Positions 1 through 34,143 of a stretch of 34,143 nt of DNA are shown here, piece by piece. The position numbers were made by a program, and so were the translations under genes. The notes beneath the pieces are model-generated. The model was not told the origin of the DNA. It saw only the letters and a list, made by a program, of their open reading frames with translations, and made no database searches. The stretch comes from a virus. The stretch spans positions 1 to 34,143 of the IMG/VR virus record IMGVR_UViG_3300009180_000012. One strand, written 5' to 3'. The stretch's first letter is position 1, and the number at the start of each line of letters is the position of its first letter.

Positions 1-118
1 ACCGAATGTTACCGTTATCACCATGGCGTATTCTTACCAGAAACGCGGCAGCCCTTGGTTCTTTATTCGTTTTAAAGACCCGACTGGAAAATGGCGTAGC
101 AAGAGCACCCGCTACCGA
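1..118. repeat. Terminal direct repeat, left copy (identical to 34026-34143)
   Basis: Bases 1-118 recur exactly at 34026-34143. The copy covers the integrase start codon (23) and its first 32 codons. The simplest reading is assembly overlap of a circular or circularly permuted genome, giving about 34,025 unique bases. True fixed terminal repeats are possible but less likely, because the repeat cuts through a gene. Confidence 0.95.
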
Positions 119-1123
119 ATCGAAAACACCCTGCATCGTGCGAAGGCAACGGCCGAGGCCGCTCGACTTGGAGTTAATGAAAAAAGAAAAGATTGCGGCC
201 ACGAATGGGTTGATGATTTGATTGAAAATCATCCCGTTTCTCCTCTGACAAAAGTTTATTACAGAAACTGCTGGCGTCATCTTGCGAGGTTTATTAATGA
301 AAAAAGAATAAGTCTGCAAGCGTTTTCTGCAAATGATTGTGAAATTTATTTGCGATGGCGCCAAAGCCTTTTCCGCACGTCCGGCGGTAAGGCTGGACGC
401 AACCAAGCGTGCCAAGATTTGAAGATTATCAAATGGATTCACAGGCAAGGTAGATTGCTTGGGAAAATGGATTCTGTTGCCCTTCTGGATTACCGAATTA
501 AAAAAGGCCCGATCGGCCGAGTTAAACCCGTTTTTTCTGATAATGAGATTAAGATCACCCGGAAAGCTCTCGCTGTGGATGGCGTGCCCGAATGGATGCG
601 AATCAGCTTTGAAATCGCCTTGGCTACGGGGTGCAGATTGCGTGAGACGCAGATTCCTCTGGATTGCGTGGACTTGAAGAACCGTGTGCTTACCTTCCCC
701 TGCCCCAAAGGTGGAACTGGCAAATCGTTTAGTATCCCTATCCCGGCCGCCATTGAACCCATGCTCGCCAAGATGAAGGCCGAGGGACGGGAGATCACCT
801 GCGAAGTCCCCCGCACGCGAGCCTCTCTTTGCTGGCGTAGGCTCTTGGATATTTGCGGTCTTAAACGTCACTGCTTCCACTCCCTTCGGGTAACCCGAGT
901 GACGAGACTGCGGCTTTCAGGCTGTTCTCAATCTGTCGCCATGAGACTCGTGAATCACTCGTCGACTTTAGTGCACGAGTTGTATCAGCGGCACTGCGTA
1001 GACGATCTCCGCGATGCTGTGAATTTAGGCCAGTCGTCCGTATCAGCCGCCAGCGATCAAAGTCAGACGGAATTACCTTACCCGCGATCAGTGGGAATCC
1101 AGGCATCGCCTGCATTTGCTTAA
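23..1123 (+). CDS. int: Tyrosine recombinase (phage integrase)
   Basis: Site-specific recombinase that would integrate the phage at a host tRNA gene and, with an excisionase, excise it. The 366-residue protein has an N-terminal arm-binding-like part (about 1-60), a SAM-like core-binding domain (about 62-150) and a catalytic domain (about 165-335). The catalytic set is visible: R205 in ATGCRLRE, a lysine near 229-234, H286 and R289 in FHSLR, H312 in VNHSS, and nucleophile Y321 in HELYQRH. It is one of only two plus-strand genes. The presumed attP lies about 90 bp upstream across the circle join. The 3' quarter is overlapped antisense by an excisionase-like gene. The roughly 45 residues after Y321 are longer than usual and coincide with that overlap. 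Confidence 0.95.
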   Translation: MAYSYQKRGSPWFFIRFKDPTGKWRSKSTRYRIENTLHRAKATAEAARLGVNEKRKDCGHEWVDDLIENHPVSPLTKVYYRNCWRHLARFINEKRISLQAFSANDCEIYLRWRQSLFRTSGGKAGRNQACQDLKIIKWIHRQGRLLGKMDSVALLDYRIKKGPIGRVKPVFSDNEIKITRKALAVDGVPEWMRISFEIALATGCRLRETQIPLDCVDLKNRVLTFPCPKGGTGKSFSIPIPAAIEPMLAKMKAEGREITCEVPRTRASLCWRRLLDICGLKRHCFHSLRVTRVTRLRLSGCSQSVAMRLVNHSSTLVHELYQRHCVDDLRDAVNLGQSSVSAASDQSQTELPYPRSVGIQASPAFA

Positions 1124-1229
1124 TTCTGACGTAACCTAACCCGTAAGCGGCGCCTAGTTGGCGAAGGGAAAGAGCTTGGTTCTGCTGACGCAGTTTCATG
1201 GAAATATCGTTGAGACGCCCCAAGCTCAT
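861..1229 (-). CDS. Excisionase-like small HTH protein, antisense to the integrase 3' end
   Basis: The 122-residue frame has a convincing N-terminal third (about 1-62). A helix-turn-helix-like stretch (LRQLGAAYGLGYVRIKQM, 22-39) is followed by GFPLIAGKVIPSDFDRW (44-60), the layout of MerR/excisionase-like domains where a short wing follows the recognition helix. It starts at ATG 1229, six bases after the stop of the RHH gene at 1236-1397, so the two look like one operon. The C-terminal half (about 65-122) is low in recognisable features and lies antisense to the integrase end (861-1123), so it may be read-through sequence shaped by the other strand. The role as directionality factor is inferred from fold and position. 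A transcriptional regulator is the main alternative. Confidence 0.5.
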   Translation of the reverse strand: MSLGRLNDISMKLRQQNQALSLRQLGAAYGLGYVRIKQMQAMPGFPLIAGKVIPSDFDRWRLIRTTGLNSQHRGDRLRSAADTTRALKSTSDSRVSWRQIENSLKAAVSSLGLPEGSGSSDV

Positions 1230-1235
1230 TAGTAT

Positions 1236-1397
1236 CTAGCTTTGCTCTCCCGATGCTTTTGCAAGCAGTTGAGTGATGAGCTGGGAAAGCGAAATACGAC
1301 GGAGAGCGGCCAGTTTTTGTGATGCTTTTTTCACCGCAACGGGCAGAACGATGTTGGTCTTTTCCGCTTTTAAACCGCTGAGTGGACGACGAGGCAT
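1236..1397 (-). CDS. Ribbon-helix-helix (Arc/CopG-like) regulator A, leftward
   Basis: A 53-residue protein starting at ATG 1397 with AGG just upstream. After a basic start (MPRRP) comes a beta-strand-like TNIVLPV (14-20), then helix KKASQKLAALRR, a turn, and helix SLSQLITQLLAKAS. This is the strand-helix-helix order of dimeric RHH DNA-binding proteins. It is transcribed away from a second RHH gene at 1503, and the 105-bp gap holds two TGCGTA/TACGCA dyads. Its stop is six bases from the excisionase-like gene. By analogy with Arc/CopG regulators it probably controls its own promoter, the opposing RHH gene, or both. No CI- or Cro-like repressor was seen elsewhere, so this pair is the best candidate for the lysogeny switch. 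Confidence 0.72.
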   Translation of the reverse strand: MPRRPLSGLKAEKTNIVLPVAVKKASQKLAALRRISLSQLITQLLAKASGEQS

Positions 1398-1407
1398 ACG
1401 CCTTGAC

Positions 1408-1424
1408 TACGCACACCCTGCGTA
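1408..1424. promoter_or_regulatory. Operator-like dyad 1 (TACGCA-N5-TGCGTA)
   Basis: A perfect 6-bp inverted repeat with a 5-bp spacer, between the two divergent RHH genes. It touches the weak -10 candidate of the leftward gene. A related half-site, ATACGC, lies at 1396-1401 over the leftward start codon. Short dyads in a divergent intergenic gap are typical RHH targets; binding itself is inferred. Confidence 0.55.
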
Positions 1425-1452
1425 TTAGCAACACTTTTCTTTTGGGCATTAA
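1424..1452 (-). promoter_or_regulatory. Weak promoter candidate for the leftward RHH gene
   Basis: On the minus strand, TTAATG (1452-1447) and GCTAAT (1429-1424) are separated by 17 bp, about 30 bp upstream of the ATG at 1397. Both hexamers match the sigma-70 consensus only partly. Position and spacing support it more than sequence does. Confidence 0.3.
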
Positions 1453-1467
1453 CTTTTCTTTTTAAAC

Positions 1468-1495
1468 TTGAATGCGTATTTATTACGCATACAAT
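1468..1495 (+). promoter_or_regulatory. Promoter candidate for rightward RHH gene, with no room for a leader
   Basis: TTGAAT (1468-1473) and TACAAT (1490-1495) are 16 bp apart. The start codon at 1503 is seven bases after the -10 box, so transcription should begin at or next to the A of ATG, and no Shine-Dalgarno site is visible. This fits a leaderless mRNA. The operator-like dyad 1473-1489 fills the spacer, so a bound RHH dimer would block the promoter. Confidence 0.5.
1473..1489. promoter_or_regulatory. Operator-like dyad 2 (TGCGTA-N5-TACGCA)
   Basis: The same half-site as dyad 1 with the same 5-bp spacer but in the opposite orientation. It extends to 7 bp per arm (ATGCGTA/TACGCAT, 1472-1490). 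It lies between the -35 and -10 boxes of the rightward RHH gene. Confidence 0.55.
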
Positions 1496-1502
1496 CCTCC
1501 CT

Positions 1503-1646
1503 ATGAAAAAGGCGAAAACAAACCTTACGATCGACCCAAAAGTAAAACGCAACGGTGAGCGTCTTGCCAAAAAGAGCGGATTATCCCTTTCGGCATATAT
1601 CACCACCCTGCTCGTCAAAGAACTGGCCAAAGAAAATAGACGCTAG
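1503..1646 (+). CDS. Ribbon-helix-helix regulator B, rightward
   Basis: A 47-residue protein. TNLTIDPKVK (6-15) gives the strand, ERLAKKSG the first helix and SLSAYITTLLVKELAKE the second, a clean RHH layout with the usual SxSxxI-type second helix. There is no ribosome-binding site, and the predicted transcript starts at the ATG, so it is probably leaderless. Its stop overlaps the end of the convergent winged-helix gene by four bases. As the only plus-strand gene beside the integrase, and in opposition to RHH A, it is a candidate lysogeny repressor, or the antitoxin-like partner of a regulatory pair. Which RHH is repressor and which is anti-repressor cannot be told from sequence. Confidence 0.75.
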   Translation: MKKAKTNLTIDPKVKRNGERLAKKSGLSLSAYITTLLVKELAKENRR

Positions 1647-1942
1647 TTTTTGGGCGATTTGCCTGAAATAAGGCGGTAGTGGGGTATTTTCCTGCAATGG
1701 CCTAAAAACTTCTTTCCCTTTGAATCAACGTGAGGCAATCGAACCACATAACTTTTTTTCTCGGCCCTACCGTCTTTAACCAAATGAGCTAAAAGCTTGT
1801 TCGCGTAATTTGCCGACTTGCCCCAAAGCTCGGCGATCTGGTTTTTAGTTAGCCAGCCATCGGGTACCACCTCCTGCCGATACCCGGCGACATACTCAGT
1901 TAGGACGGTTGCCCAATCGGACTTTACACCGGGTAACGCCAT
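1643..1942 (-). CDS. Small winged-helix-like DNA-binding protein
   Basis: A start at ATG 1942 is chosen because AGGAGG lies three bases upstream, and it overlaps the end of the phosphoesterase gene. The 99-residue product holds GWLTKNQIAELWGKS (29-43), ANYANKLLAHLVKDGRAEKK (44-63) and a strand-rich end. This resembles a winged helix: the second stretch would be the recognition helix and VKDGRAEKKSY the wing. It is the last gene of the long leftward late block and converges on RHH gene B. A regulatory role is likely but the target is unknown. Confidence 0.6.
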   Translation of the reverse strand: MALPGVKSDWATVLTEYVAGYRQEVVPDGWLTKNQIAELWGKSANYANKLLAHLVKDGRAEKKSYVVRLPHVDSKGKKFLGHCRKIPHYRLISGKSPKN

Positions 1943-2673
1943 ACGCCTCCTATGGGTGAAAGCACGTTCACCGTGCATCCCTGCCCGCCCTCTACGTACT
2001 CGCCCCAGGCTACTCCATGCTGCCATCTGGTAACGGATCGCTGGCGCCGGGCGTAATGCATGCTGGGAATATCGGCTAGGCAACCGATCGACCAGCCCAC
2101 GGGTGCGCCAATGCTGCGGCCTGCGATTCTATCCACCCGGTGCAAGTGGCCCATGACGACAGGCTTTCTGACCATCTCTACGTGGTCGCGCACGGCTGAT
2201 TCTGAAAACATAAACCCGTGGCCGAAGGCCGTCCCGCCGAGATCACGCCAGCCTTTCTCTATATCATAGGGCACATACTGCGCCTTTAGATCCTTGCACA
2301 TGTTATATATCTCGGACTTCGCAGATGTGCAGCAATGAGCGACGATCGCGCTAGGCGAGTATTGCAGGGCCGTTAGGCGGTGCTCATGGTTTCCCTCAAA
2401 GATGTAACGTGGCGCCAGTTCTCGAACAAAATTAAGGCCAGCGTCAAAGTCCTCGCGGATGGATGCGGTGCGTTCGGGTGAGTCTGGATCTTTCCTTGCG
2501 CTACCCATTAGCCCGGACAGATCGACAAAATCGCCTAGGTGTAGGATTGAGTCAGCGTCTGGTTGCCACCGCCTTTTCATCTCTAAGGCAGCTTTGCAGG
2601 CGGCCGCGTTCGCCAGGTGTCCGTGGCTGCACGATACGGCCAGCCACCGCTTCCACTTGCGGATCACTTTCAT
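1924..2673 (-). CDS. Calcineurin-like metallophosphoesterase
   Basis: A 249-residue protein with the metal-binding motifs of the family in order: SCSHGH (14-19), GDFVD (47-51), GNHEHR (94-99), FGHGF (150-154) and GHLHR (175-179). The first motif usually reads DxH; here the Asp position is Ser/Cys, which may weaken one metal site. The family cleaves phosphomono- or diesters, including nucleic acid ends and cyclic nucleotides. The start overlaps the stop of the MazG-like gene (ATGA), so the two are co-translated. The position after the lysis genes suggests an accessory function such as nucleotide turnover or counter-defence, but the substrate is unknown. Confidence 0.8.
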   Translation of the reverse strand: MKVIRKWKRWLAVSCSHGHLANAAACKAALEMKRRWQPDADSILHLGDFVDLSGLMGSARKDPDSPERTASIREDFDAGLNFVRELAPRYIFEGNHEHRLTALQYSPSAIVAHCCTSAKSEIYNMCKDLKAQYVPYDIEKGWRDLGGTAFGHGFMFSESAVRDHVEMVRKPVVMGHLHRVDRIAGRSIGAPVGWSIGCLADIPSMHYARRQRSVTRWQHGVAWGEYVEGGQGCTVNVLSPIGGVWRYPV

Positions 2674-2984
2674 TTCTTATCGGCCGCTGACGGGAACCCT
2701 TCCAACACGGCGAGGATCTGACGGCAACTCTCACGCGATTGAGCTGCCACCACGCTTTCGTCGCTCGCCCCGATCAGTGCGATCTCGGCTATGACTGAAA
2801 GCTGCATTTTTAACGTGTGTACATACGTGCAAAGATCCAGAACTTCCATCCAGGCATCCTTCCAGACGGGCCTGCGCCACAACGCACCACCGTGCTCCTC
2901 TTGCCCCTTGCGATACTTGGCGTCTATATCCTTACTTAAATCACGTATAATGCCCGCCAGGTGTTTCTCGTGTTCGGGCGTCAT
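2670..2984 (-). CDS. Conserved phage protein, possibly MazG-like nucleotide pyrophosphohydrolase
   Basis: The start at ATG 2984 is preferred over an in-frame GTG at 2996 because it overlaps the endolysin stop as ATGA. The 104-residue helical protein carries KYRKGQEEHGG early and an ExxxDxxxY-type helix (MEVLDLCTYVHTL). Together these resemble the alpha-helical MazG/dUTPase-like pyrophosphohydrolases found in many phages. The full metal-binding ExxE set is not clear, so the enzymatic assignment is tentative. Co-translation with a metallophosphoesterase would fit nucleotide metabolism. Confidence 0.42.
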   Translation of the reverse strand: MTPEHEKHLAGIIRDLSKDIDAKYRKGQEEHGGALWRRPVWKDAWMEVLDLCTYVHTLKMQLSVIAEIALIGASDESVVAAQSRESCRQILAVLEGFPSAADKK

Positions 2985-3499
2985 CGTGAACTCCACGGCC
3001 TGTTACTGACTAGGCTTTTTGCCTTTGTCTTTTTGGGGATGTCCTTGACCATTACTTGTTCCACGGAGTTGCGTGGAATGTCACGCCAGCTCTTGTAGTC
3101 ACTGCTTTGCAAGTGGCCTGTTTCCCAGCTAATGCCAGCCAAACGGAATGAAATTCCCACGTGCTCGCCTAGGCGAAAAGCCGTCTCGTTGTCCCAGTCT
3201 GCGATCCACAGATCCGCGTTTTTGCCCGATTGCTTTAACGGCACCCAGTCGAACGCTAACCCGTAGTTGTGGTAGCTTTCCCCTGGCTTGGCCTTGGTCA
3301 CTATCTTGCCGCTAGTCGTTCTCCCTTTCGCATAAAGCGCGGCCTGCTCCTCCATTGTGCGACGGCCGCAGTAAATAAGAGGCTCGATCCGGCTGGTTAC
3401 CATTTCGTTAACCCATCCCCTCACCTGCTTTTGAAAGCTGGCGTCTAACGAATCAATCGCCCGCAAGGTGCGGGAGCTGGCCTCAGAGAGGCTGGTCAC
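2981..3499 (-). CDS. Endolysin, M15-type L-alanyl-D-glutamate/D,D-peptidase
   Basis: Peptidoglycan peptidase that releases progeny by cutting peptide stems. The 172 residues carry the M15/VanY signature SYHNYGLAFDW (75-85: Ser75, His77, Asp84) and the downstream WETGHLQ (125-131: Glu126, His129), giving the zinc ligands and catalytic Glu. There is no signal peptide, so it needs a holin. It starts at GTG 3499, overlapping the stop of the upstream lipoprotein gene (GTGA). The C-terminal tail after about 150 is basic and low-complexity. Confidence 0.9.
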   Translation of the reverse strand: MTSLSEASSRTLRAIDSLDASFQKQVRGWVNEMVTSRIEPLIYCGRRTMEEQAALYAKGRTTSGKIVTKAKPGESYHNYGLAFDWVPLKQSGKNADLWIADWDNETAFRLGEHVGISFRLAGISWETGHLQSSDYKSWRDIPRNSVEQVMVKDIPKKTKAKSLVSNRPWSSR

Positions 3500-3747
3500 T
3501 GATTCCTCGCTCGCTCTCTTTCAGTTTCTGCCAGGCTATCAGATAGCGCTTTGAGCGATTGCGCAAACAGATCTCGGTAAGCTTGTGGGCAGGGCTTGTT
3601 TGTTCGCTCGGCCTTGTCCCAAGCGTAGATGAAATAGCTGATCGTGTCCGGGCTTGGCGGCGGGCCGTCCTGCGTTTGCGAGGTTGTCGCACAGGAGCAG
3701 AGCGCCAGACTAAGAACTAGTAGGAGGGCGTTTAGTCCACCACGCAT
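3496..3747 (-). CDS. Small lipoprotein, outer-membrane spanin candidate
   Basis: The 83-residue product has a lipoprotein signal: MRGGLNALLLVLSLALCSC with lipobox LCSC and the acylated Cys at 19. A short Thr/Gln/Pro-rich stretch follows, then a helical charged C-terminus. It lies immediately upstream of the endolysin and its start is inside the end of the membrane-anchored gene at 3710-3880. An inner-membrane charged protein gene overlapping a lipoprotein gene is the arrangement of Rz/Rz1-like spanin pairs. It is longer than classical Rz1 and not very proline-rich, so the spanin call is an inference. Confidence 0.6.
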   Translation of the reverse strand: MRGGLNALLLVLSLALCSCATTSQTQDGPPPSPDTISYFIYAWDKAERTNKPCPQAYRDLFAQSLKALSDSLAETERERARNQ

Positions 3748-3880
3748 CGATGTCTCTCAGTCTTTTACGGCGTTCTAGTTCGATCGATTCAAAGTTACGC
3801 TGAAGCGGCGATTTGCGTTTTAAGAACCACAACAAGATACCCAGCAAACTGCCCACGACGCCGACGATCGTGGCGATCAT
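3710..3880 (-). CDS. Small membrane protein with charged tail (inner-membrane spanin or holin candidate)
   Basis: A 56-residue protein starting at ATG 3880, four bases after the previous stop. Residues 2-20 (MIATIVGVVGSLLGILLWFL) form a single membrane helix. They are followed by a strongly charged, probably helical tail rich in Arg/Glu. Its last 38 bases overlap the start of the lipoprotein gene in another frame. An N-terminal anchor plus charged tail overlapping a lipoprotein gene fits an i-spanin, though this is far shorter than usual (>100 residues). A small holin-like protein is the alternative. Confidence 0.6.
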   Translation of the reverse strand: MIATIVGVVGSLLGILLWFLKRKSPLQRNFESIELERRKRLRDIDAWWTKRPPTSS

Positions 3881-3884
3881 TATT

Positions 3885-4055
3885 TTACTTTCGACTGAAT
3901 TTAGAGAGTACGTCCACGACGGCCTGCAAGGCTTTCTCAGGCTGGTCGCCGGGGATGAATGACGCGACTGCGATGACTGCCGTCAGTAGTGCCGTGATCG
4001 CTCCAAGCACTCCGAGCCAATCGACGCTTAGTAAGGTAGGGATGAGTTGTTCCAT
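3885..4055 (-). CDS. Holin candidate, 56-residue membrane protein
   Basis: The product has one long hydrophobic stretch (about 12-34, DWLGVLGAITALLTAVIAVA) followed by FIPGDQPEKAL and a short basic amphipathic end (SKFSRK). The small size, the position directly before the other lysis genes and the basic C-terminus fit a holin or pinholin that would open the membrane to the leaderless endolysin. No family can be named with certainty. The neighbouring coiled-coil/TM protein (4071-4331) is the rival holin candidate. Confidence 0.6.
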   Translation of the reverse strand: MEQLIPTLLSVDWLGVLGAITALLTAVIAVASFIPGDQPEKALQAVVDVLSKFSRK

Positions 4056-4070
4056 GCCCTTGGCGGGGTG

Positions 4071-4331
4071 TCAAAGGCTGATGCGGCGCTTAATCAGTTC
4101 CCAGATCGTGCTGAACACTGCCCCGGATACTAACGCCACTAGCCATAACTTCGTTTTAATCGTGTGGGCTTCGCGCTCCATGTGGGTTAGGCGGCCGTGA
4201 TACTCACCCAAGCTGGCCTGCGAGCGTTCTAATAAATCCAGAATTACCGACTGGCGAGTTTCTATCCTTGCGATTGATTCGCGGACTAAGCTCAACCGCT
4301 CTGAAAGTTCAGCGACTTGGTCGGTGCTCAT
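4071..4331 (-). CDS. Coiled-coil protein with C-terminal membrane anchor (XhlA-like)
   Basis: The start at ATG 4331 is chosen because it overlaps the stop of the 51-residue upstream gene (ATGA). The 86 residues are a long helical, heptad-like region (about 5-55), then a single membrane helix near 62-78 (WLVALVSGAVFSTIWELI), and a basic end (KRRISL). A coiled coil followed by a C-terminal anchor is the layout of haemolysin XhlA-type phage lysis accessory proteins. It lies at the head of the membrane-protein cluster and probably cooperates with the holin. Confidence 0.6.
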   Translation of the reverse strand: MSTDQVAELSERLSLVRESIARIETRQSVILDLLERSQASLGEYHGRLTHMEREAHTIKTKLWLVALVSGAVFSTIWELIKRRISL

Positions 4332-4483
4332 AGCTTTGCGTTTTCGGCTCCTTCCGCGATCCGCACCCACTCGTTCCCTTGGGCGTCAGTCCAGCGAACA
4401 ACGTATCCCTCGGCCTCAAGCCAGCGCAGGCTGGCAGTAAATTCACGCCAGCCGGGCGTGTTGCGATCGTCGGGCGCAGTCAT
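4328..4483 (-). CDS. Small hypothetical protein, 51 residues
   Basis: The open frame starts at ATG 4483, one base after the stop codon of the upstream lipoprotein gene, and ends overlapping the next start (ATGA). The product begins MTAPDDRNTPGWREFTASLR and continues with a Trp-rich stretch (EGYVVRWTDAQGNEWVRI) that looks like paired beta strands. No family is recognised. Tight coupling on both sides is the main evidence that it is real; a role in lysis or as a small regulatory protein is guesswork. Confidence 0.5.
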   Translation of the reverse strand: MTAPDDRNTPGWREFTASLRWLEAEGYVVRWTDAQGNEWVRIAEGAENAKL

Positions 4484-4603
4484 TCATTTCACCTGGCCTG
4501 CGTCGGTGGCAGCCCCCATATCGCTGTATCGTGGCAGGGCGATATTGTCCTCTGTGCGTGGCGAGCAGGAGGAGATTAAAAAAGCCAAGAGGATCAACCT
4601 CAT
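4484..4603 (-). CDS. Very small lipoprotein, 39 residues
   Basis: The start is ATG 4603. MRLILLAFLISSC ends in a lipobox (LISSC) with the acylated Cys at 13, leaving a mature peptide of 27 residues. The size is close to classical Rz1-type o-spanins, making it a second spanin candidate beside the lipoprotein at 3496-3747. It lies six bases after the LamG-like protein gene, so a virion-linked or superinfection-related role is also possible. Confidence 0.5.
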   Translation of the reverse strand: MRLILLAFLISSCSPRTEDNIALPRYSDMGAATDAGQVK

Positions 4604-4608
4604 GGTAA

Positions 4609-5385
4609 TCAAAAAATAGCCCACTTTGAGTTCAGATAATTTGTTACTAAATTTGATTCTGCATCTGTTAGCGATTTACTATAAACAATAACTTCTGAAA
4701 ATAAAGAGTTCCAGTAAGCAGCCGCACCACCGGCTGGAGCTGTATAAGCCGCCCCAATTCTATAATTTTCAAATCCCCTGTTTAGAGTGTTCGAAAAAGA
4801 TGCACCTTCTGTCGAATTTAATTTCATTGTAACAGCAGAACCAGTATGTCTTATTCTTGCGACATACCAGATATTATTAGATGTGGATACTGTGCTTCGA
4901 ACCGCACTCCCTGTGAATGTACCAATTTCATTAGCTAAATTAGCTCTTATGATTGGAATATGATGTCCCGATATGCTAAAATCACTATCGTTGGTAATTG
5001 ATTGAGTGAATGCTCTTGCGAATGCATCAGCTGATGACGAGTATTTAAAGACAACAAACACTGTTTGTGCTGTAAATGTTTTTGATGAAAATGAACAAGT
5101 AAGAAATTTGTTTGTTGCAAAGTTAAGTGCGTTAAAACCATTTTTTTCTGCAACTGAAAGTGTTGGCGGGTTAGTTGCCTCGATTGCGTGTTTTGAGTTT
5201 CCACTCTTATCTTCCCATCTTTTAACCGCAGAGCCATTTGTACTTACAAGGTTTCCACCACTCGTCGCATCAAATAAGGTATTTCCGTCTGCGGCATCAA
5301 GCCATAAATCTAATTCGGAAATATTTGTGGGCTTGAACGCGGCAACCGTTCCAGAGCCAAGTCTCAGGCCGAGGCCGAGGTACAT
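4609..5385 (-). CDS. LamG/concanavalin-like lectin domain protein (tail adhesin)
   Basis: A 258-residue protein. After a Gly/Leu-rich start and LDLWLDAADGNTLF comes a jelly-roll-like, strand-rich region. Typical LamG-type elements are RWEDKSGNSKHA (about 56-67), TVFVVFKYSS, IWYVARIRHTG and the closing SEVIVYSKSLTDAE...YLNSKW. Such domains bind glycans and often sit at the tips of phage tails. It follows the fibre genes, so it is a likely receptor-binding or fibre-decorating protein. Base composition is visibly richer in A/T than the head genes, suggesting separate acquisition of the host-range module. Confidence 0.7.
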   Translation of the reverse strand: MYLGLGLRLGSGTVAAFKPTNISELDLWLDAADGNTLFDATSGGNLVSTNGSAVKRWEDKSGNSKHAIEATNPPTLSVAEKNGFNALNFATNKFLTCSFSSKTFTAQTVFVVFKYSSSADAFARAFTQSITNDSDFSISGHHIPIIRANLANEIGTFTGSAVRSTVSTSNNIWYVARIRHTGSAVTMKLNSTEGASFSNTLNRGFENYRIGAAYTAPAGGAAAYWNSLFSEVIVYSKSLTDAESNLVTNYLNSKWAIF

Positions 5386-5388
5386 GGC

Positions 5389-5658
5389 TTAAGTTCCCCG
5401 CGTGTAAGCGATTGCGCTACCAGTGGCGAGCTGAAAGGCGGTGACGGCAGCAAACACAACAAAGCCAGCCGGAAACGTCACGCTGTTTAGATTCTCGCCA
5501 GTAAGGGAGGTCTGGCTGACTGAAGTGAATTTGCCGTCGGTAATGAACTGGATGGCTTGAAAGTTGCCTGTGACGGCCGCAGTCGTGGTGGTCATTCTGC
5601 CACCATATTCGCCAACGCTAAGGGATGTGTCCTGATTGATTTGAAGATCGTATGCCAT
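5389..5658 (-). CDS. Small virion-associated protein (beta-rich)
   Basis: The 89-residue protein lacks a signal or membrane segment. The pattern TGNFQAIQFITDGKF, then NSVTFPAGFVVF, then FQLATGSAIAYTRG recalls a small protein family common near phage fibre genes, probably a beta-rich structural or fibre-tip part. It lies three bases upstream of the adhesin gene. Biochemical function is unknown. Confidence 0.55.
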   Translation of the reverse strand: MAYDLQINQDTSLSVGEYGGRMTTTTAAVTGNFQAIQFITDGKFTSVSQTSLTGENLNSVTFPAGFVVFAAVTAFQLATGSAIAYTRGT

Positions 5659-5676
5659 ATAAATTAAAAAACCGTG

Positions 5677-6216
5677 TCAAAGGGCTAAAGCATCAAACCT
5701 TTCTTTAGCCAGGGTAAAGTCTGACCACGGCCCGACTTGTGGGGGTATTGCAAGAGTATTCACAACCAAATCAATTCCGCAATCTATCCAGCCCCTTTTA
5801 GTTAGCTTGGCTCGTAGCTTTACATTCTTAATGGCTGGGATTTGCGTCACAAACTTCTTTTCTAAAAGCATTTCCCAAGCCTTAAAATAATCTACTGGCT
5901 TGTCTCTGTATTGAAAGCAAGGTCTTGGATATACCTTAAGCCCATCGAAGCAGAACAGATTACAAGTTAAGTCTATGGCCTCAAGATTTACACAATGATA
6001 TTTCATCCCATCAATATGCGTTTCCGCTGTTTCCCTTCCAATCTCTGTTCTAATTAAAGGCCAAGACGCATAAGGGCTAGGCCACTTGCCAGCAAAACAG
6101 AAATCAATGTCGTTAAAGGATTCACCACGAATAAGATAATCTCTTACAAAACCTCCGCAAAAATACCCTCCGGCATTGGCAATATCATTCAGGAGTGCGA
6201 TCACTTGCTTTCTCAA
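5677..6216 (-). CDS. Nucleotidyltransferase, polymerase-beta/CCA-adding superfamily head domain
   Basis: A 179-residue protein with the class II nucleotidyltransferase head motif: GGYFCGGFVRDYLIRG (16-31), then the metal-binding NDIDF (35-39: Asp36, Asp38). This is the pattern of CCA-adding enzymes and poly(A) polymerases, which add nucleotides to RNA or other acceptors. It lacks the RNA-binding domains of full CCA enzymes (about 400 residues), so it is a stand-alone head domain. It starts at TTG 6216 (a GTG at 6204 is possible) and overlaps the upstream gene by 32 bases. Finding it among fibre genes is odd. A third catalytic carboxylate is not clearly assigned, and the substrate is unknown. 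Confidence 0.75.
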   Translation of the reverse strand: MRKQVIALLNDIANAGGYFCGGFVRDYLIRGESFNDIDFCFAGKWPSPYASWPLIRTEIGRETAETHIDGMKYHCVNLEAIDLTCNLFCFDGLKVYPRPCFQYRDKPVDYFKAWEMLLEKKFVTQIPAIKNVKLRAKLTKRGWIDCGIDLVVNTLAIPPQVGPWSDFTLAKERFDALAL

Positions 6217-6826
6217 TAACTACCGAACCAGACAAAGATATTTCAGAATGATCGCCGGGATTGAACCCGCTGGCATATAAATTTGTTTTATATTCCTTAT
6301 TGCTAGTTTTAAGGGTTACTATTTGAGACGCTATGCCACCATTATCTTTAGTGCTATAACGTGAACTATACTCTAAATCAGTTGATATTTCTAAAAGGAA
6401 ACTGGGAAAGAATTTGTAAGTATTATTTATTTTTTTTGTAATAACACTTTGAGCATATACTAGTTGATAAAATTCAGTTGTATTGGTTGGGCTGGTAGTA
6501 TTTGTGCTTGTCATTGATCCAACGCCGATGGCCTCTCCATAAAAGAATGGAGGAGGAGGGCAAATCATTTCGCTCATTTTGTTAGGCCAGTAACTTAATG
6601 TTTCTATGGTATTTGAAAATGAGTGGGTGGCCACGCAACTTCCCGCAGTACCATTATTTACAAAAGAATAAACAAGATTGTCTGTTATTTTTAATGATAG
6701 AAATTTCCAGTATAACTCCATCGCATCTTCTAGCGTCATTTCAAATGGATAGTCTGTGCCTTCGCCAGTTTGTTCGTTGCTTTCCGCAACGCAAAATGGA
6801 AACGACTTGGCAAAAAGAAAAGCCAT
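6185..6826 (-). CDS. Hypothetical protein in the fibre module
   Basis: A 213-residue protein of unrecognised family. The start MAFLFAKSFPFCVAESNEQ is hydrophobic but short. The middle contains PNKMSEMICPPPPFFYGEAI and a Thr/Ser/Asn-rich stretch, and the C-terminal half is strand-like. Position between the fibre and the LamG protein suggests a virion or host-interaction role. The gene is markedly A/T-rich (6421-6480 has 12 G/C in 60), unlike the head and packaging genes, pointing to recent transfer. Its 3' end overlaps the nucleotidyltransferase gene. Confidence 0.5.
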   Translation of the reverse strand: MAFLFAKSFPFCVAESNEQTGEGTDYPFEMTLEDAMELYWKFLSLKITDNLVYSFVNNGTAGSCVATHSFSNTIETLSYWPNKMSEMICPPPPFFYGEAIGVGSMTSTNTTSPTNTTEFYQLVYAQSVITKKINNTYKFFPSFLLEISTDLEYSSRYSTKDNGGIASQIVTLKTSNKEYKTNLYASGFNPGDHSEISLSGSVVIEKASDRTPE

Positions 6827-6855
6827 AAGGATTTCGTTAGGGCATTAGCCCAAGA

Positions 6856-8562
6856 CTAATAACCGATGACGGTGATGCGAAATGTTTGCGTGGATTGGGC
6901 CTTGCTTGAATTTGTTGCATTTACCGCATCCACGTGAACACTATCTGTCGCCACAACGTGTCCAAAAAACGTCAATCCTTCCGATACTGCGCTAGGAATT
7001 CCTAGAAGAACTAGATCGTTAATCGCTGCGCCTGTTATTGCGACAGTAATAGATGTCGAGGAATTTGCCCCCACAGTCCCAAACGCCAGGGAAGCAGTTG
7101 TCGTTAGGGTATCCACTGAAAGCGGTAGAACTCCGTAAGTAGTCGAACCGGAACGGAGTAAACCTAAGCTTACTAAACCGCTGACCACGTTCGGCCCGGC
7201 AGGCTGCGTTACCGGGGTAGAGTTATAAAACGCAAGCTTAGAGGCCGTGCTGACGCCAAAACGTGTCCCGGTAGTAGTACCCAGCCCCACGTTATAGCCG
7301 TCCGTGATTGTAACGGCCGTGCCAGATAGATCCAACACGGTCGCCCCTGTTCCTATCGTATTGTTCTGCCAATCGAGGAATACTGATCCGCTTGAGTTGT
7401 ATAGCTTACGGTTGGTTGCATCCACGTTTGTGGCGCTGTCCTCGACGAAAGCGGCGTAACTTTCGGCGGCGGTAAGGTACAGAGCTTGGGCGGCGGGAAT
7501 TGCCGATCCCGTGGTAATCAGATCGCGCCTAACTGTAATATCAGATTGCAGAACCGTCTTAGGCGTTCCGCCCTGGGTAAGTTCGACCTCGATCTTAGGC
7601 GTGACGGTATCTGTGCCAGCTTCGGCAAAAAGCTCGTCCAGCTCGGCCGTTGCCATGGTGATTGTGCTTTGCCTGAAGTTGCCAAAGATTACGCCACTAG
7701 CGTCTAGGGTGAGAGCGGTCGTAACGTTCTGCTGGCCTAGATTTCTAACAAAACTGATCGTGTAGTCGCCCTGATTGTTGCCGGCCTCCACGCTGATGTT
7801 CCCGAATCCGATGCCTGTAACGGCCGAAAGCGCTTCAGAAAAGCTGGCCGCGGCGGCTCCGATGGCAATCCCGGTCGTGCTATTTGCACCGTAGTTCAGA
7901 ACAATGTTTCCGCCTTCTGCATCCGGGCCAACGCTCAGCCGCCATGTCTGATTCGTTCCAGTTGTACCGGACGATCCGACTTGGAGCTGAGTTAAGTTGA
8001 TAACGCCGGCCGTACTGGCCGCTGTAAACGTATCCGCATAAACGGCCGGATTGCGAACCAAGCGAATGACTTGCTGGGCCGCTACCGATGTGGCCGGGAA
8101 TCTGCGGGTATTTACCAGGACGGAGCTAGTCGGGAAAAGCGTGAAGGCTGAACCGCCAAACGAAAGAGCCGTGTTGATCGTGGCGGCCGTGATTAGATAG
8201 GAAAAATTCTCCTTGCCGTAGGTTGTGACAGTAACGCCCGTGCCTGCGATTGCGGAAATTGCGTTATAAACCTGTAGCGGCGTCGCATTGAAAGAGATGG
8301 CTGACGATGTGATGCTATTGAGGACTAGCCTGAATTGCCCGTCGGTTGGATCGCCATCAATCCCGCCGATACCCAGCTTTAGCGACGAACCACTTGTATC
8401 CAAATCTCGCAGCAGGCCCTCTTGATCTCTCTCTTGCAAACGGATGCGAAGGTTGTAGGAGTCGTTGCGGGTAAGTGTGGGCAAAATTCCATCCCTTGCG
8501 GCTCCGCGAGATACTAAAGTTCCGCTAGTTGTATCGATGTAAATATCTAGGGATTGAGCCAT
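6856..8562 (-). CDS. Tail fibre protein
   Basis: The 568-residue protein is rich in Ala, Ser, Thr and Gly. The N-terminal 110 residues (MAQSLDIYIDTTSGTLV, then TLTRNDSYNLRIRLQERDQ) look like a compact attachment domain found at the start of many phage baseplate or fibre proteins. The middle (about 110-330) has repeated beta-rich segments. Near 400-450 a run such as LDLSGTAVTITDGYNVGLG and TGTRFGVSTASKLAFYNSTP matches the shaft-to-tip transition of fibres. The C-terminus (AVSEGLTFFGHVVATDSVHV...ITVIGY) looks like a receptor-binding tip. It lies after the tape-measure block, where fibres are expected. Confidence 0.8.
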   Translation of the reverse strand: MAQSLDIYIDTTSGTLVSRGAARDGILPTLTRNDSYNLRIRLQERDQEGLLRDLDTSGSSLKLGIGGIDGDPTDGQFRLVLNSITSSAISFNATPLQVYNAISAIAGTGVTVTTYGKENFSYLITAATINTALSFGGSAFTLFPTSSVLVNTRRFPATSVAAQQVIRLVRNPAVYADTFTAASTAGVINLTQLQVGSSGTTGTNQTWRLSVGPDAEGGNIVLNYGANSTTGIAIGAAAASFSEALSAVTGIGFGNISVEAGNNQGDYTISFVRNLGQQNVTTALTLDASGVIFGNFRQSTITMATAELDELFAEAGTDTVTPKIEVELTQGGTPKTVLQSDITVRRDLITTGSAIPAAQALYLTAAESYAAFVEDSATNVDATNRKLYNSSGSVFLDWQNNTIGTGATVLDLSGTAVTITDGYNVGLGTTTGTRFGVSTASKLAFYNSTPVTQPAGPNVVSGLVSLGLLRSGSTTYGVLPLSVDTLTTTASLAFGTVGANSSTSITVAITGAAINDLVLLGIPSAVSEGLTFFGHVVATDSVHVDAVNATNSSKAQSTQTFRITVIGY

Positions 8563-8586
8563 TTGCTTGTCCTATTGTGTCAATTC

Positions 8587-8829
8587 TTATTCTTCTTCCG
8601 TTGGCTTTGGAGAAAGAACGAGAAGCGTATCTGGGCTTCCATTGCTGCATACGTTCAGAGTAACAACATTATAGTCACCAGAGATTTTAAATCCATTGTC
8701 CTCCTCAGTAACCGCTATACCCGTGCCGGCCGTAGGCTTCGTGCATTCAATTCTGCGGATCAACCCATTGAAAAAATCAAGAGCCAGTCGTGAAGCTCCA
8801 GCAAGTTCTCTTAGTTCAGGTTCTCTCAT
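8587..8829 (-). CDS. Small hypothetical tail-region protein
   Basis: An 80-residue acidic protein. A helix-like start (ELRELAGASRLALDFFNGLI) precedes a short strand-rich part. It lies nine bases after the 215-residue tail protein and just before the fibre gene, so a structural or chaperone role in tail-tip assembly is plausible. No family is recognised. Confidence 0.5.
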   Translation of the reverse strand: MREPELRELAGASRLALDFFNGLIRRIECTKPTAGTGIAVTEEDNGFKISGDYNVVTLNVCSNGSPDTLLVLSPKPTEEE

Positions 8830-8838
8830 TTGAATTCA

Positions 8839-9486
8839 TTACCCGCCAACAATTTTCTTTTGTTCAGCGTAATTGACTCTTGCAACCAACAAGATGCCAC
8901 GCTTTTCACATGATAAAGATGTCTGTACGTACCCAAAGTAACCAAAATTGTAAAGAGAGCCAAACTGGAATGGTTCTCTAGGGTTTGACGGCATTTTTGT
9001 GCCATTGATTGTACTTGGCATAAAAAACCCATAACGGCCTAGATTTGAAAGTCTGTCTCCTGGCTTTAGGAGTCCGCCTGCCCCGGTTTGGATAAAATCA
9101 GTTTCGCTTTTATCGCTTATAAACTCCGCCTCGATAATCATGTCCGGGCCAAATATGCCAGCGCCAGGCGTTGGAATTAACCTAATAACTGCCGGCGGCA
9201 GGCCACTGCTAGAAGTCAGCCCGACATAGGTAACGTTTATTTCAGTCAAATCGCCGTCCTGCTCTCTAAATGAAAAATTCTCCACGGCCATGCGTGCGAA
9301 CGTTGTGGAAGCGGTGGAGTAGGCTGAATGCAAGGTGCCAAAGCTTGGCTGCAACGTTTTGCGATCCGCTGTGCGCACGGTGTAAACTTCGTTTAAGGTT
9401 TCCAGCCCATTACGCTGTGTTGAGAAATCTGCCCTGCGTAAGACTTTACTACCCGACGATGGAGATCCAACTATGACGGCACTCAT
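8839..9486 (-). CDS. Hypothetical tail-tip region protein
   Basis: A 215-residue soluble protein starting at ATG 9486, overlapping the tape-measure stop as TAATG. It is strand-rich with many aromatic and Gly residues (VEYTVRTADRK-like start, SNLGRYGFF, FQFGSLYNFGYFGY). Directly after the tape measure, siphophages encode distal tail and tail-tip proteins, so this is the best reading. Sequence alone does not identify a Dit or Tal family. Confidence 0.5.
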   Translation of the reverse strand: MSAVIVGSPSSGSKVLRRADFSTQRNGLETLNEVYTVRTADRKTLQPSFGTLHSAYSTASTTFARMAVENFSFREQDGDLTEINVTYVGLTSSSGLPPAVIRLIPTPGAGIFGPDMIIEAEFISDKSETDFIQTGAGGLLKPGDRLSNLGRYGFFMPSTINGTKMPSNPREPFQFGSLYNFGYFGYVQTSLSCEKRGILLVARVNYAEQKKIVGG

Positions 9487-10967
9487 TAGCTTACGATTGG
9501 GGCTGCGATTAATGTTTTAAGGGCGTCATTTAAAACAGTGTAGACATCGGACAGAGTTTTGCTGCCCTTGGCTTCCTTGCCCGCTTCTTTTTGAATAAAC
9601 TCTCTTCGGCGACTTTCCATTGTTCGCTGTAGCCCTTCTTTCGTTGTCCCGCTAGTTTGCTCCATCACCTTTGCGTCAAACTCCGCCTTATTAATTTTCT
9701 GCTGTTCCTTTGACGCCTTTTGTCTTTCGCCCTGCACTGTTTGAGAAATGCCTTGATCGCCGAGTCCAGCAGCGAAATTGAGCACTTCGCCTGCTGCGCC
9801 TGCTCTGGCTTGCTCAAATTGCCTGCTGGTTCCGCCTGGGCCAGCGGCCATGCCTTTTTCCTTTGTGGCCTGATCCTTCTCGGCTTTCATTTTTTCCTGC
9901 GCTGCCTTCACCTCAAGGTTGGCAGCCTCTAACATTGTTTCTCGCTCCCTGTCCCTCTTACGTTCGTAGGAATCGTTGGCCAGTTTCTTTTCGGCGTCCT
10001 CTTCTTTCAGGATTTGCATCGCTCTATCAGTGCGATCTTTGATTGCGTCTTTTTCGGCTTTCTCCACTTCCTTGGCGGCCTTTGCTTGGGCTGCCTTGCC
10101 TCCACTAGGACCAGCTTCTAAATCGATTGGCTTTGAGGTGGCTTTGCTTTGCGGGGGTTTATTATATTCCTGAAATTGAAGCCTATGCGCTTCTTTCATG
10201 ATTTGTTTTGCCCCGGCAAAATCGCCAGTAATGGCTGCGCTCATGGCAGCCATAGTCATCGCAAGCTGCTCGCCCATTTGTTGGATTGTTTTGATAAATG
10301 GATTAACTAATTGAGCAGCAGAGCCAAAGGCGATGACCATTGTATTTTGAAACTTTTTGATTTCGTCGGAAGCGGCTCCGAGCTGGGCGATCGTTTCATC
10401 AGACCACACACCCATTCCGCTCCCCATTTCTTGAATTGCTGCTGGGCCCATTCTTAGGGTTTCCATTAACGCCCCGACGCTTTTCCCGGCAACTTCCTGC
10501 GCCATAGCAAATGCCTCAAGGGGATCGCTAGCGCCTGCAACCGCCTCACTGAGTTTGAAGAATAAATCCTGCGGCGACATGTTTTTTAGATCTGACACGC
10601 TTAATCCAAGTTTTTGAAAGGATTCGATCATAGCGTCGTCACCGCCGATCGCCTTGCCAGCATTCACTGCCAGTTTATTCATGGCGCTTGCTACATCTTC
10701 AACGCCTGCCCCTGATAGAGATGCGGCATTGCCAACCTCCTGTAAGGCTGAGGCTGATATACCAAAGCGATTCGCCAGATCTTGCAACTGATCGCCCTTC
10801 TCAATGGCTGAACTAAAGCCAGCAATAATTTTATCAAAAGCAAACCCGCCAGCCAGTATTGATCCGGCTTGCTTAGCAAATTTATCCAAGCTCGCGTTTG
10901 CCTGGTGTAGCCCGCGATCGAACCCTGATGCGTCTAAGGCCAGTTTGGCTGTGGCTGTTGCGTCCAT
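9486..10967 (-). CDS. Tail tape measure protein
   Basis: A 493-residue protein. The N-terminal TAKLALDASGFDRGLHQANA (5-24) is the usual start of phage tape measures. Then come a hydrophobic patch (about 33-48), a helical domain with FGISASALQEVGNAAS, and an Ala-rich helical region with SAAITGDFAGAKQIMKE. A very charged coiled-coil part (about 280-370, KAAKEVEKAEKDAIKD) follows. At about 0.15 nm per residue this would set a tail near 70-75 nm, short for a siphovirus. It overlaps the neighbours on both sides, and the frameshifted chaperone lies two genes upstream, as expected. Confidence 0.88.
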   Translation of the reverse strand: MDATATAKLALDASGFDRGLHQANASLDKFAKQAGSILAGGFAFDKIIAGFSSAIEKGDQLQDLANRFGISASALQEVGNAASLSGAGVEDVASAMNKLAVNAGKAIGGDDAMIESFQKLGLSVSDLKNMSPQDLFFKLSEAVAGASDPLEAFAMAQEVAGKSVGALMETLRMGPAAIQEMGSGMGVWSDETIAQLGAASDEIKKFQNTMVIAFGSAAQLVNPFIKTIQQMGEQLAMTMAAMSAAITGDFAGAKQIMKEAHRLQFQEYNKPPQSKATSKPIDLEAGPSGGKAAQAKAAKEVEKAEKDAIKDRTDRAMQILKEEDAEKKLANDSYERKRDRERETMLEAANLEVKAAQEKMKAEKDQATKEKGMAAGPGGTSRQFEQARAGAAGEVLNFAAGLGDQGISQTVQGERQKASKEQQKINKAEFDAKVMEQTSGTTKEGLQRTMESRRREFIQKEAGKEAKGSKTLSDVYTVLNDALKTLIAAPIVS

Positions 10968-11767
10968 TACGCCAGTCCTGCTTTTTTGGAGTTATTTTTC
11001 ACAATGGCGATCACGCTTTTGGCTAATGTCCCTCGCTGGATGTCAAGGCTCTTGCGCAAGGCAGACTGACTTAAGGCCCTGCCTATCCACGGGATACTAT
11101 TTGTGAGCTGAACGTATTTGTTTGTAATAACTACCGAACCACTTCCGTATTTTGATATAAGTTTTTGCAGCCAACTTTGAATTGAACCAATGCCTCTCAC
11201 GCTTTCAAATCCTCCAAGCCTAGAGGCACATTCAGCCCAGCCAGCTTTTGCAATACCAACTTTTCTCTGCGTTTCCTTAATATATTTCTGCTGTTGCACT
11301 TGCAGAATAAATCCGCGATTAGCTGCCGTGCGCCGTCCTATATTGAGATCGCCCTGGCCTGCTCTTCGCGTCCTTCCGTCACCCTTGTTTCTCATGCTTT
11401 GATGAAATCGTTTTATGCTGGATGAATTAAGCTCCACGTCCTCTTCCTCCAGCCAGACCTTTCCGTCCTTATTTGTGAATCGACGCCTAAAAGCCGCAGG
11501 ATCTAGCTGCTTGAATCGAATGGCTTGATCCATCCATTGCCTACTTAAGGGCTTGGTAATTGAAGCAATATCGTCCAGAACTGCATTTTCACCCTTTTTT
11601 CTGGCTTGTGCATTAAGTCCATAAGGCTGTGTTTGATTGGCCAGTCTAACAGCAAGGGCTCTACCAGATTTCCTTATCTCTCTTGCTTGTTCTTCTTCGT
11701 TAAGTTTTCCCCATAGATTAAGGGCTTTATCAATTTTCTTTCTGTCTAAGGTTAAACTAGCGCTCAT
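10967..11767 (-). CDS. Hypothetical basic protein between tail chaperone and tape measure
   Basis: A 266-residue, strongly basic, largely helical protein with no recognised family. Its start overlaps the end of the -1 frameshift extension (ATGA at 11767), and its stop overlaps the tape-measure start (TAATG). Residues 100-150 (KVWLEEEDVELNSSSIKRFH and following) and a Gly-rich GGFESVRGIGSIQSW segment stand out. A tail assembly role is inferred from place only. Confidence 0.6.
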   Translation of the reverse strand: MSASLTLDRKKIDKALNLWGKLNEEEQAREIRKSGRALAVRLANQTQPYGLNAQARKKGENAVLDDIASITKPLSRQWMDQAIRFKQLDPAAFRRRFTNKDGKVWLEEEDVELNSSSIKRFHQSMRNKGDGRTRRAGQGDLNIGRRTAANRGFILQVQQQKYIKETQRKVGIAKAGWAECASRLGGFESVRGIGSIQSWLQKLISKYGSGSVVITNKYVQLTNSIPWIGRALSQSALRKSLDIQRGTLAKSVIAIVKNNSKKAGLA

Positions 11768-11973
11768 AATCCTAATAGCCTCTCCATGTCACGGATCTCT
11801 TTTCCTTCAATATGCGCCGCACGCCTTAGCTTTACGCCGTCTATAAACATAAAAACGTGATCGGCCTGATTGACCGCTACCAGTGGCAATTCCCACAGAA
11901 TATAATCCATTGGCCAGCCCGTATGTTTTGCCAGGACAAACACGCACGCGGCGGTTCCTCCTGGCGCTAGGCG
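11764..11973 (-). CDS. Tail chaperone frameshift extension (GpT-like), -1 frame
   Basis: A 69-codon open frame with no convincing own start continues the chaperone gene after a -1 shift at GGGAAAC. It reads RLAPGGTAACVFVLAKHTGW, then PMDYILWELPLVAVNQADHV and a basic end. The GG-AACV...HTGW..DYILWELPL pattern resembles the downstream half of tail chaperone pairs in other phages. The fused product would be about 195 residues (126+69). The stop overlaps the ATG of the next gene. Confidence 0.7.
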   Translation of the reverse strand, partial: RLAPGGTAACVFVLAKHTGWPMDYILWELPLVAVNQADHVFMFIDGVKLRRAAHIEGKEIRDMERLLGL

Positions 11974-12350
11974 TTTCCCGGCGGTGCGGCTATAGCTGAA
12001 GGGATAACGTTTACCCTTGCCTTATTCGCCTCTGACAAGATCGAGGAGCACATAAGTGAGGCGGTGTTCCGATCCTCCTCGCTCATCTCGGCAATCCAGT
12101 CCATCAGCTTTTCTCTGAATGCGTCCTTATCCCAAGCTAAACGGATCGCTCTTTTACGATCTTCCGCCAGTAGGATATGCAGGTAAATAAACGACCAAAC
12201 AAAGTAGATAGCGGAATCACTATCATCCCGCACCTGAAGCATCAGCAGGCGGCTGCCCTCGGTATAGGGCGCAAGCTTCTGATTTTTAAAGTAGCGGTCG
12301 GGAGAGATCAGGGAATTATCCAGCTCCTGTAATAATGCTTCTTCGCTCAT
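11967..12350 (-). CDS. Tail assembly chaperone (GpG-like)
   Basis: A 127-residue acidic helical protein that starts at ATG 12350 overlapping the upstream stop. Helices such as SDSAIYFVWSFIYLHILLAE and IRLAWDKDAFREKLMDWIAE dominate, and it ends SAIAAPPGNA. It ends right after a slippery heptamer in the correct frame, which is how lambda-type tails make the short (G) and long (GT) chaperones that load the tape measure. Family assignment rests on gene order and the frameshift signal more than on sequence. Confidence 0.68.
   Translation of the reverse strand: MSEEALLQELDNSLISPDRYFKNQKLAPYTEGSRLLMLQVRDDSDSAIYFVWSFIYLHILLAEDRKRAIRLAWDKDAFREKLMDWIAEMSEEDRNTASLMCSSILSEANKARVNVIPSAIAAPPGNA
11973..11979 (-). 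promoter_or_regulatory. Programmed -1 frameshift site GGGAAAC
   Basis: On the minus strand the codons ccG GGA AAC form a canonical X XXY YYZ heptamer in the zero frame, one codon (GCC) before the TAG stop at 11967-11969. Slippage continues into a 69-codon frame. Lambda G-T uses the near-identical GGGAAAG. The downstream RNA is G/C-rich but no clear stimulatory fold was established. Confidence 0.8.
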
Positions 12351-12721
12351 AGTTTTTTTATCATCGCCCGCTTTAGTTCGGGGCTTGCCCTTTCTGAGAT
12401 AAGTAGCGTTTGGCTGCCACGCTTAATTGATAGGATGGGTTCTGCGCGTTTCATTAGGCTCAGCAGGGTTTCCCTGTTCTCTAGCGCTGCCCTGACGTAT
12501 CGGATCGCGGCCTCTGGCTCAGATTTCATATCTGTCCAGGTTCGCTCCATTTCGGCTTTAGCATCCTGATCGCCGCCTGTGTTAAACCAGAACGTAAATT
12601 TTCTGTGGCCACCTTCCTCAACGATGCAGGTTACCGGATCGGATTCTCTAAGCTTTGCGCCAAAGGCTGCGACGGCCGCAGCTACTTTAATGTTTGTCGT
12701 TCCCCAGAAGCTATCAACCAT
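12347..12721 (-). CDS. Hypothetical tail-region protein
   Basis: A 124-residue protein between the tail tube and the tail chaperone. It begins MVDSFWGTTNIKVAAAVAAFG and later has HRKFTFWFN, a helical middle with EAAIRYVRAALENRETLLSLM and a basic C-terminus. No family is recognised. Its stop overlaps the chaperone start (ATGA). Genes in this slot are often minor tail or chaperone partners. Confidence 0.6.
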   Translation of the reverse strand: MVDSFWGTTNIKVAAAVAAFGAKLRESDPVTCIVEEGGHRKFTFWFNTGGDQDAKAEMERTWTDMKSEPEAAIRYVRAALENRETLLSLMKRAEPILSIKRGSQTLLISERASPELKRAMIKKL

Positions 12722-12735
12722 TTTAGGATCTCATA

Positions 12736-12753
12736 AACCCGCCGGAGCGGGTT
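12736..12753 (-). terminator. Hairpin at the tail tube stop codon
   Basis: The arms AACCCGC and GCGGGTT (perfect, 7 bp, 4-base loop TCCG on the minus strand) span the end of the tail tube gene and include its TAA stop. The minus transcript then runs TTATGAGATCC, a weak U-tract at best. It probably works as an attenuator or mRNA-stabilising element that keeps tube protein far above downstream products. Confidence 0.5.
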
Positions 12754-13099
12754 AGCTCATGTTAGGGAATCGAGTCGCCGATACGTCCACCGTGACGAAT
12801 CCTTCGCTAGTACGATTAACAGTGACGCTATCGACTACGATCTTGCCGCCGGTGCTGGTGGCATTTGCCAAGGTTGTGAGGACTGCGCCTGCGGTTGTCG
12901 CATAAGCGCCGGTGATTGTGGTGGAGAAAGCAAAGGTATCGGTAGGGTTATAGAGCGCTGCGCCAACCACCTCGCCGCTCGCGTTGCGAATTTCTGCACG
13001 CTCGACGTTGCGGGTTTCCGTGAAAGATTGCACCAACCCACCGGATTCAGCAGTAATGCCAAACTGTAGGCCCGTTGTTCCGATTGTCGTGGCTGCCAT
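12752..13099 (-). CDS. Major tail tube protein candidate
   Basis: A 115-residue Thr/Ala/Ser-rich protein, mostly beta by pattern: TGLQFGITAESG, VQSFTETRNVERAEIRNASG, TFAFSTTITG, and a closing GFVTVDVSATRFPN. Residues after about 20 (RNVERAEIRNASGEVVG) resemble the strand-turn elements of small tail tube proteins, which stack as hexameric rings. It is followed by a stop-overlapping hairpin, as highly expressed tube genes often are. It is shorter than the usual 150-200 residues. Confidence 0.6.
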   Translation of the reverse strand: MAATTIGTTGLQFGITAESGGLVQSFTETRNVERAEIRNASGEVVGAALYNPTDTFAFSTTITGAYATTAGAVLTTLANATSTGGKIVVDSVTVNRTSEGFVTVDVSATRFPNMS

Positions 13100-13117
13100 A
13101 TTGCCTTAAATTTTGTG

Positions 13118-13564
13118 TCAACTCGCGATCGAATTCGGTTGTGCGATGACTGCCAGCTTATAGGTGCGACGCATTGTACGCTCTTCATCGTCGGCCTCAG
13201 GCTCAATAGAATCCACCTTGGCGTTGTAACAGCGGGCAGATCCGATGGCCGTGGTAGCGTTTAACCTGGTCGCCAACGGGCTTGAATCATAGAAAGCCTG
13301 TAACACCTTGGAGCATTTTCGAGTGTGTGCATCAAGGGTTGTGTCGTCATAAGAATCATCCACCACGATTTCAACCGGCACGCTGAACACGCCAGATCCC
13401 TGAACCGGCTCTTCAGTTCCTAGCGTGGCCTTAATTACGATCGAGGGCGGCATGTTCTCTGTCTTGTCGTGAGATAAGTGATAGGTGACCCCAGTAACGG
13501 TTGCGGTTAGAAGCTCTTGGAAAGCAGCTTCAATTAGACGATCGAGCATGGTGACAGCGGGCAT
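13118..13564 (-). CDS. Tail terminator-like protein
   Basis: A 148-residue alpha/beta protein. The start MLDRLIEAAFQELL (6-19) is a helix, then strands MPPSIVIKATLG and FSVPVEIVVDDSYDDTT, and a late AVIAQPNS. This order (helix, strands, DxxD-type loop) and its place just before the tube gene fit the tail terminator (gpU-like) family, which caps the tube and joins the head. It is the first tail gene after the five-gene accessory cassette, with a 17-base gap. Confidence 0.55.
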   Translation of the reverse strand: MPAVTMLDRLIEAAFQELLTATVTGVTYHLSHDKTENMPPSIVIKATLGTEEPVQGSGVFSVPVEIVVDDSYDDTTLDAHTRKCSKVLQAFYDSSPLATRLNATTAIGSARCYNAKVDSIEPEADDEERTMRRTYKLAVIAQPNSIAS

Positions 13565-13581
13565 ATTCTAAACTCCTCTTG

Positions 13582-14196
13582 TCACCAGATCGGGCGAATG
13601 GACGGATCAAATGTGACCATGGTTTTACATCCAGCGCCACCATGCGGAAAGGTTGGGGTGTAGTGGTATCGCTTGACGCAATCAGGCCAAGTCATCGTGG
13701 CCTTTCCCCTGGCTGCCTTTGGAGTATCTACAGATCGATCGTTATCCTCGACAATAAAGGTGCAGGGTAGATCTGCCCCAGCCACATAGTTCACGGCCTC
13801 ATAAAAATGGCCCTCGTCCTCAGCTCCATCGCCCAAGAAGCACCACACCTTTGCCGAGCTTCCCTGCTCTTTTAATGTGTGCGCCACTCCGGCCGCTATC
13901 CCGCAAGTGCCAGCCAACACGCTTGACGTATAGAAATTGAGCTTACGGTCAAAGACAAACATGGAGCGACCATCTCTAATCATCTGCTCAAGCACGTCAG
14001 GATCTCCGCCAGAGAGCAGATAGTGATAGTGGGATCTGTGGCTTGAAAAGATCCAATCGCCTGGCTTGATGTCTTTAAATATCTCGATGAGCTGATCTTC
14101 ATTCCCCCCGCATAGGTGAATCAAATATGGCAGCTTGCCCTGTTCAAACAGCGCCTTAATGCGCAATTCAAAATCAATCAGATCCTGCTTGTTCAT
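13582..14196 (-). CDS. ThDP-dependent enzyme, PP-domain half (E1-alpha-like)
   Basis: A 204-residue protein resembling the alpha subunit of 2-oxoacid dehydrogenase E1 or transketolase-type enzymes. The thiamine diphosphate/Mg motif is GDGAEDEGH (122-130) followed by LPCTFIVEDN (143-152). Upstream, FSSHRSHYHYLLSGG (50-64) matches the conserved RxH segment near the active site, and AGTCGIAAGVAHTLK (95-109) the usual AAG stretch. Typical E1-alpha has 320-400 residues, so this is close to a bare PP domain, as in sulfopyruvate decarboxylase subunits. The partner half is at 15281-15799, with the radical SAM gene between. It starts ATGA-coupled to that gene. The reaction (decarboxylation or two-carbon transfer) is unknown. 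Confidence 0.8.
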   Translation of the reverse strand: MNKQDLIDFELRIKALFEQGKLPYLIHLCGGNEDQLIEIFKDIKPGDWIFSSHRSHYHYLLSGGDPDVLEQMIRDGRSMFVFDRKLNFYTSSVLAGTCGIAAGVAHTLKEQGSSAKVWCFLGDGAEDEGHFYEAVNYVAGADLPCTFIVEDNDRSVDTPKAARGKATMTWPDCVKRYHYTPTFPHGGAGCKTMVTFDPSIRPIW

Positions 14197-15287
14197 ACAA
14201 AGGCGTCGTGACTATCGGTGGCCAGCTTTTCAAACAGCGCCACCTTGGCGTGATTGGCGCATTCATGCAGACAGCTGACGCCAGGGTTAAAGTTTTTATG
14301 CCATGCTCTCGCCTCTTCTCCGAACCATGCCTGGCTAAATGATTGATCCTTCATTGAGGCGATGCGGCCGTGATTGCTGTATGCGGTATTGTGGCATGCG
14401 TAGATATTAAGATCTGCACCTACCACGCAAACGGCCTGAGCGTAAAGACAGCGATGGAATGGCCGAACGGGCGACTTGCTTGGACTATCCAGATCGTAGG
14501 TCGTGTTAATGGTAAAATCTGAATTACAAAAGGATTGGCACTCGGCTAGTTGCTCCCTCACCCTGGTCGCAATCGTGTTGTGATATTCTTTAAAGTTCTG
14601 CACGTACACGGGAGAGAAGCGGACATTACTTACGCCCGCATCCTTAAGCTGTTTAGCAAATGGAACCAACCCCTCGTAATTATAGCGGGTAATAATAAAG
14701 TTAATTCCAAGATCACAGCTTTCCGTTTTGGTATTTGAAAAGTTTTTTATGTTTTGCATCACCGAATCGAACGATCTGTCGGGCACGTTACGACTCGACG
14801 CCATCTGCTCTGCGCTTGTGTAGTCCATAGAAATCCTGACCCATTTTGCCTTGCCCAATACTTCCGCCCTTTCCCCCGCAAGGAGTTGGCCGTTGGTAAT
14901 AATGGATAGATCCAGCCCAGACGAAACTGTCTTAGTCATAATCTCGACAATGTCTTTATGCAGTAAAGGCTCTCCGCCGCCGCTGAAGGTGACGGCTTTT
15001 GTTCCCATGTTTGAAAGATCCTCTATTAGTTCTAGTGCCTTATCTCGTGGCATCACGTCCCGCTCGTTCATGCTGGTGTGCATGCCAGCCTGTAGGTGCA
15101 AGTCAGGCCGATCCTTGGGCCGAGTTGTGCCGTCAGAATAAACGCAGAAACGGCAGGCGTGGTTACAGATATTCGTCGGTTTAATCCGCACGTAGATGGG
15201 TGCGGTGATAATATCGTCGCGAAAGCTGGCGATCTTATCAGGGAACGAAAAGATTTTGAGGTCGCTGTACTTGTTCTGCTTCACCAC
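14193..15287 (-). CDS. Radical SAM enzyme with SPASM-like C-terminus
   Basis: A 364-residue protein with the cluster-binding motif CNHACRFC (Cys41, 45, 48; CX3CX2C), the SAM-binding SGGGEPLLH (102-110), and a C-terminal Cys-rich part (Cys280, 287, 298, 339, 343). The latter suits one or more auxiliary iron-sulfur clusters, as in SPASM/twitch enzymes. Such enzymes perform radical chemistry on peptides, sugars and cofactors. The gene overlaps the ThDP beta-like gene by 7 bases and the alpha-like gene by 4. In this company a sugar or small-molecule step is more likely than peptide maturation, and no precursor-peptide gene was seen nearby. Oxygen sensitivity hints at a host living with low oxygen, but weakly. 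Confidence 0.88.
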   Translation of the reverse strand: MVKQNKYSDLKIFSFPDKIASFRDDIITAPIYVRIKPTNICNHACRFCVYSDGTTRPKDRPDLHLQAGMHTSMNERDVMPRDKALELIEDLSNMGTKAVTFSGGGEPLLHKDIVEIMTKTVSSGLDLSIITNGQLLAGERAEVLGKAKWVRISMDYTSAEQMASSRNVPDRSFDSVMQNIKNFSNTKTESCDLGINFIITRYNYEGLVPFAKQLKDAGVSNVRFSPVYVQNFKEYHNTIATRVREQLAECQSFCNSDFTINTTYDLDSPSKSPVRPFHRCLYAQAVCVVGADLNIYACHNTAYSNHGRIASMKDQSFSQAWFGEEARAWHKNFNPGVSCLHECANHAKVALFEKLATDSHDAFV

Positions 15288-15799
15288 TCATCCTTTCGCT
15301 CGACCAGCATAGTGGATGTCCCAGCGCTCAATCTGTGCAATGCGTTTTGATATTCGCTCACTACGCTTTCCTTCTTTAGTTCTACGATTGGGAAATCGAT
15401 CATTTTTCTAAGAGCTTCGGTAAAGTCCTGCGTATGGGTTGGCCCCGTGTAGAGCGGTTTATTTTTGTTGCCTATGACTACCCGCAAGATGGCGGCAGGC
15501 TTGAATTGATTGCAGCTAATGTGCTGAGCTGCGCCTAGGTGATTCACGATGGCGTCCAGTGCATTGAGAATAAAATCCATCCGCTCAATAAATACGACGG
15601 GTTTTAGCCCGGCTAAACTCAGGCCCGCGGCTAATCCTACCATCAGATTTTCAGCAACAGGCGTTTCGATCAGTTGAGAATCCGCAACATTATTGAGCGT
15701 GCCTGCCGCCCGCCCGCCTATCTTTACCCCGTAGCCTATAAACCTGACGGCCGGATCAGCCGCTAATAAATCCATTGCTTGAGTCAGCTCCTTCTTCAC
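15281..15799 (-). CDS. ThDP-dependent enzyme, PYR-domain half (E1-beta-like, no C-terminal domain)
   Basis: A 172-residue protein matching the pyrimidine-binding domain of E1-beta or transketolase. ETPVAENLMVGLAAGLSLAG (45-64) carries the conserved catalytic Glu (Glu50). LKPVVFIERMDFILNALDAI (65-84) is the E1-beta pattern, with THTQDFTEALRK (121-132) at the place of the usual HSQ. Normal E1-beta (about 325 residues) has an extra transketolase C-terminal domain, which is absent here. With the alpha-like half it would form a minimal alpha2beta2-type enzyme. It starts overlapping the GT9-like gene by four bases. Confidence 0.8.
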   Translation of the reverse strand: MKKELTQAMDLLAADPAVRFIGYGVKIGGRAAGTLNNVADSQLIETPVAENLMVGLAAGLSLAGLKPVVFIERMDFILNALDAIVNHLGAAQHISCNQFKPAAILRVVIGNKNKPLYTGPTHTQDFTEALRKMIDFPIVELKKESVVSEYQNALHRLSAGTSTMLVERKDEW

Positions 15800-16560
15800 A
15801 GTAAGCCTTCTTCTTCAAGAATGTGCAGGGCGTGAAATGCGCTCCTAGCCATCTGACCGCGTTCGGTAAATATGACTGTCTCGGTATCTGCACACAGCAA
15901 ATGGAAGGCATTTTTGTTGTGAACGTTTAGGCACGGCCAGCTCGGCCCGGTGGATGTTCCGATGACGGCTTTTGCCTTGGCGGCCGTCGCCCCTATCCAA
16001 GTCACATTCTTGTTATCAAATGCCGGGCATAATCCAGTATCGACTGTGCTGATTACCCGATGGCCCTTGCTAACTAGTTTAGATACTAGGTTGCGAAAGT
16101 CGTCGGGGTTAAAGTTTATAAATTGTCCAGAAAGCCCTGGCGAATTTATGACGACGACGTCGCAGTCTGGCGCCATCGGAATAAAAGAATCTAAAGCCGG
16201 ATAGTCAAACAGGAGGTCATCGACTTCCCGAATTGGATTTTTTACGCACATCCTGCTGGCCAGTTCCTCAAACCAACATAGATGAAATTTGGCGAAGTTT
16301 AATTTATCGAGATGACGCTCCCAATATCCGCCTGCATTACGCCAAGAATCAATGCTATCGGCTGGTGCCTCGCTGATTGGTCGAATGTGTAGCCGTAAAG
16401 ACATGTCGCTACGCAAGGCATCAATCTCCTCAAACTTGCACAGCTCTGGATTGTGATAGTGCGTGATCTCAATATCTGAATTTTGCAGGCATAGCCGACG
16501 TAGAAAGTTTAACTGCACCAGGTTGTCGCCTAGCCGCAGTGCATTGTGGGCATGAATCAC
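15796..16560 (-). CDS. GT-B/GT9-like glycosyltransferase-related protein
   Basis: The 254-residue protein starts MIHAHNALRLGDNLVQLNFL, close to the GLGD-type loop that opens heptosyltransferase (GT9) proteins. A C-terminal nucleotide-sugar-like half has VVVINSPGLSGQF, KGHRVISTVDTG and AVIGTSTGPSWPCLNV, matching the GT9 GxxTGxxH-type donor site except that the final His is replaced. It is shorter than typical GT9 enzymes (about 340), so the N-terminal acceptor domain is reduced. A sugar transfer role is inferred; a non-catalytic relative is possible. It is coupled by 4-base overlaps to the genes on both sides. Confidence 0.6.
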   Translation of the reverse strand: MIHAHNALRLGDNLVQLNFLRRLCLQNSDIEITHYHNPELCKFEEIDALRSDMSLRLHIRPISEAPADSIDSWRNAGGYWERHLDKLNFAKFHLCWFEELASRMCVKNPIREVDDLLFDYPALDSFIPMAPDCDVVVINSPGLSGQFINFNPDDFRNLVSKLVSKGHRVISTVDTGLCPAFDNKNVTWIGATAAKAKAVIGTSTGPSWPCLNVHNKNAFHLLCADTETVIFTERGQMARSAFHALHILEEEGLL

Positions 16561-18242
16561 GGGTTGCGTTCCTTAAATATCTTTTCGCCCAGCTCGTAGT
16601 TCTCCTTGGCGTTGTGGCGCTTAAATTCCGCGTCCTGAGCTGCGCCCGTGAAGAGCGGATTGTTGTGGGTAAAGACGATATCCTTGGCGGGAATGATGAC
16701 GCCATCGTATGCAGCCCTTTTGGAAAATTCGTTATCTGAGAATATGCCAGAGCAAGCGTCATATTCGGCGGCAAACATGGCGCCCTGATCTTGCAGTCGT
16801 GCTTTAGTTAGGATTGCCATGCACAGCAGATCGTCTTTGCGATGGCCGTCGGAAATCGCCAGTACCTTGGGCTTGCTGGTATCGCCAATTCTGTCGCTGA
16901 TTATCTTGTCCCAATGCAGCGGAGGGTCCCAATCGTCGGAGCCTTGAATGATAATTTCACCGCGGGCTACTTCGGCCGCCCTGTTCCAAGCCGCAATACA
17001 CCCGCCCTTACCTTTAACAATTCCCCAATTTTTAAGCATGTCGGCTTTAGGATCGTCATCATCGACCGAGTAGATCCACTCGACTGACGCTGGATCTGCC
17101 GCCTTTTTCATCCACAAGATGCGGGCGTTGATCGCTTCTTGCGGGCGGCCTCGGGTGGCGTGGCAAACGGTAATCTTTACCGGCTTCTGCGCCCGCCACA
17201 TGTTCTCAATCTTTTCTGCCTCGGCCGTATCGCCGACGGCTTTGCAGGCCGCTAGGTATAGATCTATGCACTCAAAGTCGTAGACGGTGCGCTGGGCGTT
17301 CCAGATCTTTACGCCCGGATCGGGCTGAACCATCGCAGACTTAAGCAAGTGGTAAGCCTGCAACCACGCACCCACGCTCGCCTCCTCCCTAGCTAAATAG
17401 TAAATCGCTTCCCTGCGCCCAGGGTTCATTTGATGTGCCTTTTGGTATAGGCCGATCCTGACCGTGCGATCTTGCGTGGCCGTGGCCTGATTACAGGCCG
17501 CCTCGTAAGCCAGCGTGGCCTCTTGCCCCGGCCAGACGGCCGCAACGTGTGACCAAGGCTCAGATTCCGTCCTGCGATTGCCTAGGAAAAGTTCCTGCTG
17601 GTAGTAGTACGCATACTTGCCCGCCTCGCTTAACTGGCCTTGCAAGATGCGGAGATTGCGATCGGCGCTACCCGCCTTGTAACCACCCGGGTGATGCTCA
17701 ACCCATACCGTCTGCTCGCCCACAGATTCTAGCCCAGCATTAGGCAACAGCGCCTCATGGACGGCGTAGTGCCACTTTCCAGACCATGCGCCGTCTATAC
17801 GCCTTACCATCCGTTCCCTTACAGGGGCGAGTTTGGCGTTTAAAACCGCATATACGCCTGCATAGATGCCGAGCTTGGGATTCTGCTCAAACGCTTCCAC
17901 GCCCCTTTTAAGAGCGTTTTTGAGGTCTTTATGTGGCAAGTCATCGCAATCCACCCATACCGCATATTCACTAGTGCAGGCATCCAGTGCGGTGTTGCGG
18001 GCAGCGGCAAAGTTATCGACGTGAGGCCAGCTCGCCCCTGCCGGTGCGTTTTTATATTCAACTATCTTTGCCCCTGACTTTTCAGCGATCGCCCGAGTAC
18101 CGTCGTCAGGTCGGCCCCCCTGGGCAATGCAGACCACTAGCTCGTCGCAGAATGGTTTAAAGGCGGTAAGGCAGCGGTCGATAAATTGGGCCTCGTGCCC
18201 GGCGATCATGTAGATGGAGATTTTAGGATTTCGAGTGGCCAT
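16557..18242 (-). CDS. Two-domain family 2 glycosyltransferase (GT2-TPR-GT2)
   Basis: The start at ATG 18242 is chosen because it lies one base after the connector stop. The longer in-frame version (from 18338) would run through the connector gene. The 561-residue protein begins with a GT-A domain (about 7-200): ISIYMIAGHEAQFIDRC, DELVVCIAQG, NFAAARNTALDACTSEYAVW and the DxD motif VDCDD (97-101). A helical, TPR-like middle follows (about 240-350). A second GT-A-like domain (355-540) has ITVCHATRGRPQ, VEWIYSVDDDDPKAD (387-401) and IIIQGSDDWDPP (430-441). It could make or attach two sugars in turn. As first gene of the cassette it likely does the final attachment to a protein or lipid acceptor; that is inference. 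Confidence 0.82.
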   Translation of the reverse strand: MATRNPKISIYMIAGHEAQFIDRCLTAFKPFCDELVVCIAQGGRPDDGTRAIAEKSGAKIVEYKNAPAGASWPHVDNFAAARNTALDACTSEYAVWVDCDDLPHKDLKNALKRGVEAFEQNPKLGIYAGVYAVLNAKLAPVRERMVRRIDGAWSGKWHYAVHEALLPNAGLESVGEQTVWVEHHPGGYKAGSADRNLRILQGQLSEAGKYAYYYQQELFLGNRRTESEPWSHVAAVWPGQEATLAYEAACNQATATQDRTVRIGLYQKAHQMNPGRREAIYYLAREEASVGAWLQAYHLLKSAMVQPDPGVKIWNAQRTVYDFECIDLYLAACKAVGDTAEAEKIENMWRAQKPVKITVCHATRGRPQEAINARILWMKKAADPASVEWIYSVDDDDPKADMLKNWGIVKGKGGCIAAWNRAAEVARGEIIIQGSDDWDPPLHWDKIISDRIGDTSKPKVLAISDGHRKDDLLCMAILTKARLQDQGAMFAAEYDACSGIFSDNEFSKRAAYDGVIIPAKDIVFTHNNPLFTGAAQDAEFKRHNAKENYELGEKIFKERNP

Positions 18243-18243
18243 T

Positions 18244-18543
18244 CTAAACCTCTCGCAACCCGAGCACGTAACTACCGATAGAAGTATCAATCGACGCCAC
18301 CCGATAGCTGACCGAGTTGGCCAGCAAGATAGATCCAATGGTAGGCGCCGATGAGATGGCGCTCACGTCGATGGTAAAGGTGGAGTTTAGATCCAGATCA
18401 AATCCGCCCAGCTCCACGGTTTCTTTGCGGGTGATCGTCGAAAGGATGCCAGTAACGCCAGTAGAACCAATGGTGGCCGCTGTGCCAGTTTGAGTATAAA
18501 GAGCGGCCAGACTTTCTTTTAACGCTTCCGTGAATTCAGACAT
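18244..18543 (-). CDS. Head-tail connector protein
   Basis: A 99-residue protein: helix at the start (EFTEALKESLAALYTQ), then strand-rich sequence with VELGGFDLDLNSTFTIDVSA and SYRVASIDTSIGSYVLGLRE. This resembles small head-tail joining proteins (gpFII-like) that form the ring under the portal. Its location between the major capsid and the tail terminator fits, and the accessory cassette begins one base downstream. Confidence 0.6.
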   Translation of the reverse strand: MSEFTEALKESLAALYTQTGTAATIGSTGVTGILSTITRKETVELGGFDLDLNSTFTIDVSAISSAPTIGSILLANSVSYRVASIDTSIGSYVLGLREV

Positions 18544-18565
18544 GAGAGGATTTCTTAAAGTGGAA

Positions 18566-18595
18566 AGGGCGGTGAGCCTTTCAGCCCACCGCCCT
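18566..18595 (-). terminator. Hairpin after the major capsid gene
   Basis: The inverted repeat AGGGCGGTG...CACCGCCCT extends to about 12 bp per arm with one G-U pair and a 6-base loop. On the minus transcript it starts 12 bases after the capsid stop and is followed by TTCCACTTT, a poor U-tract. It is likely a partial terminator or 3' stabiliser that raises capsid output over the connector and cassette genes. Confidence 0.65.
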
Positions 18596-18606
18596 CCCCG
18601 AGTGAA

Positions 18607-19497
18607 TTAGCTGCCGTTGATACGCACGAGGCTTGATGTCTCGCCAGCCTTCACGCCGTAGATCAGCGCGTAGGTGCGTTGGAGCATGCCCTTAACCACG
18701 TCGTAGTTCTCGCGAACTTGGACGGATAGGCCAGTGCGGGGTTCCGTCACCGTGTCGATCGTTCCAGGGATGGGAACGCCGGTCGGGACTTCAGGAACGC
18801 GAGCTGCGATCAGCAACGCTTCACGCTGGGCGAAGAATCCGCCGAGGGTAATGCTGTTGGAAGGCACCGCGCTGTACATGTTGATGTTGAATCCTGCAAC
18901 CGATCCAATGCCAGCCGTGCGGGATTGTTCGCCGCTGATCTGAGCATTCGACACGATGGTCGAATCATTCAAGAGACGGCCATAGTAGGAAGGCGCCAAA
19001 ACCGCATAACGATCATTTTGAGGCACGTTCGCATTGTTAAGGGTGATTCCAGCGGACACCACGGAGGCGTAGCTGAAGGTGGCCGAACTCTGCGTGAGCG
19101 CGGAGGTAAAGCTGCTGGAGGTGACAAGAGCAAGCAAGTCGCCAACCATCTGCAAGCCGAGAGCATGCGCGGCTGCGCCGGCGAAACGCTCGATCAGGTT
19201 GATGTTGGAGCTGGTGCGCTCTTGATCGTCAACAGAGTAGGAAACGTGCTTGAATTTGTTGAGAGTGATCTGCACGTCCGTCTGAGTGGTCGCAGATGCT
19301 ACGTAACCGTTAGCCTGCGAGTAGTCCTGTGCGGTCGTAGCAGAGATGCGGTGGGTGTAGATCGATGCGTTGTATTTAGCCGCTTCGCTGCTGAAATCCG
19401 TGACGGAGTTTCTGAGGAAGCTGTAATCCGCCACGAGGATCTCGAGAGCCCTCTGAGCGATTACATTGGCATTCGTTGTTCCGATTGAGTTGGCCAT
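18607..19497 (-). CDS. Major capsid protein (HK97-like fold expected)
   Basis: A 296-residue protein with AGGAG nine bases before ATG 19497. Residues 1-35 (NVIAQRALEILVADYSFLRN) and YTHRISATTAQDYSQANGYV (about 47-66) resemble the N-arm and E-loop of capsid proteins. VQITLNKFKHVSYSVDDQER (about 74-93) is a typical P-domain strand motif. Near the C-terminus, PRTGLSVQVRENYDVVKGML is typical of the closing segment. It follows the protease/scaffold gene and precedes the connector, and a hairpin closes the gene. Confidence 0.85.
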   Translation of the reverse strand: MANSIGTTNANVIAQRALEILVADYSFLRNSVTDFSSEAAKYNASIYTHRISATTAQDYSQANGYVASATTQTDVQITLNKFKHVSYSVDDQERTSSNINLIERFAGAAAHALGLQMVGDLLALVTSSSFTSALTQSSATFSYASVVSAGITLNNANVPQNDRYAVLAPSYYGRLLNDSTIVSNAQISGEQSRTAGIGSVAGFNINMYSAVPSNSITLGGFFAQREALLIAARVPEVPTGVPIPGTIDTVTEPRTGLSVQVRENYDVVKGMLQRTYALIYGVKAGETSSLVRINGS

Positions 19498-19522
19498 TGT
19501 AGTGTTCTCCTAGTGGACTGGA

Positions 19523-20449
19523 TTACAGTCCGAGTTTGCGGAGCAGTTCCGACCGACGGGTCGGATTCTTTTCCGCGTTGAATTGATTGAGGATTTCTGC
19601 CCGGCCGAGCGGTTGGCTCGATTCAGCGGGAACCGCTACTGCGCCAGCAGCGTCGGCCTTGGCTTTTTCCAAAGTGGTCACGGCCTTTTCGTCGGCCTTT
19701 TCTTCGATCTTTGCGCTCATCTCTTTTTTCGCCATATCTTTGGCGGGAGCGGCAGGAGCTTCCTCGGTCGCGTCCTGAGTCGCGTCCGCTTTCATAAGAG
19801 CAAGCAGTTCCGCAAGCATCCCGGCGATGTCGGTCAAAGTAGGTTCGGCCATTTTCTCCTCAGGCTTGTCGGCAGGCATCTCAGCCAGTTCGGCTTTAGG
19901 CGCTTCGACAACTGCGGGAGTTTCAACGGCAGGAGCTTTGGGTGCGGGAGCCGCCACGACGGCAGGTTCGCTAAGCTCTTTTTTGACTTCGACAGGTGCT
20001 TCGTTCATTTGAAGTTTTTTCATGTCAACTGCTGAGAAAGCAGAAAACATTCCTGCAGGGTTGGCGGCTGGCTCAGAAACGATTGAACAATCGTAGATTT
20101 CAGTTACTCGTGCAAAGAGGTTGCCTGCAACTTCCTCGGGTACGCCGCTAAAGGTGAGAGACATTCCAAAGCCTTCTGGAAGCACTTGCGCCAGGTGTTG
20201 AACGAACTGCGCCTCGTTAGTGTTAAACAGAGTCAGGTCGCCCATAAGCCGGTCGCCTTCAATTCTAAATCCGTCGATATATCCAAGGATTCCAGTAACG
20301 GGTGCGCCATGGCCCATCGTTACTTTGATCCGCTTCATGGATTGCGCCACGGTTAGCGCCTGCTCTAACGACTTTTCGTCGATTAAAAGGTTATGCCCAC
20401 GGGCTTCACCGATGGTGAGAATTGAGACGTTTTTGAGTTTGTTGGCCAT
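19523..20449 (-). CDS. Prohead protease fused to scaffold-like region
   Basis: The start is taken at ATG 20449; an in-frame TTG at 20458 is possible. The N-terminal 140 residues look like a capsid maturation protease domain: TMGHGAPVTGILGYIDGFRI with a His near 47, EGFGMSLTFSG with a Ser near 97, and IYDCSIVSEPAANPAGMF typical of prohead proteases. The remaining part is an Ala/Pro/Glu/Lys-rich, helical, low-complexity region, as in scaffolding domains. An internal ATG (MKKLQMNEAP, near residue 143) could also yield free scaffold, as in lambda C/Nu3. The protease class is not certain. Confidence 0.75.
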   Translation of the reverse strand: MANKLKNVSILTIGEARGHNLLIDEKSLEQALTVAQSMKRIKVTMGHGAPVTGILGYIDGFRIEGDRLMGDLTLFNTNEAQFVQHLAQVLPEGFGMSLTFSGVPEEVAGNLFARVTEIYDCSIVSEPAANPAGMFSAFSAVDMKKLQMNEAPVEVKKELSEPAVVAAPAPKAPAVETPAVVEAPKAELAEMPADKPEEKMAEPTLTDIAGMLAELLALMKADATQDATEEAPAAPAKDMAKKEMSAKIEEKADEKAVTTLEKAKADAAGAVAVPAESSQPLGRAEILNQFNAEKNPTRRSELLRKLGL

Positions 20450-20469
20450 GCTGGCCAACAGGTGTCAAA

Positions 20470-20973
20470 TCAGTTTCGGCTAAAGATAGGATTACGGGAA
20501 ACGGGATCTGCTGGATCTGGAAAGATGGGGTTGTAAACAGGCTGCCCAGGTTCGGGTGGCGTGTGCATGTCTTGGATTGCCTTGTTAATGGCATAAGCCA
20601 AATGCGCAGCTTGTTCGGCTTTTTTCATAAACAGCATCTGATTGTTTAACCCGCCAAACTTTAACTCAACGTAAGGACGGCAAGATCCTTGAATGATTTT
20701 CCACAGGATAGCAATCGACATGCAGGCAATAGTTATCCCAAGCACAGGGCTTGTTTGGCATGTAACAACTCCAAGCAAGATTCCGAACGCACTCAAGAAA
20801 CACCACATAACGCTACCCAGTCCCATGTTCTCACGGCCGTGTGCAGTCCCGACGATAGACGCCAGGTTATAGGTTTGATTGTAGGGGTGGCCTACGTTGA
20901 TCGTCCGGCCAACTACGCTGATCGATCCGTCGTCGTAGTAAACTGAGCTTGTATCGGGGGAGAGATCGTCCAC
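20470..20973 (-). CDS. DUF6232-like membrane protein inserted between portal and protease genes
   Basis: A 167-residue protein starting at GTG 20973. VYYDDGSISVVGRTINVG (11-28) followed by YNLASIVGTA (35-44) is the strand-rich opening of the DUF6232-type family. Two membrane helices follow (about 53-72 and 76-95). A cytoplasmic-like part has YVELKFGGLNNQMLF and a helical stretch, then a Pro-rich tail. No structural role is known for such a protein in heads, so it may be an accessory gene acting on the host membrane, or a head-interacting anchor. It keeps the operon direction. Confidence 0.6.
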   Translation of the reverse strand: MDDLSPDTSSVYYDDGSISVVGRTINVGHPYNQTYNLASIVGTAHGRENMGLGSVMWCFLSAFGILLGVVTCQTSPVLGITIACMSIAILWKIIQGSCRPYVELKFGGLNNQMLFMKKAEQAAHLAYAINKAIQDMHTPPEPGQPVYNPIFPDPADPVSRNPIFSRN

Positions 20974-21007
20974 GCCCTAATCGTATGGGCGGACGGTGTG
21001 CGTACAA

Positions 21008-22786
21008 CTACTTTTTTCTGTTAGTTCTTGGTTTCTTATCTTTTAACCCGACTGCTTTAGCCACCATATCCAGCTCTTTTGCCGATAGGTTAAAGTCTGT
21101 ATCGTCTTTCATTGTGAAAGCTTCGGTTTTTAATTTAGGTGATAAATCTGTTTTCGAACTAAAGCGAAGTTTGCACGCCACCTGCCTTTTGTCCTGATCG
21201 GGATATTCCTTGATCATGCTTGTTTCTGTCATGCAGCGATCCATAAAAGCTTCTTCGTTTTCGCCAATTTTAGGATCAGGCATGTTTAGTTTTACAACCG
21301 CAGACAACTCCGCATCTGGCCCGGCATTTGGATCTTTCTCAGGATTGACGGGAGTTGGTTCGTCGATTGCGGGTGCTTCTTTGACTACTTCTACCGGGGC
21401 CGCCACGTCGGTCTGCGGTGCGACTGTTCCAATCGATGCTACGAATTCACGCTCTTTTGCAATCTGGCGTACTTGCTCCTCCCAATCTTGGCCCAGCTCC
21501 CCAAAGTAATCCTGCAGGCTGGATAGGCCAGCTTTGTAATCCTCGCGAGCCTGCTGTGCCTCGCGCCCTGCGTCCACAGTCAGCGACTTCGGAGTCTGCC
21601 ACGTTACCTTTGCGTAATCCTCCACGGCCGGTAAATCGCCGTTGGCGATTGCGCCGCCAATAAAGAATCTCCATGCCCGATTGCAGAATCTGTCGATGAG
21701 TAGGCGTTGGCGCTGCTCAAATCTGCGCTGTGCTTTTGCTACAATAAACCGCATCCCTGCCCCGCCGACGCTGGCTGGGTCGTAAACGAATTCAACAGGC
21801 AGGCCTAGGCCCATGGCCACGTCACGAATCAGGAACTTGGCGAAAGGTTCAAAGCCAGCGTGCGGTCGGTTCGGCCCGATCATCTCAATCTTTTCGCCAG
21901 GTGAAAGGCGTGGGATGGTTGCCGAGCTGGTGATCTCCTCGCGGGCGATTGTCGGTTCGCCAGTGTCTTGAGCCTGCACGGTTCCAAAGAATCCGCCTTG
22001 CCCGGCCAGCTCGTCTCCTTGATCGGTAGTGATGACGGCCGCAATCGATCCCTGCAATTTCAATGCGTCCTTCTCAAACTCGCCAAGCATCTTTAAATCA
22101 CGGACGTGGTTCAGTGCGCGGGCTAGTGAAGATCCGCCACGGATTTGATCCGGCCGTTCCAGCTCCATTAGATGAATGACGGTATCTGCGCCCAGTTTTC
22201 GGTACAGTTCGCCCGTCTGGACTAAGTATCCAGTAGGCTCGCCGAGCTTGCCGAGGAACACGCCGTCAGAAGTTCCGTAGTCATCGCCTTCGCAAACGCG
22301 GTGGCCTTCGACGATTTGCAGTTTCCCCTTTTCCGTCATGATGACGAATACGTCACCGTCCACGTCGATCGATCGAGATAGCGCCAGCAGCATGTCTGTC
22401 CAAGTCATCCGGCCGGTGACTTCGGGCGATGGCACTACGACGTCGCGCCAGTATTCCTCGCATAGTCTGCCAAAGTCTTGGTCTGCCCCGCGATACTGCG
22501 GCCGGAGTCCTGGCCCGATCGAATAGGTGGCAATGGAATCCACCGCCCCTTTGATTAGCCCGACGTTGCGGTACATGTGCCGGGCGAGCTTGAGCAGTTC
22601 AACCCGTGTGGCTTCGTTTAGATCTAGCCGTGAATCGCGGGCATGAGCGCCATAGATGACGGGACGCTTACGAGAAAAGCCTGCGCCCTCGTAGGGTTGG
22701 AACGTGCTAATGCCTGCACCGAATCCAGCACCAAACGCTTTGATCCCTGCGCCCATCCGAGCCACGAGTGAAAGTTTTTGTGCCAT
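21008..22786 (-). CDS. Portal protein (lambda gpB-like family)
   Basis: A 592-residue protein that forms the dodecameric portal through which DNA is packaged. The N-terminal part (SRLDLNEATRVELLKLARHM, then GLIKGAVDSIATYSIGPGL) and RADQIRGGSSLARAL-like segments match the lambda-type portal family. RPHAGFEPFAKFLIRDVAMG and LPVEFVYDPASVGGAGMRFI are strong family signatures. The C-terminal 130 residues are Pro/Glu-rich and carry a Lys-rich end that is not part of the usual fold. It sits two bases after the gpW-like gene. Confidence 0.93.
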   Translation of the reverse strand: MAQKLSLVARMGAGIKAFGAGFGAGISTFQPYEGAGFSRKRPVIYGAHARDSRLDLNEATRVELLKLARHMYRNVGLIKGAVDSIATYSIGPGLRPQYRGADQDFGRLCEEYWRDVVVPSPEVTGRMTWTDMLLALSRSIDVDGDVFVIMTEKGKLQIVEGHRVCEGDDYGTSDGVFLGKLGEPTGYLVQTGELYRKLGADTVIHLMELERPDQIRGGSSLARALNHVRDLKMLGEFEKDALKLQGSIAAVITTDQGDELAGQGGFFGTVQAQDTGEPTIAREEITSSATIPRLSPGEKIEMIGPNRPHAGFEPFAKFLIRDVAMGLGLPVEFVYDPASVGGAGMRFIVAKAQRRFEQRQRLLIDRFCNRAWRFFIGGAIANGDLPAVEDYAKVTWQTPKSLTVDAGREAQQAREDYKAGLSSLQDYFGELGQDWEEQVRQIAKEREFVASIGTVAPQTDVAAPVEVVKEAPAIDEPTPVNPEKDPNAGPDAELSAVVKLNMPDPKIGENEEAFMDRCMTETSMIKEYPDQDKRQVACKLRFSSKTDLSPKLKTEAFTMKDDTDFNLSAKELDMVAKAVGLKDKKPRTNRKK

Positions 22787-22788
22787 AA

Positions 22789-23085
22789 TCAGCTATCCAA
22801 AATGTAAGAAAATGAGGCGCTGGTGCGTGTGACCTGTACGCCGTTTAGGTAATCGATTGCGGCCTGAAAAAGCTCAACCCGTTCGGTAGGTTTAAGATCA
22901 ATCTGGAAGCTGGCCGACTGCCCGCCCGCTGAAGATCCAACTAGTGCACGGCCTGATGCTGCGCCCGTCATTGCCGCGTTGCGGTCAGTGGCAAGGTTAG
23001 TCAGGGCGCTTGCGGTAACCCCAGAGGCTTGTGCCAGGTAGTTCGTCGCAACTGCCCGCGTAAGTCTGCGGGAAATAGCCATCAC
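22789..23085 (-). CDS. Small gpW-like head protein
   Basis: A 98-residue Ala/Ser-rich protein starting at ATG 23085, overlapping the terminase stop. The layout (helical start, flexible middle, VELFQAAIDYLNGVQVTRTS near 68-87) and its position between large terminase and portal match lambda gpW and its analogues, which complete the head connector. It is longer than gpW (68 residues) and not clearly homologous. Confidence 0.6.
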   Translation of the reverse strand: MMAISRRLTRAVATNYLAQASGVTASALTNLATDRNAAMTGAASGRALVGSSAGGQSASFQIDLKPTERVELFQAAIDYLNGVQVTRTSASFSYILDS

Positions 23086-24830
23086 GTCGCCACGGGTGTC
23101 AACGATTCCTCGTCTAGTGAAGCGGTTGGCCTAATGACTTTTCCGTACACGGCAAAGCCAGCCAGATAAGTTTCGCAATCGTATAAATGATCCTGCCTGC
23201 TTTTGATCCGTATCCATTCGTAATGATCGCGACCTGTCTTGCGGTTTATTCGATGCACCTTTTTGTGGCTGCTCATGTGCTCGCGATAGTCCGGGCTTAC
23301 GTCATGCGCAATTTCCCAGCGTGGCCCCTGCCCTCGTCGCAACCATGCCAGCAGATCCTGACAGGCTGGTGAGCTGAGCAGCAGAAGCATGCAGCCCGCG
23401 TCAGTGGGTTGTTCGGCAGAGTGTACTGACTTCATCCGACCGCGTGGCGTTTCAATCCAGTAGGCAGGACGCTCTTCTCCTTTTAATGCCGTCCACTTGT
23501 AGCGGGCGCAGATTCGGTAGGAGTCTTGAGTCTCGTATCCGCTATCCATCGCCGTGTGCTTGGGTTGAACGCCTAGCGTGTGCAGGTGTTGCGCCACGTC
23601 CTCGATCGTTCTCGCCCGGCCTTCGTCGATTAGTCGACTCGTTCCATCCCTAGCGAACGCCCTCACCACAAACCAGTACTCGTCGATCTGTCTGTCTATG
23701 GCCGCCAGTTTAATATTTTCCGTTTCCCAATCCTGCTTTTTCGCAAATGCGCCGGCGGGAATGTCGATTGTTTTATCGTCATCAAACTGATCTTCCCACG
23801 GCATCGCGCTCCATCCGTTCACGAATCCTTGCAAGCCGTGCAGATAGTGCTTTTGAGTGAGGAACTGTTTGGCGCAGTCGGCGAAAGTGACGGTCGGCGA
23901 GTACCAGCTAGGCAGTCGCATGCTTCGCCTGCCGCGTTCTGCGTTTGGATTTGCTGCCACCCACTTGCCCTGCTCAACGGCTGATCGCCTGTGACCCTCA
24001 GTCCACGGCTCATTGCACTTAGTGCAATGGTAAGCGGCCGTCTCCCCCACTTTCTGTAGATCCCACTTGCCGTCAGGATTACGTGCGCTATCCGCCCAAC
24101 GCACTTGCCCAAATTCCATCGCCTGAAATTCTTCGCATGCGTGGCAAGGGACGTGGAAAGTTTCCTGCGTTCCCGCCTGATAGTTCTGCCATATATCGCC
24201 GGTGCTTAACGTCGGCGTGCTAGTCAGTACGTGCTTGCGGTTGGGGAAAGCCTTTGTCCGTTCTAGCGCCAGATTGTAGGCGGCCGCCTCTCGTTCGGTC
24301 GGTGGGGCGAACTTGTCCAGCTCGTCCAGCACAGCAATGCAGATCGGCCGCGAGCTGATGTTTGCCGGGCTATTCGATCCCACCAAGCTCAGAGTCATGC
24401 TGGTAAACTGCATCTCTAGGATTTTAAAATCGTCGCTGTCGTATGGGAACAGCGCCCGCACCGGCTTGCACTTCTCAAAGATCGGGGTCAGTCGCGTTTC
24501 GCTGTAGCTCCTAGCCAGATCCGCGTTCGGCATTACTAGCAGTGCCGGCGCTGGATCGTTTGCGATTCTATAAGCCAGCCAGATGGCCAGCGTCAGTGTC
24601 TTGCCTGTCTGCGATCCCCAGCAAAGGCTGACGGTATGCACGCCCGGATCGGCCAGCGCTTCCAGTACGCCCGCCACGTAAGGCGTGTACTTGGTTGAGT
24701 AAAGACCTGGGCGAGCCGTGATCCTGCTATCTAGCTGGATGTTCTTTTCTGCCCACTCTATGACGGACGGCGGTGGCTCAAAGTTCCAGCGATCGCGTTC
24801 GCGTTTGAGTAGCTGTTCGGCTGCCTTCAC
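23082..24830 (-). CDS. Terminase large subunit (GpA-like)
   Basis: A 582-residue packaging motor and nuclease. Walker A-like GSQTGKT (72-78) follows WG; Walker B with the catalytic Glu is ICIAVLDELDKF (163-174). TSTPTLSTGDIW (203-214) is the coupling motif. Two CxxC pairs (Cys229/232 and Cys269/272) form the zinc-binding insert typical of the GpA family. The C-terminal nuclease part has AMDSGYETQDSY. The GpA family usually cuts at cos sites, so cohesive ends are plausible; no cos site was identified by eye. Confidence 0.95.
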   Translation of the reverse strand: MKAAEQLLKRERDRWNFEPPPSVIEWAEKNIQLDSRITARPGLYSTKYTPYVAGVLEALADPGVHTVSLCWGSQTGKTLTLAIWLAYRIANDPAPALLVMPNADLARSYSETRLTPIFEKCKPVRALFPYDSDDFKILEMQFTSMTLSLVGSNSPANISSRPICIAVLDELDKFAPPTEREAAAYNLALERTKAFPNRKHVLTSTPTLSTGDIWQNYQAGTQETFHVPCHACEEFQAMEFGQVRWADSARNPDGKWDLQKVGETAAYHCTKCNEPWTEGHRRSAVEQGKWVAANPNAERGRRSMRLPSWYSPTVTFADCAKQFLTQKHYLHGLQGFVNGWSAMPWEDQFDDDKTIDIPAGAFAKKQDWETENIKLAAIDRQIDEYWFVVRAFARDGTSRLIDEGRARTIEDVAQHLHTLGVQPKHTAMDSGYETQDSYRICARYKWTALKGEERPAYWIETPRGRMKSVHSAEQPTDAGCMLLLLSSPACQDLLAWLRRGQGPRWEIAHDVSPDYREHMSSHKKVHRINRKTGRDHYEWIRIKSRQDHLYDCETYLAGFAVYGKVIRPTASLDEESLTPVAT

Positions 24831-25318
24831 AGGGCTGCCTGCACTTGTCGCATTACTTGCCCCACCTCGTTCTCCACCTCTTTCTGGATCTCGGCGGCTG
24901 GCCGGTGGGCGCAGATCGGCGCCAGGCGTTTGGGCATGCCAAGCAGTAGCGGGATTAGTGCGTTAGTCCGGCGAGCCAGTATCTTGTCTGCCTCGTCGAT
25001 CGGCACCATTTTGCCCTCCGCCTCGTTGATGTCGGGCCGGTCGCCCTTCATTTTTCGCAGTGCCTCCACGACGCGGGTGTAATCGCCTATCAGTGACGAC
25101 CGCTCCGGCCCGCTCGCCTCCTTGGCTGCCTCGCCCAGAGTTGCGGCCAGTGATTCCAATCGATCAATCTCGCCGTCCAATCCTATCCCGGCGATCGGCT
25201 TCATAGGCTTTGCGGTCGCAACCGCCTGCCCTTTCTCAAGCTGACGTCGGGCTTGGCGCAAACCGACGCCGGTGGCAGCGGCTTGAGCTAGGATTGCGGT
25301 GTTCAGTCGGCGTCCCAT
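24827..25318 (-). CDS. Terminase small subunit candidate
   Basis: A 163-residue protein overlapping the large terminase start by four bases. The N-terminal stretch (LNTAILAQAAATGVGLRQAR, 5-24) resembles a DNA-binding helix-turn-helix region. The middle (about 55-100) is helical and the C-terminal end (AAEIQKEVENEVGQVMRQVQ) probably contacts the large subunit. The position and domain order are those of Nu1/TerS-type proteins that recognise the packaging site. Sequence identity to a named family is not obvious. Confidence 0.7.
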   Translation of the reverse strand: MGRRLNTAILAQAAATGVGLRQARRQLEKGQAVATAKPMKPIAGIGLDGEIDRLESLAATLGEAAKEASGPERSSLIGDYTRVVEALRKMKGDRPDINEAEGKMVPIDEADKILARRTNALIPLLLGMPKRLAPICAHRPAAEIQKEVENEVGQVMRQVQAAL

Positions 25319-25431
25319 AGGGTCTAACTATGTTTTTATAAACCACTCGAAAAAGAGGTGGCAGTTGCAAGCACCCCGATTGGGCTTGGTTTGCAAAAAG
25401 ATTCCTTAGGCACTTGCGCAAGCTGGCCTAC

Positions 25432-25896
25432 CTAGGCCGCCCCCCTAAGGTCGTTGTACGCCTTCACGATCGGCTCGGCCTCAGCTAGGAATTGCTCCTT
25501 CAGCACCTTATCCTGGGCAATAAATTTTGCGCCTCTCGACGCAAGCCACTGCCTTGCTTTCATAATGGGGAACAAGAAGTGCTTGGGTTCGCTTGGCTCA
25601 CTCATCGTGATGGGGTCGGGCAAGATTCCGATCCGCAGATATGTCTGACGCATAAGGCTGGGATCTGCATCGCCACTGCTCAGTCGCTTCTGAGTGGCTG
25701 CGACTTTCTCATATCGTTTGCCAACCTCCTCAGTAATCCCTGCCTCCTCACATATCGCCTGCACGTCCTTACCCTCAGTCCGTGCCACCGCAATGATCTC
25801 GCCAGCATCCGATGCCAGTGAGATCGTCCTGCCTACCAGCTCAATCGCCTTGTCCCGCGTTTCGTTTAGTTTGTTTATTACGGATAGTAGCTTCAT
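25432..25896 (-). CDS. DUF3102-like phage protein
   Basis: A 154-residue helical protein. The segment ASDAGEIIAVARTEGKDVQA, then ICEEAGITEEVGKRYEKVAA, resembles DUF3102-type proteins, in which a long helix and an HTH-like stretch precede a conserved RY motif. The C-terminal part (KARQWLASRGAKF...KAYNDLR) is helical. Family members are thought to be DNA-associated, with no established role. It overlaps the upstream sigma-like gene by four bases. Confidence 0.5.
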   Translation of the reverse strand: MKLLSVINKLNETRDKAIELVGRTISLASDAGEIIAVARTEGKDVQAICEEAGITEEVGKRYEKVAATQKRLSSGDADPSLMRQTYLRIGILPDPITMSEPSEPKHFLFPIMKARQWLASRGAKFIAQDKVLKEQFLAEAEPIVKAYNDLRGAA

Positions 25897-26366
25897 TTCT
25901 TAATACCTTTCTTTAGTGCAGCCATGTTGAATTTAGGTGCTTCACGCCGCCGCTTTGCGTGAACACGGTATGCCCGTTTGCGGTAGGATTCGCGGGCCTT
26001 CTCGCTTTTCTGCGATCGTGCTCGGATACCCAACCGATCATAGACTTCTGTGACTTTCTTACTGATCGCCTGCTTAGTTATGCCGTACCGCTTGGCCACG
26101 GCCGTCATAGATTCAGGCGAACGGTTAAGAGATATGTTTAAGACCGCATGCCCGAGCGTGTCCGTGCGGTTAGCCATAGCTGGGTGATCGGCAGACTTAT
26201 CCATAAGGTGCTCTATTACTTTTGTGATAGTCGCAACCGTTGAGGTGGTGACCGTAATCTTTAGGTCATCGCATGACTCAAAGACCAAGTCTTGCAAGCT
26301 ATCGATCATGCTTGCTGGATGCGGAATAACCGCTGGGATTCGCTCGATTGCTTCCTGATCTATCAT
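25893..26366 (-). CDS. Sigma-70 region 4-like HTH protein
   Basis: A 157-residue protein. In the middle, LNRSPESMTAVAKRYGITKQ followed by AISKKVTEVYDRLGI (about 81-115) is a helix-turn-helix of the sigma region 4 type. A very basic tail rich in Arg/Lys follows. The N-terminal half is acidic and helical. As the first gene after the repeat cluster at 26382-26513, it may bind there, acting as a late-gene activator or terminase-linked DNA binder. Function is inferred. Confidence 0.6.
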   Translation of the reverse strand: MIDQEAIERIPAVIPHPASMIDSLQDLVFESCDDLKITVTTSTVATITKVIEHLMDKSADHPAMANRTDTLGHAVLNISLNRSPESMTAVAKRYGITKQAISKKVTEVYDRLGIRARSQKSEKARESYRKRAYRVHAKRRREAPKFNMAALKKGIKK

Positions 26367-26381
26367 ATTAGATTAACCTCG

Positions 26382-26513
26382 CTAGTGCAGTCGTTAGTGC
26401 AGTAATGGAAATGGTGTAATGCATTAGTGCAATAATAGGCCCTAAAGGGCCTTTATTACTGCACCTGCATGCTCCGCAATACTGCACTAGTGCAATAAGG
26501 GTTACTGCACTAA
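26382..26513. repeat. Cluster of TTAGTGCARTAA repeats and palindromes (origin or operator candidate)
   Basis: Within about 130 noncoding bases the 9- to 13-mer (T/C)TAGTGCA(G/A)TAAT occurs four times forward (26382, 26394, 26424, 26487) and three times inverted (26455, 26479, 26502). Two of these form the perfect palindrome TGCACTAGTGCA (26483-26494). At the centre lies AGGCCCT-AA-AGGGCCT (26437-26452). With flanking copies this makes a near-dyad of about 40 bp (26427-26464). It sits between the primase-helicase gene and the sigma-like gene, so it could be iterons of a replication origin, an operator for the downstream operon, or both. It fills the only sizeable gene-free gap in the leftward strand. 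Confidence 0.7.
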
Positions 26514-26515
26514 CG

Positions 26516-28474
26516 TTAAAAGGGCTCATTTGTCACCTTTTTGCTGAATAAACCAGCCTCAGTTTCTTCGATCAAACCGTCCTCTTTGGCCTGCTTCACA
26601 CGGGCCTTCGCTTGCCGTTCCTGCAACCCGGTGGCCTGTTGTACAAATGCGACCACTTGGCTGTATTTAGCCCCTTCGGGTAGCTTGCCCCAATCGATCG
26701 ACATAGCCTTTCGGCCCACTGACTTTTCTGGCGCCCCTACTTCAATCCATGCCATCCCCCGGTCGGCATGCTTTAGGTGGACTAACGGCTGCGTCTTGCT
26801 GGCAATAAAATCGCTCGCAGTGACGCCAGGACGCAATCCAGACCGCTTCCCGCGCTTGGTTACTTCCAGCTTATATGTGTACGTCCCTTGCTCATCCTGA
26901 CCGCAAGGCGACAGCATTAAAACGGCTCTTGCCCAATTCGTCAGCTCGCTAGATCCAAATCCGCTATACGCCTTGTCGTGCCCTTGGTAACCGCTGCCAT
27001 CCCGTGTTGGCTTTGGGGTATGGTGCATAAGCATCCAAGCAAATCCGCCAGATAGGGCTAGCGGGTTAAGCAAATTACGCAAAAAGCCTCCGGCAGTCTC
27101 TTGGCTGGATAAGTCGCCACCGATAAACGCCAGCAACGGATCTACCCAGGCTAGATCGGGTTTATGTTTTTCAGCTAGGCGTCGCATCCTATCGACGAAT
27201 CGCTCACCCGTGGACGTGCAGTCACGCACGATCACAATGTTTTGCTTCACCCGATCCAATTCCTCTGCGGTCAAATCCAACGCCTTTAAAATGCCCTGCA
27301 ACGCCTCTGCCACGTCGCCTTCGTCGTTCTCCGCCTGAACGATCAGCGACTTCAGCGGCTTGCCGTGTGGCGATATGCCAAACAGATCTCGCCCGGCCGC
27401 CCAGGTGATTGCGGCTTGTAAGCAGAGCACGCTCTTACCGAGGCCACTGCTGCCCACCCACAAGGCCGAACCACCACGGCAAATCCAACGCTTTCCTAAC
27501 AGTTGCGTTATATCGGCATCCTCCTTGAAATTTACTAACTGCTCCCAGCTATACGGCTCAGGAATATCCCCGTAAATCGTGCGCTCCATCCACTCCATGT
27601 AAGTCAGCGTGGGTGCGCCACACTCGACTAACTCCTGCTGCAATCCTGTGGCCGTCCTCATCGCACCGGGCAACCGCGACAACCGCCCAGCGTCCTTGTT
27701 CGCTGGATCGGGCTTACTGTGCTCTAGGTGCTTGTAGATAAAGTCCACACGTTCAGCGAACTCCTTGGCATTGGCTGCCCGAATCTCCACCCAAGCGTGC
27801 AGGCTTCGTGATCCGCTCTTTATGATGGACGAAGTAGGCAGGCCGCTGCGCTTAATGATCGCCCATTGTTCAGCCATCGTACTTTCATCGAACTCAATTA
27901 GGCAGTGGCGATATTTGACGATCGACTCCGCTTTCCGATTCTTTCCGTTGTTAGCGTTAATCGACACATACACGCCTACTGCATCGCCTTGCCATTCCTT
28001 CAATCCGTCGGCCTTAAACAGCTCTAGCCATTCCTCACGGCTTCGCGTCTCTCCTGCACCGTCCGGCCGCTCGCGGTCACCATCTTTAATCGATCGGCAG
28101 ATATTAATATAATCCCCCACGTCGAAACAAGTAGTCAGGAACTTATCTACCGGGCCACTCTCAACGCTGATGGGCATAGGCGGTACTGGCAGATCCTCTC
28201 TTACGATCGCCCCGTTCTGATAACCATACTTTGCTTTTGGTTTCCACGGTTCCCTGGCTGGCTTGCTGTAAGCGGATCTGACGGCACTCACTGCCTCGTT
28301 CTGCGACAGCCCTACCTTGTAAGCCCACTCCTCCGCGTTGGTCGTAGCGTCGAACTCCGTCAGCCCTTGGTCACGCCATTGGCACGCCAGCTTAAAGAGC
28401 TGCGTGTTGCGTTCGCCTTCAGCGGCTCCGTTCCGATGGATCGCCTCGATTGCGGGTGGGAGTGGTGCGATCAT
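26516..28474 (-). CDS. Primase-helicase (PriCT, primase-like core, RepA-like helicase)
   Basis: A 652-residue replication protein. Residues 20-70 (ERNTQLFKLACQWRDQGLTE) form a PriCT-like domain. The region about 165-260 has IEFDE (193-197) and SGSRSLHAWVEI (220-231), the pattern of archaeo-eukaryotic-type primases. Residues 330-560 are a RecA-fold helicase with Walker A GSSGLGKS (341-348), a Walker B-like LAWVDPLLAFIGGD stretch and MLMHHTPKP (typical of RepA/DnaB-like ATPases). A winged-helix-like end follows. It starts ATGA-coupled to the radical SAM gene. It probably initiates and drives phage replication, possibly at the repeat cluster immediately downstream. Confidence 0.85.
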   Translation of the reverse strand: MIAPLPPAIEAIHRNGAAEGERNTQLFKLACQWRDQGLTEFDATTNAEEWAYKVGLSQNEAVSAVRSAYSKPAREPWKPKAKYGYQNGAIVREDLPVPPMPISVESGPVDKFLTTCFDVGDYINICRSIKDGDRERPDGAGETRSREEWLELFKADGLKEWQGDAVGVYVSINANNGKNRKAESIVKYRHCLIEFDESTMAEQWAIIKRSGLPTSSIIKSGSRSLHAWVEIRAANAKEFAERVDFIYKHLEHSKPDPANKDAGRLSRLPGAMRTATGLQQELVECGAPTLTYMEWMERTIYGDIPEPYSWEQLVNFKEDADITQLLGKRWICRGGSALWVGSSGLGKSVLCLQAAITWAAGRDLFGISPHGKPLKSLIVQAENDEGDVAEALQGILKALDLTAEELDRVKQNIVIVRDCTSTGERFVDRMRRLAEKHKPDLAWVDPLLAFIGGDLSSQETAGGFLRNLLNPLALSGGFAWMLMHHTPKPTRDGSGYQGHDKAYSGFGSSELTNWARAVLMLSPCGQDEQGTYTYKLEVTKRGKRSGLRPGVTASDFIASKTQPLVHLKHADRGMAWIEVGAPEKSVGRKAMSIDWGKLPEGAKYSQVVAFVQQATGLQERQAKARVKQAKEDGLIEETEAGLFSKKVTNEPF

Positions 28475-29442
28475 GATAAAAGCTCCATTTGATCTTTGAA
28501 ACAGTTAGACCTTGTTTGGCCGCCCCTAGAATACTCATCCCAAGGCACAAATTTATAAAACCTACGAACGACCCAACGCTGGAATTTCTTTAACTCCTTG
28601 TTGTTATTATTGTAGACCATCGGATAAGGAAGCAGGCCGATCTGATTCATTTTTTCAAATCGGTAGAAAATGTCTTCCATAGTTTCTCCCGGCCAATAGC
28701 CGCATAGAAAATAAACCATAATGTGCTGCGGTTTTATTCCTGCGTCCAAAAGCAAACCAATCCCCCGCATGAATATCCCCTCATCTTTTCGATTATCCCA
28801 AGCAGTGTAGATCCTTTTGGTCTTAAATTGATCATCTCTATATTTAATCTTTGCAAGTTCCTTGGCCCCTTCCTTGTGAATTAAGCGGATGTTGATTCCC
28901 TGGTTAAATGAGACCTCAAATTTGTTTTCTAAGATTTCCTCTGTTTTTTGCTTCCAGTTTGGTTGTCCAAAGAAATCATTATCTAAAAGGATGATCTGCT
29001 TGGGGTAAGGTTCGCCCCTCCATATTCTGGCTATTGAGGAGTTATCCCTGATTTTTCCTTCTTTTGTTGGGACTACGCAAAACGAGCATTTTAATCTGCA
29101 TCCCCTCTGACTAAATCCGATTGAGTGCTTAAACGTCGGGTAAATTGAATAATCATATTCGTCAAATTCCTGACCTGTGATTTCCTCAATAGTTTGCGTT
29201 TTGCCAGATCCCGTTCCGCCGATAAGTGCGTTTGGAAAGTTTTGCAAAAACAATTCCCTTGCTGGCTGGCTCCAAGCAAAGATTGAGCTGCCGTAGACCT
29301 TGTCATAATCACCTTCCCAAAGTTCCTTTTGAATAGATTTACTGAAATAAACGTCATCACCTTGGCTTTTATGCCAAGCGGATAGTTTCATTAAGGCAAG
29401 ATTGGGCAGCTTGCCGTCTAGGTGAGTAATTCTTACTTTCAT
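28471..29442 (-). CDS. Radical SAM protein of unknown substrate (replication module)
   Basis: A 323-residue protein. RGCRLKCSFCVVP (113-125) holds the CX3CX2C cluster motif (Cys115, 119, 122). Upstream, LPNLALMKLSAWHKSQGDDV and YDKVYGSSIFAWS resemble the B12-binding-like front end of phage radical SAM proteins. ILLDNDFFGQPNW and VSFNQGINIRL follow the core. A P-loop-like GGTGSGKT (75-82) lies before the cluster. The gene is more A/T-rich than its neighbours. Being coupled to the primase-helicase gene on one side and a small gene on the other hints at a nucleic-acid or nucleotide modification, but nothing in the sequence names the substrate. Confidence 0.8.
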   Translation of the reverse strand: MKVRITHLDGKLPNLALMKLSAWHKSQGDDVYFSKSIQKELWEGDYDKVYGSSIFAWSQPARELFLQNFPNALIGGTGSGKTQTIEEITGQEFDEYDYSIYPTFKHSIGFSQRGCRLKCSFCVVPTKEGKIRDNSSIARIWRGEPYPKQIILLDNDFFGQPNWKQKTEEILENKFEVSFNQGINIRLIHKEGAKELAKIKYRDDQFKTKRIYTAWDNRKDEGIFMRGIGLLLDAGIKPQHIMVYFLCGYWPGETMEDIFYRFEKMNQIGLLPYPMVYNNNNKELKKFQRWVVRRFYKFVPWDEYSRGGQTRSNCFKDQMELLS

Positions 29443-29645
29443 TTGCTGTACTTCTTGCTTTCAACCAACCCTTCCAACGCTTTCTTAATCACGTACTCGA
29501 TCACTGCCTCTTGATCTTTCTTTAACTGCTTCAGTCCAAATGCGTGCAACGCCTTGGCCGTCCTAGCGTCATAGGTTACGTCGACTAGAACCTGCTTTGG
29601 TGCAGGGCGTGATTTGCCAAAAGTAATTTTGCCTAGATCCTTCAT
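29439..29645 (-). CDS. Small Lys-rich protein, possible RHH-like fold
   Basis: The start at ATG 29645 overlaps the upstream stop (ATGA). The 68-residue product has KQVLVDVTYDARTAKALHAF followed by GLKQLKKDQEAVIEYVIKKA, a strand then two helices, loosely like an RHH protein. The length and the basic C-terminus fit a small DNA-binding regulator of the early operon. No family is recognised with confidence. Confidence 0.5.
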   Translation of the reverse strand: MKDLGKITFGKSRPAPKQVLVDVTYDARTAKALHAFGLKQLKKDQEAVIEYVIKKALEGLVESKKYSK

Positions 29646-29821
29646 TTGCGTTTTCTCCTCTTTTTGCGTGGCTTCACTTCCTTCCAAATTTCAAAGTCCT
29701 TGTCGCAATCGACGGACAACAACATCAGCCGCTGATACAACCACCCGCCCCAGCTCCACCGGGCGATCGTGTGGCTGGCTATGTCTCCTAAGTAATAAAA
29801 CAGGATTGAAAGCAGTTTCAT
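29642..29821 (-). CDS. Small conserved-looking phage protein, 59 residues
   Basis: The frame opens at ATG 29821 overlapping the upstream stop and ends overlapping the next start. MKLLSILFYYLGDIASHTIA (1-20), Trp-rich RWSWGGWLYQRLMLLSVDCD and a very basic end (KPRKKRRKRK) resemble a class of short proteins with a YxxLM/RLMLxSxDxD core found in phage early regions. Function unknown; membrane contact is possible. Confidence 0.5.
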   Translation of the reverse strand: MKLLSILFYYLGDIASHTIARWSWGGWLYQRLMLLSVDCDKDFEIWKEVKPRKKRRKRK

Positions 29822-29994
29822 TTTTTGGCCTCCATCGCCTTGGCCTTATAGCCCTCGGCCTGCTTTAGCATTTCAGTGGCCATAAGAACGGCCAGATCCA
29901 GCCGAGTGCGCACTGCGTCGTACTGCTTCTTCAGCAAATTCTTCTTCGCACGTTCGAGCACGGCGAGATGCCAGGTTAAACGCTTTACGCTCAT
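29818..29994 (-). CDS. Small helical hypothetical protein, 58 residues
   Basis: The start ATG 29994 overlaps the stop of the upstream gene. The product (MSVKRLTWHLAVLERAKKNL, then KKQYDAVRTRLDLAVLMATE) is almost entirely basic amphipathic helix. No family is recognised. Start-stop coupling on both sides supports expression. Confidence 0.5.
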   Translation of the reverse strand: MSVKRLTWHLAVLERAKKNLLKKQYDAVRTRLDLAVLMATEMLKQAEGYKAKAMEAKK

Positions 29995-30287
29995 AAATTT
30001 TCGTACTTCTCCATAAAAGGTATGTCGTAAGCGCAATGATTTCTAAATTCAGGAATTTGCATCATAGTTTTATGCAAACTCTGCGCATCGACTTTGTCCC
30101 TAATAACGGCGTGATGAAAAGCAACCATCCAGAAAAGACCTGCACCCATTGCCTGCATTTTTTTTGGATCGGTTGGCCACACCATTGCAAAGCCATGTTT
30201 TTTTTCAAATGCGCTTAACAATCCATCGCCTGCTTCAAATAGGCACGAATGCTTTGTGCCGTAAGCATAGGCTAGACATATTTTCAC
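29991..30287 (-). CDS. Hypothetical early protein, about 98 residues
   Basis: The start is assigned to GTG 30287, which overlaps the preceding stop as GTGA; GTG 30290 is an alternative. The product opens with VKICLAYAYGTKHSCLFEAG and has KKHGFAMVWPTDPKKMQAMG, GLFWMVAFHHAV and an aromatic, acidic end. No family is recognised. A longer in-frame reading to 30494 runs through neighbouring genes and is rejected. Confidence 0.5.
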   Translation of the reverse strand: MKICLAYAYGTKHSCLFEAGDGLLSAFEKKHGFAMVWPTDPKKMQAMGAGLFWMVAFHHAVIRDKVDAQSLHKTMMQIPEFRNHCAYDIPFMEKYENL

Positions 30288-30412
30288 CACTGCCCCATTC
30301 CCCAACGGTGGCGATTGGCACGGGCCTCTTTCACACAGTCGGCGTACTGCTCTGGCGTGTAGGTACCGATGACGCGGGCGGAGAACATGGATAGAAGATC
30401 GGCTAGGCTCAC
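30284..30412 (-). CDS. Very small early protein, 42 residues
   Basis: A GTG start at 30412 overlaps the stop of the HTH gene, and the TGA stop overlaps the next start. The product has SLADLLSMFSARVIGTYTPE and a Trp/Gly end. It is supported mainly by the chain of start-stop overlaps in this operon. Confidence 0.4.
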   Translation of the reverse strand: MSLADLLSMFSARVIGTYTPEQYADCVKEARANRHRWGMGQW

Positions 30413-30690
30413 AGCACTGCCTTCGGTAGCGGCCCTGCCAGTTTGTAGTGGTACTTGCTAGCGTCGTATTCCAGCGGATAGCCAAAAAAGTCACGTAGCA
30501 GATCGATGTCCCGCTGGATGGTTTTATAACTGCATTCCAGTTTCACGCCTAACCTAGCGCAGCTGGGCAGCGTCAGATCCCGGCGCAGCATGCCAGCGAT
30601 CACGCCTAGGCGGCGAAACGTCGGCCGTGTGTCGCCAAGGCCCGCAGCGCGATTGCGTTTAGATGCAAACGTGGCGGCTCTGGTGCTCAC
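30409..30690 (-). CDS. HTH regulator, DeoR/WYL-type N-terminal domain
   Basis: A GTG start at 30690 overlaps the stop of the 3D-domain gene. In 93 residues, TFRRLGVIAGMLRRD (24-38) and LGVKLECSYKTIQRDIDLLR (48-67) give an HTH_11-like winged helix with the typical TIQRDIxxL recognition helix. GYPLEYDASKYHYKL then forms the wing. Such domains open WYL and DeoR-type regulators, but no effector domain follows. It is a candidate early-gene regulator. Confidence 0.7.
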   Translation of the reverse strand: MSTRAATFASKRNRAAGLGDTRPTFRRLGVIAGMLRRDLTLPSCARLGVKLECSYKTIQRDIDLLRDFFGYPLEYDASKYHYKLAGPLPKAVL

Positions 30691-31103
30691 TTCATCACCT
30701 CCACCATCGCCACTTTCGGCAGACGCATTGCGTTGAACTGCTTTTCGCTGGCCGCAAACACGTCCACCACGGGCAACTTTCCACCGCTTGCCTTTTTGCT
30801 TTTTACGGCAGTGCCTGTATCCACGGCCACCCACTCCCGCTTTCCGCCCATCACGCGGATCTTGCTCCACAGCGGAATGATGTCGGGATCGACGGCGCAG
30901 TGACGGCCAGCCCGCAACCTGGTGCCAGTGCTCGATTGATAGCGACTGCTCCACTCGTCCTCGCCCGGCCAGTAGCCAGTGATGCGAACTTTGATTTTTT
31001 TCACGTCGATCTTTTTGGCGATCGGACGCAAATCGATAAGAGCGTTACTTAGTTTTGTGGTTGTGAATCCCAACAGGGCGATGAACGAAAGGAGTGTCCT
31101 CAT
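30687..31103 (-). CDS. Secreted 3D-domain protein (double-psi beta-barrel)
   Basis: A 138-residue protein with a signal-like start (MRTLLSFIALLGF). The domain carries VRITGYWPGED (39-49), HCAVDPDIIPLWSKIRVMG (68-86, Asp72), VAVDTGTAVKSK (92-103, Asp95) and VVDVFAAS (112-119, Asp114). The three Asp-containing motifs define the 3D fold found in MltA-type lytic transglycosylases and resuscitation-like factors. It could cut or bind peptidoglycan outside the cytoplasm. Lying in the early operon, not with lysis genes, it may modify the wall early or act against superinfection. Confidence 0.75.
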   Translation of the reverse strand: MRTLLSFIALLGFTTTKLSNALIDLRPIAKKIDVKKIKVRITGYWPGEDEWSSRYQSSTGTRLRAGRHCAVDPDIIPLWSKIRVMGGKREWVAVDTGTAVKSKKASGGKLPVVDVFAASEKQFNAMRLPKVAMVEVMK

Positions 31104-31252
31104 AGGCCCGGCCTCATCCGATCGATCAAATCGTTCTCGCGTCCTTCAGCAGCTGCCAGCGCAGCCTTCGCCTCCGCCAGCTCACGGGCCAATGAACGCA
31201 CCCGGTTAAGCAACTGCTCGTGGGTGGATTGTTCGGGTAGGATCTCAATCAC
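31100..31252 (-). CDS. Small coiled-coil protein, 50 residues
   Basis: GTG 31252 overlaps the stop of the RecB-like nuclease gene, and the TGA stop overlaps the ATG of the 3D-domain gene. The product is a long Glu/Ala/Leu-rich helix (QLLNRVRSLARELAEAKAAL). It looks like a coiled-coil partner or spacer. No function can be given. Confidence 0.45.
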   Translation of the reverse strand: MIEILPEQSTHEQLLNRVRSLARELAEAKAALAAAEGRENDLIDRMRPGL

Positions 31253-32031
31253 AACTTCACCTCACGCGGGTCGTACTTTTTCAACCAACGCCACACCTTG
31301 CAGATGGACGTAAATGCCTCGAATGCCTGGGCAACTTGTTCGGCCGTATAGCGAATGTCCTGCAACTGGCCGGTGACTGGATCGATCAGAATGTTTCGGC
31401 AGGCCATTCCGTCGTCCGTGAAGGCGTACGCGTAGGCACTAAGCTGCAAAAGATCAGTTTCATAGCCAGATGCTTTTGAGATACCTTTTGCGTCCTTCTT
31501 AAATTTCCTCGTCTTAAAATCAATGACCTCCATCTCACCGTGGATCTGGGCGATCAAATCAACCCTTCCTGCGTAACCTTCAGCCTCATTGACTAGGACT
31601 GACTCACTGGCGTGAACTTTAGTCACGCAACACTCACGCCATTCTTTTAGCCCTGCATAATGCTCCTCGTAGCCTTTGACCAATTCACCCGGCTCTTGCC
31701 GATTGATTATCATTTCGGCCAAGGAATGAATATGAGTTCCGCGAAGAGCTGCCGCCTCCACTTCCTTTCTGCTGTCTAGTACGACTCGTTTGGCAAAATC
31801 GGCCAACGATTCACCATCGTTCCGAGGTAGCGAAAGGGCCGCAGCAATCGCCTGCTCCTCTTTCCAATTCATCAGCCCCTGCTTGCTGGGGCCAGCCGCT
31901 CCGAGGATTGTGGTCACGGACGGATAAGCTCCCACCTTCCGGGCGGATCGCAGATCTCCATGGCATGACTCACCCGACGCCAGGTAATAGTGCGACGACT
32001 CCGTTTTTGCTGTGGCAATAAGCGCAGCCAT
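31249..32031 (-). CDS. RecB-like PD-(D/E)XK exonuclease
   Basis: The start ATG 32031 is chosen since it overlaps the stop of the 31-residue upstream gene; longer in-frame starts run through that gene. The 260-residue protein has RGTHIHSLAE (98-107), AEGYAGRVDLIAQ (150-162) and MEVIDFKTRK (167-176). These supply the H, D and D-x-K elements of the nuclease core, as in RecB and phage recombination exonucleases. SVTTILGA near 38-45 is also typical. With the ssDNA-binding-like protein just upstream it probably forms a recombination pair. Confidence 0.85.
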   Translation of the reverse strand: MAALIATAKTESSHYYLASGESCHGDLRSARKVGAYPSVTTILGAAGPSKQGLMNWKEEQAIAAALSLPRNDGESLADFAKRVVLDSRKEVEAAALRGTHIHSLAEMIINRQEPGELVKGYEEHYAGLKEWRECCVTKVHASESVLVNEAEGYAGRVDLIAQIHGEMEVIDFKTRKFKKDAKGISKASGYETDLLQLSAYAYAFTDDGMACRNILIDPVTGQLQDIRYTAEQVAQAFEAFTSICKVWRWLKKYDPREVKL

Positions 32032-32126
32032 TACTGCCAGTCCTTCAGCAGTCGCATGGTCATAAGAGCCAGCACGACTGCGGTGGTTGGGAATACGATT
32101 TGAACTACTAAAGTTAGGATTTCCAT
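32031..32126 (-). CDS. 31-residue single-helix membrane peptide
   Basis: The frame starts at ATG 32126 with MEILTLVVQIVFPTTAVVLA, forming one membrane helix, and ends RLLKDWQ. Its TAA stop overlaps the nuclease ATG (TAATG). A hairpin precedes it (32142-32170). Function unknown; such peptides may act on host membrane proteins. Confidence 0.45.
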   Translation of the reverse strand: MEILTLVVQIVFPTTAVVLALMTMRLLKDWQ

Positions 32127-32141
32127 TTTGGTATTCTTTCT

Positions 32142-32170
32142 GGCCGAGGTGGGGATTGCCCACCCCGGCC
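32142..32170 (-). terminator. Hairpin after the ssDNA-binding-like gene
   Basis: The arms GGCCGGGGTGGG and CCCACCTCGGCC pair over 12 bp (one G-U) with a 5-base loop on the minus transcript, seven bases after the upstream stop. There is no U-tract, so an attenuator or 3' stabiliser is more likely than a full terminator. It would raise the level of the upstream gene. Confidence 0.5.
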
Positions 32171-32176
32171 AAGTGC

Positions 32177-32659
32177 TCAGAACGGCACGGGTGTTCCGTC
32201 GACATCTAACTCGACGACGGCTGGTTTTGTTGCGCCCGGACGATTGCATTTCCGGACGAAGTCTTTGTCGACTTTCACTTTGTTCGCTCCGGCAGGGAGT
32301 ACCGCCTGCACGTTTGCGTATGTAGAGCCATCACGCTCTGCATGTGTCACAAGGATTTGGCACGGCTTACCGATAAGCGTTTCCAGATCCAGATTCTGCG
32401 GTGGCGCCTTTTTGGCGTAGGATTTCAGATCTTTGAACAAAGCTGCCTTTTCATGCAGGCTAAGTCCGTAACGCCGGCCGATGGTGAACGGCCGCCCGTC
32501 CTCCATCTTCTCAGCGATCTGCCAGACCAACCTGATCTGGTGCTTTTTCCCATACTGCGTTTCAACTACGCCTAAGTCCTCAACGTCGCAGAACACTGCG
32601 TCGTGATTCCCTTCCGGGGCTGGCGTATATGTGCCCCCTCTGCTTGCTACTATTGGCAT
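32177..32659 (-). CDS. OB-fold-like ssDNA-binding or annealing-associated protein
   Basis: A 160-residue protein. Key segments are ASRGGTYTPAPEGNHDAVFC (5-24), VEDLGVVETQYGKKHQIRLV (26-45), RRYGLSLHEKAALFKDLKSY (62-81) and LIGKPCQILVTHAERDGSTY (94-113). This is the pattern of a phage protein family placed next to recombination nucleases and thought to bind single-stranded DNA. The gene starts at ATG 32659 and sits just upstream of the RecB-like nuclease gene, in keeping with a replication or recombination role. Confidence 0.65.
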   Translation of the reverse strand: MPIVASRGGTYTPAPEGNHDAVFCDVEDLGVVETQYGKKHQIRLVWQIAEKMEDGRPFTIGRRYGLSLHEKAALFKDLKSYAKKAPPQNLDLETLIGKPCQILVTHAERDGSTYANVQAVLPAGANKVKVDKDFVRKCNRPGATKPAVVELDVDGTPVPF

Positions 32660-32712
32660 ATTAGGATTTCCTTTCTTGGTTTCTTTGTTTTTGTTTCTTG
32701 GATTTGCGACGA

Positions 32713-32928
32713 CTACTCATCGTCACAAAAATCGTTATTTCGGTGCGGTTGGTTAAGGTCTTGGAACTCGCGGTCGGCCAAGTGCCAAGCGATTTCATGT
32801 TTGCGGGCCAAGTCTTTCGCTTGGGCCAGATCGCCACGATTGATTGCCTTCACAACCCGCTCGGCCGAATTGCGACAGGCCATCACTTCAATGTTTTCGA
32901 TCATTCGGAATTTCGTTAGGTCGGTCAT
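32713..32928 (-). CDS. Small hypothetical early protein
   Basis: A 71-residue protein, basic and helical in the middle (ERVVKAINRGDLAQAKDLAR) with an acidic end. It starts at ATG 32928, two bases after the upstream stop. No family is recognised. Confidence 0.5.
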   Translation of the reverse strand: MTDLTKFRMIENIEVMACRNSAERVVKAINRGDLAQAKDLARKHEIAWHLADREFQDLNQPHRNNDFCDDE

Positions 32929-32930
32929 AA

Positions 32931-33071
32931 TCAGCCCCGGCGGTTATTGCCGTAGTAATCCGCGAAACGCTGACTCTCATATTCAGAGTCAGCCTTCTCC
33001 CGCTCATAGACGTCGTGCTCGTAGTCCGGCTTTTCGTTGTTAAATTTGGTTGGTTCCTTTGGTTCGCTCAT
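32931..33071 (-). CDS. Small charged protein, 46 residues
   Basis: ATG 33071 overlaps the stop of the endonuclease-like gene (ATGA). The product begins MSEPKEPTKFNNEKP and is Glu/Tyr/Asp-rich, ending NNRRG, with no fold cues. It is probably disordered; acidic small proteins can mimic DNA, but this is speculation. Confidence 0.45.
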   Translation of the reverse strand: MSEPKEPTKFNNEKPDYEHDVYEREKADSEYESQRFADYYGNNRRG

Positions 33072-33403
33072 TTTGTTTTCTCCTTCATCGAAAGGCGAAA
33101 TGATTTGGCAGTCATCGCCACTGCTTCGGCCGTCAGGCACTTGGTTGTGAAACGCCAGATACGCCAGCCCAGGTCGGCTGCTGCCCGGTACTTCTCGCAA
33201 TCTTTGACCATCCCCATCCCTCGCCCGTGACGGCCGCCAAACGGTAGGAATGCACCACCATCCAGCTCGATCGCACAGCGGGCAGATTTGCAGGCAAAGT
33301 CGAAACGCCATTTACGAGTCGGGTGAAACGTGTGCTCGGCCACCAGCTCCGGGCCACCAGCCACCGTCCAAAGCACTACGAATTTCTTGGCTAATGCGCT
33401 CAC
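33068..33403 (-). CDS. DUF559/VSR-like PD-(D/E)XK endonuclease domain protein
   Basis: A 111-residue protein starting at GTG 33403 (GTGA overlap with upstream stop). KWRFDFACKSARCAIELDGG (31-50) supplies the D and E-x-D/E elements of a restriction-like nuclease core. GRHGRGMGMVKDCEKYRAAA and GWRIWRFTT (79-87) match the second half of DUF559/VSR-like proteins. Likely role: nicking or resolving branched or mismatched phage DNA. Confidence 0.65.
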   Translation of the reverse strand: MSALAKKFVVLWTVAGGPELVAEHTFHPTRKWRFDFACKSARCAIELDGGAFLPFGGRHGRGMGMVKDCEKYRAAADLGWRIWRFTTKCLTAEAVAMTAKSFRLSMKEKTK

Positions 33404-33588
33404 GATTGCACCCCGCTTTTCTTAAGGAGGCTTTCTAAAATCTCCTCTATGCGGTCTAGGCGATTGCGGAGATCGCGGTGCTTAGTCTGTAGATCGATCA
33501 GAGCAGTTGTCTGAGACAGCTGGGCCGATCCATAGGATTGGGCTGCACTGATGGGCAATACGCCCTCTTGTTCTAGGTCGCGTATCAT
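33400..33588 (-). CDS. Small coiled-coil protein, 62 residues
   Basis: ATG 33588 overlaps the stop of the upstream membrane protein gene. The second half (TKHRDLRNRLDRIEEILESL) is a short coiled coil. No family is recognised. It could partner the preceding membrane protein. Confidence 0.5.
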   Translation of the reverse strand: MIRDLEQEGVLPISAAQSYGSAQLSQTTALIDLQTKHRDLRNRLDRIEEILESLLKKSGVQS

Positions 33589-33743
33589 AGATCCCCAAAA
33601 GTTTTGCGGATCTGATCGATGACCCACCCAAAGACGAGTACGGCTACTGTTAGCCCAGCGATTCCAGAGCCTACAAACAGCGCCCAACCGGTAATCAGCA
33701 TGGATACCTGGGCAAGATCCCGCATAACTTCCCACGAGATCAT
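33585..33743 (-). CDS. Small membrane protein, 52 residues
   Basis: ATG 33743 overlaps the upstream stop (ATGA), so it is preferred over an in-frame ATG at 33779. One long hydrophobic segment (VSMLITGWALFVGSGIAGLT, then VAVLVFGWVI) is probably two short or one long membrane helix, with a basic end. It resembles small holin-like or membrane-signalling peptides. Its location in the early operon argues against a lysis role. Confidence 0.5.
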   Translation of the reverse strand: MISWEVMRDLAQVSMLITGWALFVGSGIAGLTVAVLVFGWVIDQIRKTFGDL

Positions 33744-33955
33744 TTGCTGGCCTCGTGCTGGGCGTGCCACATACGGCACACGGCGGGGTTAGGGTGATAA
33801 ACGAACGCTTCGGGCGTTAAATCGTATCCGCCCCGCGAATTTAAATTTAGTTGTTGGTAGTGAGCCTTTTTAGGCTCAGTTATTACTGCCGTGTTACCAT
33901 TTCGGCGTAAGTCGTTATAGTGATAAGTATCGGACGGGGTGGGATTTGAACCCAC
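33740..33955 (-). CDS. First gene of the leftward operon; starts inside the attP tRNA fragment
   Basis: GTG 33955 is preceded by AAGGAG at an 8-base spacing, the best start; an ATG at 34003 is possible. The first residues, VGSNPTPSD, are encoded by the tRNA T-arm and acceptor sequence. The likely functional part is the end: GGYDLTPEAFVYHPNPAVCR then MWHAQHEASK, which has a Cys/His-containing look. It ends overlapping the membrane protein start. Integration at attP would separate the gene from its ribosome-binding site. Confidence 0.45.
   Translation of the reverse strand: MGSNPTPSDTYHYNDLRRNGNTAVITEPKKAHYQQLNLNSRGGYDLTPEAFVYHPNPAVCRMWHAQHEASK
33861..33878. terminator. Perfect hairpin TGAGCC-TTTTTA-GGCTCA
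   Basis: A 6-bp perfect inverted repeat within the first leftward gene, 53-70 bases downstream (minus strand) of the tRNA fragment. There is no U-tract on the minus transcript, and on the plus side only GTTATTA follows. In a lysogen it would lie just after the restored host tRNA gene and might limit read-through; that is inference. Confidence 0.3.
33892..33901 (+). repeat. TGTTACCRTT direct repeat near attP, left copy
   Basis: TGTTACCATT here and TGTTACCGTT at 34032-34041 flank the attP core on the same strand. They could be integrase arm-binding sites, but the match is only 9 of 10 and could be chance. Confidence 0.25.
33931..33955 (-). other. attP core candidate: 3' end of a tRNA gene
   Basis: On the minus strand the T-stem GTGGG (33955-33951), loop TTCAAAT, stem CCCAC, acceptor strand CCCGTCC and discriminator G (33931) form a perfect tRNA 3' end. 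No matching 5' acceptor (GGACGGG) or anticodon arm lies upstream, so this is a fragment, not a gene. Discriminator G plus the CCGTGGGTTCAAATCCCAC pattern favours tRNA-Ser, though other G-ending tRNAs are possible. It lies about 90 bp upstream of the integrase start around the circle, the usual place for attP. Confidence 0.78.
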
Positions 33956-34025
33956 GGTTCTATCTCCTTCTTTGATTTGATTGATTATGCTTGGCACGTT
34001 CATTGTATATTATTGCGTTTAACTG

Positions 34026-34143
34026 ACCGAATGTTACCGTTATCACCATGGCGTATTCTTACCAGAAACGCGGCAGCCCTTGGTTCTTTATTCGTTTTAA
34101 AGACCCGACTGGAAAATGGCGTAGCAAGAGCACCCGCTACCGA
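34026..34143. repeat. Terminal direct repeat, right copy
   Basis: Identical to 1-118. It contains the integrase start at 34048 and its first 32 codons. The gap 33956-34047 before it holds the integrase upstream region; no convincing promoter was identified there. Confidence 0.95.
34048..34143 (+). CDS. int: Integrase, partial duplicate of the start of the gene at 23
   Basis: The first 32 codons of the tyrosine recombinase recur at the right edge because the contig overlaps itself. It is not a second integrase. Annotated so that the true upstream region of the gene (33956-34047) is visible. Confidence 0.9.
   Translation, partial: MAYSYQKRGSPWFFIRFKDPTGKWRSKSTRYR

Follow-up and report, generated by a model that had tools for sequence, protein, structure and literature searches.

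A phage attachment core most likely located within the first gene of the leftward block, and the predicted effect of integration on that gene

In the DNA analyzed here (34,143 nucleotides of the virus record IMGVR_UViG_3300009180_000012, hereafter the window), the 3' end of a host tRNA gene lies where a long block of leftward genes begins. What would integration at this site do to the first gene of the block (gene 1) and to the genes behind it? The original prediction was that the tRNA end contains the GTG start codon of gene 1, and that integration would exchange the 5' region of the block for a host tRNA gene and might switch the block off or place it under the tRNA promoter.

Genome layout and the attachment core

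The record carries a 118-bp direct terminal repeat and therefore corresponds to a circle of 34,025 bp. The sole rightward gene with an assigned function in the window encodes a tyrosine integrase, which matched PHROG 1 (E = 2.7e-28) and Pfam PF00589 above its cut-off. This gene adjoins attP, its ATG at 34048 lying 90 bp from the core (Table 1). The leftward block is nearly the whole genome and gene 1 is its first gene; leftward genes with an assignable function encode an exonuclease, a primase-helicase, a terminase, a portal protein and an endolysin. About half of the leftward genes lacked an SD motif in a simple test of the window's genes. A near-DNA search of phage records revealed no relatives, and searches of phage and plasmid records with the integrase protein gave no matches. 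The window probably represents a temperate, tailed phage of Verrucomicrobia subdivision 6, and this assignment is part of our best overall explanation of the locus. The small ORF that ends the leftward block had no family match and, by its position and appearance, is possibly an excision factor. By eye, metabolic-looking cargo was seen among the structural genes at 13582-18338, namely a radical SAM protein, two thiamine-enzyme-like proteins and a glycosyltransferase-like protein.

Table 1. Features of the attP region and the adjoining genes, with their occurrence or basis.
Feature	Position	Strand	Occurrence or basis
Complete copy of the tyrosine integrase gene (366 aa), at the opposite end of the linear record	23..1123	+	
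Small ORF, last leftward gene, opposite the 3' end of the integrase gene	861..1229	-	L155 and L170 have similar ORFs in this position
Gene 1, 87 aa, ATG at 34003, frame runs through the core	33740..34003	-	70/70 distinct relatives
Left arm-like repeat of attP, TGTTACCATT	33892..33901	+	repeat D3
attP core, 29 bp, T-arm and acceptor of the 3' end of host tRNA-Ser(CGA)	33930..33958	-	identical in Verrucomicrobia subdivision 6 genomes
GTG in the core, possible second start only	33953..33955	-	GGG in L066, L069, L073, L078 and L100
AAGGAG, ribosome-site-like, within the gene 1 frame	33964..33969	-	SD-like motif here in 40/70 distinct relatives
CATAAT, conserved -10-like hexamer, conserved -35 not seen	33984..33989	-	column counts, junction list
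Right arm-like repeat of attP, TGTTACCGTT	34032..34041	+	repeat D3
5' part of the tyrosine integrase gene, which runs on as 23-1123 over the circle closure	34048..34143	+	118-bp terminal repeat

When the 25-base inner part of the core was scanned in bacterial genomes, 35 places were found, among which Verrucomicrobia subdivision 6 formed the largest group. ARAGORN called tRNA-Ser(CGA) at the subdivision 6 sites, and identity to the phage extended to 29 bp (ACCGTGGGTTCAAATCCCACCCCGTCCGA, minus strand 33958-33930). An exact 29-mer with phage-side bases had no match in bacterial genomes because sequence outside the core is specific to the phage. A further 31 virus contigs contained the exact 29-mer of 33932-33960 in the same setting, and its recurrence is therefore far beyond chance. 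Further, the tRNA end occupied a constant place between gene 1 and the integrase gene in 104 locus records, which represent 71 distinct junction sequences as some contigs were fetched twice. The end was that of tRNA-Met of the same host clade in five relatives (those with GGG in Table 1) and that of tRNA-Pro of this clade in one (L080); the tRNA target had been swapped between relatives and the gene 1 frame retained. We concluded that the tRNA 3' end at 33930-33958 is real and is the attachment core, in agreement with the original prediction.

The window contained no tRNA gene, and none of the scanned contigs of relatives yielded a complete tRNA. A search of virus contigs for the complete host tRNA pattern yielded three matches, all of which were unrelated elements. 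The arm-like repeats share the motif GTTAC, which was found at the left-arm offset in 50 of the 71 distinct junctions and at about the right-arm offset in essentially all of them, most junctions having been selected with a pattern that includes GTTAC. Verrucomicrobia subdivision 6 is the likely host, judging from the tRNA identity and from binned contigs; an unintegrated relative, L155, was binned in the same order as the tRNA-matching hosts.

Start codon and reading frame of gene 1

As originally described, the GTG at 33955-33953 lies within the tRNA end, and AAGGAG (33969-33964) is located just outside it on the integrase side. If gene 1 started at this GTG, integration would exchange only its ribosome site and promoter for tRNA sequence. 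Such a start is suggested by the AAGGAG, which precedes the GTG by 8 nt in the window, by the presence of GTG in 65 of 70 distinct relatives and of an SD-like motif before the GTG position in 40, and by the conserved CATAAT upstream. Further, purifying selection was not seen in the residues before the GTG (pN/pS of 0.87 before the core, without codon-position bias). However, the five relatives of the tRNA-Met type have GGG instead and lack any alternative canonical start ahead of the conserved part, the SD-like motif is missing in 30 of the 70, and an upstream start with an open frame is kept in every one of them. A GTG start as a family-wide feature was rejected, and we regard it as quite improbable that gene 1 begins at this codon. 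A second start at the GTG position is possible in the 40 relatives with the SD-like motif, including the window. CATAAT was not found in the diverged relative L094 and might represent a -10-like element.

An in-frame ATG or GTG was present 14-16 codons upstream of the GTG position in 70 of 70 distinct relatives, either as ATG or GTG at codon -16 or else as ATG at codon -14. The gene 1 frame upstream of the GTG contained no stop in any of these relatives, and the other two frames were stopped in 68-70 of them. About 190 changes were inferred in this upstream part and none had created an in-frame stop (rough expectation, P = 7e-4, a value that takes the changes as independent and is indicative only). 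The ATG of the window is not preceded by an SD motif. In L094, the upstream sequence of which has diverged, an ATG is kept at the same distance; in L155, a GTG with an SD motif is located at nearly the same distance and the frame runs through the core. These results suggest that the GTG start of the original prediction is probably wrong and favor the ATG located 48 nt upstream of it. Because the start lies 14-16 codons outside in all 70 relatives and the GTG is missing in five, the attP core is most likely located within gene 1, not at its start. With the ATG start, it follows that integration would truncate gene 1 and not merely exchange its ribosome site.

The part of gene 1 after the core is clearly coding by its substitution pattern, with a pN/pS of 0.46 in the gene 1 frame and values above 1.0 in the other two frames. 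We asked whether the frame through the tRNA end could nevertheless be a by-product, in which case gene 1 would be decaying or dispensable and the position of attP would have no regulatory meaning. T-arm sequences do not contain stops in the gene 1 frame, and gene 1 is small and had no Pfam or PHROG match. Its predicted structure was of low confidence (mean pLDDT, 53) and mostly unstructured, with one C-terminal helix; no helix-turn-helix was seen in this low-confidence model, and a missing match does not disprove a repressor function. Further, the gene at this place in L155 is in another frame and encodes a mostly different protein. In contrast to what a by-product would suggest, purifying selection acts after the core, invariant residues are found across the 27 aligned members, and the start and the frame are kept in 70 of 70 relatives. 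We therefore consider this explanation unlikely.

Integration geometry and related prophages

When the host and phage sequences were joined in silico, ARAGORN called an intact tRNA-Ser(CGA) where the leftward genes meet host DNA. The predicted attL consists of the host tRNA-Ser(CGA) followed by GATACTTATCACTATAACG, that is, the rest of gene 1 comes after the tRNA, and its sole in-frame start is the GTG within the tRNA. At the in-silico attR, on the integrase end, the 5' part of gene 1 is left as a 30-aa remnant. We consider it probable that the core lies within gene 1 and that integration splits this gene and sets the leftward block behind a rebuilt tRNA. Of the geometry originally proposed, the placement of the leftward genes behind an intact tRNA was supported by the in-silico junction and by the related prophages described below, whereas the detail of the start codon was not.

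In our model, the tyrosine integrase would target a host tRNA gene at its 3' end, this gene being tRNA-Ser(CGA) for the window and tRNA-Met or tRNA-Pro for relatives. In the circular phage, gene 1 would be read from the ATG about 46 nt to the integrase side of the core and through the tRNA end. Integration would rebuild the tRNA at one end of the prophage and place the leftward block directly behind it, and the block would lose the start of gene 1 together with any promoter between gene 1 and the integrase gene. The start and the first codons of gene 1 would remain at the integrase end and could give rise to a peptide of about 30 aa. We infer that gene 1 is used solely in the non-integrated stage, and the leftward block would be silent or weakly read in the lysogen. 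When the tRNA 3' end is matured, cleavage would fall inside what is left of the gene 1 start region.

An early promoter downstream of 33930 had been named beforehand as an observation against the prediction; promoter-like sites in this region (left of 33930) were not above chance. The best candidate for the promoter itself, at 34037-34009 on the minus strand between the integrase gene and gene 1, was also at chance level and was rejected.

No integrated copy of the window's group was found in 62 host-order genomes with integrase and gene 1 queries, and a search with the integrase, at a strict threshold, of a sample of 388 genomes from the phylum revealed no lysogen of this group. The C-terminus of gene 1 gave only chance-level matches in host-order genomes, and every readable junction of the family was an unintegrated attP. 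Virus collections often trim host DNA, and because of this the lack of host junctions in them is weak evidence.

Distantly related integrases were found in integrated elements of G055 (at tRNA-Phe), G017 (at tRNA-Gly) and G046 (at tRNA-Gly). In these elements a partial tRNA end is located roughly 100-140 bp before the integrase gene, and the complete tRNA lies at the far end from it, at a distance of 36.3 kb in G055, 46.7 kb in G017 (a span composed of two elements in tandem) and 3.6 kb in G046. The proposed inspection of prophage boundaries thus revealed the predicted layout in prophages of distantly related integrases and no prophage of the window's group. The G055 prophage and the window have capsid-, portal- and terminase-like proteins in common. 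The first gene of G055 has its own SD motif and starts downstream of the core, and the overlap of gene and core is therefore not general for this type of integrase.

Further arrangements were observed at tRNA genes. The two tandem elements of G017 (C40:116170-162950, L170-L172) share one tRNA-Gly and have a tRNA end between them. The 3.6-kb element at L156:6572-10290 is integrated at tRNA-Gly, has a related integrase and, by eye, encodes a rolling-circle-type replication protein with an H-x-H motif. In L111, L116, L117, L125 and L136, the same tRNA-Ser(CGA) is followed by a different sequence with GTGACAG repeats, which is probably another family of integrated elements that uses this tRNA.

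A hairpin was seen directly after the host tRNA-Ser (L113, L120, L124 and L127) and after tRNA-Pro (L201, L202 and L204). It reuses the 3' strand of the acceptor, CCCCGTCC pairing with GGACGGGG and, similarly, CCGCTC with GAGCGG. The tRNA-Ser hairpin has a predicted energy of about -19 to -23 kcal/mol and no T-run.

Expression of the leftward block and comparison with known systems

Instead of being silenced, the block could be transcribed from the tRNA promoter once the phage has integrated, giving a lysogenic transcript. It is co-directional with the tRNA, and the strong hairpin of the host tRNA-Ser is missing at the in-silico attL, so that integration would take this hairpin away from the tRNA. 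However, the hairpin has no T-run, which weakens this point, and the host would be expected to suffer if genes for replication, structure and lysis were read constantly. It appears doubtful that the block is expressed in this way. The preferred reading, in which gene 1 is split and the block is silent or nearly so, can be extended to a lysogeny switch that operates without a dedicated repressor: integration would cut the leftward block from its promoter and first gene, the block would be silenced by DNA rearrangement, and the arrangement would be kept across changes of the tRNA target. This extension is speculative and, in our judgment, rather unlikely to hold in full. If true, the disconnected block would comprise replication, structure and lysis, with the possible excision factor as its last gene, and integration at attP could act as a simple on/off switch.

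Integration-dependent immunity has been described in mycobacteriophage BPs and in clusters G, I, N and P, in which attP is located within the repressor gene, and integration removes the 3' end of this gene and yields a shorter, active repressor (PMC4557955). The window's phage may follow a similar principle, since in both cases attP lies within a phage ORF that integration truncates (here, the frame runs through the core in 70 of 70 relatives). In contrast to the BPs type, integration would here remove the 5' end of a small gene and would inactivate gene 1, and the rest of the leftward block would gain a new upstream neighbor. Because gene 1 is not a recognizable repressor (no Pfam or PHROG match and no helix-turn-helix in the low-confidence model) and the predicted truncation is not at its 3' end, we do not assign the window's phage to the BPs type.

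In tRNA-dependent lysogeny, phage and host share a short core of 8-11 bp, and a tRNA gene carried by the phage makes up for the loss of the host tRNA (PMC10865867). The window's phage has in common with this system a tyrosine integrase, a predicted attB that overlaps a host tRNA and a life cycle that would be tied to the site. It differs by a 29-bp core, by a host tRNA that is rebuilt in silico and by a phage genome without a tRNA gene, and tRNA-dependent lysogeny was rejected for the window's phage on the last two points. The G055 type of ordinary prophage is similar to the predicted prophage in that the complete tRNA lies away from the integrase gene and the integrase points inward; unlike here, integration leaves its first gene uncut.

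In the literature that we compared, the phage genes reported to be altered by integration are repressor genes of actinobacterial phages. If the switch proposed here is true, integration would be coupled to gene control by a second, apparently unrelated arrangement, in which attP lies in the 5' coding region of gene 1, at the head of the leftward block, and stays there when the tRNA target changes. The proposal yields a clear prediction that can be tested in phages of uncultured Verrucomicrobia.
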